Origin: Lentisphaerota bacterium
Lineage (GTDB): Bacteria > Verrucomicrobiota > Lentisphaeria > Victivallales > Victivallaceae
Assembly: GCA_015061625.1 (NCBI GenBank)
Contig: SUWG01000003.1
Coordinates: 1 to 64,000, forward strand
Direction: 5' to 3'
Length of the DNA stretch: 64,000 nt
Part shown: piece after piece, positions 1 to 64,000 of the stretch
Position numbering within the stretch: position 1 is the first letter of the stretch
Layout of the letters: the number at the start of each line of letters is the position of its first letter
The notes under the pieces: model-generated
Told to the model about the DNA's origin: nothing
Seen by the model: only the letters and a program-made list of their open reading frames with translations
Database searches by the model: none
Translations under genes and position numbers: made by a program

Positions 1-238
1 CCTGCGGCAAACATGAAGCACTTGCTTTGCAAGTATGATGCGGCGTATTTTTGTGAGCGGCACTCTCCGTATGTTTCCGTACACATCCGTACTGATCCGT
101 ACAAATAAAGCGTTTGAAAAAATCACTGCAGAGTTGTGAGGTGAGCACCAGCAATTCGATCAGCGTGAAGCCGTATGGCTTCATTCTCCGGGTGGAGAAT
201 GAATCTCTTGTCGATGCACCTGAAAAAAGTTTTTTCAT
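1..238 (-). CDS. Pseudopilin-like protein, N-terminal part only (continues beyond left edge); split leader [79 protein letters not shown]...
   Basis: Manual translation of the minus strand from ATG at 238, with AAAGGA upstream; prepilin-like GFTLIELLV motif; open to the window edge; not in the ORF track because it is truncated. Confidence 0.7.
   Translation of the reverse strand, partial: MKKLFSGASTRDSFSTRRMKPYGFTLIELLVLTSQLCSDFFKRFICTDQYGCVRKHTESAAHKNTPHHTCKASASCLPQ
66..101. repeat. Four TCCGTA hexamers with exact 10-bp spacing
   Basis: TCCGTA at 66, 76, 86, 96. Confidence 0.9.
166..203. repeat. Twin hairpin in pseudopilin leader codons
   Basis: TGAAGCC-GTAT-GGCTTCA overlapping TTCATTCTCC-GGGT-GGAGAATGAA. 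Confidence 0.88.
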
Positions 239-364
239 GATATATGTCCTTTCATGTTAGGGGTTGTTTTATGTGAACTGTGTTAAATATAGGTAATAAA
301 CGGTAAAACCGCCTTGATATTTGCGCCATTTGATAGTATATTTACGCCAAATGTGGAGAATCTT

Positions 365-1231
365 ATGAAAGCCGAGTATTTATCCGAATTATCCTTTTAT
401 ATTCCGGAAGGCAAACTGCCGGTCAGTGTCAGTGCGGTTTATGGCGACCATCCGCAGAAACTTTTTCACGATCACAATTACACCGAATTGGTTTTTGTGG
501 CTTCCGGGCAACTTATTCATATTGTGGAAAATGAGTTTTGCAAAGTTTCCGCCGGGGATGTGCTGTTGATCCATCCGGGGACTGTTCACGGTTATGACCG
601 GACGGCGGGGGCGGATATCGTCAACTTGATTTTCGACACCAAAAAACTGCCGATGCCGCAGTTGGATAGCGGTGAATTGAGCATTTTCAAGGAAATTTTT
701 TCCCCGGATAAAAAGTATGTTTCTGCCAGACCGGTACTTCATCTTGAGCCGGATGAATTATCCGGAGTGATCGCTTTGATCACCGCTTTGGATGATGAGT
801 TGAAAAATATCCATCCCGGCAGTATGTTTTTCACTCTGGCACTATTCATGCAGATTTTGACCCGGATCTCCCGCTTGAGCAGTATCCGTCACCCCGGTCA
901 GCGGGTGCGCTTTCTGGTGGGCAATGCACTCAACTATATGAATAACCATTATCCGGAAAAGATCACGCTGGCCAAACTGGCGAAATTATCCTGTATGAGC
1001 GAAAGGAGTTTTCAGCGGCATTTCCAGCAGGCACTCGGTGCCGCACCGATGGATCATCTGTTGAAAATCCGCTTGCGCCATGTGCAGAATTTATTGATCA
1101 CCAGCGATATGGAAATCGGTACGATCGCTTTGAATTGCGGATTTTATGACAGCAATTATCTTTGTAAAAAATTCAAGGAAAACTTCCGGGTAACTCCGTC
1201 GCAATTCCGGAACCGCAACAAAGTCAGATAG
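365..1231 (+). CDS. AraC family transcriptional regulator (cupin sensor + HTH)
   Basis: ORF 314..1231; C-terminal AraC HTH (LSCMSERSFQRHFQQALG...IALNCGFYDSNYLCKKFKENFRVTPSQFR); GGAG before ATG 365. Confidence 0.9.
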   Translation: MKAEYLSELSFYIPEGKLPVSVSAVYGDHPQKLFHDHNYTELVFVASGQLIHIVENEFCKVSAGDVLLIHPGTVHGYDRTAGADIVNLIFDTKKLPMPQLDSGELSIFKEIFSPDKKYVSARPVLHLEPDELSGVIALITALDDELKNIHPGSMFFTLALFMQILTRISRLSSIRHPGQRVRFLVGNALNYMNNHYPEKITLAKLAKLSCMSERSFQRHFQQALGAAPMDHLLKIRLRHVQNLLITSDMEIGTIALNCGFYDSNYLCKKFKENFRVTPSQFRNRNKVR

Positions 1232-1235
1232 TTAT

Positions 1236-2048
1236 TCACAGGAAAAATGCCGGAGATTTTTTACGGTATTCCGATGCTGTGCAGAATCTGCGCTGGCGGA
1301 AAAGCCGGTAGAAGTAAAATTCATCCTGATAACCGCAGGCATGGGCGATCTCATTGATCGGCAGCAATGTGCCGAGCAGCAGTCCGGCGGCCATATTCAA
1401 CCGGCATTCGATCAGAAAGTTATTGGGAGACAAACCGGTTATCTGGCGGAAAAGTTTGCGGAAATGCGGATAGGAGATGGAAATTTTTTTCGCTTCACCG
1501 GCAAAATCCCAATCTTTCTGCGGCGTATCGGCGATCTCGTTGCGCAGTTGGTCGATGCTTTCCACGATGAGCGGGTTGAGGTTCCGGGTGCGTTCAGGCT
1601 GTTCGACGATCTGCAGCAGGATATCTTCCAGCAGCAGAGTTTTGCGGGCGTTGTAACAACTTGACGGATAACGCAGAAGATTTTGCAGTTCCAACAGATT
1701 TTTGTGGAATTTTTCCGGATTGTGCAATTTGAATACCGGCGGGAACGTATTGGGCGAAAACAGCCCGCCATCAATGAATTTCTGTATCCTTTCCCCCCGG
1801 AAACAGATGAACATATGGTGGCGTTTTCTGCCTTTGGGCGCACCGTAAGAGTAGGTGTGTCCCGGCCCGGTGAAAAAGCCCGAACCGCTGTCCAAGTGGA
1901 AATCCTCTCCATCGATAGTCAAATCACATTGTCCGCTGTGGTTGTATTGAATACCGTAGTAATCGTTGAATTGACGGTTGCGGATGACGATCTCATGCGC
2001 CGGACAATCGCCGTGAAAGATGAATTCAATGCCGTCAAAGTAGTTCAT
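1236..2048 (-). CDS. AraC family transcriptional regulator
   Basis: C-terminal HTH (ISYPHFRKLFRQITGLSPNNFLIECRLNMAAGLL...IAHACGYQDEFYFYRLFRQ); ATGA overlap with the kinase gene. Confidence 0.9.
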   Translation of the reverse strand: MNYFDGIEFIFHGDCPAHEIVIRNRQFNDYYGIQYNHSGQCDLTIDGEDFHLDSGSGFFTGPGHTYSYGAPKGRKRHHMFICFRGERIQKFIDGGLFSPNTFPPVFKLHNPEKFHKNLLELQNLLRYPSSCYNARKTLLLEDILLQIVEQPERTRNLNPLIVESIDQLRNEIADTPQKDWDFAGEAKKISISYPHFRKLFRQITGLSPNNFLIECRLNMAAGLLLGTLLPINEIAHACGYQDEFYFYRLFRQRRFCTASEYRKKSPAFFL

Positions 2049-3220
2049 AATAAAATATCATTCATTACTGCGTGTTGGATGACCACATTGCCGTAAGCCG
2101 ATGCTTCACCGTGGCCGATGGTCAGTTTACAGGGCAATGCCCCGGAAATCAGCGACGAAATGAATATACTTTGCGCTCCGCCGCCAACCAGCACCGCTTG
2201 AGCAAAATCTCTGCCGAATGACCTGACCAGCTGCCCGATGCGGTATGCCGCCCCCCGCAGCAAAAGAGCGGAAATTTCGTAAATATCCAGTTTTCTGCCG
2301 TAAAGTTGACAGACGGCATCGACCATATTTTCCGGAGCGAATAATTCCGGTGAATCCGGGTCGATAAAGCCGTCAAGTTTACAAGCCGCCGCCTTGGAAT
2401 CCAATTCAGCATAGCCGGGGAAAATATTTTGTGCTTTCCAGATTTTTACGCATTGCTGAAATGGCCACAACCCCATGCCTCCGGCGGTATATGCCTGTTG
2501 TTTTCTGATAAGCGGCAGGATTTTGAAGTTTGCCTTTGCCGGAGTGTCATCGTTACAGGCACAGGCGGCCATGACCCAGGTGCCAAGCGAGATGAAAACT
2601 TCATTATTTTTCACTGTGCTTCCGGCGTAGGCAGCGGCGGTGTCGTGTCCGGCTCCTGAAATCACCGGCAAACCGGATAAGGCGGGCAGTTGCCGGTGGT
2701 TGACCGTGCCGATGATCTCACAATCGGCAGCGGGGGCAAGCAGAGGATGATCCAGCGGCAGACGGGAGATCGCCGCCAAAGTGTGGTTGCTCCGCCTTGC
2801 ACCGCACAGCCGGAAGTGTACCAGATCGGCGATGTGGAGCAGATTTACCGCATTTTTTATTCTTTCGGGGAATTTTTGCTCTATGTAGGCAAGGCGGCTG
2901 GCGGAATAGATTTCACTGCCCTTATCCCGGTAGGAAAAGACCGGCCCGGTCAGGTCGCCGCCGGCATCCAGCAGACCGAAGTCCTGCGCCCACGAGTCGC
3001 AACTTATGGAAATCAATTCATCTTTTCTGATATCCAGTTGCCGCAAACCGGTGATCAGTGCATCGAAAAGGGCCTCAAAATCCCAGTAAATGCCATCTTC
3101 CCGGTGGCACATCGGGGTCGGGAAACGGTAAAATTCACTCAATTTGTCTTTGCCGTCACCGAGCATGATCCGCCCGCTGGTGGCTCCGAGGTCGATGGCA
3201 ACATAATATTTTCCAGCCAT
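2045..3220 (-). CDS. FGGY-family carbohydrate kinase, rhamnulokinase-like
   Basis: YVAIDLGATSGRIMLG N-terminus, SCDSWAQDFGLLD, GAGHDTAAAYAG, FISLGTW motifs. Confidence 0.85.
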   Translation of the reverse strand: MAGKYYVAIDLGATSGRIMLGDGKDKLSEFYRFPTPMCHREDGIYWDFEALFDALITGLRQLDIRKDELISISCDSWAQDFGLLDAGGDLTGPVFSYRDKGSEIYSASRLAYIEQKFPERIKNAVNLLHIADLVHFRLCGARRSNHTLAAISRLPLDHPLLAPAADCEIIGTVNHRQLPALSGLPVISGAGHDTAAAYAGSTVKNNEVFISLGTWVMAACACNDDTPAKANFKILPLIRKQQAYTAGGMGLWPFQQCVKIWKAQNIFPGYAELDSKAAACKLDGFIDPDSPELFAPENMVDAVCQLYGRKLDIYEISALLLRGAAYRIGQLVRSFGRDFAQAVLVGGGAQSIFISSLISGALPCKLTIGHGEASAYGNVVIQHAVMNDILL

Positions 3221-3364
3221 AATGCGTTACAAACTTTCCACTGTTATTTATCCGGGAGGGGGTGTTTTCATAAAATAACACCGCATTTGATCAAAAGCAA
3301 TCCCCGGAATCAGAAAAATTTGATTTTTTATGGCATGAAAAATCATTTTTTTATTGATTTTTGC

Positions 3365-3392
3365 TTGAAACAATCAATATTTGCGGTATATT
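3365..3392 (+). promoter_or_regulatory. Putative promoter TTGAAA-16-TATATT upstream of the aminotransferase operon
   Basis: Hexamer match; lies inside an 18-bp motif shared with the promoter at 7985-8002. Confidence 0.45.
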
Positions 3393-3471
3393 ATGGCAGG
3401 TACAATTAATAAAGAGCGAACCGGATCGCATGAATCTGATTCAAACGCTCAAAATCATGAAAGGATGAAAG

Positions 3472-4797
3472 ATGGATAAGTTGTTGGAAAAGATCTACGG
3501 CATGACTCCTTCTGAATTGGAAGAGTGCGCGGCGCATCTTACCCTCGGCGGCGGAACCCGCGGCGGCCCGGTGCTGGATCACGGAAAAGGGGTCAGAGTT
3601 TGGGATGTCAAAGGCAAAGAGTATATTGACTGCACCAGCCAGAGCTGGGCGTTGCTGCTGGGATATTGCAATGACGAGATCACGCAGATCATCCGTGAAC
3701 ACTCCTGCAATATGACCCATATCCATCAGGGCTTCGACAATAAGGTGCGTTTCTATCTGGCCAGAGAATTGGCCAGACGCGCTCCGGAAGGCATGAATAG
3801 AGTTTCATTCACGGTCGGCGGCGGTCCGGCGATCGAAGCGGCGATGAAGATCGCTTTCAAAAACGTGCAGCCTTCACGGGATTTTGTGACGTTGTTCGAC
3901 AGTTATCACGGTTCAACGCTCGGTTCGATGGGTGCTTCGTGGATCTCGACCAAGTCGGTCGGCAAATTTTTCGGCGGCAGCCGTTTCCTGCCGCTGACCA
4001 GAGCCTTTATCCGCATCCCCAATCCGGTGACTTACCGCAACCCGCTGGGCGTGGATACCGAGGAATATATCGACATCTGTCTGAAAATGACCCGTGAAAT
4101 TTTCCAGCGCGGCGTTTCCGGCAAACCTGCCGGTGTGATCGTCGAGCCGGTGCAGGCCAGTGCCGGACAGTTGATCCTGCCCAAGCGTTATCTGCAGGAG
4201 TTGCGGGCGATCTGTGATGAGTTTGAAACGCTGTTGATCTTCGACGAGATCCAGACTTTCGGCCGTATCGGTGAAACGTTTGCCGCCAATTACTTCGGTG
4301 TCACTCCGGATATCATCTGTCTGGGTAAATCAGTCGGTGCCGGATTGCCGCTGGCGGCGATCATCATCCACGACAAACTTGAGGGGTTCGCTCCGGACAG
4401 TGAAGAACTGCACACCTTTGCCAACCCGACTCTGTCGATGGCGTGTGCCGCCAAACAGTTGGAAATGTTCGACAATGGCGTGCTGGCCAACGGCCGTCAG
4501 ATGGGCGCATATCTGGCCGATGGTTTGAGAAAGATCCAGGCGAAATATCCGCAGATCGGCGATATCCGTCAGGTCGGTATGCATATCGGCGTGGAATTTG
4601 CCGATGAGAAACTCAATCCGCTGGTCGAGGAAGCGACCAAAGTGCGTACAGTCGGTTTCAAAAACGGTATCATTCTGGGAACCGGCGGTGTGCGTAAGAA
4701 CGTGCTCAAAATCAAACCGCCCATGATCATCAATCAGGCCGAAGCCGATGAAGTGCTGGCCCGTTTTGAAGCATCGGTGGCAGAGGTATTCAAATGA
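3472..4797 (+). CDS. Class III aminotransferase (PLP-dependent)
   Basis: VIVEPVQASAGQLILPKRYLQELRAICDEFETLLIFDEIQTFGRIGETFA ... LGKSVGAGLPLAA; class III signature. Confidence 0.9.
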   Translation: MDKLLEKIYGMTPSELEECAAHLTLGGGTRGGPVLDHGKGVRVWDVKGKEYIDCTSQSWALLLGYCNDEITQIIREHSCNMTHIHQGFDNKVRFYLARELARRAPEGMNRVSFTVGGGPAIEAAMKIAFKNVQPSRDFVTLFDSYHGSTLGSMGASWISTKSVGKFFGGSRFLPLTRAFIRIPNPVTYRNPLGVDTEEYIDICLKMTREIFQRGVSGKPAGVIVEPVQASAGQLILPKRYLQELRAICDEFETLLIFDEIQTFGRIGETFAANYFGVTPDIICLGKSVGAGLPLAAIIIHDKLEGFAPDSEELHTFANPTLSMACAAKQLEMFDNGVLANGRQMGAYLADGLRKIQAKYPQIGDIRQVGMHIGVEFADEKLNPLVEEATKVRTVGFKNGIILGTGGVRKNVLKIKPPMIINQAEADEVLARFEASVAEVFK

Positions 4798-5564
4798 GTT
4801 GCGATTTGACCGGGCGCAAAATACTGGTCATCGGCGGCTCGCGCGGGATCGGGGCGCAGATCGTGAAAGATTGCGCCGCATCCGGCGGCATGGTGGCGTG
4901 GAGTTACTCCAGTGAGAGTGGCAAAGCGGCCTCGGAGGAGTTGCAGAAGGCTTTGGCCGCTGACGGCAGAGAATCGTTGGTTTTCAAGGCGGATTGCACC
5001 AGTGAGAGTGAAACGCTTGCCATGTTTGAGCAGGTGAAACAGCAGTGGGGTTCGATCGACGGATTGGTTTACAATGCCGGATTTACTTCGCCTAAAGATT
5101 TCTGTGACATCACCTTTGATGAATGGAAAAAGGTGGTGGATATCAATCTCAACGGAGCGTTTCTCGCCATTCGTGAAGCGGTCAAACTTATGCGGCAGAG
5201 TGGCGGCGGTTCGATCGTCATCATCGGTTCGGCGGCGATCGTTGCCGGTGGCGGCGGCCGGGCGGATTATGCGGCATCCAAAGCCGGTCTGGAAGGTCTG
5301 AACCGGGCGGTGACCAAATATTTCGCTCCGGAAAATATCCGTTGCAATATCGTGCATCCCTCGCTGATCGAAACGGAATTGCTCTGTCAGCGGCATCCGG
5401 ACCCGGCCAAGCGTAAAGAATTGGGAGCCAAAGAGGTTCCGTTGCGCCGTCTGGGGCAGGTGCAGGATATTGCCAATGCGGCACTTTTCCTGCTCTCTGA
5501 CGAGGCAAGTTACATTACGGCGCAAAGTCTTTTTGTCGATGGCGGCCGTACATTCTGCAAATAG
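4794..5564 (+). CDS. SDR family NAD(P)-dependent oxidoreductase
   Basis: VIGGSRGIGAQIV Rossmann motif, YAASKAG active site; ATGA overlap with upstream CDS. Confidence 0.92.
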   Translation: MSCDLTGRKILVIGGSRGIGAQIVKDCAASGGMVAWSYSSESGKAASEELQKALAADGRESLVFKADCTSESETLAMFEQVKQQWGSIDGLVYNAGFTSPKDFCDITFDEWKKVVDINLNGAFLAIREAVKLMRQSGGGSIVIIGSAAIVAGGGGRADYAASKAGLEGLNRAVTKYFAPENIRCNIVHPSLIETELLCQRHPDPAKRKELGAKEVPLRRLGQVQDIANAALFLLSDEASYITAQSLFVDGGRTFCK

Positions 5565-5696
5565 AATTTTGCCGGTCTGTTTCCGGAAGCGGAGAATATC
5601 CGTTTCCGGATTTTTTTGCCCCGTTTTGTTGCAAAATGCGGAAAACGGTGTTATATTGGCAAAAAGGATATTGATTTTATTCAGGAGAATAACACT

Positions 5697-6455
5697 ATGG
5701 GCTGTGGATTTGCGCTTCGTCAGAAAAAAATTCTTGAGTGTCTGCAAAAAGAACCGGAACTGAAAGTTTCTGAATTGGTCGAGTTGACCGGTGTGGCGAT
5801 CGCCACGGTGCGGCGCGATTTACAGCGTATGGAACAGGATAATCTGATCGTGCGTACCTTCGGCGGTATCCGGGCGGTGGAAGCCAAATCGCTGGTCGCC
5901 CGCACTTTTGAACAGCGTGAAGCATTGCAAAGCACCGAAAAACAGCGGATCGCCGCCGCGGCGGCCAAATTGGTGAAACCCGGTATGACCATTGCCATTG
6001 ACAGCGGCACGACCTGTATGAGTTTTGCCGCCGCACTTAAAAACAAAGGGCCGTTGCGGATAATCACTTCGGCACTGGCGGTGATCGAAACGCTCGGCGG
6101 TATGCCCGATATCGAAATCAATCTGGTCGGCGGCCGTTTCCGGGTGGATAATCTGGATTTTTACGGTGCGGTATCCATAAATACTTTCAAACAATTCTAT
6201 TGCGACATGGCATTTATGAGTTGCGATGCTTTGCTGCCGGGGCAGGGGGCATTTTCCCACGATCAGGAATCGGCGGCTATCAGCCGGGCGATCCGGGGCA
6301 GTGCGGCAGAATTGGTTCTGCTCTGTGACAGCGGTAAAATCGGCCGCCGGGGGGCGTTTCTGGCCTTTGCTCCGGAAGAGATCGGCACGGTGGTTACTGA
6401 CCGTGCCGATGAGAAACTGACGGCCGCCGGATACAAAGTTATCAACGCCGGTTAA
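5697..6455 (+). CDS. DeoR/GlpR family transcriptional regulator
   Basis: RQKKILECLQKEPELKVSELVELTGVAIATVRRDLQRMEQDNLIVRTFGG; AGGAG before ATG 5697. Confidence 0.92.
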   Translation: MGCGFALRQKKILECLQKEPELKVSELVELTGVAIATVRRDLQRMEQDNLIVRTFGGIRAVEAKSLVARTFEQREALQSTEKQRIAAAAAKLVKPGMTIAIDSGTTCMSFAAALKNKGPLRIITSALAVIETLGGMPDIEINLVGGRFRVDNLDFYGAVSINTFKQFYCDMAFMSCDALLPGQGAFSHDQESAAISRAIRGSAAELVLLCDSGKIGRRGAFLAFAPEEIGTVVTDRADEKLTAAGYKVINAG

Positions 6456-7858
6456 CGGTCAAGATCGACGAATTCAAATCCCAGTTCTGCGGCTAAAGTT
6501 TGCAGATCCGCCATCCGGTTGCCGGGAACGGATGAAAGGTGATGCGCTCCGCCGTACAAACTGTAATCATCCAGTATTTCCGTCACCGGCCGGGATGGAT
6601 GCAGCAGCCAGTAGGCCCGGTTGTAAGTTTCCAGCACCGGCAGATCGGGTACTTCACCGGTAAAAGCGATCATGCGGAATTTCTTTCCGGGAACGGGCGT
6701 GATACAGACCAGCGTGTAAGTTCCCGGTTCGGCGGTGAAAAACATTCCGGTATAATCCGGCATCCCCGGCACCCAGAAAGGCATCTGTTTCAACCGCACT
6801 TTGCGGTCTTTGCGGGCGATGCTGATGTTGCATTCCTGCATATGAGACATGAAAAAGAGATCCCGTTTGAAATCGACCGTATAGATCTCCGTGAAGTTGG
6901 CCTCTCCGGTCAATTCGATCAACTGGCGCATCGCCGCCGCCCGCAGGATATCGCCTTCCCCGGCGTAACCGATCCCCTCGGCCATCAGACAGTTGATGGC
7001 ATAAAAGGGCAACTGGCCGAATGAGGGGGCAAGCAGATTGGTGAAATTCATGGTAAAGGCGTTGGCCTGATATTTTTTCAACAAACTTTCCACAGCGAGT
7101 TTGCGGCGGATGGATTCAAGGTGGGTCTCCACCTCCAGTCCGGGGGCGATCTCAAAAAATTCCAGATCTTTTGAATGCTGTTTTTTTACTTCATTTTCAT
7201 CAACTTTGGCAACGGCATCAAGAAATTCCGGGGCGTCGATATTGACCGCTTGCGGTCCCCATGCTGAATGCAGAAATTCCGGATCGAAATCAAAATCCCC
7301 CATTCCGGCAAATGCTCCGCCCAGAGCCAGCACCCGGATATCTCCGGCGGCTTTGGCCGCCCGCAGGGCGGAAATTTTGCCGGCAAGTTTGGTCAGCACC
7401 GCTTCATTCTGCCAGTGGCCGGTGACGATGGAAAAGGGGATTTGCGACTGGAAAAGCACATTGGTAATATCCTGAATACCCTGAACGGTGTGATTGTTGG
7501 TCAAATCCACCGGGGCATAAGTGTCGCTGATGACGGCGGCATCCTGGGTACTCCAGATGACGATGGGCAAATTCAATTCCTTGAGGGTCGGCACGATCAG
7601 CATACTCGGCGTATAGGAAACCGCTGAAAGCACGATCACATCCACATTTTCTTTTTTGATCGCTTCTTTGGCTTCGGCAACTTCCGCATCGGTGAAACAG
7701 AGTTTCCGGTAACGGAGGTCGGCGAATGACGCCAGTTTTCCGCTCCAGTGGTCAAAAGCCTGCCGCCAGATGTCAAGACTGCCGCCGGAAGTGGATAAGT
7801 AAAGTTCGAGAGAAAGACCGATATAGGCCACTTTGGGTTGGTTTACCGGAAAGATCAT
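6452..7858 (-). CDS. L-arabinose/L-fucose isomerase superfamily protein
   Basis: Overall fold-like sequence; C-terminal YGGAHHLSSVPGNRMADLQTLAAELGFEFVDLD resembles AraA C-terminus; start reset to ATG 7858 with AGGAG. Confidence 0.7.
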   Translation of the reverse strand: MIFPVNQPKVAYIGLSLELYLSTSGGSLDIWRQAFDHWSGKLASFADLRYRKLCFTDAEVAEAKEAIKKENVDVIVLSAVSYTPSMLIVPTLKELNLPIVIWSTQDAAVISDTYAPVDLTNNHTVQGIQDITNVLFQSQIPFSIVTGHWQNEAVLTKLAGKISALRAAKAAGDIRVLALGGAFAGMGDFDFDPEFLHSAWGPQAVNIDAPEFLDAVAKVDENEVKKQHSKDLEFFEIAPGLEVETHLESIRRKLAVESLLKKYQANAFTMNFTNLLAPSFGQLPFYAINCLMAEGIGYAGEGDILRAAAMRQLIELTGEANFTEIYTVDFKRDLFFMSHMQECNISIARKDRKVRLKQMPFWVPGMPDYTGMFFTAEPGTYTLVCITPVPGKKFRMIAFTGEVPDLPVLETYNRAYWLLHPSRPVTEILDDYSLYGGAHHLSSVPGNRMADLQTLAAELGFEFVDLDR

Positions 7859-7990
7859 TTTGTCTGCTCCTTGATGTTCTGTTGTGTAACATACCGGAAA
7901 ATATACAGCATAAGTCGGCAAGTTGCAAATTGTAAATTTCAAAAATGCGTTATTTGTTCATAAAAAAATCTGCAAATTGGCATATTTTGC

Positions 7991-8019
7991 TTGAAACAAT
8001 CATTTTTTTGGAATATATT
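7991..8019 (+). promoter_or_regulatory. Putative promoter TTGAAA-17-TATATT upstream of amidohydrolase
   Basis: Shares TTTTGCTTGAAACAATCA with 3359-3376. Confidence 0.45.
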
Positions 8020-8065
8020 ATAACAAAAGCAACTGTTGAAGTGATCAAATATAAGGATATCGATC

Positions 8066-9412
8066 ATGTTGAATATGCTTAAAGAATTCCGTAAAAGTTA
8101 TTGTGAGGTGCGCAATGCCCTGCCGTTTCTGGATTGCTATGTTTCCGACATGGCTCCGGCATGGGATGATCTGCCCGCCGAACCGCCTACTGCATACCGT
8201 AAACTTTCCTTTACCGCGGGCAATCCCCGTCTGGTGAAGCAGACGGAAAACACCTTTGAGGAAATTGAGCAAATGGCGAAAAATGAGCCGGAAATCAACT
8301 TCATCATCGCTTCCGGCGACCGCAAAATGCTCTATCATATCGAGGAATTGACCCGACTGATCGCCACTTATCCCAATATCTATCTGGCTACCGGCAATGT
8401 TTGCAATGTTTTTGCGCTGGAAGATCTGGTCAAAGCCGGTTTGACGGAAAAACTGCTCTATGGTTCCATGGCTCCATTCCTTGATCCCGGTCAGGCGATC
8501 GCTCCGGTGGTGCTTGGTGACTTTGACTGGGAAACCAAATGTGCCATCGCCGGTAACAACTTGCGCAAACTGCTGGGCGAAAAGGCGGTTCTGCCGCCGG
8601 CAATGCCGCAACTTAAAATTCCCAACATCATGATCGATGCCCACGGCCACACCGCTGATGAACACACCAAGCGCAGTTTTCCGCATGAGAATAGTGCCGC
8701 CGTCTGGGAGCAGTGGCAGGGCAAACTGGAATTTTTCGGCTTGACCGGCTTCTTTTTCACCGACAGCAATGCGATCCACGATGTGGAGCATTTTCCCGGC
8801 CATAAAGATATTCAATTCTGCAAAGATTCCGGCGGCAGGATCCGCTATTTTGAAGTTTTCGATCCCCGAAATGTGGAAGCTTCCCTGCGGGAACTGGAAA
8901 AGAGTTTGCCGGAAGAAATGTGTATCGGTATAAAGATCCATCCGGCAGTCCACCGGACAGATGCGGATGCTCCGGAATATGAAGCCGTATTCAAAATGGC
9001 GGCAAAATATGACAAGCCGATCATGACGCACAGTTGGGGCGTATCGGATTACAACCCGACCCAGATCCACTCCAGTCCGGAAAAGTTCGACAAATATTTG
9101 AGTGCCTATCCGGAAGTCAAGTTCGTTTTCGGTCACACCGGCGGACGGCCCAATGGCTTTATCCATGCGGTGAATATGATGAACAAGCACCCGCAGTGTA
9201 TGGGTGACTTTGCCGGAGATCTCTTTTTCAACGGTTTTGTCGCTCATGCGGTCAGAGAGATCGGGGCCGACCGGTTGATTTTTGCGACGGATATGTACTG
9301 GATCGATCCGAGATGCGTTCTGGGAATGTTGCTGGAATTGACTGATTTGAGCGATGAAGATATGCTCAAGATCTTGCGGGGCAATGCCGAAAGATTTTAT
9401 CTCGGCCGCTGA
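8066..9412 (+). CDS. Amidohydrolase family protein (amidohydrolase 2-like)
   Basis: IMIDAHGHT, GIKIHPAVHR, FVFGHTGG, LIFATDMYWIDP motifs. Confidence 0.8.
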   Translation: MLNMLKEFRKSYCEVRNALPFLDCYVSDMAPAWDDLPAEPPTAYRKLSFTAGNPRLVKQTENTFEEIEQMAKNEPEINFIIASGDRKMLYHIEELTRLIATYPNIYLATGNVCNVFALEDLVKAGLTEKLLYGSMAPFLDPGQAIAPVVLGDFDWETKCAIAGNNLRKLLGEKAVLPPAMPQLKIPNIMIDAHGHTADEHTKRSFPHENSAAVWEQWQGKLEFFGLTGFFFTDSNAIHDVEHFPGHKDIQFCKDSGGRIRYFEVFDPRNVEASLRELEKSLPEEMCIGIKIHPAVHRTDADAPEYEAVFKMAAKYDKPIMTHSWGVSDYNPTQIHSSPEKFDKYLSAYPEVKFVFGHTGGRPNGFIHAVNMMNKHPQCMGDFAGDLFFNGFVAHAVREIGADRLIFATDMYWIDPRCVLGMLLELTDLSDEDMLKILRGNAERFYLGR

Positions 9413-9430
9413 TATATTCCGGAATAAAGC

Positions 9431-9477
9431 AAAACTGTTACCACACTTCAAACGGGGCGTGGTAACAGTTTTTTTAT
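9431..9477 (+). terminator. Rho-independent terminator between convergent genes
   Basis: 14-bp perfect stem AAAACTGTTACCAC/GTGGTAACAGTTTT, 14-nt loop, T-tract. Confidence 0.88.
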
Positions 9478-9511
9478 TGAAGTTGCTTGATTTACGGTAA
9501 CGGCAACTTGT

Positions 9512-10858
9512 TTATGCGTCAGCGTTGCCGACCAGTTTCTGCACGTTGACCGGCAGATTGGTGACGACTTCGACCTCTTTGCCGTATTTGAGCAGAGTAT
9601 TTTCGATAACGAGGTAGTCAAAACCGGGGATGACGACATCATTCCAGTGGTTGCCGATGCCGCGCAGAGCGACATCGAGCATGGTGACGATGTTGTTGCC
9701 CAGCGGATTTTCCGATTCGAGGGTGATGGCTCCGAAAAATTCCTGACACTCGGTGTAGCCGGAATTGTGGGTGCCGGTGTAAGGTTTGAGATTTTCCAAA
9801 TCGATTTTTTTGCCGATGCGTTTGCTCATTTCATCGGAACGGGCGGCGAAGTAATCCACCAGAGCCTGTTCCTGGATTTTGGCGGGCAGATTTTCTCTGG
9901 CGATCAGGCAGTAGGCATCATAACCGGCTTTATATGCGCCCTCGACCAGATCGAAGAAATACTGCTGATCGGCAGTTACTTCACCCGGATCATTGACTGC
10001 GATCACGGAACGGCGGATGCAACTGTTCAGCCCGTCACATTTTGCGCCGACGCCGAGGTGTACCCAGTCACCGTGTTTGATTTCCCGGTTGAGGGCTTTA
10101 CCGATGAGTGAACGGTTGGATTCATTGGCACCGACCATGATATCGAAACCGAGTTCTTCGGCTCCCATTTCTCTGGCGGCGAAGTAGCCCCAGGCGGCGA
10201 CTTGAGTTTCGAGCATACCGGGTTTCAGCACGGCGAGCAGGACACGCATGATGATATCGGAAATTTTTCCGGCATTGCGGATGAGAGCCTGTTCGGCGGG
10301 GCTTTTTTCATACTTCACTTTGTAGTAGAGTTCCTGGGCATCGACGACTTCGCAGAATTGTTGGCAGTAATCGACCAGAGAAGCGGGGATCACCTGCCGC
10401 GGGGTGAGCAAAGCGATCTTTTCGGGCATGACACCGCCGTTGGCCATTTTGACGATATCTTCAAATTTTTCTGCGGCGACGGGATATTTTTCATCTGCCA
10501 GCTGCAGCAATTCGGCTTTGTGGATCTTGACGGGGTAGTGACGGCTCAACTGTTCGGCGACATAACCGCCTTCCAGTCCGGCGATCAGATGAGTGCCGTC
10601 TTTGCCGACGACGGCGGCGACCTGTTCGACGGTCAAATTGCAGTTGCCGCAGAGGTAAGGCACATCGCCGCAGTAGTGTTCATCGGAAAAAACCAGACCG
10701 ACTTCCAGCCCGGCATCAGCGAGATTTTTATAGACGTTTTCACTGCGCTGTTGATATTCGGCGGGGGATATCCGGGTGAATTTATCGATTTCCGGGGCAT
10801 CAGCGAGAATCCGCTTGACCAGATCAAAATCTTTTTGGAGTCTGTTAAGATCGACCAT
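9512..10858 (-). CDS. M24 family metallopeptidase (Xaa-Pro aminopeptidase-like)
   Basis: FDIMVGANESNRSLIGKALNREIKHGDWVHLGVGAKCDGLNSCIRR; pita-bread-type C-terminus. Confidence 0.8.
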   Translation of the reverse strand: MVDLNRLQKDFDLVKRILADAPEIDKFTRISPAEYQQRSENVYKNLADAGLEVGLVFSDEHYCGDVPYLCGNCNLTVEQVAAVVGKDGTHLIAGLEGGYVAEQLSRHYPVKIHKAELLQLADEKYPVAAEKFEDIVKMANGGVMPEKIALLTPRQVIPASLVDYCQQFCEVVDAQELYYKVKYEKSPAEQALIRNAGKISDIIMRVLLAVLKPGMLETQVAAWGYFAAREMGAEELGFDIMVGANESNRSLIGKALNREIKHGDWVHLGVGAKCDGLNSCIRRSVIAVNDPGEVTADQQYFFDLVEGAYKAGYDAYCLIARENLPAKIQEQALVDYFAARSDEMSKRIGKKIDLENLKPYTGTHNSGYTECQEFFGAITLESENPLGNNIVTMLDVALRGIGNHWNDVVIPGFDYLVIENTLLKYGKEVEVVTNLPVNVQKLVGNADA

Positions 10859-10861
10859 TTT

Positions 10862-11554
10862 TTATTTCTCCAGAAGTTTGGTTAAATCTGCAATTTTACG
10901 GGGGCGCATTTTGTTGCTGACCAGTGCTTCACCGTAACGGACACCGATGGATTGACCGCGCATGGAAGCACGGGATTCCAGCATTTGATCGGCACCGCCG
11001 ACCACTCCGGTCTGCGAGGCATAAACTTCCATGGCTTTCAGTTTATCCGCCATGGTATCGCTGATATCGATGACCATTTCGACTTCCGGGATGAGGCGGA
11101 TAACTTCAAAATGGTAAAGCGGCACATCTTTCCAGACGGGGGCGGCTTCCATGGCACAGGCCAGTGAGGCGTGGAAGTGGCCTTCGGCGACGACCTTACT
11201 TACGCTGCGGTGGTCATGGTAATCGCTCTCAAAGTGGGTGAAGACCGCATCGGGTTGAAAGGTGCGGATCTCTTCGATGACCCGGCGGTAGGTGGAGTTG
11301 TCTACGGAAAGGCTCCAATCCAGCAAGCCGTAATTCACATAACTTGAAATGCCGAGGATCTTGCAAACCTTTTCCACTTCTGCGGCACGGGTGGCGCAGA
11401 TGGTGGATTTTTCTTCGATGGTGGCATAGCCTTCCGCCCCGGCGGAGAAGTGGACAAGCCGGATATCTGCCCCGGCATTGGCGAATTTGCGGATCGTGCC
11501 GCCCAGACCGATAACTTCATCATCCGGATGAGCGCAGAAAACCAGAATTTTCAT
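10862..11554 (-). CDS. PIG-L family deacetylase
   Basis: MKILVFCAHPDDEVIGLGGTIRKFANAGADIRLVHFSAG; THFESDYHDHRSV. Confidence 0.92.
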   Translation of the reverse strand: MKILVFCAHPDDEVIGLGGTIRKFANAGADIRLVHFSAGAEGYATIEEKSTICATRAAEVEKVCKILGISSYVNYGLLDWSLSVDNSTYRRVIEEIRTFQPDAVFTHFESDYHDHRSVSKVVAEGHFHASLACAMEAAPVWKDVPLYHFEVIRLIPEVEMVIDISDTMADKLKAMEVYASQTGVVGGADQMLESRASMRGQSIGVRYGEALVSNKMRPRKIADLTKLLEK

Positions 11555-11665
11555 AACTTTACCTCTTTCTTTGTTTCTGAAAGTTTAATATTTCAATAAA
11601 AATATAGCATTAAGGAAATGTCTTTGCAATTTGTTTTTCGTTTTTTTACTGCTTTTTTTCAAAAA

Positions 11666-14140
11666 TTATGATTCGATGAGCAACTCTGCTCCGCCGGTCA
11701 AGCCGGATGGCGCACGGAATTCCTCATATTCATTCGCTGAAGTATTGGTGACTTTGACGACCAATTCCCGGCGGTTGGAAATATCGCCCAAAGCCACCTG
11801 AAACGGGGCAAAGGCGGTTTTGCCGCAGAATTTACCATCCACCCAAACTTCGATATTGGCAACGGCTCCGGGGGCGGAAAAAGTGGCATTCCCGGAGTAA
11901 TCGCTGATGTCAAAGCGGTAACTTGCGGTGCCGGAATAAAATATCTGTCCCTGATCGGCCCATGAACCGGCATTGAGAGTATTGCGCCGCGGTGAAATGC
12001 TTACGTCGCATTTTTCCGGGGCGTAAAGTTCCAGAATGTAATAAGTGCCGCCGACCTGATGATCGAATTCACCGGAAATTTCCAGGGCAGTATCGAAGTC
12101 GCCTTGCAGGATGACCGGCAGATAGAATTGATAATCGCCGGTGACTTCCGGTTCATTGCCGGTGCCGACGTGCGGACGGCCGAGATATGCCGGGCGGTGA
12201 TGCCAGGCGGATAATTCAAAAGAGTGTTTTCCGGCGGCCGCCGGGATATCAAATGCCAGATAGCGGTCGGTCAATTCCAGAACTTCAGCACCGCCGGTCA
12301 ATTCTTTACCGTCAAAAAGAATGGTGTCACCGGCGAAAACTTCCGGAATGAGCAACTGCACTTTGCCGGGGATATCCCGGGTGATGGTAAATTCCGAATT
12401 GTAATGAAACGGCACCCGGTTGGGAGCGGCAAAGCCGACTTCTGCCGGAAATGGCAGCGAGACGGATTTGACCTTTTGCGGTGAACGGAAACGCTCAAAC
12501 GGGCCGTTGATAACGGCGATTTCCCCCGGAGCGATGAGCAGATCGATTTTGCGGTTCTCAAATTCCAGCGTGCCGGAAAGTTCCTCTTTGCTCCAGATGT
12601 TGCTGACCAGCAGAAAATGCTGACCATCAAGTTTGCGGCGCATACCGATCAATTCGCCGCCGGTAAAGGTGAAATCTTTTTCCGGCAGTTGCGGCAAACG
12701 GCCGAGGGTTTTGATCGCGCCGGGGGTTCCTTCGGGAACGATGAGGTAACTGATCCCGGCGTGGGTGAGCATATCGGTAAAGGTGAAAAAGTTTTCCGTA
12801 TCGTCAACTCCGGCGCGGACGGCTTCTGAAACATCTTCGACCAGCACCGAGGGGGCGAATTCCCCCTGCGAAGCGATAAAGACATTTTCGGCGATGAAGT
12901 CATTGAGTTGGCGGATGGCTCCGGCCAGACCGAGGTGCTGTTCCGGCGGGGCGATATATTTTCTCCGGCATTCGTGTTTGTGTTCGATGGCGTGGGGAAT
13001 GAAGGTGGTGATCCCGGAAAACAACTGCCAGACGGCGATCAGCCGCAGATCGTTGGCAGTTGCGCCCCAGTTGGTCACGGCAAAAAGTTCACACGCTCCG
13101 CCGCTTTTGCCGTGATGGATGGCGGCACTGGATACATATTTGGCGCGCAGATCATATTTGGTGCGGAAAAAATCCGGATATTGATAAAATTTATCATCAC
13201 CGCCGCGGGAAACTTTCAGATAGTGGCGGCGGTCATCAAAATGGGTGCCGCCATCGAGCAGGAGCAATTCATGGTCGGTGCCGGGCAGGTCACAGTGACG
13301 GTAAAGATGAAACGGATTGCCCTCAATGAAAATGGAACTGCGCTGGCAGCGGGAACGGGGAAACGGCCCGGTATCGCTGGTGTGGAAAGAATATTTGAGA
13401 TTGTGCGCCTGACACCATTTGTGGTTGTTTTCAAACCATTGCAGATAGAGTTTTTCACAGAAGCACCAGTAGTCGTAAGAGTATTTACTGCTTTTGCCGC
13501 TGACGATATCGTGGAGATACGGCGTAAGGTCATAACCGTATTCAGCGGCGAAATTTTCCGCAAAATTCTGCGCCCACGGATAGTAATCTTCCGCGCCCAT
13601 GATCTCCTGGGAAAAGGCATCGTAACGGCGGTTATCCGCATCGGAAAAGATTCCTTCGATGATATTGCCGAAATATTTTCCCAGCCGGGCGGCAAATTTT
13701 TCATAGACCAATTCGATGAAAAGCCGGGAACTTTCCGGTTCTTCAAAGGCCGGAAAGCCCCACGGCACATTTACTGCTTTGACCTGACCGTTGCCGTCGA
13801 TAGTGAGCCGCTGCTGATGCAATTCCGGGGCGATTGCGGCGATCTTGCCGCCCACATCCCCGGAAGGACACCGCCATCCATCCATCAGATAAAGTTTCAA
13901 GCCGTATTTCCCGGCGGCTTTGACGAATCTTTCAATGATCTCAAAGTAAGTTTCTGTGAGAAACACTTCGCTGGCAAAACCGCTGGAAGCACCGTTGAAA
14001 AGGATGCATCCGCCGAATCCGTCATCATATAACTCTTTCATTTTCAAGTCGATGATCTTTTCGGTATAGCCGTTTTCCAGATCAGAACTGTTCAAAAAGT
14101 AGAACGGCAGCGGACGGCAGGCAGTCAGGTCGGTATACAT
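11666..14140 (-). CDS. Putative glycoside hydrolase (TIM-barrel with C-terminal beta-sandwich, GH106-like architecture)
   Basis: 824 aa; N-terminal barrel-type sequence and C-terminal GH2-like sugar-binding domain; family assignment tentative. Confidence 0.55.
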   Translation of the reverse strand: MYTDLTACRPLPFYFLNSSDLENGYTEKIIDLKMKELYDDGFGGCILFNGASSGFASEVFLTETYFEIIERFVKAAGKYGLKLYLMDGWRCPSGDVGGKIAAIAPELHQQRLTIDGNGQVKAVNVPWGFPAFEEPESSRLFIELVYEKFAARLGKYFGNIIEGIFSDADNRRYDAFSQEIMGAEDYYPWAQNFAENFAAEYGYDLTPYLHDIVSGKSSKYSYDYWCFCEKLYLQWFENNHKWCQAHNLKYSFHTSDTGPFPRSRCQRSSIFIEGNPFHLYRHCDLPGTDHELLLLDGGTHFDDRRHYLKVSRGGDDKFYQYPDFFRTKYDLRAKYVSSAAIHHGKSGGACELFAVTNWGATANDLRLIAVWQLFSGITTFIPHAIEHKHECRRKYIAPPEQHLGLAGAIRQLNDFIAENVFIASQGEFAPSVLVEDVSEAVRAGVDDTENFFTFTDMLTHAGISYLIVPEGTPGAIKTLGRLPQLPEKDFTFTGGELIGMRRKLDGQHFLLVSNIWSKEELSGTLEFENRKIDLLIAPGEIAVINGPFERFRSPQKVKSVSLPFPAEVGFAAPNRVPFHYNSEFTITRDIPGKVQLLIPEVFAGDTILFDGKELTGGAEVLELTDRYLAFDIPAAAGKHSFELSAWHHRPAYLGRPHVGTGNEPEVTGDYQFYLPVILQGDFDTALEISGEFDHQVGGTYYILELYAPEKCDVSISPRRNTLNAGSWADQGQIFYSGTASYRFDISDYSGNATFSAPGAVANIEVWVDGKFCGKTAFAPFQVALGDISNRRELVVKVTNTSANEYEEFRAPSGLTGGAELLIES

Positions 14141-14149
14141 GGTGATAAA

Positions 14150-16162
14150 TTACTCCTGATCAAGAATATCCGCATCGATCGCTCCGGCCGTGAACTCATA
14201 AAGTCCGGGGCCGGTCTTGCGGGTCAGACCGAAGCGGGATTTCAAGTTGATATGTTCCGGAACTTTGATGGTCGCTTTGACCGGATCGGGGCCGAGGGCC
14301 ACTGCCACGAGGGCAACTTCACCGTCTTCCGCCTGGAAAAGTTTGGCCATCACCCGGTCGGTGCCGATGACTTCCACCGGGATACCATCCTCTTTGGACA
14401 TGATGAATTTTTCCAGACTTTTCATGATCTGCACCATTTCAACCACGGCGGGCCAATCTCTGGCCGCTGAACCGGGAATGAGTCTTTCGCCGCGCAGGAA
14501 AAGCGAGGTGTAACTGAAAAAGACGAAACCTCTTGCTCCCATGATCGCACCGAGCAGCGGCATGGCGATAAGTTCCTGACGGTTGGGGCCGCGGGTACCG
14601 GAAACCTGCGGATTGACGGCGTGGTATTCCCAGTTGAAAATCTGCGGCACCATCCACACCGGAATACCGCCCAGATTGGCGGCTTGCATGGCGGCAACCA
14701 GTTTGTCGAGGGATTGTTTTTCCGCTCTGGCATCAATGGGATAATTATCGATACCGAAAACGTCACCGGAAGTGTGATAAAGCGGCATATCCTCGGTGCG
14801 GTAGGTCAATGTCCACACCGGGTGCCACGGGTCGATCGCCGAGATCTGTTCGCGGACAGATTGCAGATAGGGAATGTGATCGCGCGAACACTCATCGGAA
14901 ATGTACCACCCCAGCAATGCCGGATGATCTTTGGTCATCTGCACGGCATGGGTGATCACTTCCCGCATACCTTTTACCCCATCCCACTCATGGTAAGCCT
15001 GGGTGCTGTCGGGTATCTGGGTCGCCGTGGAAAAGAGCAGACGCAGATTGTACTTATGGATCAGGTCGAGTCCTTCACGCATATTGGTTGCCACGTCAGC
15101 ATGACGCACGTTGCCGCGCAGACTCAAACTGGCGTAGAGGTGGAGCGTATTGAATCCGGCGGCGGCGACCCGCTGGATATCGATCTCACCGAACATCCCG
15201 TAGACCCCCAGCACCATGAATGGTTTGCCATCGACGATCAACCGGCCGTATTCATCGAATAAGGCGGCATTGGCAGGCACGGGGGTATCCGGTTCCAGCA
15301 CATTCATCTGATAAGTGGCGGTGTAAAGACAAAGTTTTTTGGCCATATCCAGAACTTTGATGGTCATTTCGGCTTTGCCGGGTACGAGGTCGGAAAATTC
15401 CCCTTTGAAACAGAAGTTTTCATCCATATTTTCCAGCACGACCGATTCGGTTTTGCCGTTCTGGGTGATGGAAACCAGCAACGCCGCCGGTTGCGGGGTG
15501 CGGGGATCGACATGGATGGTGAAGTTGGTATCGCCATTGCGGAATGTCAGGTTGCCCGGCTGGATTATCCGCGCGGAAACATCCTGCCCTTCAGAAGATA
15601 TTTCCACATCATCGAAGAATATCTCACCGCTCCAGTCATGCCACAGATACAGCACCAGATGCGGTTCATAGCCGTTGGGGCGGGCCATGAATTGAAAGGT
15701 GAATTCCTGATATTCACCGGTCAGCGGCTTTAACGGATAGAGAACTTCTCTGGGGCGGCCGTTGACCCGGTATTCGATACCGCAGACCACCGGTTTTTTC
15801 TGGCGGCTGCCGGGGGCATTGACGATGTCGCCCTTGATTTTGAGGCGGAGCATATAATTCACGCCCGGTTCGATACCGGTCAGCGGGAATGCGATATACT
15901 CGCCGACCTGATTGGATTGGCGGGCGAAACGCAAAGCAGATGTGCCATTGACACCGACTCCGCGAACAATGGAGTAGCCTTCGGGCAGAGCCACCGGGGG
16001 CTGGGCGGAGTCAAAAGTCCAGTTGAGCAGCACCTGCCGGCCGCCTCTGGGGTAATTCTGGGCTTCTTCCACGCTGATCGAAGCCGTGGGGGCAGTGGCA
16101 CAGCCGGTGATGACCAGCAGAGTAAACAGCATTACGGAAAAACGGGTGAAAAACTTTTTCAT
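14150..16162 (-). CDS. Putative glycosidase lipoprotein, paralog of the next gene
   Basis: Lipobox LLVITGC; LIVDGKPFMVLGVYG followed by barrel-like region; strong similarity to 16159-18141. Confidence 0.65.
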   Translation of the reverse strand: MKKFFTRFSVMLFTLLVITGCATAPTASISVEEAQNYPRGGRQVLLNWTFDSAQPPVALPEGYSIVRGVGVNGTSALRFARQSNQVGEYIAFPLTGIEPGVNYMLRLKIKGDIVNAPGSRQKKPVVCGIEYRVNGRPREVLYPLKPLTGEYQEFTFQFMARPNGYEPHLVLYLWHDWSGEIFFDDVEISSEGQDVSARIIQPGNLTFRNGDTNFTIHVDPRTPQPAALLVSITQNGKTESVVLENMDENFCFKGEFSDLVPGKAEMTIKVLDMAKKLCLYTATYQMNVLEPDTPVPANAALFDEYGRLIVDGKPFMVLGVYGMFGEIDIQRVAAAGFNTLHLYASLSLRGNVRHADVATNMREGLDLIHKYNLRLLFSTATQIPDSTQAYHEWDGVKGMREVITHAVQMTKDHPALLGWYISDECSRDHIPYLQSVREQISAIDPWHPVWTLTYRTEDMPLYHTSGDVFGIDNYPIDARAEKQSLDKLVAAMQAANLGGIPVWMVPQIFNWEYHAVNPQVSGTRGPNRQELIAMPLLGAIMGARGFVFFSYTSLFLRGERLIPGSAARDWPAVVEMVQIMKSLEKFIMSKEDGIPVEVIGTDRVMAKLFQAEDGEVALVAVALGPDPVKATIKVPEHINLKSRFGLTRKTGPGLYEFTAGAIDADILDQE

Positions 16163-18141
16163 TCAGCAACCTCCAGAATATCTGAATCGATTCCTTGTGC
16201 GGTAAAGACGAATTTGCCATCTTTGAATTCGGTAAGTCCGGTGCGGGATTTCAACTGCACACCATCGGGCAGTATGATTTCGATCTGCGCCGTTACCGGA
16301 TCGGGGCCGAGGGCGACGATGAAAACGGCGATTTTGCCGTCATCGGCTTTGAATGCTTTGGCCATCACCCGGTCGGTGCCGGTGACCCGGACTTCCGGAG
16401 CCGGTTCGGTTCCCAGAATATAGGGAGCGAGGCGGCGCATTTCCTGCGCCATGAATTTCACATCGGGCCACACTCTTTCAGTGATGCCGGGGAGAATTTT
16501 TTCGGCGTGAAAGGTGATACCGACTTCACTGTAAAAGATGAAGCCTTTGGCTCCCATGATGGCACACAGCAGCGGCATGGCGAGCATCTCTTTGCGGTTG
16601 GGGCCGCGGGTGGTGGCGAATTTGGCCGGATCATTCTTGTATTGGGCGTCGTAGATCGCCCAGTTGAAAATCTGGGGGATCGCCCAGATCGGCATACCGG
16701 TGGATTGTGCGCCGCGCATATAGGTTATGATCGGGTCGAGGGTCGGTTTGGTATCCGTCGGTTTGATCGGGTAGGGATCGACGCCGATGATATCGCCGCT
16801 GATGCCGTAAAGCGGCAGATCCTGCATCCGGTAGGTGATGGTGTAAGTCGGGTGCCACGGATCGGCACCGTTGACTGCTTCACGCAAACTCTGCACATGG
16901 GGGATGGTATGCCGGGAAACCTCATCGGAAAGGTAATATCCCAGCAATGCCGGGTGGCTGGCGAATTCCTGTGCGATACGCACGGCCACGGGGATCGCGC
17001 CTTTGGTTCCGTCAAGTTCGGTGCATCCCTGACTGTAACCGGGCAGCTGCTGGTTGAATGCGAAGATCATTTTCAGCCCGTATTTGGCGAAATTATCCAA
17101 TCCGGCCCGGATATCGGCAAGCTGATTGCCGGTCTTGCGTGCGCCATACATGGAAAAACTGGGATAGACCAGCACGCAGTTGAATCCGGCATCGGCGATC
17201 CGCCGGAGATTGGGTTCATGAAAGAGGCCGTAGACGCCGAGCGGCATGAATGGTTTGCCATCGACGATCAATCTGCCGTGGCGGTCGATGGTAATGGCAT
17301 AATCCGGGGCTTTCTGATCGGCGGGCAGGATATTGATCTGATATTCATTGGTCGCCATGATCATTTTGGCTTGCGGATCGATGATACTCAAAGTAAGTTT
17401 GCCTTTACCGGGGAGCATTCTGCTGAATTTTCCGGCCAATTCCCGGCGGTTGAGCAGCAGTTCTTCGGTGTGGCCCTCCTGTTCCAGCTTGACATAGACC
17501 ATCATGTGTTCCGGGGCATCGTCGTTGATGTGTACGCGGAAGTCGGTTTCGCCGTAGCGGAAAGTGAGATTCTGCGGCCAGAGCAGACGGGACGAATAAT
17601 CCGGCCCTGCCGCCCGCACGACCACATCATCGAACCACACCGTGCCGGAATAGTGGGAATTGAGGTTCAGTGTGAGTTGTGCGCCCATGTTTTCTCTGGC
17701 GAGAAACGAGAATTTGACTTCGGTATATTCCCCGCTTGGTACATAAGTCGGGTATTCGACATAGATGGTGTTGCCGTTTTGAGTGTGTTCGATACCGCCG
17801 ACGGTCAGACGGTTGTTGCCGGAAATCCGCCGGATATCAGCGGATTTGACCATGAAACTTACTTCATATCTTGCTCCGGCGGTCAACTGCGGCAGTTGGA
17901 TGCAGTAATCGACTCTGACATCAGGCGGAGTGGTGCGGTCAAGTTTCAATGCGGTCGTGCCGTTGGTTCCTTCCCCGGCGGCGCGGGTGTAACCGGGCAG
18001 TCTGCGCCAGCGTCGCATATTATCGAAACTCTGATTGATGATGATGTTGTCACCGGCGTTGCGGTAAGTGCGTACGTCACTTACTTCAACTGCCCAGACG
18101 AGCATGGGGAAGAACAAAAGCGCAAGAGATTTCCACTTCAT
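16159..18141 (-). CDS. Secreted putative glycosidase, tandem paralog of 14150-16162
   Basis: Signal peptide; LIVDGKPFMPLGVYG, IPQIFNW, TRGPNRKEMLAMPLLCAIMGAKGF, GTDRVMAKAF shared with paralog. Confidence 0.65.
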   Translation of the reverse strand: MKWKSLALLFFPMLVWAVEVSDVRTYRNAGDNIIINQSFDNMRRWRRLPGYTRAAGEGTNGTTALKLDRTTPPDVRVDYCIQLPQLTAGARYEVSFMVKSADIRRISGNNRLTVGGIEHTQNGNTIYVEYPTYVPSGEYTEVKFSFLARENMGAQLTLNLNSHYSGTVWFDDVVVRAAGPDYSSRLLWPQNLTFRYGETDFRVHINDDAPEHMMVYVKLEQEGHTEELLLNRRELAGKFSRMLPGKGKLTLSIIDPQAKMIMATNEYQINILPADQKAPDYAITIDRHGRLIVDGKPFMPLGVYGLFHEPNLRRIADAGFNCVLVYPSFSMYGARKTGNQLADIRAGLDNFAKYGLKMIFAFNQQLPGYSQGCTELDGTKGAIPVAVRIAQEFASHPALLGYYLSDEVSRHTIPHVQSLREAVNGADPWHPTYTITYRMQDLPLYGISGDIIGVDPYPIKPTDTKPTLDPIITYMRGAQSTGMPIWAIPQIFNWAIYDAQYKNDPAKFATTRGPNRKEMLAMPLLCAIMGAKGFIFYSEVGITFHAEKILPGITERVWPDVKFMAQEMRRLAPYILGTEPAPEVRVTGTDRVMAKAFKADDGKIAVFIVALGPDPVTAQIEIILPDGVQLKSRTGLTEFKDGKFVFTAQGIDSDILEVAE

Positions 18142-18656
18142 ATTTTCACCTCAATTTCACGGGTTAAATGGAGTTTGCTGCCGGAGTAACTGCCGGAAAA
18201 ACTTTCGGTAAAGAGAATATTTTTATCCTCTTTGAAGCGCATTTCAGGGGCGCAAAGGAGCAGATCGACGGGTTTTTCCGGAGTACCGTCGATTTGGATA
18301 TCCAGTTTGATAATGTTGCTTGCGCTGTTGAATTGCCACGTCATAGCGATCGAAACGCCGGGGTATTCCAGCAGAAATTTCCGGTCATTGCCGCCGCAGA
18401 AAATACCTTTGGTTCGGATGATGAATTCATCGGCAGTTGCTTTTATTACTTCAAATTCCGCCCAGCGTTCATCCCGGAGCGTGTATACGGCATCGCCGTC
18501 GGTAAGTTGATCCTGCCAGCGGGTACTGCCGGCAGGATTGCCTGCCGGGTCGGTGAAAAACACCGGAAAGAGGTGGCCGTCAAAGAAAGTACAGCCGAAT
18601 TTATCACCTTGCATGGTGATATTGCCGGTGATATCATTTTTCTTTATTTCAAGCAT
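18138..18656 (-). CDS. Hypothetical protein
   Basis: 172-aa ORF overlapping both neighbours by 4-8 bp in a compact operon. Confidence 0.6.
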   Translation of the reverse strand: MLEIKKNDITGNITMQGDKFGCTFFDGHLFPVFFTDPAGNPAGSTRWQDQLTDGDAVYTLRDERWAEFEVIKATADEFIIRTKGIFCGGNDRKFLLEYPGVSIAMTWQFNSASNIIKLDIQIDGTPEKPVDLLLCAPEMRFKEDKNILFTESFSGSYSGSKLHLTREIEVKI

Positions 18657-21600
18657 AGATGAATCTCCATTTCTTTAATTCGCAGTGTGAACACTCGCTC
18701 AACAGGAAGAATATCCGGTGGTCGCCGGAAATTTTCTGTTCCAGATCTATTTTGAGTGTAACTTCCCCGATGGAACGGGTCAGCGGCGGATAGGCCTTCG
18801 GCACATCAAAGGTGGCGAGGATATTTTCCTTATCCAGCGAATCCATCCGCAAGGTGACGAAACCTACGGGTCTTTCCACCGGAGCATCGAAAACGGCTTC
18901 CACGGCGATGACATTATCCATATTGACCGTGCCGAAAGCGGATAATTCATAACTCATTTCGGTTGAGAGTTTGCCGATGGGCAGCGGTTGGGAAACCCAA
19001 TCATCCGCCCGGAATGTTTCCGTGGCCGGCAACTCATCCGGCGTGACGGCAAAGGGATCTTTTTCCTGCGGGATGCGGGCAATTACTTCCAGAGCCTTTT
19101 CCATTTTGGCGAATTGGTCAAGCGGTTTTTTCCCGGCCGGATAAGAGTAGAACACCATCGCACAATGCGGTTTCAACTCATAATCGAGCGTGTTATCTGC
19201 CGGATAAGCGCATTGGCTGCTTTGACCATTCATAAAATATACGGTCAAATCGCGGGCATGATCGAAAGCATTGAGTTTCACTTTACCGCTGCGTTTTTCG
19301 CTTGTGTTGTTGACTAAAACGGTCACTTCGGTGTCTTCGTAACTCCAGCAGGTCGTCTGCACTGCGGCGGTGGAAACGTAGTAAGTTCCCTGTCTGCCCC
19401 AGAAGCGGGAAATTTTGGGAACGCCCGGAATCAGCGTTACCGGTTTATCCATGTTGCCCAGATTGAAGAAATCCAGCAAAGCAAAGCGCAAATGCATAAG
19501 CATTTTGACAAATTTACGGAATTCCCCGCGCACCGGAGAGGTGATTTTGTGATGCTGGAACCAGCCGAGCTGTTCGCCATTGGTAAACTGGGTGGAAACT
19601 TTGGGGAAGGCGGCTTCCGGCTCTTCACCGACTCCATCCAACCCGATGAATTGGGTGTGACCGGCGTAAACTTCAGTAAAAAGCGGCACCTGACCGTCGA
19701 GCATCCACCGCCAGTTGAGCAAACCGTGGAAAAGGGCGACGCAATGTTCGGCATTGTCCTCGGTGGTCAGCACCATATCCGGTGAATGTTTCCGCCAGAA
19801 ATCCCGGATTTTGCTGTAAACCGGGTAGTGTCCGTCTTTGAACCAGTTATCTTCACCGATGCGGTGGCCGTGTTTCTCTGAATAGCATGGGCGCGGACGG
19901 GCGGCACCGATCTGATCGGCATAAACTCCGTCAAGGCCGTATTCGGCGATTTTGGTGGTCATTTCGTACTGATACTTCATATAAGTTTCAGTATGCGGGC
20001 AGAGGACTGCGGTGGGCAGACCGTACATTTCCACGGCCAGTGAACCATCTTCATCGATGACGGCATTGGGTACGGCGACCTTTTCGTAGAGGTAATCTTT
20101 GCCCCGGCGGTCGGGGGTCTGCCAGATGCGGGCGGTGGTATACGGCACGGTGCGGATATCATATTTACGCAAATCGGCGACATCTTCGATGAATTCCGGA
20201 GAGGCTTTGACCATGGGCGAGAGCCACGAACCGCGTTCATACCAGTCGTAAACGTGCAGAGCCAGCGGCAATTCCAGATATTCCCGGAGTTTTTTCAACG
20301 CCGGTGAAATGGCGGCCAGCGGGTGATAAGCGAGGTCGATGCGGAGCCACAAAGTGTTGTTCCACATCCATTCCGGGTGATCGGCAGGATCATCGGAGCG
20401 CGGCACGAACCACCATGCCCCGGAATCGATCAACTGTTGGCGGTAGATCTGACCGGCTTCAAACCAGTTGCCCCGGAAAAGTTCGATCCGGGCAAAGGAA
20501 AGCGACTGGTAACGGTTGGGTTTGCGGTCGGCATCATAAGGTGTTTTCCAGTCAAAGGAGAATACGCAACCGGAACTGCCGGCATTGAAGTTGAATTCCT
20601 TGGCTCTGGCCACCGGATCGCCCACGCCGCAGTAAACGCCGCTTTCCTGATCGTAATATGCGCCCATTTGCAGCGAGCAGTTGCCGCGGGGGTAGGGGCT
20701 GGTGTAGGAAACGTTGCGTTTGACGGCATCGGGCATTTCCATACCGGACATCTGGGGTACGAGCATGGTGTCGCATCCGTGGTCAAGCACTGCGGTCGAA
20801 ACCAGCGGGAAATTGACATCACGGAGCAGGAATCCCTCACTTTTATCCTGAATATCCAGATCAAATTTGATGCAGTCTGCGGCGAAACTCCAGTTGGTTT
20901 CCCCGCTGAAATCCGGAGTGGTCAGGGAGTTGAAACTGATTTTGAAGTTCCAGCATCCGTCGGCGGCTCTGACCGGTTCGGCGGCAAAGGATGAGGTCAG
21001 ATTTTCCGACAGTGCCGTGAAGAAGGTTTTTTCGGTATTTTTCTGCAAAGCGAAACGGTACCAGCAGTTTTCCGGTGAGAGCAATTCTCTGCCGGTTTTC
21101 CGGTCATACCATGATACCGGTATGGTATGAGTGCTGTTGCGGGCGATGACCAGGGTCGAATCCACGCTGTCAAGTTTGATCAACTCGACACTTTTCCAGT
21201 CGAAAATCAGCGAGTAACTGCCTTGTGAAATGGTCAATTTCGCCTGACGGATAACGGGATCATTTTCGCTGGCGAGCAAAGATTTTTCCTCATTGGTAAG
21301 CGGCGGGAAAACCCGGAATCCGGGAGTGACCATAGGTTCGGCAAGCACCAGATCCCGGATCTCACTTTCGGTGAACATTTTATCAAAGCTCCGGATCTTG
21401 GCGATCTCCCCGTCAAAGCCGTGTTCACCGGAAAGGCTTCTGCCTTTGCCGACGGTCAATGGCGCATCGGAAGGCACCGGAAACGATTTGTCATAACGGA
21501 TACCGCAAACCGGCACGCCGTCGAGATAAAGTTTGCCGTCGGTCCAATCTTCACCCTGTGAGCCGACGTGATGGTGGCCGATGACCAGTGCGGCATGGTG

Positions 21601-21846
21601 ATATTTGCCATCATCGGGCAGTACATCTTTACTGACCATGAATGACATCCAGCGGCCATCCGCCGCCTGATAGTTGGCGTAAAGTTTCGCTCCTTCATGG
21701 GCAAAGACCACATGGCCGGCCTGAAAGAGGAATACGCCGCTGCGTTTCGGGGTGTCCCGGAATACGGCGGCAAAGGTCATGCCTTTACCGGCATCGATAC
21801 CGGGCAGTTCCATCGGGAGAACCGGATTGTTTAACTCGATTGGCAT
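18649..21846 (-). CDS. LamG-like domain protein with putative glycosidase (DUF6259-like) region
   Basis: N-terminal LamG-like region (GKLYLDGVPVCGIRY...GFDGEIAKIRSFDKMFTESEI); paralogous to 34909-38331. Confidence 0.65.
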   Translation of the reverse strand: MPIELNNPVLPMELPGIDAGKGMTFAAVFRDTPKRSGVFLFQAGHVVFAHEGAKLYANYQAADGRWMSFMVSKDVLPDDGKYHHAALVIGHHHVGSQGEDWTDGKLYLDGVPVCGIRYDKSFPVPSDAPLTVGKGRSLSGEHGFDGEIAKIRSFDKMFTESEIRDLVLAEPMVTPGFRVFPPLTNEEKSLLASENDPVIRQAKLTISQGSYSLIFDWKSVELIKLDSVDSTLVIARNSTHTIPVSWYDRKTGRELLSPENCWYRFALQKNTEKTFFTALSENLTSSFAAEPVRAADGCWNFKISFNSLTTPDFSGETNWSFAADCIKFDLDIQDKSEGFLLRDVNFPLVSTAVLDHGCDTMLVPQMSGMEMPDAVKRNVSYTSPYPRGNCSLQMGAYYDQESGVYCGVGDPVARAKEFNFNAGSSGCVFSFDWKTPYDADRKPNRYQSLSFARIELFRGNWFEAGQIYRQQLIDSGAWWFVPRSDDPADHPEWMWNNTLWLRIDLAYHPLAAISPALKKLREYLELPLALHVYDWYERGSWLSPMVKASPEFIEDVADLRKYDIRTVPYTTARIWQTPDRRGKDYLYEKVAVPNAVIDEDGSLAVEMYGLPTAVLCPHTETYMKYQYEMTTKIAEYGLDGVYADQIGAARPRPCYSEKHGHRIGEDNWFKDGHYPVYSKIRDFWRKHSPDMVLTTEDNAEHCVALFHGLLNWRWMLDGQVPLFTEVYAGHTQFIGLDGVGEEPEAAFPKVSTQFTNGEQLGWFQHHKITSPVRGEFRKFVKMLMHLRFALLDFFNLGNMDKPVTLIPGVPKISRFWGRQGTYYVSTAAVQTTCWSYEDTEVTVLVNNTSEKRSGKVKLNAFDHARDLTVYFMNGQSSQCAYPADNTLDYELKPHCAMVFYSYPAGKKPLDQFAKMEKALEVIARIPQEKDPFAVTPDELPATETFRADDWVSQPLPIGKLSTEMSYELSAFGTVNMDNVIAVEAVFDAPVERPVGFVTLRMDSLDKENILATFDVPKAYPPLTRSIGEVTLKIDLEQKISGDHRIFFLLSECSHCELKKWRFIYA

Positions 21847-21974
21847 AAATCGTTTTCCTTAAAATATACTGATTTTTCAGTGATGCAACCGGAATTTTGG
21901 AGACAATACCCCTTGCAAACGGCATTTTCTGCCGTGTTTTTCCGGGGTATTGCAGTTGAAGTTTTGAGGGGATT

Positions 21975-22823
21975 TTACTCCTCAACTCCGCCCTCGGCCT
22001 GTTCTTCGGCGGCGGCTTTCCATGATGCTTCCGGAGCGGTGAACCCCTTGATCGTCATAGTGTAGACCATGGATTTCCAACCGGCCTGAAGTTCCTTGGC
22101 GAAACCGGGCTGATAGTAAAGTTTGTGGCTGTTGGAGCGATCCCAGAAGCGGCAGCCTCCGGCCATGGCGGTATCATCATCGAGAATGGCGGTGAAACCG
22201 ATCTGACTTTCGGGGATATACATGGCGAACCAGAGTGTACGCAGTGCAGTGCGGTGCAGATGGAATGCGCCTTTACTCTCAAATTTGCCGGAAAACATGG
22301 CGTCGTTGTGCATTCTGGCGATCCATTCAGTGGTCTTTTCCGTAAAGCAGAACTGGTGGACATAGATACCCGCCAGAGCTTGATTTTCCAGTGCTTCGAT
22401 CTGGGAGGAAACTTTCACTCCGTCGGCGGAAACTTCGATCGTATAGGTGACTTTGAGTTTGTCACACTGGGAAATGCGGATCACTTTGACATTGTTGCCG
22501 TTGAAAACTTTACGGCCGGGGTTGGTATCGCTGACCCCGTCAGTGATGACTTCCAGAGAGAGGATTTTTTCCACGCCGCCTTCTTTGTGACCGGAACCGA
22601 TGAAACGGGGGCCTTTGACTTCCGGGATCGAGGGGAGAATGACGATAGTGGCATTGTAACCGTTGCCGTTGCAGATGACCACATTTTTGTAACTGATGGT
22701 CTGGATGGTTTTGTAACCGTTGAAAGTTACCTTGTAATCACCGCTGGTTACGGTAAAGTTGGCGTGGAGTTGGATGACACCGGCTGCAAAAGCCAGCAGA
22801 CAGAGGGTGAAAAGTTTTTTCAT
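21975..22823 (-). CDS. Secreted uncharacterised protein with FIGSGHKEGGVE motif
   Basis: Signal peptide; paralogous to 22839-23627 and 38341-39549. Confidence 0.65.
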   Translation of the reverse strand: MKKLFTLCLLAFAAGVIQLHANFTVTSGDYKVTFNGYKTIQTISYKNVVICNGNGYNATIVILPSIPEVKGPRFIGSGHKEGGVEKILSLEVITDGVSDTNPGRKVFNGNNVKVIRISQCDKLKVTYTIEVSADGVKVSSQIEALENQALAGIYVHQFCFTEKTTEWIARMHNDAMFSGKFESKGAFHLHRTALRTLWFAMYIPESQIGFTAILDDDTAMAGGCRFWDRSNSHKLYYQPGFAKELQAGWKSMVYTMTIKGFTAPEASWKAAAEEQAEGGVEE

Positions 22824-22838
22824 TTTTAATTCCTTTTT

Positions 22839-23627
22839 TTAGTGGTTGTTGACTATCGGTAAATTTTTCCAATATTCCGGTAAGGTTTCCGCCCACGCTT
22901 TGACGGTGCCGGTGAAATTTTCTTCCGCAGCGGGCAGAATGGTTTGCCGTATGATAAATTCAGGTGATATTTCTCCGGCGGGAATATCGCCTTTGAAGTC
23001 AAGTTCGCAGTAAAATTTGTGATAAATATGCCGATCCCACAATTTCCCTGTGGCGATCTCTGCCAGCCGGGGGTCGGGAGCAAAAGCGATGGCAAGTTGG
23101 TATGCCGGGGCGAAAAGTGCGGCGCACCGACAGTGACCGAAATAGATCATTTCGCCCTGACTCTGACAATAGCCACTCTGCCATGAACCATTTCCGTCCA
23201 GAAATATATAACGGTCAAACTCTGTTGACCAACTGTATTGATGCACATAAAAGAGCGCGATTTTCTGGATATCTGCCGCCTGATAGCGGCAGGATGAGAG
23301 CGTTTCCATTTCCGTTGAGTGATAATCAAGGGAAATCTGCAGATTTTCCAGTCGGGTTTTTCTTTTCCAGTGCAGTTCATTGCCGGCGGCAATGGCGATA
23401 TTCAAATCATCGAATATCTCACTGCCGCCCTCATGATGACCGACACCGATGAATTTCCCCGGAGCATTGGCGATCACGGTGCCGTTGAAGCCCGCATCAC
23501 AGCAGATGACTTTGCCGTCAAACTGCCACTCTTTGAATGCAAATGCATTCTTTCCGTCAAGCATTATCTGACTTTTTCCGCAGGATAACGGAATATCCTG
23601 CGGATTTTGGAAACGGGGAATATTCAT
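22839..23627 (-). CDS. Uncharacterised protein with FIGVGHHEGGSE motif
   Basis: Same family as 21975-22823, no signal peptide. Confidence 0.6.
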   Translation of the reverse strand: MNIPRFQNPQDIPLSCGKSQIMLDGKNAFAFKEWQFDGKVICCDAGFNGTVIANAPGKFIGVGHHEGGSEIFDDLNIAIAAGNELHWKRKTRLENLQISLDYHSTEMETLSSCRYQAADIQKIALFYVHQYSWSTEFDRYIFLDGNGSWQSGYCQSQGEMIYFGHCRCAALFAPAYQLAIAFAPDPRLAEIATGKLWDRHIYHKFYCELDFKGDIPAGEISPEFIIRQTILPAAEENFTGTVKAWAETLPEYWKNLPIVNNH

Positions 23628-23647
23628 TTTTGCCGTTACGATATAAA

Positions 23648-24445
23648 TTACAGAGTTTTGCTGTTGCCGCTGGCATCAAGCACGGTGAAGGTCTTGCTGG
23701 AATCCCAGTTCTTGATCGTGCCGCCGTCAACTGCTTCGGCGTGACCGTCGAGCATCGCTGTATTCATGCGGTCAGCATGACGGAGCATGAATTTCGCCGC
23801 CTGACCGGAAGCGATCGAAACACCTGAAGCTTTATAGAAGTAGCCGAATTGTCCCTGACCGATGGTATTGGTATTACTGTCACACTGGGAGTCTCCGACC
23901 AGCATGAACGTCGTGGAACTCTGGACTTTGCCGGTGTGAACTACCGTGGAAGAAACCACCGGCCCCTGGGCAAGTGCGCCGGATTCTGCTGTATAGCGGG
24001 GATGGGCACTGAAGTGATATGGCGCACCGTAACCGGCTTTGCCGAAGTTGTTGTTGGTCGTATTGGGCAGACCGCTCGGACAGTTTACCAGATCCAGATC
24101 CGTCGGCAGGTAGTCGCCTCTTTGACACCAGGTATTGTCAACTTTGGTTGCAAACATCGCACTTCCCCAACCGCGGTCGGTTTGGAACGCTAACACGATA
24201 ACGCCGTCATTGGCATCGCCGTATTGCTGAAACGCCATGCCGATCTGTTTCAAATTGTTGATACAACTGGCGGCACGGCCGCGTTCACGGGCGGAGTTGA
24301 GGGCAGGCAGCAAAATCGCCGCCAGAATGGCGATAATGGCGATCACGACCAGCAATTCGATCAGCGTGAAGCCGTACGGCTTCATTCTCTGTGCAGAGAA
24401 TGAATTACTTTTCACAAGGCACTGTTTCCGGGAACTTTTTTTCAT
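23648..24445 (-). CDS. Pseudopilin-like protein (prepilin-type N-terminal methylation/cleavage motif)
   Basis: [49 protein letters not shown]; start reset to ATG 24445 with AAAGGA. Confidence 0.88.
24367..24404. repeat. Twin palindrome in pseudopilin leader codons
   Basis: TGAAGCCGTACGGCTTCA (18-bp perfect palindrome) overlapping TTCATTCTCTG-TG-CAGAGAATGAA. Confidence 0.85.
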
Positions 24446-24450
24446 AATGC

Positions 24451-25824
24451 TCATCCTTTCATATTTTGGGGTGAATCGGAAACACTCTTTGACTCTGCGG
24501 CTTTGATCTTTTTCCACCGCAAATAAACCATTATCAGAAACATCGAGGCCGCCAGTGTGAAAACAAAGTCCCACACATAAATAAAACGGTAGCCCCAGAT
24601 ATCCACGACTTTGCCCGCCAGCCAACTGCCGATGACACTGCAAATACAGGTGATCATCATCGCCGCAGAACAGAATTGACCATACTTTTCTTTCGGCAGC
24701 AGCAAAATCAGCATCGGGGTCGAGGCGAGCGACTGCATCGTATAAATCAGCACCAGCACCAGACCGATAACGAGAAATGAATTGTAATCCACCGCCCAGA
24801 AATAGCCCCAGATATTCAGAAACAATACGATCACTCCCGTAAAGAAGTAGAGCAGTAACGCATTGAATTTGTCAATGCAGAACATCATTACCGCCAGCAC
24901 CCCCAGCGATACGATTTTGCCGTATGCCATGATCTCCCCATACTGCTCCGTACTCAAATTCAAATCTCTGGTCGCAAAAAGAATGTTGAACATCCCCCGG
25001 CAGCTGGTCGAGACATTGGTCAGCGCAAATCCCAGAAACAACAGCAGATAAAACGGTTTGGAAAAACAATCTTTGAAGTAAGTCCGGAAGTTCTCCACCG
25101 TGCGTTTGTGCCACGGCAGATCATTATCCGGCACTTCCGGCGGCGGATATTCACCCTCTTTTACAAACAAACATAATCCGGTGAAACTGATGGCAAACAA
25201 TGCCGCAATACCCGTGTAGAGCCACTGGGCATGAGTTTCAGCATATTTGAGCAGAAACATATTGAAAATAAAGCCCGCCGCGGTCGCCACCAGACCCTTT
25301 GCCACCTGAAAACGGCCGATGAATTCTCCGGGGATCACATCCGGAGCCAGATAACAGGAAATAATGCCGATCAGCAATCCGGCAATATAAAAACAGAGAA
25401 ATACCACACTGTAAAGCACCAGCATCAGATAGTTGCCGTTGACCGACGGGAAAAATGAGGCGATCGAAGAACGGAAAAGCGGCAGCCACCCCAACAGCAA
25501 CCCGAAAAACGTGACAAACGGGATCGACCAGAGCATGAATGGCATCCGGCGGCCCATTTTTGTCCTCGTGCGGTCACTGGCGGTGCTGATGATCGGATTC
25601 AGGAAAAAATTTGCCAGCGCAGGCAGACTGCCCAGCACCACTCCCATCCATTCGCCGGAAGCTCCCAGAGCCTTGAAATTCAGCGGCATCAATGTCGGCA
25701 CGAGGATATACTGGATCATGTCGTACCAGAATATACCCCACAATACCCAGAAACAAACGATCAGCAATCTCGCCATATTATAGCGCAATGTGCCGACTGT
25801 ATAGATTTTACCCTCTTTTTCCAT
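24451..25824 (-). CDS. MFS transporter (sugar-cation symporter-like)
   Basis: Multiple TM helices; [28 protein letters not shown] motif A-like. Confidence 0.85.
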
Positions 25825-26138
25825 TGATAGCCCCCGGCAAAAATTCTGTTATGATTTAAATATACACAAAAAATTGATTTTTCATAGTGTAAAACGTGAA
25901 AAAATCAGAAAAAAGTTGAAAAATGTGCGTTTTGCATCATTTCAGGTGATGTTTTCTGTTCTTTTCAATTTTTTTGCCACATCTTTTTTGCCGCAATTTT
26001 TACTTGCAACATCTTAATATATCATATAGTGCCGCCCGTAAATGGACTAACGGATTAAAAAATGGATAATTTGATTTTTTTTTATTACATTATGGGCAAT
26101 CTCCTGGCAATGCCGCTGTGGATGTCCGTATTGTCCGT

Positions 26139-26175
26139 AAAAAAAATGCGCCCGGCACTTCAGGGTGCGGGCGCA
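26139..26175 (-). terminator. Rho-independent terminator downstream of small secreted protein gene
   Basis: TGCGCCC(g)GCAC-loop-GTGCGGGCGCA stem with T-tract on the minus strand. Confidence 0.75.
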
Positions 26176-26190
26176 GGCTTGCTCCAACTG

Positions 26191-26538
26191 TCAGTTGGTT
26201 CTGATTTCGTAAACGTTGTAGACATTGCCGCGGTTGACTACTTTGATGGTGAATTTGCCATCCCAGCGCGGATACCAGCGGCAGGTGCAATTATCCGAAC
26301 TGCCGTCATCTTTGGCAACCAGATTGCCGTTGGCATCGTAAACGTAAAGGTCAAGGTCAGTGTCTCCGTCACCGGCGACCGTCACCTGTGCCATTTCGCC
26401 GCCGTTGAAAGATACTTCAAAACGGTCGGTGCCGTTGGCTTTTACCGAGGTTTTCGATTCTTTCGGCCCGCCGGAAGCCCCGGCAAATACGGTTGCACCC
26501 GTCAACACGAAAAACAATACCGCAGTAAATTTTTTCAT
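26191..26538 (-). CDS. Small secreted protein, pre-peptidase C-terminal (PPC)-like beta-sandwich
   Basis: Signal peptide MKKFTAVLFFVLTGATVFA; DTDLDLYVYDANGNLVAKDDGSSDN; start reset to ATG 26538. Confidence 0.65.
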   Translation of the reverse strand: MKKFTAVLFFVLTGATVFAGASGGPKESKTSVKANGTDRFEVSFNGGEMAQVTVAGDGDTDLDLYVYDANGNLVAKDDGSSDNCTCRWYPRWDGKFTIKVVNRGNVYNVYEIRTN

Positions 26539-26564
26539 TCTGTTACCTCTGTGGTTCGATGTTG

Positions 26565-28064
26565 TCAGCAATGGAAATATTTTTCCACCAATTCAAGGAT
26601 CTTCGCCTGATCGTTACCGATATCCTGACGCAGGGTGCGGTCATTGAATTTGCGGAGCGTGGAAATCAATCCATCGATCATCGACGGCGCAAAGACCCCA
26701 TCTTTTTCGTAGAATGCCCGCTGGGCTTCCAGACAATCCGCTGATGCCGCACAACTGTCGGGCAGCACGTTGAGCGAATCGAGAATGGCTTTATTTTCGT
26801 CTTTGTGGATATTCACATTGACATAAGTTCTGGCGGCGATATCCAATGCTTCCGGATTCTCAAAACCGTGACGGAATGCCACCGCCAGACCGGCGAGCAG
26901 CAGGAAGATATCCGCAGAAGCATCCGGAGAACGCATTTCCACGGTCTGTTTCTGGCTGGTATCGTAAGCCGCCGAGGCTTTTTCCAGCGGGTTGGCCTGG
27001 GCGCAGAGATCTTTTTTGCTCGTCCAGCCCAGAGGCACACGCACCAGCACCGAGCGGTTGCGGTCGCCCCAGCAGATGTTGGTCGGGGCCTCCTGATGCG
27101 GCACCAGACGGAAATAACTGGTCGGGTTGGTGTTGCCGAATGCGGTGATCGACGGGGCCAGTGTCATCAGACCGGCGATCGCTTTTTTCGCATCATCGGA
27201 AAGGACTCCATTTTTCTGCATCAGATTGAGGCCGTCTTTCATCACACGGAAGTGGATATGCATACCCGAACCGGCTTTGCCCACGGTGATTTTCGGCGCA
27301 AAGGTGACATCGTAGCCATACTGATAAGCCAGATTGCGGATGACCCATTTGGCCAGCAGGAGTTGTTCGGCGGCTTCTTCAGCATAGACCGGGAGGAATT
27401 CGATTTCGTTCTGCTCGTAGATTTTGCCGTCGAGTGTGAAGTTGCCCACTTCGGAGTGGCCGTATTTGATCTGGCCGCCGATCCGGGCGATATAGTTCAT
27501 GCACATCTGGCGGAATTCACCGAATTTGGCATAGGGGGCGGATTCGTGATAACCTTTCTGATCGACTGCCGGATAGCACTCATCGTCATCGGCGATCACA
27601 TAATATTCCAATTCGCCCATCGCCTGAAATTCTAGCCCGGTGGATTTGGTGAATGCTTCACACGCCTTATGCAGGGTGTATTCCGGACTGCTCGCCAGCG
27701 GTTCGCCGTCTTTGTTGAAAAATGAACAGAGCATATTCACCGTCGGCAATTCGCAGAAAGGATCGATATACGCCGTGCGGAAACGGGGAACCACATAAAG
27801 GTCACTGTTGTTCGCTTCGATGAAGGGGAAAAGGCTGGAACCATCCACCCTTTCGCCGCAGGAGAGGATCTCGTCGAGGTAAGCGGCATCGTTGATGACG
27901 AAATTCAGCGTTTTGATGCGGCCGTCACCGGCGGGATACTGGAAATTGATGTGGCGGATACCCTCGGAAATGATAAAGTCGATGATATCTTTTTTGGTGA
28001 ATTCTTTGGGTGATTTGCCGATTTTTACCGCCAAATCGTTACAGGAGTAGTTGAGATTGTCCAT
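26565..28064 (-). CDS. Glutamine synthetase family protein
   Basis: GSGMHIHFRVMKDG, SITAFGNTNPTSYFRLVPHQEAPTNICWGDRNRSVLVRVP. Confidence 0.92.
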   Translation of the reverse strand: MDNLNYSCNDLAVKIGKSPKEFTKKDIIDFIISEGIRHINFQYPAGDGRIKTLNFVINDAAYLDEILSCGERVDGSSLFPFIEANNSDLYVVPRFRTAYIDPFCELPTVNMLCSFFNKDGEPLASSPEYTLHKACEAFTKSTGLEFQAMGELEYYVIADDDECYPAVDQKGYHESAPYAKFGEFRQMCMNYIARIGGQIKYGHSEVGNFTLDGKIYEQNEIEFLPVYAEEAAEQLLLAKWVIRNLAYQYGYDVTFAPKITVGKAGSGMHIHFRVMKDGLNLMQKNGVLSDDAKKAIAGLMTLAPSITAFGNTNPTSYFRLVPHQEAPTNICWGDRNRSVLVRVPLGWTSKKDLCAQANPLEKASAAYDTSQKQTVEMRSPDASADIFLLLAGLAVAFRHGFENPEALDIAARTYVNVNIHKDENKAILDSLNVLPDSCAASADCLEAQRAFYEKDGVFAPSMIDGLISTLRKFNDRTLRQDIGNDQAKILELVEKYFHC

Positions 28065-28093
28065 TTTTTACTTCCTTATTTTTTGAAAGGTGA

Positions 28094-29365
28094 TTAATTC
28101 TGATAATTTATCCAACTTGACAGATCGGCTTCCTCCATCCGGCGGGGGATGCCGTCAAATTCAACTTTGATCACCGAAGCCAGCGGGTCGGGCGGCAACG
28201 CCGGAAGACCGCTGATGGTGAGTTTGCCGTTATTCTTATCCCAGACAAAGGGGTACTCTCTGCCGGTGGCAAGCAGAGTTACTTTTTTGACCGGAGTGGC
28301 AACCTTTACCGCGGTGGCAACTTTGCCCGGCCAGCGGAAAATGCACCAGTAGCCGACATTATCTTTTCTCGTCCACGGGCCTTGCAGATTGAGGTCGATG
28401 ATACCCGGCTGGGAAGCACCGATCAAATCGCAACTCTGCGAATTGCGGATCGCTTCTTCATTATCTTTGAGCCAGCGGCCGACCGCCTGAAGTCTTTCCA
28501 GTTCCTCATTGCGGATCGAACCATCCGGACACGGCCCGATATTGAGCAGATAGTTGCCGCCGAGCTGGGCGGCCTGAATCAGATATTGAAGCAACTGCTC
28601 GGCACTTTTCCAGTTGGGGTTGAATCTGGTATATCCCCAGGCGCAGGAATCGCCGATACACATACAACTTTCGGTCATGCGCTGCTGACCGGCTCTGACC
28701 ACCTGTTCCGGAGTTTCGATATCTTCATCCGTACCGGAACGGTCATTGATGATGATCTGCGGCTGAAGTTCACGCACCATGGCATTGAGTTCGGCGGAGT
28801 TCCAGAATTTTGCCCACTCCGGCCGGCGGAATTGATATCTGGCATCCCATGCGCCGTCATATTCCAGCAGGTCGATCTGACCGTAATTGGTCATCAATTC
28901 CCGCACCTGATCGAATGCCTGCTGCACCAGGGCCTGTTTGGATTCCGGATATTTTTCCGGTTCAAAGTAACCGGGGAACCGCCAATCCAGCAGCGAGTAG
29001 TACAACCCGACTTTCAACCCGGCGGCTCTGGCAGCTTCCACATATTCTCTTACAATATCCCGTTTGCATCCCAGTTTGGCACTGGTGAAGTCGGAATATT
29101 TACTGTCAAACAGACAGAATCCTTCATGGTGTCTGGTGGTCAGCACCATATATTTCGCTCCGGCGGCTCTGGCAGTTTCCGCCCACTCTTTCGCACAGCC
29201 GGGGGCCGGCAGGAATGAGTCGGCAAGTTTGGCATATTCCGGGGCGGGGATCCGCTCGGAATACATCGTCCATTCACCGCGGCCGAGCAGTGAATAGAGG
29301 CCGAAATGGATATATATTCCGAATCTGGCCTCGTTGAACCACTTCATGCGTTCTTCGTAAGTCAT
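28094..29365 (-). CDS. Alpha-L-fucosidase, GH29 family
   Basis: MKWFNEARFGIYIHFGLYSLLGRGEWTMY, YMVLTTRHHEGFCLFDSKYSDF, GLYYSLLDW. Confidence 0.92.
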   Translation of the reverse strand: MTYEERMKWFNEARFGIYIHFGLYSLLGRGEWTMYSERIPAPEYAKLADSFLPAPGCAKEWAETARAAGAKYMVLTTRHHEGFCLFDSKYSDFTSAKLGCKRDIVREYVEAARAAGLKVGLYYSLLDWRFPGYFEPEKYPESKQALVQQAFDQVRELMTNYGQIDLLEYDGAWDARYQFRRPEWAKFWNSAELNAMVRELQPQIIINDRSGTDEDIETPEQVVRAGQQRMTESCMCIGDSCAWGYTRFNPNWKSAEQLLQYLIQAAQLGGNYLLNIGPCPDGSIRNEELERLQAVGRWLKDNEEAIRNSQSCDLIGASQPGIIDLNLQGPWTRKDNVGYWCIFRWPGKVATAVKVATPVKKVTLLATGREYPFVWDKNNGKLTISGLPALPPDPLASVIKVEFDGIPRRMEEADLSSWINYQN

Positions 29366-29392
29366 AATATTTTTCCTCCTGTAAAGGTTGTG

Positions 29393-31399
29393 TCAGTCGA
29401 TCAGATTTTTTCCCACCGGTTTGGAACCATCCAATGCCGCCCGGAATGGCGACAGCGGCCGGTTGTCGGCGGAAAACAGCCCCAGATAACGGGGATTTTC
29501 CGCCCATGCGTACCAGACGGCAAATGGTTCACTTACCTGACTGCTTGCCACACAAAGCGTATCGGCCGCAGTAAAGGAACACTCCGCCGGAAAGGCGAAC
29601 ATATCTTTTCCGGATACGACCATGCCGCCGGGGATCTTGTCAACATTCAGCGGCGCATCGAATTTCAATATCAGTTTGCCGTTTTCCTCTTTGATACTCT
29701 GCAAAGCGGGCAGATGATATTTTCTGCCGTCAAGTCTTGCCGCTTCATCGGCGGCGATCATTTCGGCGATATCCTTTTTATTTACCGGGTGGATATCCAG
29801 CACATCCCCCGAACCGATGGTCACGATCAGTGACGAACCGGTATTGGCCGCCGCTTCACTTTGCGCTTCACGGATAAGCGGCCAGGTGGCAAAGGGGGCA
29901 AAGGTGTGTTTGGTCTGGAAGTCCGGCAGCTGGATGATATAAAAATTCAACCCGGCATCCAGAAAATTTCTCCGCCAGTCGCCGATCATCAACGTCAGCA
30001 ATTCAGCGTAACTGCTGCCCATGCATATCCCATTGGCTTCACCCTGATACCAGAGGGCCCCGGCCAGAGCCGTTCCCTCGATGGGCCGGAGCATATTGTC
30101 GAAAAAGCCGTGAAAAGTATTGGTGCCGCCCGCTCCGAAACTGCGCATACAGGTCATGCCGATCGTGCCGGCATCAAAAGTTTCGCAATATTTCCATGCT
30201 CCGGTAAGCGGGATTTTGATCGAAGAATCATCCGACTCCAGAAACATCTCCCCGGCCGGGCCGAGCAAACCGCCGTCGGCACAGATGGAGACCAGCGAAG
30301 ATGCCTGAATGGCGATGACGTTTTCCCCATCCGTGAAAACACCTGCGGGCACCTCGTAGACCCGCAGGGTATTCCAGTGGTCAAATTTGCGCATATCTCC
30401 GGTCGCTCCGGCGGCAATGCCGTTGACAAAGGTTTTATCCGCCTTGTCGATCGCGCCGAGGTGAAGTTTGAATTTTTTACCGGATGCTCCGGCGGGCAGG
30501 GTGATATTTTTGCGGAAGTAGAAAATTCCGGCGTGATTGTGACCGGCTTGGGTCCAACTGTCCGGCAGGAGCATGGTTTCCCAGTTGCTGTCGTCGAAAT
30601 TTTTATCGCAGAAGCCTTGTTCCAGACCGCCATCCGCAGGGATCTCCGGGAAGAGTTTTCCGATGGCAAGGGATAATTTTTCTTCACTTGACGGCAGTTT
30701 ATCCAGACCGTTATCCAGAGAAGAAACCACGCTTTCATATTCTGCGGCTTCATCGTGATAAACGTCGCTGGTCAGCAGCGAATATTCACTGATGAATGAT
30801 TCGATATTCACTCCGCCCATGCAAGCGGAAATGATGCCGACCGGTATTCCGGTTCTCCGGTAGAGATCGGCGGCGAAAAATCCGGCGAGGGCGGAGAAGT
30901 CCGCCATATATTCTCTGGTTGCTTTTTCCCATTGTCCCTCGACCGCCGAAGCCGTGCCGTAGAAACTGGCCGGGGGGATCAGGAAACAGCGCACCCCGGC
31001 AATATTTTCATCGGCGAGCGTTTCGATCGACGGCACGGCGTTGCGCATGGCAAACTGCATATTGGATTGTCCGCCTGCGATGTAGACATTGCCGATGGCG
31101 ATATCGTGGAAAGTGAGCGTTTCACCGGCGGCACTTATCTGCATGGTCAAACCTTCCGCCGGAGCCATCGGCGGCAGTTTGAAAGTGAAATCCCCGAAGT
31201 TGTTGGCAAAAGCGGTCAGGAAAACTTCTCCGATCGACAGGGTAACTTTGGCCGCCGGGCGACTTTGGCCGCGCACGACGGTACATTTGCCATGTTGAAA
31301 GATCGCCCGGTCACCGTAGAAGCCGGAAACGTTAAGCAAATGATCTTTGCCGCAATCCTGACCGGAATTTTTTCTGATATTCACATCCAGAGTAAGCAT
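29393..31399 (-). CDS. Sialate O-acetylesterase-like SGNH esterase
   Basis: IAGGQSNMQF; GIISACMGGVNIES; ALWYQGEAN; HPVNKKDIAE. Confidence 0.82.
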   Translation of the reverse strand: MLTLDVNIRKNSGQDCGKDHLLNVSGFYGDRAIFQHGKCTVVRGQSRPAAKVTLSIGEVFLTAFANNFGDFTFKLPPMAPAEGLTMQISAAGETLTFHDIAIGNVYIAGGQSNMQFAMRNAVPSIETLADENIAGVRCFLIPPASFYGTASAVEGQWEKATREYMADFSALAGFFAADLYRRTGIPVGIISACMGGVNIESFISEYSLLTSDVYHDEAAEYESVVSSLDNGLDKLPSSEEKLSLAIGKLFPEIPADGGLEQGFCDKNFDDSNWETMLLPDSWTQAGHNHAGIFYFRKNITLPAGASGKKFKLHLGAIDKADKTFVNGIAAGATGDMRKFDHWNTLRVYEVPAGVFTDGENVIAIQASSLVSICADGGLLGPAGEMFLESDDSSIKIPLTGAWKYCETFDAGTIGMTCMRSFGAGGTNTFHGFFDNMLRPIEGTALAGALWYQGEANGICMGSSYAELLTLMIGDWRRNFLDAGLNFYIIQLPDFQTKHTFAPFATWPLIREAQSEAAANTGSSLIVTIGSGDVLDIHPVNKKDIAEMIAADEAARLDGRKYHLPALQSIKEENGKLILKFDAPLNVDKIPGGMVVSGKDMFAFPAECSFTAADTLCVASSQVSEPFAVWYAWAENPRYLGLFSADNRPLSPFRAALDGSKPVGKNLID

Positions 31400-31531
31400 A
31401 GAAAGTCACGCACCTTAAATTCAATGTTGGATATAATCGAAAGTTAATATACTGCACAAATACACTTCATGCAACCCTTTATTTACGATATTGCATCAAA
31501 AATTTTTGTCTCTGCCGGTAAAAGACGGCGA

Positions 31532-32542
31532 TCACCGGCTGCAGATCAGGGAAGTTTTCAAACGTACCCGGAAACGTTCCTTATTTTGAGTGTTGATGTG
31601 ACCGATGAATTTTTCCACCTGATTGCGGAATTCATCCATCGGCTGATGCATCATGTAAAGGCCGGGTTGCGGCGGAATGAGTATGCCCTGACTGAAAACC
31701 ATGATTTCATAATCTTTGCCCAGCATCAGATGGTGGCGCGAGGCATTCATTATCACCGGGGTAAGCATCACCTCTTCGGTGATGTATATGCGCCGGGGGA
31801 ATTTGCCGGAAGCGAAAATATCCGGACAGGATACGCTGTCGGCAATGACATTGCCGGAACACTTTATCAATGCATCCGGGGGGATATGCACTTCTCTGGC
31901 AAGACACTCCTCGTAAAAGGCGAGCAACCTTTCGGTAAGGTACGGTGCATCGGTATCCGGCACCCGGCTGATGATGGCGAAATCGTCACCTTTTTTCACC
32001 TTCATCACCTCCATTGCTTCGCGGATACTGCTCCATGGATCAGTGGCAATGAAATCGAAATCGCCAAAGGTGCGGTTGATGAGCAGCTGCGGGATATCCC
32101 GCTGACGCAGATGATACATATTCATTATATGTTTCTCTTTGGGCAGCAGCCAGATGACAGCCTGACCGGGATGGAAAAAACCGGTGGAGTTGCGGTCGAA
32201 AAATTCCTCATCCACCCAGCGCAGCGGCAGGGAGGTTTTCAACTGGAAAATCATTTCGGAAAAGGGAAACTCCGGTGAATTGTCGGCATATTTGCTGACC
32301 ACGATCAACTCTTTCAATTCTTTGCTGTACGGCCCCGGTTTTACGAATGTGCCACTGCCTCTGGTCGAGTGGAGAAAACCGGCATTTATCAGATTGGTCA
32401 ACGCCCGCTGGATGGTCACTCTGGAGCAGTTGAATTGCTGCATGAGTTTGAATTGTGACGGGATTTTGGTGTTGGGTGCATAGTCGCCGGAAGTGATCCG
32501 GTTGAGCAGAAATTGTTCGACACCATCGGTTTTGGTTTTCAT
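31532..32542 (-). CDS. GntR family regulator with LacI-type effector domain
   Basis: N-terminal wHTH (PSQFKLMQQFNCSRVTIQRALTNLINAGFLHSTRGSGTFV); periplasmic-binding-like C-terminus. Confidence 0.88.
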   Translation of the reverse strand: MKTKTDGVEQFLLNRITSGDYAPNTKIPSQFKLMQQFNCSRVTIQRALTNLINAGFLHSTRGSGTFVKPGPYSKELKELIVVSKYADNSPEFPFSEMIFQLKTSLPLRWVDEEFFDRNSTGFFHPGQAVIWLLPKEKHIMNMYHLRQRDIPQLLINRTFGDFDFIATDPWSSIREAMEVMKVKKGDDFAIISRVPDTDAPYLTERLLAFYEECLAREVHIPPDALIKCSGNVIADSVSCPDIFASGKFPRRIYITEEVMLTPVIMNASRHHLMLGKDYEIMVFSQGILIPPQPGLYMMHQPMDEFRNQVEKFIGHINTQNKERFRVRLKTSLICSR

Positions 32543-32583
32543 CGTTTTTCTCCCGGTGAAAGAATATGTTGCTTGTTTTTGTT

Positions 32584-32612
32584 AAGATAATGCAATAATA
32601 CAACTATGTCAA
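32584..32612 (-). promoter_or_regulatory. Sigma-70-like promoter for the GntR gene, overlapped by ACAACT-N6-AGTTGT dyad (32600-32617)
   Basis: TTGACA-17-TATCTT on minus strand. Confidence 0.6.
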
Positions 32613-32698
32613 GTTGTCTGATTAACATTTTTAATAATAATACAGCGGAAATATAAGTCATTAAGACAAGTTTTTTGCAGGATATTTGCAAAACAGTA

Positions 32699-32727
32699 TT
32701 GACAAAGCGGCAATTACTTGGTATAAT
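32699..32727 (+). promoter_or_regulatory. Consensus sigma-70 promoter
   Basis: Exact TTGACA-17 nt-TATAAT, 60 bp upstream of ATG 32787. Confidence 0.85.
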
Positions 32728-32786
32728 TAACCGGAAGACAAAGTTTTCATTTCAAATACCAACAACTTTTTCTGAAGGAGTAAATA

Positions 32787-33953
32787 ATGGGAAGTAAGGT
32801 GAATTTCGGTATCATCGGCTGCGGTAACATGGGGTCGGCTCATGCCCAGATGATGCAAAAGATAGGCAATGTGGAATTGGTTGCAGTCTGCGACATCAAC
32901 GAAAAGGCGTTTGAGCGTATTCCGGCGGATATCCGGAGCAAAATCAAATGCTATACCGATGTCAATGAATTTTTTGCCCACGACGGGCTGCAGGCGGTGT
33001 TGATCGCCGTGCCGCACTATTTCCATGTCGATCTGGCGATCGCCGCTATGGAACACGGCAAACACATCATCGTGGAAAAACCGATCTCCGTCCACAAGGC
33101 CGAGGCCCAGCGTTTAATCGATGCGGCGGAGAAATATCCGGAATTGGTGCGCAGTGCCATGTTCAATCAGCGCACACTGCCCGCCCACCGCAAACTTAAA
33201 GCCCTGATCGACGGCGGTGAACTGGGTAAGATCAACCGGGTCAACTGGATCATTACCGATTGGTTCCGCACCCAGCGTTATTATGATTCGGGCGACTGGC
33301 GTGCCACCTGGGCCGGTGAGGGCGGCGGGGTGCTGCTCAACCAGTGTCCGCACCAGTTGGATCTGATGCAGTGGCTTTTCGGCTTGCCGGAATTGGTCAG
33401 TGCGCAGGTGAAGATCGGCAAATACCACGATATCGAAGTGGAAGATGAGGTCAATGCTTATCTGGAATATGCCAATGGTTGCGTGGGCAACTTCATCACC
33501 ACCACCGGTGAGGCGCCGGGAACGAACCGTCTGGAAGTCACCGCCGAGCGCGGCCGGGTGATTCTGGAAAACGGCGAATTGCATTTTCTGCGCAACGAGG
33601 TGGAAACCAGTGTGCAGATCCGGGAGAGCGAATTCGGTTTCAAGAAACCGGAAACGTGGGATTGCAAGATCAACATCGGCACCGAGAGCCGTCTCCAGCA
33701 CGCCGTGGTGGTGGAAAACGTGGCCAATGCCATTTTGAATGGTGAAAAACTCATCGCTCCGCTGGCGGAGGGCATCCGCGGTCTGGAATTGGGCAATGCC
33801 ATGCTTATGAGCGGATTGAAAAAGATTCCGGTGACTCTGCCGATCGACAGTGCCGCTTATGCCGCCATGCTTCAGGATTTGATCGCCAACAGCAAGCGCG
33901 GAGCGAAAGAGGTCAAGAGCGACAAGAACGAAAACATGAGTTCGACATACTGA
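32787..33953 (+). CDS. Gfo/Idh/MocA family oxidoreductase
   Basis: FGIIGCGNMGSAHAQMM; GKHIIVEKPISVHKAEA. Confidence 0.92.
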   Translation: MGSKVNFGIIGCGNMGSAHAQMMQKIGNVELVAVCDINEKAFERIPADIRSKIKCYTDVNEFFAHDGLQAVLIAVPHYFHVDLAIAAMEHGKHIIVEKPISVHKAEAQRLIDAAEKYPELVRSAMFNQRTLPAHRKLKALIDGGELGKINRVNWIITDWFRTQRYYDSGDWRATWAGEGGGVLLNQCPHQLDLMQWLFGLPELVSAQVKIGKYHDIEVEDEVNAYLEYANGCVGNFITTTGEAPGTNRLEVTAERGRVILENGELHFLRNEVETSVQIRESEFGFKKPETWDCKINIGTESRLQHAVVVENVANAILNGEKLIAPLAEGIRGLELGNAMLMSGLKKIPVTLPIDSAAYAAMLQDLIANSKRGAKEVKSDKNENMSSTY

Positions 33954-33972
33954 TTTTGAAAGGATTTTGAAT

Positions 33973-34884
33973 ATGTTTCTTACCGGATTTGCAGATGAGG
34001 CGGGGCAGGATCTCGCCATCCAGATCAAGGCGACCAAAGAACTTGGTTGGAAATTTATCGAAGCGCGCGGTATCAACGGCAAAAATCTTGCCACATTGAC
34101 CGATGAGGAGTTTGATACGGTTTGCGGACAACTGGATGAGGCCGGAGTGCAGATCAACTGTTTCGGCAGCGGCATTGCCAACTGGAGCAGACACCCGCGC
34201 AAAGAGGAAGATTTTCAGGCGTCGGTCAAAGAGTTGACCGATGCGTTGCCGAGGATGAAAAAACTGGGGATCAAAATCGTGCGGGGCATGAGTTTTCTGA
34301 CTCCCAAAGATGAACAGCCGGATTCCCCGGAACTGGAAAAGATCATCTTCCAGAAAGTCCGTCATCTGGTGAAAATCTGTGCGGATAACGGCATTATTTA
34401 CGGCCATGAAAACTGCATGAATTACGGTGGATTATCCTACAAACACACGTTGCGGCTGATCGACGGGGTCAATCACGAGAATTTCAAATTGATCTACGAC
34501 ACCGGTAATCCCTGTTTCAACTACCGCTGGATCGGTGAACCGCCGTATCCGTTGCAGAGTTCATGGGAGTTTTACCGTCAGGTCAGAGAACACGTTGTAT
34601 ATGTGCATATCAAAGACGGTCTGGCGCTCCCGGAAGCCGACGGAGTGACCCGGCCGGGATGCAAATTCACCTATGCCGGTTTCGGTGCGGGTGATGTGCG
34701 GGCGATCGTCAGCGATCTGCTGGAGCGCGGTTACGACGGCGGATTTTCCATGGAACCGCATCTGGCGGTGGTGTTCCACGATGCTGACGGCGGCGAAACC
34801 GAGGCCGACGTGCGTTATAACAACTATGTTTCCTACGGTAGAAAATTTGAAGAATTGCTCCGTGACTGCGGCTGGAAATTCTGA
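33973..34884 (+). CDS. Sugar phosphate isomerase/epimerase (AP endonuclease 2-like TIM barrel)
   Basis: LTGFADEAGQDLAIQIKATKELGWKFIEARGI; IYDTGNPCFNY; HIKDG. Confidence 0.88.
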   Translation: MFLTGFADEAGQDLAIQIKATKELGWKFIEARGINGKNLATLTDEEFDTVCGQLDEAGVQINCFGSGIANWSRHPRKEEDFQASVKELTDALPRMKKLGIKIVRGMSFLTPKDEQPDSPELEKIIFQKVRHLVKICADNGIIYGHENCMNYGGLSYKHTLRLIDGVNHENFKLIYDTGNPCFNYRWIGEPPYPLQSSWEFYRQVREHVVYVHIKDGLALPEADGVTRPGCKFTYAGFGAGDVRAIVSDLLERGYDGGFSMEPHLAVVFHDADGGETEADVRYNNYVSYGRKFEELLRDCGWKF

Positions 34885-34908
34885 AAAATTTCTGGAGAGT
34901 TCTGCATT

Positions 34909-37900
34909 ATGAAAAAAATTATCGTTGCATTCTTGTTCACCGGCCTGATGTGGTTGTCTGCCTATGGGGAATTGATGTTTTCCGAAAATGCCTCAATGGC
35001 CGACGGAGTTATTTCATTCCGTAACGGTTCCGGATTTGTTCAGGAAAGCAACAGCGGTAATTTTGATGTTTCCAAAGGTGTAACGGTGTCAGCGGCGGTG
35101 CGTTTGAACCGCCGTCCGCCGATCACCGGAAGCGGATTTGATGCAGATAAAAATATTATTTTCCAGCATGATATAATCATCAGCAAAGGCAATTCCTTTG
35201 TATTCGGCCGCCGCAGTGATGCGTGGGTCGATCAGATGTATATCAATTTTCACAACGGCGAGAAGTGGTGTGTTCCGTTGCGCAAGGCTGCTCCGACTCC
35301 GGAATACGGCAAGTGGGCGATCTGGGCCGTGACCATCGAGCCGCACTACCGCCGGGAAGAGGGCCGTCGGTATTCGATAATCACCCTCTACCTCAATGGT
35401 GAGGCACAGTACCGGGCCGAGGTTGACGGCAATCCGTCGGTTTCCGATGCTCCGCTGATTTGGGGGCAGGGCAGCGGTATCAACGGACAAAATTGGGGAT
35501 TGAATGGCGATATTGCAGAAATCCACTGTTTTGACCGGGTGTTATCCGATGATGAAGTTATGTTGCTGGCCCGTAATTCCAAATTGGTAAAGGTCGATGT
35601 TCCGGGATTTGCAGAAATCACTCCCCGGTTGGATAATTTGCTGAAAAGTTTTGAAAATCAGGGTGGCAGTCAAGCGGCGTGGTTACGCAGCCGTCTGCGT
35701 TTTGCCGCAGTCAACGGCCTTGAACAGCAGTTGATCACCGATTTGCTGGAGGGGGCATTGAAAGTGGCTGCAAGTGCGGATGACGGTGAAGAATTCATCC
35801 GGGCGATGACTGCTCAAAATTCACCGTTGCAGTTGATCGATACCGGAAATACTTTTGTGTTGGTGCTGACCGGCAACGGCGAGGGCGTATTTCCGATTCT
35901 CGGAGTGTGGGAAAAGAGCGGGAAAAGGGAAATTTTCGGCAAACAGAGTTTCAGTTGGAGTATTGAGGGAGTGAATTCCGGGGAAAAATGGAGTTGCACA
36001 TCCTATGGCAAGTGGATTTGCCGCAAGGTGGCAGATAACCGTTTTCAGGCGGTTTGGCCGGTTGCTGAAAAACTGACGGTAACTTGCAATTTCGGATTTG
36101 AAAATAACCGGATCGTTTGTGATTTCGCCGCTGACAATCAGGATGGTCAGTTGCGTTTGGAAAAATTCAATTTCCCGGTGGTGAGGATCGCGGAACGTGC
36201 CGTTGACGGCGGCTGGCTGGTGCATCCATGCCAGAGCGGTCTGCTTTATTCAGATCCGGTGCGTACCACACTTCCGGCGGCGGCATGGTATCCCTGCGGC
36301 CGGTTGAATATGCAGTTCGGTGCGTATTATGACGGCGTTTCCGGCATCTATTTCTCACCGGAAGATCCCGATGCAAAAATCCGGGAATACACCATCCGCA
36401 GCCGCGGTGGAGATCTGGAAATGGCGTGGAGCAATCCGGTGCCTTTCGATGTGCAGAAATCCGGCGGCAACTCCATTATCCGCACTTCTCCGGCGGCTTT
36501 GGAATTGTTTACCGGCAACTGGTTTGATGCGGCGATGTGCTATAAACGTTTTGTGGAAAGCCGGGCGAAGTGGAACCGGCCGCGTTTCCGGGAAACACCG
36601 CAATGGTTTACGGAAAATACGCTTTGGTTCAGCCATTGGACATTCAAAGATGAAGATTTGGCCGCCATGCCCGGAATCATGCAGAAATTGCGGGATTTTT
36701 ACGAAATGCCTTTCGGTGTGCATTGGTACCGGTGGAATGATCCGGCCCAGGGGGCATTCCCGCACAGTTTTGCCAAATCCGGCATCGACCGGATCAATGC
36801 TCAATTACTGGCTATGGGAGTGTATACCAAAGCGTATATCGACAACCGTCTGTGGTCGGAGCGTGACGGGGCACACCGTCAGGTCGATTTGGAATTCAAT
36901 CAATTCGGCCGTCATTATGCGGTGTTGAATTCTGATAATACGATGAATTATGAGCGTTACAGTTCGGCCTGCCGGGATGTGGTGATGTGTCCCGGTGTGG
37001 CGGCCTGGCAGGAAAAGATGACTTCCGTGACCGACCGGGTGGCATCTTACGGATTTTCGATGATCTATCACGATCAGGTGAGTGCTTCACGGCCTTTTGC
37101 CTGTTTTCACACCGGTCACGGTCACTTGCTCAATGATCCGTCTGTCTGGGGTGAAGGTTACTGGAAAATGTTTGAGATGATTGCACAACTTCAGGCGAAA
37201 TATCCGCAGTTGTGCCACGATACAGAAGATGCTTCCGATGCTCATTTGCCGTTTTTTGACGGATTTATGCCGTGGCGTTGGACGGATCAGAGTCAGATTC
37301 CGCTTTTTGCGGCGGTCTACGCCGGCCGTACACAATTCACCGGGCGTTCATTTGATCATACCAGCGTGGGAGATGAGGTAAGTTTCATGGTCAAGTGTGC
37401 CAGTCAGCTGGTTCAGGGGGAACAGATCGGCTGGTTCACTTACGGCATGGTCATCAAATCTCCGCGGCGGATCATTTTTTCCAAGCAGACTGCCCATTTG
37501 CGCAGATTGCTGTTGAGTTTTTTCAATGGTGGCTCGATGCTTAAGCCATTGGATTTCGTAACTGCTCCGGCGATGCAAAGTACCATGTGGGGGATTGCCG
37601 CTCCGCAACCGCACGAAGTGACTCTGCCGGAAATACTGCATTGCCGTTTCCAAAGGGGCAGTGACGGAGCTGAAATGATCCTCTGGATAAATACTGCGGA
37701 TCACCGGGCTTCGGCCGAAGCGGTCCGGCCGGATGGGGAATATTGGATCTGTTCGGTTGACGGGTCGGTTCGAAAACTCGGTGAAAAGGCCGGTATCGGA
37801 TTGGAGCCTTACAGTTTTGAAGTGTGGACAACTGCTTCTGAAAGTGAAGCAAAACTGATCGCTGAAAATCTCAAGCGTATATCCGGGTTTACCGCCGGGA

Positions 37901-38331
37901 CTTTGCTCGCTCAATTCGGCACTCTGACCACCCATGACGGAGAAACTGCCGGATTGATTTTTGACAATGCTTCAGGTAACGGTGTCAGGGGCGAAAAGGG
38001 AATGGTGGAGATCACCGGCAATGGTACATCCACCTTGCAATACAAAATAAAAATGCTTCTGGAACCGGGCAAACGTTACCGCTTGCGGATGATGATGCGT
38101 AAGAGCAGTGACGGTGAAGGATATGCGGCCATCGCCAACTATTCAACGGATCGTAAACTGAAGTTTTACGGCACTTGCGGAGCCCATGTGCCAAGTGACG
38201 GTAACTGGCACGAGGTGGTGCTGGAGTTTACCGCCGGAGATGATTATTTCAACTGCGGTTTGTTTCTCTACAACCGCAAATCATCCGGCACAATCGCCAT
38301 CGATCAGATTTCACTCAAAGAGATAAAATAG
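34909..38331 (+). CDS. Secreted LamG-like domain protein with putative glycosidase (DUF6259-like) region
   Basis: Signal peptide; LamG-like N-terminus; shares YAGRTQFTG/GEQIGWF blocks with 18649-21846. Confidence 0.65.
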   Translation: MKKIIVAFLFTGLMWLSAYGELMFSENASMADGVISFRNGSGFVQESNSGNFDVSKGVTVSAAVRLNRRPPITGSGFDADKNIIFQHDIIISKGNSFVFGRRSDAWVDQMYINFHNGEKWCVPLRKAAPTPEYGKWAIWAVTIEPHYRREEGRRYSIITLYLNGEAQYRAEVDGNPSVSDAPLIWGQGSGINGQNWGLNGDIAEIHCFDRVLSDDEVMLLARNSKLVKVDVPGFAEITPRLDNLLKSFENQGGSQAAWLRSRLRFAAVNGLEQQLITDLLEGALKVAASADDGEEFIRAMTAQNSPLQLIDTGNTFVLVLTGNGEGVFPILGVWEKSGKREIFGKQSFSWSIEGVNSGEKWSCTSYGKWICRKVADNRFQAVWPVAEKLTVTCNFGFENNRIVCDFAADNQDGQLRLEKFNFPVVRIAERAVDGGWLVHPCQSGLLYSDPVRTTLPAAAWYPCGRLNMQFGAYYDGVSGIYFSPEDPDAKIREYTIRSRGGDLEMAWSNPVPFDVQKSGGNSIIRTSPAALELFTGNWFDAAMCYKRFVESRAKWNRPRFRETPQWFTENTLWFSHWTFKDEDLAAMPGIMQKLRDFYEMPFGVHWYRWNDPAQGAFPHSFAKSGIDRINAQLLAMGVYTKAYIDNRLWSERDGAHRQVDLEFNQFGRHYAVLNSDNTMNYERYSSACRDVVMCPGVAAWQEKMTSVTDRVASYGFSMIYHDQVSASRPFACFHTGHGHLLNDPSVWGEGYWKMFEMIAQLQAKYPQLCHDTEDASDAHLPFFDGFMPWRWTDQSQIPLFAAVYAGRTQFTGRSFDHTSVGDEVSFMVKCASQLVQGEQIGWFTYGMVIKSPRRIIFSKQTAHLRRLLLSFFNGGSMLKPLDFVTAPAMQSTMWGIAAPQPHEVTLPEILHCRFQRGSDGAEMILWINTADHRASAEAVRPDGEYWICSVDGSVRKLGEKAGIGLEPYSFEVWTTASESEAKLIAENLKRISGFTAGTLLAQFGTLTTHDGETAGLIFDNASGNGVRGEKGMVEITGNGTSTLQYKIKMLLEPGKRYRLRMMMRKSSDGEGYAAIANYSTDRKLKFYGTCGAHVPSDGNWHEVVLEFTAGDDYFNCGLFLYNRKSSGTIAIDQISLKEIK

Positions 38332-38340
38332 GGAGGATGT

Positions 38341-39549
38341 ATGAAGTTTCTGTCGGCATTGTTTGCGGTTTTCGGTCTGTTTTTTGCTTTGACTGCTGCT
38401 CAAATGAGTATGGAATCCGGCAAATACAAAGTGGTATTTTCCGATATGCCGCACCGTTGGAGTATCATTCAGATATTCTGTGACGGAGTGGAGTTGGGAA
38501 CCAATACCGGTTATTACAGCAATATCATGTCTCCGACACCGGGCAAATATATCGGAGCCGGTCACAATGAGGGCGGTTTGGAGGTCTTTCTGGAAGGTAC
38601 GGTGACGGTGGATGAAAATGCTCCGGTGCCGGTGGCAGGAGGAGTATTCAAAGGCAATAAGGTGGTGTTCCGTAAGAGTTCGACTCTGGCCGATGTGAAA
38701 ATGATGGTAACTTATACGCTCACTCCGGAAGGTTTGCGGATCGACAAGCAATTTACCGCATTGAAAGAACAGCCGTTGCACCAGTTGTATATCTGGCAAT
38801 TCTGCTGGAATGTGCAAAGCAGTGACTATCTCTTTATCCGGCGCAACGGCACTGTGGGCAAAGGAACTTTTCTCAACGATGAAAAGATGCGGGTTTACGG
38901 CGAAAGAGAAGCATACTTTTTCAGCCAGTATCTGCCGCAGGCCAAATATGCCACGGTGAATTTCATGCCGGAATTCGGCCGGGTCACCGGTATCAATCTG
39001 CTGTGGGACAGAAAGGTTTATCACAAGTATTATTACTGGATCGATTTGCCGAAAACTCTACCGGCAGGATACACTTCTCCGGTGGTTTCGATGATCGTGC
39101 GGGCATTTCCGGCGGCGGATAAAGCCGAGTGGGAAAGCAAAGCCCAAGCCGAAGCGGCGGCATTGCTGGCTCAATATCCCTTTGCCAGACCGGCGATCGA
39201 GCGTGAGGACGGCGTGACGTTGCCGCCGTCGGATAAGTTTCAGGTACAGAAATTCCCGTTGGAAGTTGTTCCGTCGGCCCGTTACAGTATTTCGTTTGAA
39301 ATTTGCAAAAATCCGCAGATGAGTCAGAAGCCGACCGATCACTATGTGGTGGTGGGATACTATGATTCAGCGAGAAAATTCCATGTGCTTGGTCAGTATG
39401 CGTCAAGAGTGGCCGCTGACGGAGAATTCCATCAGGTGCAGGGCGGATTTCAGACACCGTCTGGTGAGGAGGAGATATTTGTTTATGTTTACAACAGCCG
39501 CTCCACCGGTTCGGTAACGGTTCGCAATCTTAAACTGACCAAATTCTAA
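38341..39549 (+). CDS. Secreted uncharacterised protein with YIGAGHNEGGLE motif
   Basis: Signal peptide; third paralog of the family at 21975 and 22839; extra C-terminal beta-rich domain. Confidence 0.62.
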   Translation: MKFLSALFAVFGLFFALTAAQMSMESGKYKVVFSDMPHRWSIIQIFCDGVELGTNTGYYSNIMSPTPGKYIGAGHNEGGLEVFLEGTVTVDENAPVPVAGGVFKGNKVVFRKSSTLADVKMMVTYTLTPEGLRIDKQFTALKEQPLHQLYIWQFCWNVQSSDYLFIRRNGTVGKGTFLNDEKMRVYGEREAYFFSQYLPQAKYATVNFMPEFGRVTGINLLWDRKVYHKYYYWIDLPKTLPAGYTSPVVSMIVRAFPAADKAEWESKAQAEAAALLAQYPFARPAIEREDGVTLPPSDKFQVQKFPLEVVPSARYSISFEICKNPQMSQKPTDHYVVVGYYDSARKFHVLGQYASRVAADGEFHQVQGGFQTPSGEEEIFVYVYNSRSTGSVTVRNLKLTKF

Positions 39550-39591
39550 TTTACAAATGAGGATGGTATTTATGAAAAAGTCTGACAGTTT

Positions 39592-39659
39592 CCGCCATAG
39601 CGGAGTAAAGCACGAGTGCTTTACTCCGCCATAGCGGAGTAAAGCACGAGTGCTTTACT
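39592..39659. repeat. Two perfect tandem copies of CCGCCATAGCGGAGTAAAGCACGAGTGCTTTACT (34 bp), each a twin hairpin
   Basis: 39592-39625 and 39626-39659 identical by eye. Confidence 0.95.
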
Positions 39660-39771
39660 CTTATTGAACTTCTCGTAAGCACAGTTATCTCATCATTGCA
39701 TTTTTTGACACAAAAAACTGCGATTGAAACTAAACAAAGAATACCGCTTTTCTTGAAAAGAGAAGTGGGGT

Positions 39772-39829
39772 TTGGGGAGAGGGGAAAAACCTCTTTTCCC
39801 GTGAAAAGAAGTTTTTCCCCTCTTCCCAA
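39772..39829. repeat. 58-nt hairpin just upstream of the second FTLIELLV codons
   Basis: 27-nt arms TTGGGGAGAGGGGAAAAACCTCTTTTC / GAAAAGAAGTTTTTCCCCTCTTCCCAA, one mismatch plus one G-U, loop CCGT. Confidence 0.92.
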
Positions 39830-40624
39830 GAGCGCATTCACTTTGATAGAATTGCTGGTAGTCATTGCCATCATTGCGATCCTGGCGGCGATTTTGCTTC
39901 CGGCACTCAATTCTGCCAGAGAACGCGGCCGGGCCTCCGCTTGCATCAACAATCTCAAACAGATTGGCAATGCAGCCGGGATGTATGCGGATGATAACGA
40001 TCAGTATATGGCCGGATATTTTATCACTCCGACTTTGAAAAATCAGAATCAACGCTGGGTGGTAAGACTTTTTCAGTATACCGGAAGCAATCCGCACGTT
40101 TGGGTTTGTCCTTCGGCTCCGCAGATGGACAGCAAAGCCATGTCGGCATTGGATTCATCCGGCAGCGGTGATCTGGCAACCAATGATGCTTTGCGGAACA
40201 ATTTGAATCGCACCATCGGTTACGGTATCAATGCCTACGGCTGGCAGGGGATTTATGAAGTCAATGATACCGGATTGTGGGCGTTTCTCTGGTCGATGCA
40301 AAAGGTTGGCAAAATGGGCAATGCCAGCAGTCTGATCTACTCCGGAGATACCACGATCGACAATCAGAGTGATGAGGATTTTGCTCCGGAATCGGCCAAT
40401 AAAAATCAGGAGTATCTGCTCTGGTTTTCAGCCTCGGTTTATCCGACAAGCAGTATGAGTCTGCGTCCGGTACACAGCGGCAACAAGATGATTAATCTGC
40501 TGATGGCCGATGGTCATGTGGAAAATCAGAGTGATACCACTGTCAGAGGATGGGTTGCGGATGCGGCACAGAAAAAATTGCATTTTACGGTACAATAACT
40601 TAATCAAAAAAGAAAGGGGATTGT

Positions 40625-41341
40625 ATGAAAAAGTATCGTTTTACGTTTCATGAATTACTGCTGGTCGCGGCAGTATTCGTCGCCGGAGTGGTATTGACTA
40701 TACCGGTTCTCAGTTCCACGCAGGAGGATGCCACGGCGGCGGCCTGTGCGGATAAGAGCCGTCAACTCGGTGCGGCTTTCGCCGCTTTTGCCAATGGCAA
40801 TGACGGTTTTCTGCCCCGCACCCAGCTCGGGGCCGATCAGAAAGTTGACAATTTGTGGGTGTTGTGGACTTTTGATATGTTGCGCAAAGAATTCATCAAA
40901 GCCGACAATCTTATCTGCCCGGAAGGCGACGCCATGATCTCCGACAACTGGGCGCGCAACAAAGTCAATGCACTTAAACGCGGCTCTTTGCGCAACAGCG
41001 ACGTTTACGCCTATGCATTTTACGGTTACAATGTCATCGGTGCCGGTGGCGGTCTGGCCGGTGAAAGACCGGTGAAACTGGCCGGTTTGAGCAATCGCAT
41101 CATCCTGACTGCGGATTCCTGGGAAGGCAACAATTATCAGATCGCCCGGTACATCGGTGCTTCATGCATCATGAACCGCTACGTCAAGGGGCGCGGTCTG
41201 GTCTATCCTCTGCATGACGGCAAAGCGACTGTTTTGTGGAGCGACGGCAGTGTTTCGTCTGAAGCGGCCGGAGATTTCCCGCATGAATCGTGGAATCACG
41301 GTGTTTTTGCGGTCAGAAGCAACTGGGTAGCAGGAAAATAA
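40625..41341 (+). CDS. Divergent pseudopilin-like protein
   Basis: MKKYRFTFHELLLVAAVFVAGVVLTIPVLSSTQEDATAAACADKSRQLGAAFAAFANGNDGFLP; degenerate prepilin motif keeping F+1 and E+5. Confidence 0.72.
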   Translation: MKKYRFTFHELLLVAAVFVAGVVLTIPVLSSTQEDATAAACADKSRQLGAAFAAFANGNDGFLPRTQLGADQKVDNLWVLWTFDMLRKEFIKADNLICPEGDAMISDNWARNKVNALKRGSLRNSDVYAYAFYGYNVIGAGGGLAGERPVKLAGLSNRIILTADSWEGNNYQIARYIGASCIMNRYVKGRGLVYPLHDGKATVLWSDGSVSSEAAGDFPHESWNHGVFAVRSNWVAGK

Positions 41342-41434
41342 GTGTATCAGGTCACGCTTCGCATAACATTGCTTATGTAGTATGTGAAGCAGTATTTTTT
41401 TCTACAACTAATGATTTTCAACAAGGAGGATTTT

Positions 41435-42181
41435 ATGAAGCGCAATTTGAAATCGTTTAACGTAAGCAATGTTATAGGACATCGCTTCACTCTGATCGAA
41501 TTGCTGGTGGTGATCGCCATTATCGCCATTCTGGCGGCAATTCTGCTCCCGGCTCTCAACTCTGCCCGTGAACGCGGAAGAACTGCCAGTTGTATCAACA
41601 ATCAGAAGCAGATCGGTATTGGTATTTTGCAGTATGCTGCTGACGATGATGATAAATTGCCTCCCGGATTGTATGTCAAAGTTAACAGCACCTGGTTCAG
41701 TTGGAATTATCCTTTGTTGCGTGATGGTTATATAAGTCAGACTACGTTGATTTGTCCGACCGGAGAAGGATTGGTTTCCGGAACAGGTATCGCCAAATTG
41801 GAGGCTTTACGCAGCACTGATGTTTCGGTATACAACAGTGCATTCAATTATCCTCTTTACGGTTATAACGGTTGGTTTTTGACGATCGGTAACTTTCAGC
41901 CCCGTGTGGCAAAGGTCGGAAAACTTGAACGTAATGTGATCATGACCACCGACTCGGTAAATATGAGTGGATATCCTGCCAATTATGTCGGTGGTCCCCG
42001 TATCAGTTCTGACTCTAACGGCAGGGATAGTTATGTTTCATTGCGTCACAGCGGCAAGACTTCTGTGTTGTGGACGGATGGTCATGTTTCCAATGAAAGC
42101 GGTGGCAATGATGATACAGTCGCTCATGAGAAAGAGTTCTTTGCTGATGTCAATCATTGGAAACATACGGACAATCTTTGA
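41435..42181 (+). CDS. Pseudopilin-like protein
   Basis: [51 protein letters not shown] before ATG 41435. Confidence 0.9.
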
Positions 42182-42196
42182 AAAGGTTGATTTTAG

Positions 42197-45100
42197 ATGA
42201 AAAAATTGCTCACAGTTTTTCTTGCGCTGATTTCGGCGGTACTTGCAGCCGGGGATGCTCCGGCGGCCTCTGCGCCGCCGAGTTATCTGGTCATTTTGCA
42301 GCGTGATACCATGAATATCCGGGATCACGCCTCTTTGGCCCCATCCCGGGAGTTGCGCCGGGAACTTGACCGCCTCGGTATCGTTGGCGGTATGCTGCCG
42401 CTGGATTCCCGGATCACGCTGGATGAACTCAAACGCTACAATTTTGTCGTTCTCGGCATCGACCAGAGTGACTTCAAATTGAGTTTGAGCGAAGAACAGG
42501 CCACCAATCTCGGCCGTCTGCTCGCTGAATATGTCCGTCAGGGCGGCGGCTTATTCATCACCCGTAACGGCGGTTATCAATTCGGTCAGGATATCACGGC
42601 TCTCAACCATATCCTTGCTCCATTCGGTGCATCCGTGCTGGATGAGCAGCTCGTTGACCGCACCAATCAGCACCGCGGCGCGGGATGCAACGTTTTCTGG
42701 ACGGGTAATATCGTGCAGAATCACCCCATTACGCAGGGCGTAAGAGGCCTGTTCCTGCCGGAACCCCACGGCGTCTATCCCCGTTATACCGACTTTGCCA
42801 GCCCGATAAGAGTGGATGACAACTGGCAGGTTTTGGCCAGAATGGAAAACAGCGGCGGCTCCTACCACCGCCCCAAAGGCGGCAAGGTGCATCCCATTAC
42901 TGACGGCTCATATTCCTCGGCGGCACCCTTTCTGGCGGTGCGTGATTTCGGCGAGGGCAAAGTGGTGCTTTTTCCGGTCACTGCTCCGATGTACTGGCAG
43001 GAAACGCATCATCCGTTTTTCGCTGACGGCCGTTTCATTGCCGGGGATGCTTCGGGCAAACCGGCCGACGGACTCAAACTTATCGTCAATATCATGCAGT
43101 ATCTGTCAACTTGTGCGCAAGGCAAATTCGGCGGATTCAATTCACCTTACAACTTCAATGCTCCCCCGCCGCCGGTATTGGGTTCACGGGGCGTGGATTG
43201 GGATGCAGTCAGATTCCAGTCGGTCTACGGCAGACAGTATATCGGTCTGATCGGGGCGAAAAGCAACCTTTCCGGCGGCAAAGGCACACCGCAGGAGTTT
43301 ATCGCCGCGGCGAAAGCGGCGGGGTACAACTTCATCGTTTTTGCCGAGGATTTTGCCCAGTTGACCGAGGAGGAGTACAATACTCTCAAAGCGATCTGTG
43401 CCGCCGCCAAAGCCCCCGGATTCCGGGCATATCCCGGCTTCCGTTACACTGACGAGACCGGTTGCCAATGGCTGGCATTTTCCGAAAATACCAACTATCC
43501 GTTACCGGCATGGCGCAGTGTGAGATTCCCCGGCAGATTGATCAACAACAATCCGCTTTCCCGCGGTTGGAACTGGGCTCCGGTGGTATTGCTCAAGAGC
43601 AATCTCAATCCGCAGGAGCCGTGGTATAAAGGCAACTACAAATTCATTGCCACGCACACCTACGAAAACGGCCGTCTGGTCGATGATTCGGTGATGAATT
43701 ATCTGGCGTTGAATACCAGCCGTTTCTGCCTTTCCCCCGTGGCGGTGCATCTGATCGATGATCCGGCGCAGGTGGCAAGTGCCAGAAACAACGGTATGCA
43801 AAGTGTCGTGCGCTGGCCGGATGATGATGTGATCAAAGCCTATACCGGCAGATATTGCGATTACCGGGGCAGTTATGTCTGGTTCAGACCGACCTATGTG
43901 ACTGCCGGGCCGGAGATCCGCAACTTTGCCATTGCCAATTTCGGCACCAGCGATCTGGCGGTGAAGGGCAATGACCGGATCCGTATCTACTTCAATATCC
44001 ATTCGCCGCTGGGCATCCGGGAGATCATTCTGCATGACGGCGACAAATCGACGCCGTTCCGCCGGTTCCTGCCCAACGGGGCAAAAGATTTCGAGGTGAC
44101 TTTTGACAGTTTCCACCTTGACCGCCGGGCATTCATTCTGGAAATTACGGATATGGCGGGCAATAAATGCGTGTCGCAGGAAGCGTGGACGAGTATCAGC
44201 GAGAGCGAATTCGGCCGTTGTTCGGATAATATCAACACCATGCCGCGCGGCAAGTGGTGGGGTACGCCGGATGGCAAACACAATATGCGCGCTTTGGAAG
44301 ATTACATGGTCAGCCGTGATTTCCGCTACTGCGGAGTGCCGATTTTCAACACCATCGGCCCGGAAGGCAGTCATCCGAGAGTGCGTCATGTCAAGGTGCT
44401 TTCCAGCCGCTTCTGTCTCATTGTGGATTGCTACATCGACAAGCACTTTATCGGCAAGACCAGTCCCAACCACGACCGCAACGACGATCCGCTGGAGTTG
44501 CGTGACAACCGCTTCTACTCCGGCGTGGTGCGCCACATATTTTTCACCGGCCGTCAGGATTCATCGTTCTTCACGCTGGTCGAGGGTAATTTTGATATCA
44601 AGCGGTCATTCATCGACCGGCCGACCGTAGTGACGTTATTTTCCCGCAAAAATGCGTCGAATTTCACCTATACCCGGTTGAATGGTCAGTGCGCCGATGT
44701 CGATCTGCTCCAAACTTCGCTGCCGATGGCGATCCGGATACCGAGAACCGGTTTTGCCGCCATCCATCCCAACGCATTCAGTGGCGCGCCCGGATTTTTC
44801 GCATTGAGCAACAACCTGACCGCATGGGTACGAAATCTCGGTAATTATAACTATTCGCTCAATGGGGTGATCGGAGAAAACGGCATGGTTCAATTCCGGG
44901 CGGGAACGAAATTGCAATACCGTTATATTTCGGTTTGCGGTACATTCAATTCCAATCCCGGAGCGGAATTCATGACTGAAATGCGCGACGGTCTGGGTAT
45001 CGGCTGCGCACCGGCTTATACGGTCACGGCTTCGATCGGTCAATTCCGCACGGAAGATGGCATTTTGCGTCTGACTCCGGATAACGGATCATTCCGCGGT

Positions 45101-45562
45101 ACGACGACGGCGGCCGATCTGCCGATCGATCTGCCGGTGATCATGAGCGATCTCAACCCCAACTGGGATGCCGGTATCGTCTATTACGGCAAAAATCAGA
45201 TCCGGACTCCGATGTATTCGACCAATGAATATCTCCAGCGCAGTATATTCATGCACGATGTGGAGCATCAGGATCTGCTGATCCACATCCCCGTGCTGGA
45301 AGATGGCAATAGTTATTTGCAGATCGAAACGTCAAGGGCCAGAGATCTTTTCATCGGCAATTTGCTTATCTGCGATGCTCCGCAGGTCAGACTGACGGTG
45401 GTCGATACCACCGCCGGAAAACGCAAGATCGAAGTGCATAACCCGACCGATCAGGTGGTGCGCACGACGGTGCGTCCGGCACGGGGATTCACTTTGCTTG
45501 GCGATTTCGCCCGCACCGTGGAAGTCCAGCCCGGCAGTTCACTGATCGTCGAATTGCCGTAA
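42197..45562 (+). CDS. Large secreted protein with GATase-like/ThuA-like N-terminal region; function unknown
   Basis: 1121 aa, signal peptide MKKLLTVFLALISAVLAAG; LLAEYVRQGGGLFITRNGGYQFGQD; FGEGKVVLFPV. Confidence 0.55.
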   Translation: MKKLLTVFLALISAVLAAGDAPAASAPPSYLVILQRDTMNIRDHASLAPSRELRRELDRLGIVGGMLPLDSRITLDELKRYNFVVLGIDQSDFKLSLSEEQATNLGRLLAEYVRQGGGLFITRNGGYQFGQDITALNHILAPFGASVLDEQLVDRTNQHRGAGCNVFWTGNIVQNHPITQGVRGLFLPEPHGVYPRYTDFASPIRVDDNWQVLARMENSGGSYHRPKGGKVHPITDGSYSSAAPFLAVRDFGEGKVVLFPVTAPMYWQETHHPFFADGRFIAGDASGKPADGLKLIVNIMQYLSTCAQGKFGGFNSPYNFNAPPPPVLGSRGVDWDAVRFQSVYGRQYIGLIGAKSNLSGGKGTPQEFIAAAKAAGYNFIVFAEDFAQLTEEEYNTLKAICAAAKAPGFRAYPGFRYTDETGCQWLAFSENTNYPLPAWRSVRFPGRLINNNPLSRGWNWAPVVLLKSNLNPQEPWYKGNYKFIATHTYENGRLVDDSVMNYLALNTSRFCLSPVAVHLIDDPAQVASARNNGMQSVVRWPDDDVIKAYTGRYCDYRGSYVWFRPTYVTAGPEIRNFAIANFGTSDLAVKGNDRIRIYFNIHSPLGIREIILHDGDKSTPFRRFLPNGAKDFEVTFDSFHLDRRAFILEITDMAGNKCVSQEAWTSISESEFGRCSDNINTMPRGKWWGTPDGKHNMRALEDYMVSRDFRYCGVPIFNTIGPEGSHPRVRHVKVLSSRFCLIVDCYIDKHFIGKTSPNHDRNDDPLELRDNRFYSGVVRHIFFTGRQDSSFFTLVEGNFDIKRSFIDRPTVVTLFSRKNASNFTYTRLNGQCADVDLLQTSLPMAIRIPRTGFAAIHPNAFSGAPGFFALSNNLTAWVRNLGNYNYSLNGVIGENGMVQFRAGTKLQYRYISVCGTFNSNPGAEFMTEMRDGLGIGCAPAYTVTASIGQFRTEDGILRLTPDNGSFRGTTTAADLPIDLPVIMSDLNPNWDAGIVYYGKNQIRTPMYSTNEYLQRSIFMHDVEHQDLLIHIPVLEDGNSYLQIETSRARDLFIGNLLICDAPQVRLTVVDTTAGKRKIEVHNPTDQVVRTTVRPARGFTLLGDFARTVEVQPGSSLIVELP

Positions 45563-45590
45563 GAGCTGTAAATATATGGTGTTTGCATAC

Positions 45591-45622
45591 GGAAAAAGTT
45601 CCCCTGACGGGGGGCTTTTTCC
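45591..45622. terminator. Strong hairpin between CDSs, possible attenuator/terminator
   Basis: GGAAAAAGttCCCC-TGAC-GGGGggCTTTTTCC. Confidence 0.6.
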
Positions 45623-45658
45623 GGTGTTGTTTTATGGAATTAAGGAGTTTGGTTGCAG

Positions 45659-47212
45659 ATGAGTTCAGTAAGGGAAAAGGCCCGGTTGGCAGGAACCGGG
45701 GAAAATGAGTGGTTCTTTGATTTCGGCAAGGCGGCTTTCGGCCGGTTGGTTGTGGAACTGGATGCCGCAGAAAGCGGCGTGATCGGAATCAGTCTGGGCG
45801 AATGTATCAAAGATGGCAGAGTCGATCCCGCTCCCGGCGGATTCCGCCGCTATTTTCATACGCAATATGAGGTGAAATGCGGGAAAAACTCATTTGAAGT
45901 GCAGTTCCCGCCGCATCAGGCTCCCAATCCGGCATTGAAAAAGTGTCTGCCGCCGGAAGGGATCGAGATCATGCCCTTCCGTTATGCGCAGATCAACGGG
46001 GAAAATATCATTTCCGCCGGGGTGGAGAGATTGTCATACTTCGGCAACTTCAATGATGAAGCGGCGGAATTTGAGAGTTCTTCAGCGGCACTCAATGAAG
46101 TTTGGGAATTTTGCAAATACTCCATCAAGGCGACCAACGTTTTCGATTGCTATGTTGACGGCGACCGTGAGCGTCTGCCTTATGAGGGCGATGCCTACAT
46201 CAATCAGCTCGGTCACTTTTGCTGTGATGCCGATTACGCCAAGGCCGCCAACACCATTGAACGGGTGTTGAATGTGCCGACCTGGCCGATCGAATGGCGG
46301 CTGCTGATGCCGGTGATCGTGCGCGATTATGTGCTTTACTCCGGTGACATAACGCATTTGAACCGGTGGAAAGCGTTGCTTGACGAGTGCCTTTTTATGG
46401 ATAAATGCGGCGGCAACGGTTTGCTGCCGGAGAAATTCGATTATGTCAAAAACGGTGAAAATGTCCGCACGATCATCGACTGGCCGGTCGGTGAAAGGGA
46501 TAATTGCGAATTCGGTTCATACATGACCGTACCCAACTGTTATCTTTATGAAGCACTGCTGGCGATGAATGAGTTGTACGGGGATGAAATGTATCTGACC
46601 AAAGCCGCCGTGATCAAGGCGGCTTTGCATCGTTATTTGAAAAAGGATGGCATATTTGTCGATTCGGATTCCTCGGCGCACAGTTCCATTCATTCTCTGG
46701 TTTTCCCCATTGCTTTTGATGTGGCGGATGAGGCGGATTGGAATAATTTGAGACCTTTGATCGAAGCCAAAGGTATGCCCTGCAGTGTTTATGCCGCGCA
46801 GTATGTTCTGGATGCCTGTTTCATCTGCGGTCTGGAACAGCACGCCATAAAACTTATTTCCCGCCGGGGTGAACGCTCATGGCTGGGGATGATCGATCAG
46901 GGGTCGACGATCAGCATGGAAGCGTGGAGCAATGAATTGAAACCCAATCAGGATTGGAACCATGCATGGGGAGCGGCTCCGGCCAATGTCATCCCCCGGC
47001 GGTTGTGCGGCATCCGGCCGGTGAAAGATGGTTTTGGCGAATTCATCGTTGAGCCGAAGCCGGGCGATCTGGAGTTTTTCCGTTTCCGTCAGCCGACACT
47101 GCATGGTGCGGTCACGGTGGAATACCGTAAAGGTGAGGGTACGACGGTGACTCTGCCGGATGGTAAACGTGAAAAATTTTCCGGGAGTTCAAAAATTTTC
47201 AAATTGGCATGA
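45659..47212 (+). CDS. Alpha-L-rhamnosidase-like protein (GH78-type six-hairpin glycosidase)
   Basis: NVFDCYVDGDRERLPYEGDAYI; SMEAWSNELKPNQDWNHAWGAAPANVIPRRLCGIRPV. Confidence 0.82.
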   Translation: MSSVREKARLAGTGENEWFFDFGKAAFGRLVVELDAAESGVIGISLGECIKDGRVDPAPGGFRRYFHTQYEVKCGKNSFEVQFPPHQAPNPALKKCLPPEGIEIMPFRYAQINGENIISAGVERLSYFGNFNDEAAEFESSSAALNEVWEFCKYSIKATNVFDCYVDGDRERLPYEGDAYINQLGHFCCDADYAKAANTIERVLNVPTWPIEWRLLMPVIVRDYVLYSGDITHLNRWKALLDECLFMDKCGGNGLLPEKFDYVKNGENVRTIIDWPVGERDNCEFGSYMTVPNCYLYEALLAMNELYGDEMYLTKAAVIKAALHRYLKKDGIFVDSDSSAHSSIHSLVFPIAFDVADEADWNNLRPLIEAKGMPCSVYAAQYVLDACFICGLEQHAIKLISRRGERSWLGMIDQGSTISMEAWSNELKPNQDWNHAWGAAPANVIPRRLCGIRPVKDGFGEFIVEPKPGDLEFFRFRQPTLHGAVTVEYRKGEGTTVTLPDGKREKFSGSSKIFKLA

Positions 47213-47235
47213 GATCAAGATATCGGAGGTAGAGT

Positions 47236-49215
47236 ATGAAAAAGTGTATTCTGTCATTTCTGTTGCTGTTCTGTATGGCATTGTCGGCGGATGTGATTCT
47301 TTCACCGCTGTTTTCCGATCATGCAGTGCTGGCAAGAAAAAGTGTGGTTCCCATCTGGGGCAAAGCGGCTCCGGGCGAATATGTGGAAGTTTCCATCGCC
47401 GGAGTTACGGGCCGCACCAGAGCGGATATCCGGGGCAGATGGATCGTGCGGCTGGATCTTTCCAAATGCGGCAACGGTCCGTTTGAATTGCGGGCCAATG
47501 ATGCGGTTTCCCGTGATGTGCTTATCGGTGAAGTATTTCTGGCTTCCGGGCAGAGCAATATGACTTTGCAATTCCGCAATGTCTATGATTGGTCCGAAAT
47601 CGCCCGCCAGTCGGCCGATAACGGATTCCGGTATTTTGATGTCGGCCGCAAATGGGTACCGACTCCACAGGAGGAGGTCACGGGCAAATGGGAGATCGTT
47701 TCTCCGGAAAATGTGTGGCGTTTTTCCGCATTGGCTTATCTTTTCGGCCGGGAATTGCGCCGGGAACTGGGTAGTCCTGTGGGGATCGTCCACGCTTCGC
47801 TGGGGGGAACGCCCATTGACGGCTGGATGAGTGTGGAAAGCATCGCTCCTTTTGCCGACCGGCTGGCTCTCAAAGAGCGCGGCGAAGCACATATGGCGGC
47901 ATTTCCGGGCAAAGAGGCGGCATTTTTGCGTGATTATCCGTTGTGGGAAAAGAATCTCGGTCGTGATTTGCCCCGTCCGGCAACTGTACCGCAGGTCTCT
48001 TGGGGGCGTCGCAAGGTCGGCGGTCAGTTGTCAAATACCGGCGGTGCGGTGTGGATAAGATTCAAGACCGATTTGAGTGAAGCTGAAGTGCGTCAGGGAA
48101 TAAGTGTGGTGATCGGCCGCCCGGATTGCATTATCGATATCTACATCAATGGCCGCCGGGCCAGCGGCAACAATCTTGGCACAGTAGCGCGGAAAAAGGT
48201 GTTTTTTGCCATGCCCCGGCAGGGAGCGAATGTCGGTGAAAACGAGATCGCCATCCGCTTCTTTTCTTCCGGAAATGAGGTAAAAGTGCCGATGCCATTC
48301 AACTTCGGCAAAAAGATTTTCCGGGAAGGGGAAGGCGAGTGGGAAGTTTATGTGGAAAAAGAGTTTCCCGCTCTGACCGCTGAACAGCAATCTTCCAGAC
48401 CGGTATTCAATGAGGCATTTTTGAGCATGGAGCGTTATCCGTGTCAGTTGTATAACGGCATGATCCATCCGCTGCATCCGCTGGCTCTGACCGGTGTGAT
48501 CTGGTATCAGGGTGAGCATGAGGCTAACCGCCCGGATTTCTACCGTCAGGCATTCCCCCGTCTGATAACTGACTGGCGTCAGCGTTTTGAAGATCCGGAA
48601 CTGCCCTTTTTCTTCTGTCAGTTGGCGGCATTCCATCCCAAGACCAATGATCCGGCCAATGCCGGTTGGGCCGCCCAGCGTGATGCCCAGGGCAGTGTGT
48701 TGAATTTGCGTAATACGGCGATGGTGATCATTACCGATGCCGGAGAAAGTGATGATATCCATCCGGTAGACAAACACACTCCGGCCCGCCGCATGGCGGC
48801 CTGTGCATTGGCGATGATCTACAAGCGTGATGTGCAGTACCGGGCCCCGGAAGCCCGTTGTGCCAGAGGTGAACAGAACGGAGTGGTCGCAGTTTATTTT
48901 GATTGTTTCAATACGTCATTGACGGCCCGTCCGGTGGCAACCGAGTATTATGTCCGGCGCAGTGCCGGGCGCAAAGCCCCGCTGGTGCGCAACAGTCCGG
49001 AAGCACAGGTGGAAAATGTCGCCCTGTGCGGCTCTGACGGCAGATGGTTCTGGGCCAAAGAGGCCCGGATCATCGGTAATATGCTGATCGCCAGTTCGCC
49101 GGAAGTTCCCCGGCCGGTAAAGATCCGCTACAACTGGAACAGCAATCCGTCGGGCAATCTTTTCGGCGAAAACGGCTTTCCGGTCAATCAATTTGAACTT
49201 GACGTGCAGCGATGA
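47236..49215 (+). CDS. Secreted sialate O-acetylesterase-like SGNH esterase
   Basis: Signal peptide; LASGQSNMTLQFRNV; VIWYQGEHEANRP; DIHPVDKHTPARR. Confidence 0.85.
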   Translation: MKKCILSFLLLFCMALSADVILSPLFSDHAVLARKSVVPIWGKAAPGEYVEVSIAGVTGRTRADIRGRWIVRLDLSKCGNGPFELRANDAVSRDVLIGEVFLASGQSNMTLQFRNVYDWSEIARQSADNGFRYFDVGRKWVPTPQEEVTGKWEIVSPENVWRFSALAYLFGRELRRELGSPVGIVHASLGGTPIDGWMSVESIAPFADRLALKERGEAHMAAFPGKEAAFLRDYPLWEKNLGRDLPRPATVPQVSWGRRKVGGQLSNTGGAVWIRFKTDLSEAEVRQGISVVIGRPDCIIDIYINGRRASGNNLGTVARKKVFFAMPRQGANVGENEIAIRFFSSGNEVKVPMPFNFGKKIFREGEGEWEVYVEKEFPALTAEQQSSRPVFNEAFLSMERYPCQLYNGMIHPLHPLALTGVIWYQGEHEANRPDFYRQAFPRLITDWRQRFEDPELPFFFCQLAAFHPKTNDPANAGWAAQRDAQGSVLNLRNTAMVIITDAGESDDIHPVDKHTPARRMAACALAMIYKRDVQYRAPEARCARGEQNGVVAVYFDCFNTSLTARPVATEYYVRRSAGRKAPLVRNSPEAQVENVALCGSDGRWFWAKEARIIGNMLIASSPEVPRPVKIRYNWNSNPSGNLFGENGFPVNQFELDVQR

Positions 49216-50753
49216 AGTACATTGCAGTTATTCTGCCGGTTCTGATTTTGAGTTGCGGTGCGGCGGAGATCCCGCCGTTGACCGGCGGAGTGTGTCTGCG
49301 TTATGATGACAATCAGAAGCCGGAAGTGTGGGCGGCAATGATGGAACTTTTTGCCGCTCATGATGCCACCTTTTCCGCCGCCTTGAATATGCTGGATTTC
49401 TCCCCGGAATATTTTCCGGTGGTGCGGGCATTGGCCGAGCATGGGCATGAGATCATCGATCATGCCCCGAATCACCGGATGTTCAAATTCCGGGCGGCGG
49501 ATGCGGCGGAATTTGCTCTTTATCAGAATCACCCCGGCGTGGAATATGCGGATGCGGAAAGCCGCTGGATATATTTGAAATATACGGTGAAACTTGATGT
49601 GCCGTCTCATCCCCGCGGGAGGGGCAATTTCAGAGACGGCAAACTTTTTCAAGTCGTTCCGGCGGGAATTTTCGGCAATATCCCGGTGAATTTCCCCCGG
49701 ATGATCTACATTCCGGCGGTGAAAAAAATAGTGGCGGTGCGCAAAACTGCCGAAGATGGTGTTTTTCAGGTTTGCAGTTTTTACGGCAGTGAAAGTGCCG
49801 GTCTGCCGGAGTTGACCGGTGCGGAATTTATCTGGCCGCGCGGCAGGGGGATGATCCAGCCGGATGACCGGGCGTTGGAGTTGCTTATTTCCGTGGTGCG
49901 CCGCCGCTGTGAACTTATCGGCATTGCCGCTCCGCGGGTCTGGGTTCAGCCTGCCGGTTGGGAACCGGTGATGCAAAGTGCCGCTATGATCCGTACATAC
50001 GGTAAAAACGGTTATGTGGCGGCCGACTGTCTGGAAGACCGGCTGGCATGGTACTATAATGATCCGGATTTTGCGGTGAGCCGTTTCGGCACTTCGGCGA
50101 GGGCGTTGTCGCTGGATGTGGCAGAACTGCCGGCGGTAAAGACGATGATCGCCGATGCTGTTGCACAGCATCAGGTTTTGACGGTCATTTCACACATCCG
50201 TACCGGAAATTTGAATAAGTATCTGTCGGATACCGCTGCTTTGCTGCTCTGGCTCAAAGAACATGATATCCCGTTGAGAAGCATGGCAGATTGGACAAAT
50301 TTCCTCGCTTCGGCGCAAACTCCGCGTGACGCCCAGATCATGCCTGATTGCCGCACCGACCGGGATGGTGACGGCCGTCCGGATGGTTTTTTTGCATCTC
50401 AAGGAGTACAGTTGAGTATCGTTGCCGATGGTGCGCAGTTGAGCGGCAGGGGAGCCGGGAAGTTGGAGATACCCGGATTATGCGGTATGTTGAAAGGGAA
50501 AAATCTGGTAAAGATCATTCTGAAAGGCCCGCCCGGTTCGCCGGTGCGCTTCACCTTTATCCAGCGCAGTGCCGCCGGCAGAGTGACTGCCACGGCAGTC
50601 GATGGGGCGGTTTTTGATCAGGATGGTACGCTGGAAAGGGACTTTGTACTTGACATTGCTCCGGGAACGGCTAAATTATATACCGGTATGTCATTTGTTT
50701 CATTGAGACGCCCGGTGGTTTTGCAAAGTATCACCATGCGGGCGCAGCAGTAA
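49212..50753 (+). CDS. Secreted polysaccharide deacetylase-like protein
   Basis: VCLRYDDNQKPEVWAAMMELFAAHDATFSAALNM; EHGHEIIDHAPNHR; 4-bp overlap with previous gene. Confidence 0.68.
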   Translation: MKYIAVILPVLILSCGAAEIPPLTGGVCLRYDDNQKPEVWAAMMELFAAHDATFSAALNMLDFSPEYFPVVRALAEHGHEIIDHAPNHRMFKFRAADAAEFALYQNHPGVEYADAESRWIYLKYTVKLDVPSHPRGRGNFRDGKLFQVVPAGIFGNIPVNFPRMIYIPAVKKIVAVRKTAEDGVFQVCSFYGSESAGLPELTGAEFIWPRGRGMIQPDDRALELLISVVRRRCELIGIAAPRVWVQPAGWEPVMQSAAMIRTYGKNGYVAADCLEDRLAWYYNDPDFAVSRFGTSARALSLDVAELPAVKTMIADAVAQHQVLTVISHIRTGNLNKYLSDTAALLLWLKEHDIPLRSMADWTNFLASAQTPRDAQIMPDCRTDRDGDGRPDGFFASQGVQLSIVADGAQLSGRGAGKLEIPGLCGMLKGKNLVKIILKGPPGSPVRFTFIQRSAAGRVTATAVDGAVFDQDGTLERDFVLDIAPGTAKLYTGMSFVSLRRPVVLQSITMRAQQ

Positions 50754-50766
50754 AGATCGGTATATT

Positions 50767-52059
50767 ATGAAAAACTACGATGTGATGATCGCCGGTTGCG
50801 GGCCGGCGGGGATTTGTGCCGCGATTCAGGCCGGACGCCTGGGGGCAAAGACATTGCTGGTGGAAAAAAACGGCATTGCCGGTGGCACGATCACTGCCGC
50901 CGGTATTGCGGTGCCGGGGTTGTTCGATGCATTCGGCGAACAGCTCATTTCCGGTATCGGCTGGGAATTGGTCGCTGAAACGTTGCGCACTGAAGGGTGC
51001 GAACTGCCCGATTTTTCCCGTGAAATGGTCGATGCCCTGTGGAAGTATCAGGTGGAAATAAATCCCTTTATTTTTGCGTGTATCGCCGAAAAGGCGTTGC
51101 TGGAGTGCGGGGTGGAGATCGCCTATCATACGATGCTTGCCAAAGTGACCGAATTTCCGGAATCGTGGCAGGTCACTTTGTGTGCCAAAGAGGGGTTGTA
51201 CGACATTTCCGCCGCCATGCTGATCGACTGTACCGGTGACGGCAATCTGACTGCACTTGCCGGATATCAGGTGATGGCGGATGCCGTTTGTCAGCCCGGC
51301 AGTGCCAATGTGGTGCTTGATGGTATCGATTATGAAAAGATAAATGCGGCGGCCTTGTCCGAAGCCTTTCTTCAGGCGGAAGCCGCCGGGGAGATCCATT
51401 ACAAAGATCTGGGCTGGTTCCGGAATCAGGTGGAAAATGGCAGTTTTCTTTTTCTTCAGCGCGGCGGAACCAACGGCAATCATATCGGTTTCATCAATGC
51501 GGCGGACAGTCCGCAGAAAAGTGCCATGGAGTGCGCCGCTCACGCTTCGGTATTGCGGGCGTATAAATTTCTCAAACGGCAGAAAGGATTGGAAAATATT
51601 TCCATAAAAAGTTTTGCCCCGGAGTGCGGAGTGCGTGAGAGCCGCCGTATCTGCGGTGAATATATCATGACCAAAGATGATTATTTAAGCGGCAGAAGTT
51701 TTGATGATGCGCTCTGTTACAGTTTCTACTATGTGGATATCCACGATATGGAAAAAGGGTTGATTCTGGAAAATATCACCCCCGGCACCCGGCCGCAGGT
51801 TCCCCGGCGGATAATGATCCCGCAGGGGGCGACAAAGTTGATGGCCGCCGGCAGGATCGTTTCCAGTGACCGTCCGGCGAACAGTTGTCTGCGTATTCAG
51901 GCCAGTTGCATGGCTACCGGTCAGGCGGCAGGAGCCAATGCGGTTTGTGCGTTGAAACATCATTTCCCGGTGGGCGGTGCGCCATTGGATGAAGTTAAAG
52001 AAATTCTCCGGCAGCATGGAGCGATAGTGCCGGAAAATCAGGAAAGTTTACAGGCGTGA
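50767..52059 (+). CDS. FAD-dependent oxidoreductase
   Basis: YDVMIAGCGPAGICAAIQAGRLGAKTLLVEKNGIAGG; IDCTGDGNLTALAG. Confidence 0.88.
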   Translation: MKNYDVMIAGCGPAGICAAIQAGRLGAKTLLVEKNGIAGGTITAAGIAVPGLFDAFGEQLISGIGWELVAETLRTEGCELPDFSREMVDALWKYQVEINPFIFACIAEKALLECGVEIAYHTMLAKVTEFPESWQVTLCAKEGLYDISAAMLIDCTGDGNLTALAGYQVMADAVCQPGSANVVLDGIDYEKINAAALSEAFLQAEAAGEIHYKDLGWFRNQVENGSFLFLQRGGTNGNHIGFINAADSPQKSAMECAAHASVLRAYKFLKRQKGLENISIKSFAPECGVRESRRICGEYIMTKDDYLSGRSFDDALCYSFYYVDIHDMEKGLILENITPGTRPQVPRRIMIPQGATKLMAAGRIVSSDRPANSCLRIQASCMATGQAAGANAVCALKHHFPVGGAPLDEVKEILRQHGAIVPENQESLQA

Positions 52060-52973
52060 AAAAAGTTTGGGGTTCTGTTGCCATGCTCACGGCGACGTTG
52101 TTGTGGGGAGTGGCGTTTTCCGCCCAGAGCCGGGGAATGGATTTTGTTGAGCCGATGCTGTTTACCTCTCTGCGTTCTGCAATCGGGGTGATCGCATTGG
52201 TGGTGGTGATCATGATTTTTGATCTTTTCCGGGAAAAACGGTTGACCTTGTGGGGCAGTGCCGCTACTCCGGAAGCCAGAAAAGAGTTGCTGACCGGCGG
52301 CTTATGGTGCGGGGTGGTCATCACCTTTGCCAGCATTGCCCAGCAGTCGGGGTTGAAGTACACTACCGCCGGGAAGACCGGATTTCTGACCGCTTTATAT
52401 ATCGTTATCGTGCCGGTGCTGGGGATTTTTCTCAAACGCAAGCCGACATGGCTGATGTGGATATCGGTGGTCATGGCTTTGAGCGGAGCATATTTGCTCT
52501 GCGGCGGTATCGGTTCGATAAACCGGGGGGAATGGTTCGTTATTGCCTGTGCATTCATCTATTCATTGCATATACTGGTGATCGACCGCTATGCCGGGAA
52601 GTGCGATTGTGTGCGTTTGAGTTGCATCCAATTTGCCGTGGCATTTGTGCTGTCGGTATTGTTGTCATTGATTTGCGGGGAACCGTGGGAAGGTGAAGCG
52701 GTGGCGGCATCGATGCCATTCTGGTTGTTTTGCGGTATCGGATCCAGTGCGGTGGCATTTACTTTGCAGATGGTGGCGCAGAAGTATCTGCATCCGGTGA
52801 CGGCGACACTGCTGATGAGTCTGGAATCTGTTTTTGCGGTACTCGGCGGCTGGGTTTTTCTCAAGGAGTGGCTGTCGGGCAGAGAGTTGTGCGGTTGTGC
52901 GGTGATATTTGCCGCCGTGATAATTTCCCAACTGCCGGCGGCGGAAAAAAAGAAGGCTGTGGAAAATGCCTGA
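52056..52973 (+). CDS. DMT superfamily (EamA) transporter
   Basis: Ten TM-like segments; ATLLMSLESVFAVLGGWVFLKEWLSGRELCGCAVIFAAVI. Confidence 0.9.
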   Translation: MKKVWGSVAMLTATLLWGVAFSAQSRGMDFVEPMLFTSLRSAIGVIALVVVIMIFDLFREKRLTLWGSAATPEARKELLTGGLWCGVVITFASIAQQSGLKYTTAGKTGFLTALYIVIVPVLGIFLKRKPTWLMWISVVMALSGAYLLCGGIGSINRGEWFVIACAFIYSLHILVIDRYAGKCDCVRLSCIQFAVAFVLSVLLSLICGEPWEGEAVAASMPFWLFCGIGSSAVAFTLQMVAQKYLHPVTATLLMSLESVFAVLGGWVFLKEWLSGRELCGCAVIFAAVIISQLPAAEKKKAVENA

Positions 52974-55131
52974 ATTGCAGCATCTGACTAAAACCCGGAT
53001 ATCCGGAGAAATTGTTTCCGTGCGGTTCGAGAATCCGGAAAACGGTTTTGCCGTGGTGAAGTTCCTTGCTGCAGACGGCACGAAATTTCCTGTGATCGGC
53101 CCGCTGGCGGGCATGACTGCCGGGCAATTCATTGAGGCGGATGGTTATTTTGAAGATCACCCGGAATTCGGCAAACAATTCCGGGTCGATTCATACCGCA
53201 TCGTGCCGCCGGTGACCGCCGAGGGTATCGCAAGGTTCCTGCGCCACTCCATACCGGGGATAGGGCCGAAAACGGCGGCGGCGATCGTGGAAAAATTCGG
53301 TAAAGAGACGGTGACGATCCTCGATCTATATCCCGGCAGATTGAAAGAGGTCAGCAAGATCGGCACCAAAACCGCGCAGAAGATCATTGCCGCATGGAAA
53401 AACTCCAAAGATAAGCGTGATGATCTGATCTATTTGCAGGGTTTGGGGATCACTCCGGCATATTGTGCCAGACTTTTCAAGCAGTACGGGCCGGAAACGG
53501 TCAAGATCGTAAGGGAAAATCCTTACCGGCTGGCGGAAGATGTTGACGGAATAGGCTTTCTCAAGGCAGATGCCATTGCCCGGTCGATCGGTTTTGCGGA
53601 AAATTCCAGCGAAAGAATGCAGGCCGCCGCCGTATTTGCACTCAATGAGATGATCGGTGAGGGGCACGTTTGCGCTCCGGCCGGGGAATTGGCCATGCGC
53701 AGTGCCAAACTTACCGGACAAACTTCTGATGTCGCCGGTAAAGGCATTGAAGATGCCCTGGAAAGACGTTTGTTGAGCAAACTGGATGATTGCATTTATA
53801 CGCCATCGACCGCCAGAGCGGAGTTGCTTTTGCCCCGGTTGCTGGCGGCAGTTGCCGCCGGTAACAATCATGCGGGCAAGGCGATGAGCAAGGTCGCCGC
53901 CCGGCAGGATCTGCAGTTGGATGAATTGCAGAAAAAGGCGGTGGAATCACTCTTTACCCGTCCGTTGAATATCATCACCGGCGGGCCGGGTGTCGGTAAA
54001 ACCACCGTGGTCGGAGAGATCGTCCGCCGGGCGAAAGCGGCGAAGTTGAAAATTTTGCTGGCCGCACCCACCGGCCGGGCGGCGAAAAGATTGAGTGAAA
54101 GTTGTTGCAGCGGAGCAAAAACGATCCACCGGCTGTTGATGTTTGATCCGGCCACGGCCAAATTCAAATATAACCGGGGCAATCCGCTGGAGTGTGATCT
54201 GCTGATCGTCGATGAAGTTTCGATGCTGGATATCATTCTGGCGACGTCGCTGTTTGCGGCGGTGCCGCCGGATTGTTCGGTAGTGCTGGTCGGTGATGCC
54301 GATCAGTTGCCCTCGGTCGGGCCGGGGAATGTGCTGGCGGATTTCATGGCGAGCGGATTTTTCGGGGTGACGAAACTGACCCGGATTTTCCGTCAGAGTG
54401 CCGGAAGTGCCATCATCACCAATGCCCACCGGGTGAATATGGGGGCATTTCCGGTCAATCCGCAGGTGAAAAACGGCGAATTGACAGATTTCTACTGGAT
54501 AGATCAGGATGATCCGGTCAAGGCGGCGGCGATGATCGAAACTCTGGTAAATGAAAGGATCCCCAAACGCTTCGGTTTTGATCCGATGAATGATATACAG
54601 ATACTTTCGCCGATGAACCGGGGAGAATGCGGCACTGCGGCACTCAATGAGAAACTTTCTTCACTGCTCCGGGGCAATGAGGGGCCGTCGTTTCAATTCG
54701 GCAATACGGTTTTCAAAGAGGGCGACCGGGTGATGCAGACGAGCAACAACTACGACAAGAATGTTTACAACGGCGATCTGGGGCAGATCGTGAAGTTGGA
54801 AACCAAAGCCAAAAAGTTTCATGTCTGCTTTGAGGATGAGCGTTTTGTGGAATATTCTTTTGATGAAGCCAATCAACTTTCGCTGGCGTATGCGATCACG
54901 ATCCACAAGTCGCAGGGCAGCGAATTCCCGGTGGTGATAATGCCGGTGCTGACCCAGCATTTTGTGATGCTTCAGCGCAATTTGATCTATACCGGCATGA
55001 CCCGTGCCAGAAAACTGCTGATTCTGATCGGTTCGCCCAAGGCGGTGGAGATCGCCGTAAAAAACACCCGCAAACGGCCGAGATTTTCCAATCTGGCGCA
55101 CCGTTTGCGGGAGGCATTCAACGGCAACTGA
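52966..55131 (+). CDS. RecD2-like ATP-dependent DNA helicase
   Basis: IITGGPGVGKTTVVGEIV Walker A, LLIVDEVSMLD, LVGDADQLPSVGPGNVL, SLAYAITIHKSQGSEFPVVI. Confidence 0.93.
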   Translation: MPELQHLTKTRISGEIVSVRFENPENGFAVVKFLAADGTKFPVIGPLAGMTAGQFIEADGYFEDHPEFGKQFRVDSYRIVPPVTAEGIARFLRHSIPGIGPKTAAAIVEKFGKETVTILDLYPGRLKEVSKIGTKTAQKIIAAWKNSKDKRDDLIYLQGLGITPAYCARLFKQYGPETVKIVRENPYRLAEDVDGIGFLKADAIARSIGFAENSSERMQAAAVFALNEMIGEGHVCAPAGELAMRSAKLTGQTSDVAGKGIEDALERRLLSKLDDCIYTPSTARAELLLPRLLAAVAAGNNHAGKAMSKVAARQDLQLDELQKKAVESLFTRPLNIITGGPGVGKTTVVGEIVRRAKAAKLKILLAAPTGRAAKRLSESCCSGAKTIHRLLMFDPATAKFKYNRGNPLECDLLIVDEVSMLDIILATSLFAAVPPDCSVVLVGDADQLPSVGPGNVLADFMASGFFGVTKLTRIFRQSAGSAIITNAHRVNMGAFPVNPQVKNGELTDFYWIDQDDPVKAAAMIETLVNERIPKRFGFDPMNDIQILSPMNRGECGTAALNEKLSSLLRGNEGPSFQFGNTVFKEGDRVMQTSNNYDKNVYNGDLGQIVKLETKAKKFHVCFEDERFVEYSFDEANQLSLAYAITIHKSQGSEFPVVIMPVLTQHFVMLQRNLIYTGMTRARKLLILIGSPKAVEIAVKNTRKRPRFSNLAHRLREAFNGN

Positions 55132-55138
55132 AAAAAGA

Positions 55139-55996
55139 TCAATCCAGTTTTGCCGCCATATATCTGCCGGTTTCGGCGGCAAGACGGAGAGCTGCCGGAT
55201 AGAGTTCTTTGGGCATATGGCCGAAAAAGTGGATGATTTCCATATTGAAAACGCCTTTGAATCCATGCCGTTTCAATGCCGCCAGAAATTTATCCCAATC
55301 CAGATTGCAGGTGTAGGGCAGCAGATGCATATCTTTCAGCCGGTTGTTGTCGTGGATATGCACCGCCCCGACGGAACCGGCGGGCATGAGATCGAGGAAC
55401 TCATCCGGTTCAATGCCGCAGATCGCCGTGTGACCGGTATCCAGACAGATGGTGAAACACTCCGGATCGAGGCGGTCGAGCAGGGCGAGCAGTTGTTTGG
55501 GCTGATAGATATGCGGCATCAACTGCGGCAGATACTGATGATGTTTGAAAAGGTTTTCAATGGCGATCTTTATTCCGGCACGTCTGGCGACCGGCGCGAG
55601 TTGTTCATAGAATGGCACATTGAATTCCACAACATCCACCCCGTCAGGGGGGATCGGCGCATGGACTACCGCACATGAAGATCCGATGATCCCGGAATAT
55701 TCCAAGCCCCGGATGATCCCCAGATAATCCGGATTGCTCTCATCCCGCGGCGCATCCCATGTTAGGCGGAATGGCACATGGGTCTGGTAACACTCCAAAC
55801 CGTATTTATCCAGCAGTTTTTTGGTGTTGGCGGCTTGAGTCAGATAATCATCTGCCAACAGCCATTGGGGCGATTTGCCTTTAGCATTGAATAAAGAATA
55901 ATCCACGGCATCAAATCCGGCATCGGCCAGCAGTTTGAAACTGATTTCCTCGTCGAAAGTTTCCCGGAAAATAAAATTTTCAATACTGATCTTCAT
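55139..55996 (-). CDS. Sugar phosphate isomerase/epimerase
   Basis: FDAVDYSLFNAKG; IAIENLF; ICLDTGHTAICG; AVHIHDNN. Confidence 0.87.
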   Translation of the reverse strand: MKISIENFIFRETFDEEISFKLLADAGFDAVDYSLFNAKGKSPQWLLADDYLTQAANTKKLLDKYGLECYQTHVPFRLTWDAPRDESNPDYLGIIRGLEYSGIIGSSCAVVHAPIPPDGVDVVEFNVPFYEQLAPVARRAGIKIAIENLFKHHQYLPQLMPHIYQPKQLLALLDRLDPECFTICLDTGHTAICGIEPDEFLDLMPAGSVGAVHIHDNNRLKDMHLLPYTCNLDWDKFLAALKRHGFKGVFNMEIIHFFGHMPKELYPAALRLAAETGRYMAAKLD

Positions 55997-56000
55997 TTTT

Positions 56001-56642
56001 TTACCAGCCGAAAGTGCCTTTTTCCTTGATGAATCCGAGTTGTTTGGTAAATCTCCACATCACCAGACCGGTACGGATATCGGCCATTTCCAGAACGAAT
56101 GTACGCACCACCACCCGGCGGTCGCCGTCAGAGATCGTGCTGCTGGTGATTTTTGGGCGCATGACCAGTCTGGCGGCCTGCAAAGTGCCGCGTTGGGCAA
56201 CGGTGCTTTGATCGAAGTTGTCATCGTATTCCAGATCGCGGGAAGCGGCGATCGCTCCGGTGCGGTCGGCTCCTTCGGCCAGAGTGACATCGACTTTACC
56301 GGCATTGAGCAATGCTTCATTGAGCATATCGGTAATTTCTCCGACATTGAGATCGGGGTCATCGGTATCGTTGATCGTGAGATCGAGTTTGACTACCGGA
56401 CGGGCGTTGGGGTCATTTTTTTCCCTTTGATACTGCTGGAGAAACTGGGTGAATCTGGGGTTGCTCATGGCGGATTCCACGGCGGCGAGGGTGACTTCCC
56501 GCATTTCTTCACTGGAAATGGTTCCTTCCTGCCGGATACCGGTGCGGGTGGTCGCCGGGTCAAAGATGGTGGTGGTTGTTTCGCAACCGGCAAAGAAGAT
56601 CGCCGAGGCGGAAACTGCGAGAGTGAGGATGTTTTTTTTCAT
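56001..56642 (-). CDS. lpoB: LpoB-like lipoprotein (penicillin-binding protein activator family)
   Basis: Lipobox SAIFFAGC; NDTDDPDLNVGEITDMLNEALLNAGKV, MRPKITSSTISDGDRRVVVRTFVLEMADIRTGLVMWRFTKQ. Confidence 0.8.
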   Translation of the reverse strand: MKKNILTLAVSASAIFFAGCETTTTIFDPATTRTGIRQEGTISSEEMREVTLAAVESAMSNPRFTQFLQQYQREKNDPNARPVVKLDLTINDTDDPDLNVGEITDMLNEALLNAGKVDVTLAEGADRTGAIAASRDLEYDDNFDQSTVAQRGTLQAARLVMRPKITSSTISDGDRRVVVRTFVLEMADIRTGLVMWRFTKQLGFIKEKGTFGW

Positions 56643-56661
56643 GATCTTGCTCCTTGATATT

Positions 56662-57099
56662 TTACTGGTCTGCTTCATGGATACTTACCTGGAAATTTGC
56701 ACACTCTTTGCTCGGTGCCACCGAGGTCAGATAGAGTATTTCACCGGGAATGATCGTGGCATCCTGCCAATCGGAAAGTACCGTATCGATCACGATGCCG
56801 TTGGCATCGAACCAGGTGAATTTGTAACGCACCTTGTAGGGATTTTCCCCGGTGATGCCGCTCCACAACTGGGAGAACCATCCGGTGCGGGTGTTGGCGA
56901 CTTCCAGTTGCGCCTGCAGGAAACCTTCCGGAGTGCGGGCGGTGCGGATGTTGCGCAACTCCAGACGGTCGCGCAAAAAGCCGTCGGTGATGAATCGTGA
57001 ATCTTCACCGCCGTTGCGTTTGACGGTGTTGACCGTGTTCTGGCAGCCGCAGAAAAGTATTGCGGCGGCGACAACAGTTAAAAGCCGGATTTTTTTCAT
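56662..57099 (-). CDS. YcfL-like (DUF1425) lipoprotein
   Basis: Lipobox ILFCGC; AQLEVANTRTGWFSQLWSGITGENPYKVRYKFTWFDANGIVID; adjacent to lpoB-like gene. Confidence 0.72.
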   Translation of the reverse strand: MKKIRLLTVVAAAILFCGCQNTVNTVKRNGGEDSRFITDGFLRDRLELRNIRTARTPEGFLQAQLEVANTRTGWFSQLWSGITGENPYKVRYKFTWFDANGIVIDTVLSDWQDATIIPGEILYLTSVAPSKECANFQVSIHEADQ

Positions 57100-57109
57100 T
57101 TTTTCCTCC

Positions 57110-58591
57110 TTATCTGGTGGTTAAAGGCAATATATGTATCGCCACATTTTGCGGACTCGGTGCGCTGACATAGATGATCGCCGACCGGCAATTTTCCGGC
57201 AATTCCAGCGGGAATGAAGTGCCGGGATCAAAGGTGAGGGAAATTTTACGGTCATCCGGCATGGGCAGTTGGGCCAGCTGGATCTCTTTGGGCAGAATTT
57301 CCCATGACCGGGTGTCGGCGGTATTGACTGCCGCCGTATACAGAGCCACTCCGGCGTAAACGAATGCCCCTGCGAGCTCATTTTCCCGGTAAACGGCGTA
57401 GGCGGCGGCATATTTGCCCGCTTCTTTGATGGCGGTACTTAAAATTATCCGGGTGATCATCAGCGGCAGGCGTTCTTCAAATTCCTGTGCGATAATGGCA
57501 TCCATATCAGCGAGCAGATGGGTCCGGGTGCGGAAATTCTGACTTTCCACGGTGAGCGATCGGAATGGTGCCGGATAGAATTCACATACCGGCCAGGCGA
57601 TCATGACCGGGAAATATGCGGAAATCTGCCGGAATGCCCCACTGCGGCCGTTGGCAAACAGAATATATACACAATCCCGGTCAAGGGGAAATTTGAATGA
57701 TTCGACATTCTGCAACTCCGCCGGACGGGGGCGGCCGGTCAGGTCGAGGATGGTGGCAAAATAGGCTTGCGCCAGCGGATTATCCGGCATGGCTTCGTAA
57801 AGACGCTGAAGATCGATCCGGGCATTTTCCGGATTGCCGTCACGCAGGGAACCCAGAGCTGAAAGAAAGAGGGCCGCGGGATTGAGAAAGTTGCCGTATC
57901 CCCGGTGGGCGACTTGATGCAGATCGCTCAATCCGGCGGCAAATTCCGCATTGTCGCTGTCGGCGGTCAACTTTTCTGCTGAATCGCTCTCTGCGGCCCG
58001 TGATGCCGCTTGCGGGTGTTCCCGTTTGGCCGCTTCGATGGCGGCAGATTCACTTTCAAAGAATTCCCGGAAGTCATCCTGTATCTGTTTTTGGGCCATC
58101 CGCAACCGGCGCAGTTGCGCCCGGAAGGCATCTTCCCGCCCCAGTGAGAGATAGACAAGAGATTTGTAGATCTGCAGCATCATCCGGTCACGGCAGAATC
58201 CCCGGTAGGGCAGAGTATTGAGATTGGTCAGGAGCATTCCGGCATTGGCTCCGATATCCCGCAGGCTGATCCTTGCTCTTTCATCGTAATCGGCGATGAG
58301 AGTTTCGGCTCTGGTCAAATGCATGAGAGCCGCTTCAAAATTGCCGGTATGAAAGGCGAAACTGCCGGCTTCCAGCTGCCAGTGCAGTTCATCGCCGGTA
58401 TTGATGACCGAGGCGGTGAATATCCCCGGAGCTTCCAGCTGATCGGCCAATTCTGCGCTGACTGCCTCATTATCTCCGGCGGCAAAGGCGGCCATCATCG
58501 GTTCTTTCTGCCGATGGGAATTTTCTATTACCGAGCATCCGCAGCCGAGGATGAAACAGATGGTGAAGACCGCCGGGGAGAATTTACTCAT
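57110..58591 (-). CDS. COG3014-like lipoprotein
   Basis: Lipobox ILGCGC; LEAGSFAFHTGNFEAALMHLTRAETLI; position next to YcfL/LpoB genes. Confidence 0.68.
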   Translation of the reverse strand: MSKFSPAVFTICFILGCGCSVIENSHRQKEPMMAAFAAGDNEAVSAELADQLEAPGIFTASVINTGDELHWQLEAGSFAFHTGNFEAALMHLTRAETLIADYDERARISLRDIGANAGMLLTNLNTLPYRGFCRDRMMLQIYKSLVYLSLGREDAFRAQLRRLRMAQKQIQDDFREFFESESAAIEAAKREHPQAASRAAESDSAEKLTADSDNAEFAAGLSDLHQVAHRGYGNFLNPAALFLSALGSLRDGNPENARIDLQRLYEAMPDNPLAQAYFATILDLTGRPRPAELQNVESFKFPLDRDCVYILFANGRSGAFRQISAYFPVMIAWPVCEFYPAPFRSLTVESQNFRTRTHLLADMDAIIAQEFEERLPLMITRIILSTAIKEAGKYAAAYAVYRENELAGAFVYAGVALYTAAVNTADTRSWEILPKEIQLAQLPMPDDRKISLTFDPGTSFPLELPENCRSAIIYVSAPSPQNVAIHILPLTTR

Positions 58592-58609
58592 TTCAACGAT
58601 ATCAGTTGG

Positions 58610-59236
58610 TTATTTTCCGGTCAATTCCGGGACTTTGAGCAACTCCGGCACGATGGCCGCGACAGTGGCTTCATTCATATAACGGTAATAATCATCGATC
58701 TGCCAGTTGCGGGTGACTTGCCGGTCAAGTTGACGGAAATCAAATTCGTGACGGAAAGGTATGGAGCAAAGCACTTCGCCGGTATGAGTGGCGATCACCC
58801 GGATCGCTCCTTCGGCGAAACCGGTGCGGTGGATGCCCCGGTAACCGGTTTCGGAGACGGTAAACGGCGTTTCGATAACTTCAAAACGGGTGACGGTGCT
58901 TTGGATGAGGGCTTTTACCTGCAGGAGTTGCCCGATGGCGGAATACCATGCGGGGGTCGCCCGTCGCAATCCCGGCATCCGGTTGCGGCGCATGATCTCC
59001 TGCACCGACTGCATATTGTGTACCCGCACTTTGTTGCGGATAAGGGAACTTTCCAGAATGGCGTGGAAGTCGCCGGCCAGATATTCCGGCGGATCGGTTA
59101 TGCGGAATTCGGGAGTGAGGATCGCGCACATCGGCACTTCGGAAGAAGCGGATGCTCCGGAAGTCTGTTCCCCGCCGGAAAGGGTGAAAAAACATCCGGT
59201 CAGAAGTAAAACGGATAAAAGTTTGATCGCTTTCAT
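58610..59236 (-). CDS. CsgG/LpoB-like secreted protein
   Basis: N-terminal signal MKAIKLLSVLLLTGCF; LAGDFHAILESSLIRNKVRVHNMQSVQEIMRR; same operon. Confidence 0.5.
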   Translation of the reverse strand: MKAIKLLSVLLLTGCFFTLSGGEQTSGASASSEVPMCAILTPEFRITDPPEYLAGDFHAILESSLIRNKVRVHNMQSVQEIMRRNRMPGLRRATPAWYSAIGQLLQVKALIQSTVTRFEVIETPFTVSETGYRGIHRTGFAEGAIRVIATHTGEVLCSIPFRHEFDFRQLDRQVTRNWQIDDYYRYMNEATVAAIVPELLKVPELTGK

Positions 59237-59411
59237 GAAATGCTCCTTTCTGCCGGATTTTTCCGGTCTGTTATAAAATAACAGCAACCATCTGCTTTGT
59301 CAACTGCAGCACAGACAAATTTTTCTGATTTCAGGAATTGATCAGGCTCATGAAGTTTTTTACCACAGGCGAAGTGTTGTTTTCGTCACCGGCGGCGATC
59401 AGCATCCGCTT

Positions 59412-60314
59412 TCACTCTGCGCAACTCCCGCTGGCTGACCCGGAAACTGCCTTGAATTTACGGTAAAATTCAGCAACTTTGGCACATTTTTCACGGGCAT
59501 CGGTCAGAAATTCCCGGATTTTTTCTTCCGGTTGTTCTTTGATGCCGAAATTGAAGTGGGGCATATAACGCATGGAGAGTTCAAAACTCAACGGGCCGGA
59601 ATAAGCTGATCCGGCGATTATGGCGGCAAGTTTTTCCCAATCAACCGTGCCGTAAAATGGGGTTTGGTGACGGTCGAGCGTACCGTCGTTATCGTTGAGG
59701 TGCAGGGCTTTCAGCCGGGATTTGTTTCTTTCAAGGCATGACGTTCCCCGGCCGTAACCATAGTTCCCGTGACCGGAATCGTAGGTGATGCCCAGATATT
59801 TTTCCGGATAGGCGGCGGTGAATTCTTCGATGCATTCAAAGAAGTCGTTGCGCATATTTTCAATGGCGATCGCCGCCTGGTATTTTTCCAGAACCGGCAT
59901 AAGCTCGTCCATGGAACGTCTGGCCATGAGCATTTCCTGCGGCACATTGGAATTATCCCACTTAAAAAGCCGCATACGGCTCGGTCCGTGCAAGGTCAGT
60001 GCTCCGGTGCCGCCCAATTGTGCGAACATTCTGATCCGGTTGGTGATCAGTTCCACCCCGGCCTGACGGGCATATTCATCGCCGGAAAACCAGAGTTTTT
60101 CCACGCCTGCTGAAGCGTGGATATCCTGAAGCTGCAAGCCGTACTCTTTCAACCATCTGCCGATCCGGGTGATTTCGGAGCGGCTGTAAATGAAGTCGGT
60201 ATTCCATTGATGGCACCAGTTGATATGGGTGAAGCCGGCATCGGCGATGAGACGTAAATATTTTTCCGGCTTTCCGGTTCCCTGTAAAAAATCGGTATTG
60301 ATTCCGAGCTGCAT
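59412..60314 (-). CDS. Sugar phosphate isomerase/epimerase
   Basis: MQLGINTDFLQ...FTHINWCHQW; ALTLHGPSRM; IAIENMRNDFF; ITYDSGHGNYG; start reset to 60314. Confidence 0.85.
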   Translation of the reverse strand: MQLGINTDFLQGTGKPEKYLRLIADAGFTHINWCHQWNTDFIYSRSEITRIGRWLKEYGLQLQDIHASAGVEKLWFSGDEYARQAGVELITNRIRMFAQLGGTGALTLHGPSRMRLFKWDNSNVPQEMLMARRSMDELMPVLEKYQAAIAIENMRNDFFECIEEFTAAYPEKYLGITYDSGHGNYGYGRGTSCLERNKSRLKALHLNDNDGTLDRHQTPFYGTVDWEKLAAIIAGSAYSGPLSFELSMRYMPHFNFGIKEQPEEKIREFLTDAREKCAKVAEFYRKFKAVSGSASGSCAE

Positions 60315-60445
60315 ATCAATAACTCCCGGTGGTGGTAAATCTGCTCCTGATAAATATAGCATCGTATTGCGGTGAATGCAAACCGGCAAGCCTTGCCGAA
60401 CCGGCACTTTTCCCGGTAAAAAAACGATATTTGTTGAAAAAGTAT

Positions 60446-60474
60446 TTGAAATAAGTTTTGTTTGGTGATATTTT
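60446..60474 (+). promoter_or_regulatory. Putative promoter TTGAAA-17-TATTTT for TIR gene
   Basis: Hexamer match and spacing; weak. Confidence 0.35.
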
Positions 60475-60509
60475 ATCGTTGTGGTTGTCCGGGTATGGGG
60501 GAATTTTGT

Positions 60510-62807
60510 ATGTTTGTGGAAAACGAAAATTTCAAATATTACGCATTCATCAGTTATTCACGCAGCAATTCTGACGTGGTGGCATATCTGCACCGCAAAC
60601 TGGAACACTTCCGCATACCCCGGAAACTGTTGAAAAATGCTGAACGTTACGGTGCCGGGGGCCGTTTTCTGCGGCCGATTTTCCGTGACCGCCGGGATCT
60701 GGTCAATTCGGCGGGCAATTTCACCGAAGACATCAGAAATGCGCTGGAGCAATCCCGGTATCTGATCGTGCTTTGTTCACCGGAAGCGGCCAAATCGCAG
60801 TGGGTCAACAAGGAAGTGGAGTATTTTCTGGAAACTCACGGACAGGATTTTTCGCTGATCGTGCCGGTGATCCTCAATGGCACTCCCGGATGTGCCGGAG
60901 AAGATGAGTGTCTGCCTGTATCTTTGCTTGATCCCCGGATCACGCTGCGCAATCTGCCCTGTATGAAAGCCGATCCGGGTGAACCGGAAAAAAGCGGTTG
61001 GGAAAACGGCATTATTCAGGCCTTGAGTTACCTTCTTAAAGTCCGCCGGGAAAATATCCGGGCGGCGGTGGATGCGGAAAAGGTGCGTCTTTTCCGGATT
61101 TATGCGGTCATTGGCGGGGTGGCGGCACTTTTATTTTCCGGATTGACGGCGTGGGCGTTGTATGCCCAGTATCAGGCGGAATCTGCCCGTATTGTTGCTG
61201 AAACTGCCAGAGAGGAAGCGGAAACTGCCAGAGAAGAGGCTGAAACTGCCAGAGAGGAAGCTGAAACTGCCAGAGAGGAAGCTGAAACCGCCAAAGAGGA
61301 AGCGGAAACCGCCAAAGCAGAGGTATTGTCTGCGGAAGCAAAAGTAATGGATGCCGAAAATGAAACGGCCGTTGCCAGAACTGAAGTTATTGAACAGAGT
61401 AAGATCGCTTCATGGAGTATGTCATTTTTACACCGGATATTTTACGATGCCGGAGCGGATGAGCAGTATGATGCCGATACCCTCAGCAGTGACGGGGTGA
61501 AAGAGCGGATCGTGGATGCGATCAGTCAATCTGCGGGGGTTTCAAATTTGAATTTAGAGTGGAAAGATCAGGTTAATGTATATACTGATTTCGCTTTGAT
61601 GTTGAGCAGTTTCGGCGTTTTGGACAAGGCGCATGATTTCATTGAACAAGCTTGTAGGTTGTGTCAGGAAAATGCCCCGGATTCGCCGGAATTTTTGAAC
61701 TGCAGAAAATGGCTTGCGGTTATCAAGTGGCGCAGAGGTGAAACCGGTGAGGCATTGGCTATTCTGTTGGATACATTATCCGGGTGGAATCAGTTGAATC
61801 AGGATGGGGCGCATAACAACGAGATCATGCGGTTGAATAACCTTATCGGTTACGTTTATTTTGACCAGCGTGAATTTGAGAATGCACTCACATATCACCG
61901 GGCAGCATTGGCGTTGGCCGTTGCCGGTGAGAAAAAAGAGATTGCCGCCAGAACCAAAATTGCCATTGGTAATGCGCTTACCGGAAGCAAGAAGTACGAG
62001 GAGGCACTGGATAGTCTGAATGGGGCATTGGAACTTTTTAAGGAGTTGTACGGGGCAGAAGAGGCAGAAGAGGCAAGACCGTTGATTTTTGCGCGGATAT
62101 ATGCCTGTATGGCCAATGTGTATACCAGTTGCAATCAGACCGAAGAGGCCTACAGGTATGCGGAAAAGGCTTTGAGACTCCGGCAGGTTCACCTGGGCAA
62201 AGACAGTTTGGTGACGGCGACCAGTCTGGTGCAGTTCGGGTATATTCTTATGGTGACGCGCGGTGATTATGCAGCGGCGTTGGATTATGTGGAACAGGCG
62301 TTGCATACCCGTATCCGGCATTTCGGCGAAAACAGCCGGGCAGTGGCGAATTGTTACCGGATTCGGGGGGAGATCTATTTGAAAAAACGGGAATACCATC
62401 TGGCGGCAGAAGCCTTTCAAAAAGCGTTGGAAATATACAGGAGTATCCATAAGGATAAGGAGCATCCGGAGATTGATCAGTGTGAGTCAAAATATGAAAA
62501 TGCGGTGACTTTGAGCGGCACTGCCGGTGGCATGGGGATGGAAAATATCCCGTCGGTATCAGGCAGTTCCGGCAGTTCTCAAGGAGGAATTTCCGAATCC
62601 ACTTCTGTCAGCGCTCCGGAAACCACTTCAGAAACCACTTCGGAAACCACTTCGGAAACCACTTCGGAAACCACTTCGGAAACCACTTCGGAAACCACTT
62701 CGGAAACCACTCCGGAAACTTCTCCTGAAACCATGCCTGAAACCACGCCTGAAACCACGCCTGAAACCACGCCTGAAACCACGCCTGAAACCACTCCGGG
62801 AACTTGA
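60510..62807 (+). CDS. TIR-domain protein: TIR - TM helix - heptad coiled coil - TPR - Thr/Glu repeat tail
   Basis: YAFISYSRSNSDVVAYLHRKLEHFRIP...FRDRRDLVNSAGNFTEDIRNALEQSRYLIVLCSPEAAKSQWVNKEVEYF; TM IYAVIGGVAALLFSGLTAWALYA; TPRs; start at ATG 60510. Confidence 0.85.
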   Translation: MFVENENFKYYAFISYSRSNSDVVAYLHRKLEHFRIPRKLLKNAERYGAGGRFLRPIFRDRRDLVNSAGNFTEDIRNALEQSRYLIVLCSPEAAKSQWVNKEVEYFLETHGQDFSLIVPVILNGTPGCAGEDECLPVSLLDPRITLRNLPCMKADPGEPEKSGWENGIIQALSYLLKVRRENIRAAVDAEKVRLFRIYAVIGGVAALLFSGLTAWALYAQYQAESARIVAETAREEAETAREEAETAREEAETAREEAETAKEEAETAKAEVLSAEAKVMDAENETAVARTEVIEQSKIASWSMSFLHRIFYDAGADEQYDADTLSSDGVKERIVDAISQSAGVSNLNLEWKDQVNVYTDFALMLSSFGVLDKAHDFIEQACRLCQENAPDSPEFLNCRKWLAVIKWRRGETGEALAILLDTLSGWNQLNQDGAHNNEIMRLNNLIGYVYFDQREFENALTYHRAALALAVAGEKKEIAARTKIAIGNALTGSKKYEEALDSLNGALELFKELYGAEEAEEARPLIFARIYACMANVYTSCNQTEEAYRYAEKALRLRQVHLGKDSLVTATSLVQFGYILMVTRGDYAAALDYVEQALHTRIRHFGENSRAVANCYRIRGEIYLKKREYHLAAEAFQKALEIYRSIHKDKEHPEIDQCESKYENAVTLSGTAGGMGMENIPSVSGSSGSSQGGISESTSVSAPETTSETTSETTSETTSETTSETTSETTSETTPETSPETMPETTPETTPETTPETTPETTPGT
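61197..61322 (+). repeat. Six 21-bp repeats encoding (AETAREE)n coiled-coil heptads
   Basis: 126 nt = 6 x 21; AETAREE x4, AETAKEE, AETAKAE. Confidence 0.9.
62619..62798 (+). repeat. 12-bp repeats GAAACCACTTCG / GAAACCACGCCT encoding ETTS/ETTP tail
   Basis: About 15 copies; terminates the TIR protein. Confidence 0.93.
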
Positions 62808-62946
62808 AAAACAGTAAAAATATACTTTTTTTTGAGATTTACAATTTTTTGTCATTAGCAATACAATTTTTATCCATCCGCAAAACGCATTTGTGGTGTA
62901 TACTTAATGCAGAAACAACATCAACCATAAAAATAAGAGGGAAAGT

Positions 62947-64000
62947 ATGACAAAACTCCACCATGGTGGAGTAAGGCAGTACTGCCTTACTCTCAAAAGA
63001 TGCTTCACCGCATTGTTTCTGACCGTCTTTCTGGCGGCGGGTATTCCATTTACCCTTAAAGGTGAAACTCCGTTATTCAAGAACGGAAACTTTGCGGAAA
63101 AAAGTTCCCGCGGTCTGCCGCTTTTCTGGCGGGTCCGGGCCAAGGATGTGAGCAACATCCAAATCTTTGAAACTGACAAGGGCAATGCGGTGCGGATGTG
63201 TCCGCAGGCCGGGGAAATGATGTTCCTCATCCAGTATCCCCAGTTTCAGCAGCGCGGCGTGCGTTACAAGGTGACTTATGAGGTGCGCAGTGCCAAAAAT
63301 ACTCCGCACCGGGTCTATCTGGAGTGGCGTGATGAATTCGGCAAGCTCAAATGCAATGACGGTTCATGGAGCATGACCACTGACCAGTGGCAGGAGCAGA
63401 GTTTTATTTTTCTGCTGCCGGAAAAATCCACCGGCGGTTATCTGGTTTTGAGTCCGGAAGCCGGCGGCGAAGTCGAATTCCGCAATATCCGCTTTGAACT
63501 TACCGATGATACCAACTTGCTGAAAAACCCGAATTTCTTTTTCCGCGGTTCCAATGGCAAATTCAAATCCTGGCAGTTGATCGCCGGTGAATCGATCACC
63601 TCTGAAAACGGCATCATGACCCTTACGCCGAAAGGCGATGCGGCGGCGGTGCTTGCCCAGTGGGATATTCTGGTCGTTCCCGGCCGCAGATACAAAATCT
63701 CGGCGGAAGTGCGCGGAAAGAGTGCCGGTCAGTACCGTATTTACACCGAGTGGCGCATTCCCGATCCGGCCAAACCCAACGAAAAGGGCCGTCTTTCCTC
63801 CTACGGCGGTTACTGGCGCAGTGTCGGCACCGAGTGGAAACAGGAAACGTTTTTCGTGACCATTCCGGAAAATGCCCGTGGAGCCTATATGGTCATCGGC
63901 GCGCGCCGTACCGGATTTGTGCAGTTCCGCAATGTCCGTATCGAGGAAGTTGAGCCGGAAGTCATCCCGCAGGAAGCCTCGGTCGGCGGCGGCAGATGGG
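62947..64000 (+). CDS. Secreted protein with repeated carbohydrate-binding-like beta-sandwich domains (5' part, runs off right edge)
   Basis: Manual translation MTKLHHGGVRQYCLTLKRCFTALFLTVFLAAGIPFTLKGETPLFKNGNFAEKS... open to window end; two similar domains (LFKNGNF.../LLKNPNFFF...). Confidence 0.7.
   Translation, partial: MTKLHHGGVRQYCLTLKRCFTALFLTVFLAAGIPFTLKGETPLFKNGNFAEKSSRGLPLFWRVRAKDVSNIQIFETDKGNAVRMCPQAGEMMFLIQYPQFQQRGVRYKVTYEVRSAKNTPHRVYLEWRDEFGKLKCNDGSWSMTTDQWQEQSFIFLLPEKSTGGYLVLSPEAGGEVEFRNIRFELTDDTNLLKNPNFFFRGSNGKFKSWQLIAGESITSENGIMTLTPKGDAAAVLAQWDILVVPGRRYKISAEVRGKSAGQYRIYTEWRIPDPAKPNEKGRLSSYGGYWRSVGTEWKQETFFVTIPENARGAYMVIGARRTGFVQFRNVRIEEVEPEVIPQEASVGGGRW
62956..62992. repeat. 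Twin palindrome in N-terminal codons
   Basis: CTCCACCATGGTGGAG (16-bp perfect) overlapping GAGTAAGGCAGTACTGCCTTACTC (24-bp perfect). Confidence 0.95.

Follow-up and report, generated by a model that had tools for sequence, protein, structure and literature searches.

A twin palindrome in the leader of a secreted-protein gene

The window, by which we mean the whole 64-kb stretch of DNA analysed here, ends within a gene on the + strand that occupies 62947..64000 and runs on to contig position 66390. This host gene encodes a secreted protein of 1147 aa, which is not a pilin and has CBM_4_9 and Bac_rhamnosid_N domains, and is followed on its 3' side by a DUF1559 pilin gene and then by an alpha-L-rhamnosidase gene. 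The preceding gene (781 aa) has a long ETT(S/P)ETT run at its end, which is encoded by a 12-nt tandem repeat (62600-62807).

Translation of the host gene starts at the ATG at 62947, with a GAGGG ribosome-binding site ahead. As a preliminary description of this DNA had reported, two palindromes are present between the start codon and the core of the signal peptide: dyad 1, CTCCACCATGGTGGAG, is a perfect palindrome at 62956-62971, and dyad 2, GAGTAAGGCAGTACTGCCTTACTC, is located at 62969-62992, a GAG being common to both. Both dyads lie inside the open frame. The leader translation, MTKLHHGGVRQYCLTL followed by KRCFTALFLTVFLAAG, was checked and was correct. The right arm of dyad 2 consists of the codons C-L-T-L, where pilins have C-F-T-L. 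The two dyads together form the twin element. A covariance model, R1, built from 54 prepilin copies of class A (defined below) with the window copy left out, matched it over 62952..62992 (+ strand) with a score of 50.5 bits and a within-window E of 4.6e-16.

Copies in the window, the genome and the phylum

A two-stem descriptor gave five matches in the window against 0.08 expected, and none of 100 shuffles reached five. When the window was scanned without regard to sequence for pairs of dyads spaced 17 nt, only four places came up, at ~0.19, 24.4, 39.6, and 62.96 kb, whereas the same scan at eleven other spacings (12-16 and 18-23 nt) gave 0-1 matches each. The three further places were found by both the free dyad scan and R1. 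The one at 39586..39660 (+ strand) lies before a DUF1559 pilin gene, and its parallel with the window copy, noticed in the preliminary description, is real; two identical units stand there in tandem at a distance of 34 nt. The start codon of this pilin gene (39572) is out of frame, and a stop in the pilin frame is found at 39606-39608; its sole close ortholog (G272:C4) ends at a contig edge. The copy at 24364..24404 (- strand), before a prepilin FTLIELLV, has equal geometry with other arms (TTCATTCTCTG/CAGAGAATGAA, then GAAGCCGTACGGCTTC), and that at 163..203 (- strand), before a prepilin motif, has the same geometry and class as the copy at 24.4 kb.

The source genome is a 2.7-Mb draft of 44 contigs, about 91% complete, and the other genomes compared are also draft assemblies. 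The prepilin N-terminus had 74 matches in the source genome, and upstream of them the layout X - l1 - X' - l2 - X recurs. The final X, which forms the right arm in pilin copies, coincides with the F-T-L codons of the cleavage motif FTLIELLV; X' is its reverse complement, and each of l1 and l2 is nearly palindromic in itself. Relative to the F codon, the centres of the two dyads cluster at -22.5 and -5.5, at the spacing of 17 nt. Two classes were distinguished, class A with TTTACTC/GAGTAAA and class B with TTCA/TGAA, the middle of the latter being usually GCCCATGGGC.

A genome search with R1, in which 150 of 1105 candidates were scored, gave 71 matches at 38 sites including the window copy (E=1.9e-14). 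By prepilin positions, 37 of the 38 sites precede prepilin motifs, and the 38th, the window gene, is the only non-pilin found; R1 is based on class A and scored class B weakly, and non-pilin copies of class B could be missed at 150 of 1105 candidates. The occurrence in a non-pilin gene noted earlier is confirmed, but the general statement that the element is not restricted to pilins is not supported in that form, as it rests on this one site among the 38. One of the 37 prepilin sites is a pilin remnant (L041, G000:C22:25937), in which a deletion starting within dyad 2 takes out the FTLIELLV codons, suggesting the palindrome as a breakage point.

Among the pilin genes studied, a sizeable minority are without the element. 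It is found in most genomes of the genus, and a fixed-geometry pattern run over 243 genomes of the phylum was strong in the genus and rare elsewhere. An exact-pattern scan of viral contigs gave no match, and our literature search found no paper on a twin-palindrome element. In G053, which belongs to another family, several pilin genes open with GTGAAAACAAGAGTTTTCACC, which is palindromic across the F-T codons and may include a GTG start; this may be independent or due to chance.

Origin of the window leader

The closest homologs of the host protein (G000:C22:9880, G074, G053, and G022) are ~26-29% identical and start with plain signal peptides, for example MRKFLVLLTVLSAAFTVAA. Because of these starts, MTKLHHGGVRQYCLTL, a block of 16 residues ending where the remote homologs begin, is regarded as an addition at the N-terminus; its 16 codons (62947..62994, + strand) hold the element. 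The preliminary description had taken a clean insertion relative to homologs without this extension as the sign of mobility, and an extension shared by all homologs, with conserved DNA sequence, as the sign of ordinary ancestry; the remote homologs lack it, and the shared extension was not seen. These comparisons support insertion or leader capture, by which a carbohydrate-binding protein would have acquired a pilin-type leader ahead of its signal peptide through insertion or recombination.

Under leader capture, the host gene would simply have obtained its 5' end, from the ribosome-binding site through the start codon to the leader, from a pilin gene by ordinary recombination, and the element would not itself be mobile. 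Another contig carries a pilin gene (G000:C22:24114) with a 32-nt match of 97%, which extends 4 nt 5' of the host start codon, and a pilin gene adjoins the host gene. However, the match stops short of the promoter, and the unit closest overall to the window copy (L217), with 4 differences in the last 36 positions, belongs to another species. Between L217 and the window copy, two adjacent pairs are each changed on both sides. Capture of the promoter itself from the pilin gene was rejected, since the similarity to G000:C22:24114 stops 4 nt before the start codon. Leader capture is, in our judgement, a serious possibility that falls short of an even chance; it covers only the arrival of the window copy, and it is compatible with the explanation that we prefer, a palindrome kept up at the DNA level.

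Free arm sequence and strict complementarity

Among 216 unique prepilin sites, mostly of the source genus, both dyads were present in 88. Core pairs in these prepilin leaders comprised 1054 Watson-Crick, 5 G-T, and 8 other combinations (1067 cells), counted on one dyad at sites chosen on the other, with a cut of 5/7 pairs remaining. The sequence of the arms was free, as 75 distinct 10-nt left arms were found in 93 copies of dyad 1, and the letters conserved across copies were mainly the F-T-L codons and their complement. X' mirrors the local F-T-L codons, synonymous differences included. In the 54 class-A units, 96.3% of cells pair, compared with 73.6% when shuffled and 37-47% when slid, and the covariation score was 0.622 versus 0.171, with 173 cells changed on both sides. 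The differences between the orthologs L276/L025 (bodies 91% identical) and between L191/L076 (92%) are double-sided pair changes, few ortholog pairs being at hand. The inversion of spacers that template switching should leave behind gave only a weak signal: dyad 2 had 4 loop pairs in reverse complement (p=0.011), compared with 2 pairs in the complement control, and dyad 1 had none.

The window copy provides an informal test of this complementarity, as F is not needed in a non-pilin gene. The first base pair of the F codon is A-T in 54 of 54 class-A pilin units and G-C in the window copy; relative to those units, TTT is changed to CTT and AAA to AAG, so both sides are altered. Arm complementarity is thus held here without the pilin constraint.

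The strict maintenance of complementarity, together with the location just after the start codon, would also fit a cis-acting RNA, in which two mutually exclusive hairpins at the coding 5' end control translation of the pilins and of the window protein. The RNA fold of the window copy (z = -3.3) agrees with such control, and its MFE and centroid structures divide the common GAG differently. RNA helices under selection, however, normally pass via G-U states (PMC8794818), which in the core are no commoner than other mismatches (5 versus 8 of 1067). G-U states being scarce in the arms, the constraint therefore acts on DNA, unlike that on selected RNA helices. Furthermore, in 54 of 92 copies of dyad 1 perfect symmetry continues right to the centre, which a hairpin does not need, and the element is missing from the minority of pilin genes mentioned above. 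We therefore consider an RNA element unlikely, and a reading by RNA only was rejected for want of G-U tolerance in the core pairs. The absence of a G-U state speaks for templating of the DNA itself, by template switching, rather than for selection of an RNA helix; templating at the level of DNA is well supported, and we infer that template switching between the arms is the likeliest upkeep of their complementarity.

Leader modules and exchange of units

The prepilin leader is removed at maturation, and its protein sequence is therefore free to change. Two other leader modules, M and C, are each enclosed by a pair of FTLIELLV copies, and orthologs differ in whether they have them; the prepilin leader thus gathers in-frame DNA, which would be expected of a sequence cleaved off at maturation. 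In the window, module M (39654..39836, + strand) is a separate inserted module of about 60 aa, ending in PKSA, with its own imperfect hairpin between the two motifs. It occurs in many pilin genes (L078, L097, L166, and others), and differs in presence between the 93%-identical orthologs L277 and L097. Module C is an array of small hairpins with GCTTCA separators (L190, L194, L196, and L201 in G008; L092 and L104 in G000), and at its end a palindrome lies over the FTLIE codons (TCGATCAGCG followed by TTYACGCTGATCGA).

Between the orthologs L258/L019 and L270/L029 (bodies about 80% identical), the whole unit was replaced. Such swaps, the presence or absence of modules M and C, the in-frame positions, the occurrence in one unrelated gene, and the extension missing from remote homologs could all be produced by a selfish MITE-like element comparable to the Rickettsia palindromic elements (RPEs), inserted in frame by an unknown enzyme acting in trans where a leader tolerates it. 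However, such an enzyme would have no common sequence to recognise, as the arms differ in almost every copy, and X' follows the local F-T-L codons down to synonymous differences. Moreover, 37 of the 38 sites from the R1 search (150 of 1105 candidates scored) are of one kind, exchange between orthologs fits gene conversion among paralogs, and a search for a Y1 transposase (PF01797; REP/RAYT or IS200) gave no match in the source genome, which is about 91% complete. An origin from REP/RAYT was rejected on the last ground. The mobility proposed in the preliminary description is only partly supported; we regard a MITE-like element as distinctly unlikely.

Tandem units and the reading frame

In 12 genes from six species, two near-identical units were found, always exactly 34 nt apart. 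The start codon with a ribosome-binding site was off frame by one in all 12, and taking out 34 nt (one unit) restored the frame in every case, whereas about 102 of 106 single-unit genes were in frame (Fisher p about 7e-13, one of the tandem genes also entering the single-unit count). In addition, a TAA or TGA derived from X' of the first unit stands in the pilin frame 48 nt upstream in 12/12, and no ATG, GTG, or TTG is present in the pilin frame in 8/12. The downstream pilin frames of these genes are open for 159 to >300 codons where the contig allows.

Since 34 = 3n+1, duplication of the unit shifts the start codon out of frame and puts the TAA or TGA of X' in the pilin frame. An off-frame start, a stop at -48, and a restorable frame together imply that two units should silence the gene; that duplication switches the gene off is accordingly a strong prediction from sequence. 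Reversible use as a switch may follow, in which case a duplicated gene would stay off until one unit is lost; the tandem genes could also be recent dead alleles.

A site for a structure-recognised recombinase, like an integron attC recognised by its fold and not its letters, which would exchange pilin leaders or add and remove 34-nt units, agrees with conserved geometry in free sequence, units exactly 34 nt apart, and whole-unit exchange between orthologs, but is very improbable because no recombinase was linked to the element in this analysis, the perfect symmetry is without the strand-marking unpaired bases of attC, and the flanking direct repeats suffice for tandem duplication with no special enzyme.

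Proposed mechanism and significance

Template switching is reported to homogenise the arms of inverted repeats (PMC8604942) and to give double changes without a G-U step (PMC8794818). In the twin palindrome, template switching during replication (quasipalindrome correction) would rewrite both arms at once, and most likely keeps them complementary in this way. The 34-nt unit duplicates repeatedly, as observed in 12 cases, probably because direct repeats of X flank the hairpins. Taken together, we give about even chances to the view that the element is a twin palindrome acting at the DNA level, neither an RNA helix nor a classical transposon, kept up by template switching, shifting the frame on duplication, and captured by or inserted into the window leader. 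Template switching alone does not explain the fixed 17-nt spacing.

More tentatively, and with odds that we consider rather against it, the element may be a self-templating switch of free sequence and fixed geometry, which copies the codons of the processing motif, creates a frameshift and a stop by 34-nt duplication so that members of the pilin family are turned on and off independently, and also settles before other secreted proteins.

The analysis adds to the preliminary description that the right arm corresponds to the F-T-L codons of the prepilin motif, that arm sequences may vary freely, and that the reading frame is shifted in copies with two units. Structure is here cleanly parted from sequence, dozens of paralogs having exact palindromes with few common letters, and such paralogs offer a direct test of whether palindromes can persist through evolution by template switching alone. 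If the frame switch is true, a large pilin family is under many independent on/off switches built of palindromes. The prepilin leader, which is discarded, would also offer in-frame DNA elements a natural place to land, with spill-over into other secreted proteins such as that of the window gene.

Comparison with known systems

Structured cis-regulatory RNAs share strong covariation with the twin palindrome but tolerate G-U pairs, and attC sites have unpaired bases marking the strand, whereas the core arms here are fully paired. REPs are likewise short palindromes with many copies per genome; they are mostly extragenic, conserve their letters, and depend on a Y1 transposase, in contrast to the twin palindrome, whose genome, at about 91% completeness, gave no Y1 match. 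RPEs resemble it as palindromic DNA in frame within protein-coding genes; they are ~150 bp long and form sequence families with a conserved peptide in unrelated genes (PMC10969869). The twin-palindrome unit, by contrast, is 34 nt, free in sequence, and bound to one position of one gene family. The conserved sequence or termini of RPEs and MITEs were not found among its left arms, and the spread over unrelated genes amounts to one non-pilin in 38 sites, with extension-free homologs about 28% identical. In the mitochondria of Nematomorpha, perfect inverted repeats of up to 284 bp lie in coding sequence and both arms encode conserved protein (PMC6649704); in the short, twinned unit described here, the right arm alone is constrained by protein.

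Contingency loci, in which tandem repeats cause phase variation by going out of frame, are similar in that a change in repeat number alters the reading frame of a gene for a surface structure, as unit number does in 12 of 12 two-unit genes. In duplications of pneumococcal capsule genes, for example, a change in repeat number shifts the reading frame. Here the repeated unit, a twin palindrome of 34 nt, itself supplies the in-frame stop when it is duplicated, and the switching is predicted from sequence.

Inverted repeats homogenised by template switching (quasipalindromes) show the same perfect arms, changing letters, and double-sided changes without G-U (PMC8794818, PMC8604942). Arms changed together between close orthologs were likewise seen here, in the few pairs L276/L025 and L191/L076. 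The described template-switch cases are, to our knowledge, scattered events, whereas in the twin palindrome one geometry recurs in dozens of paralogs and many species, abutting a fixed protein motif.
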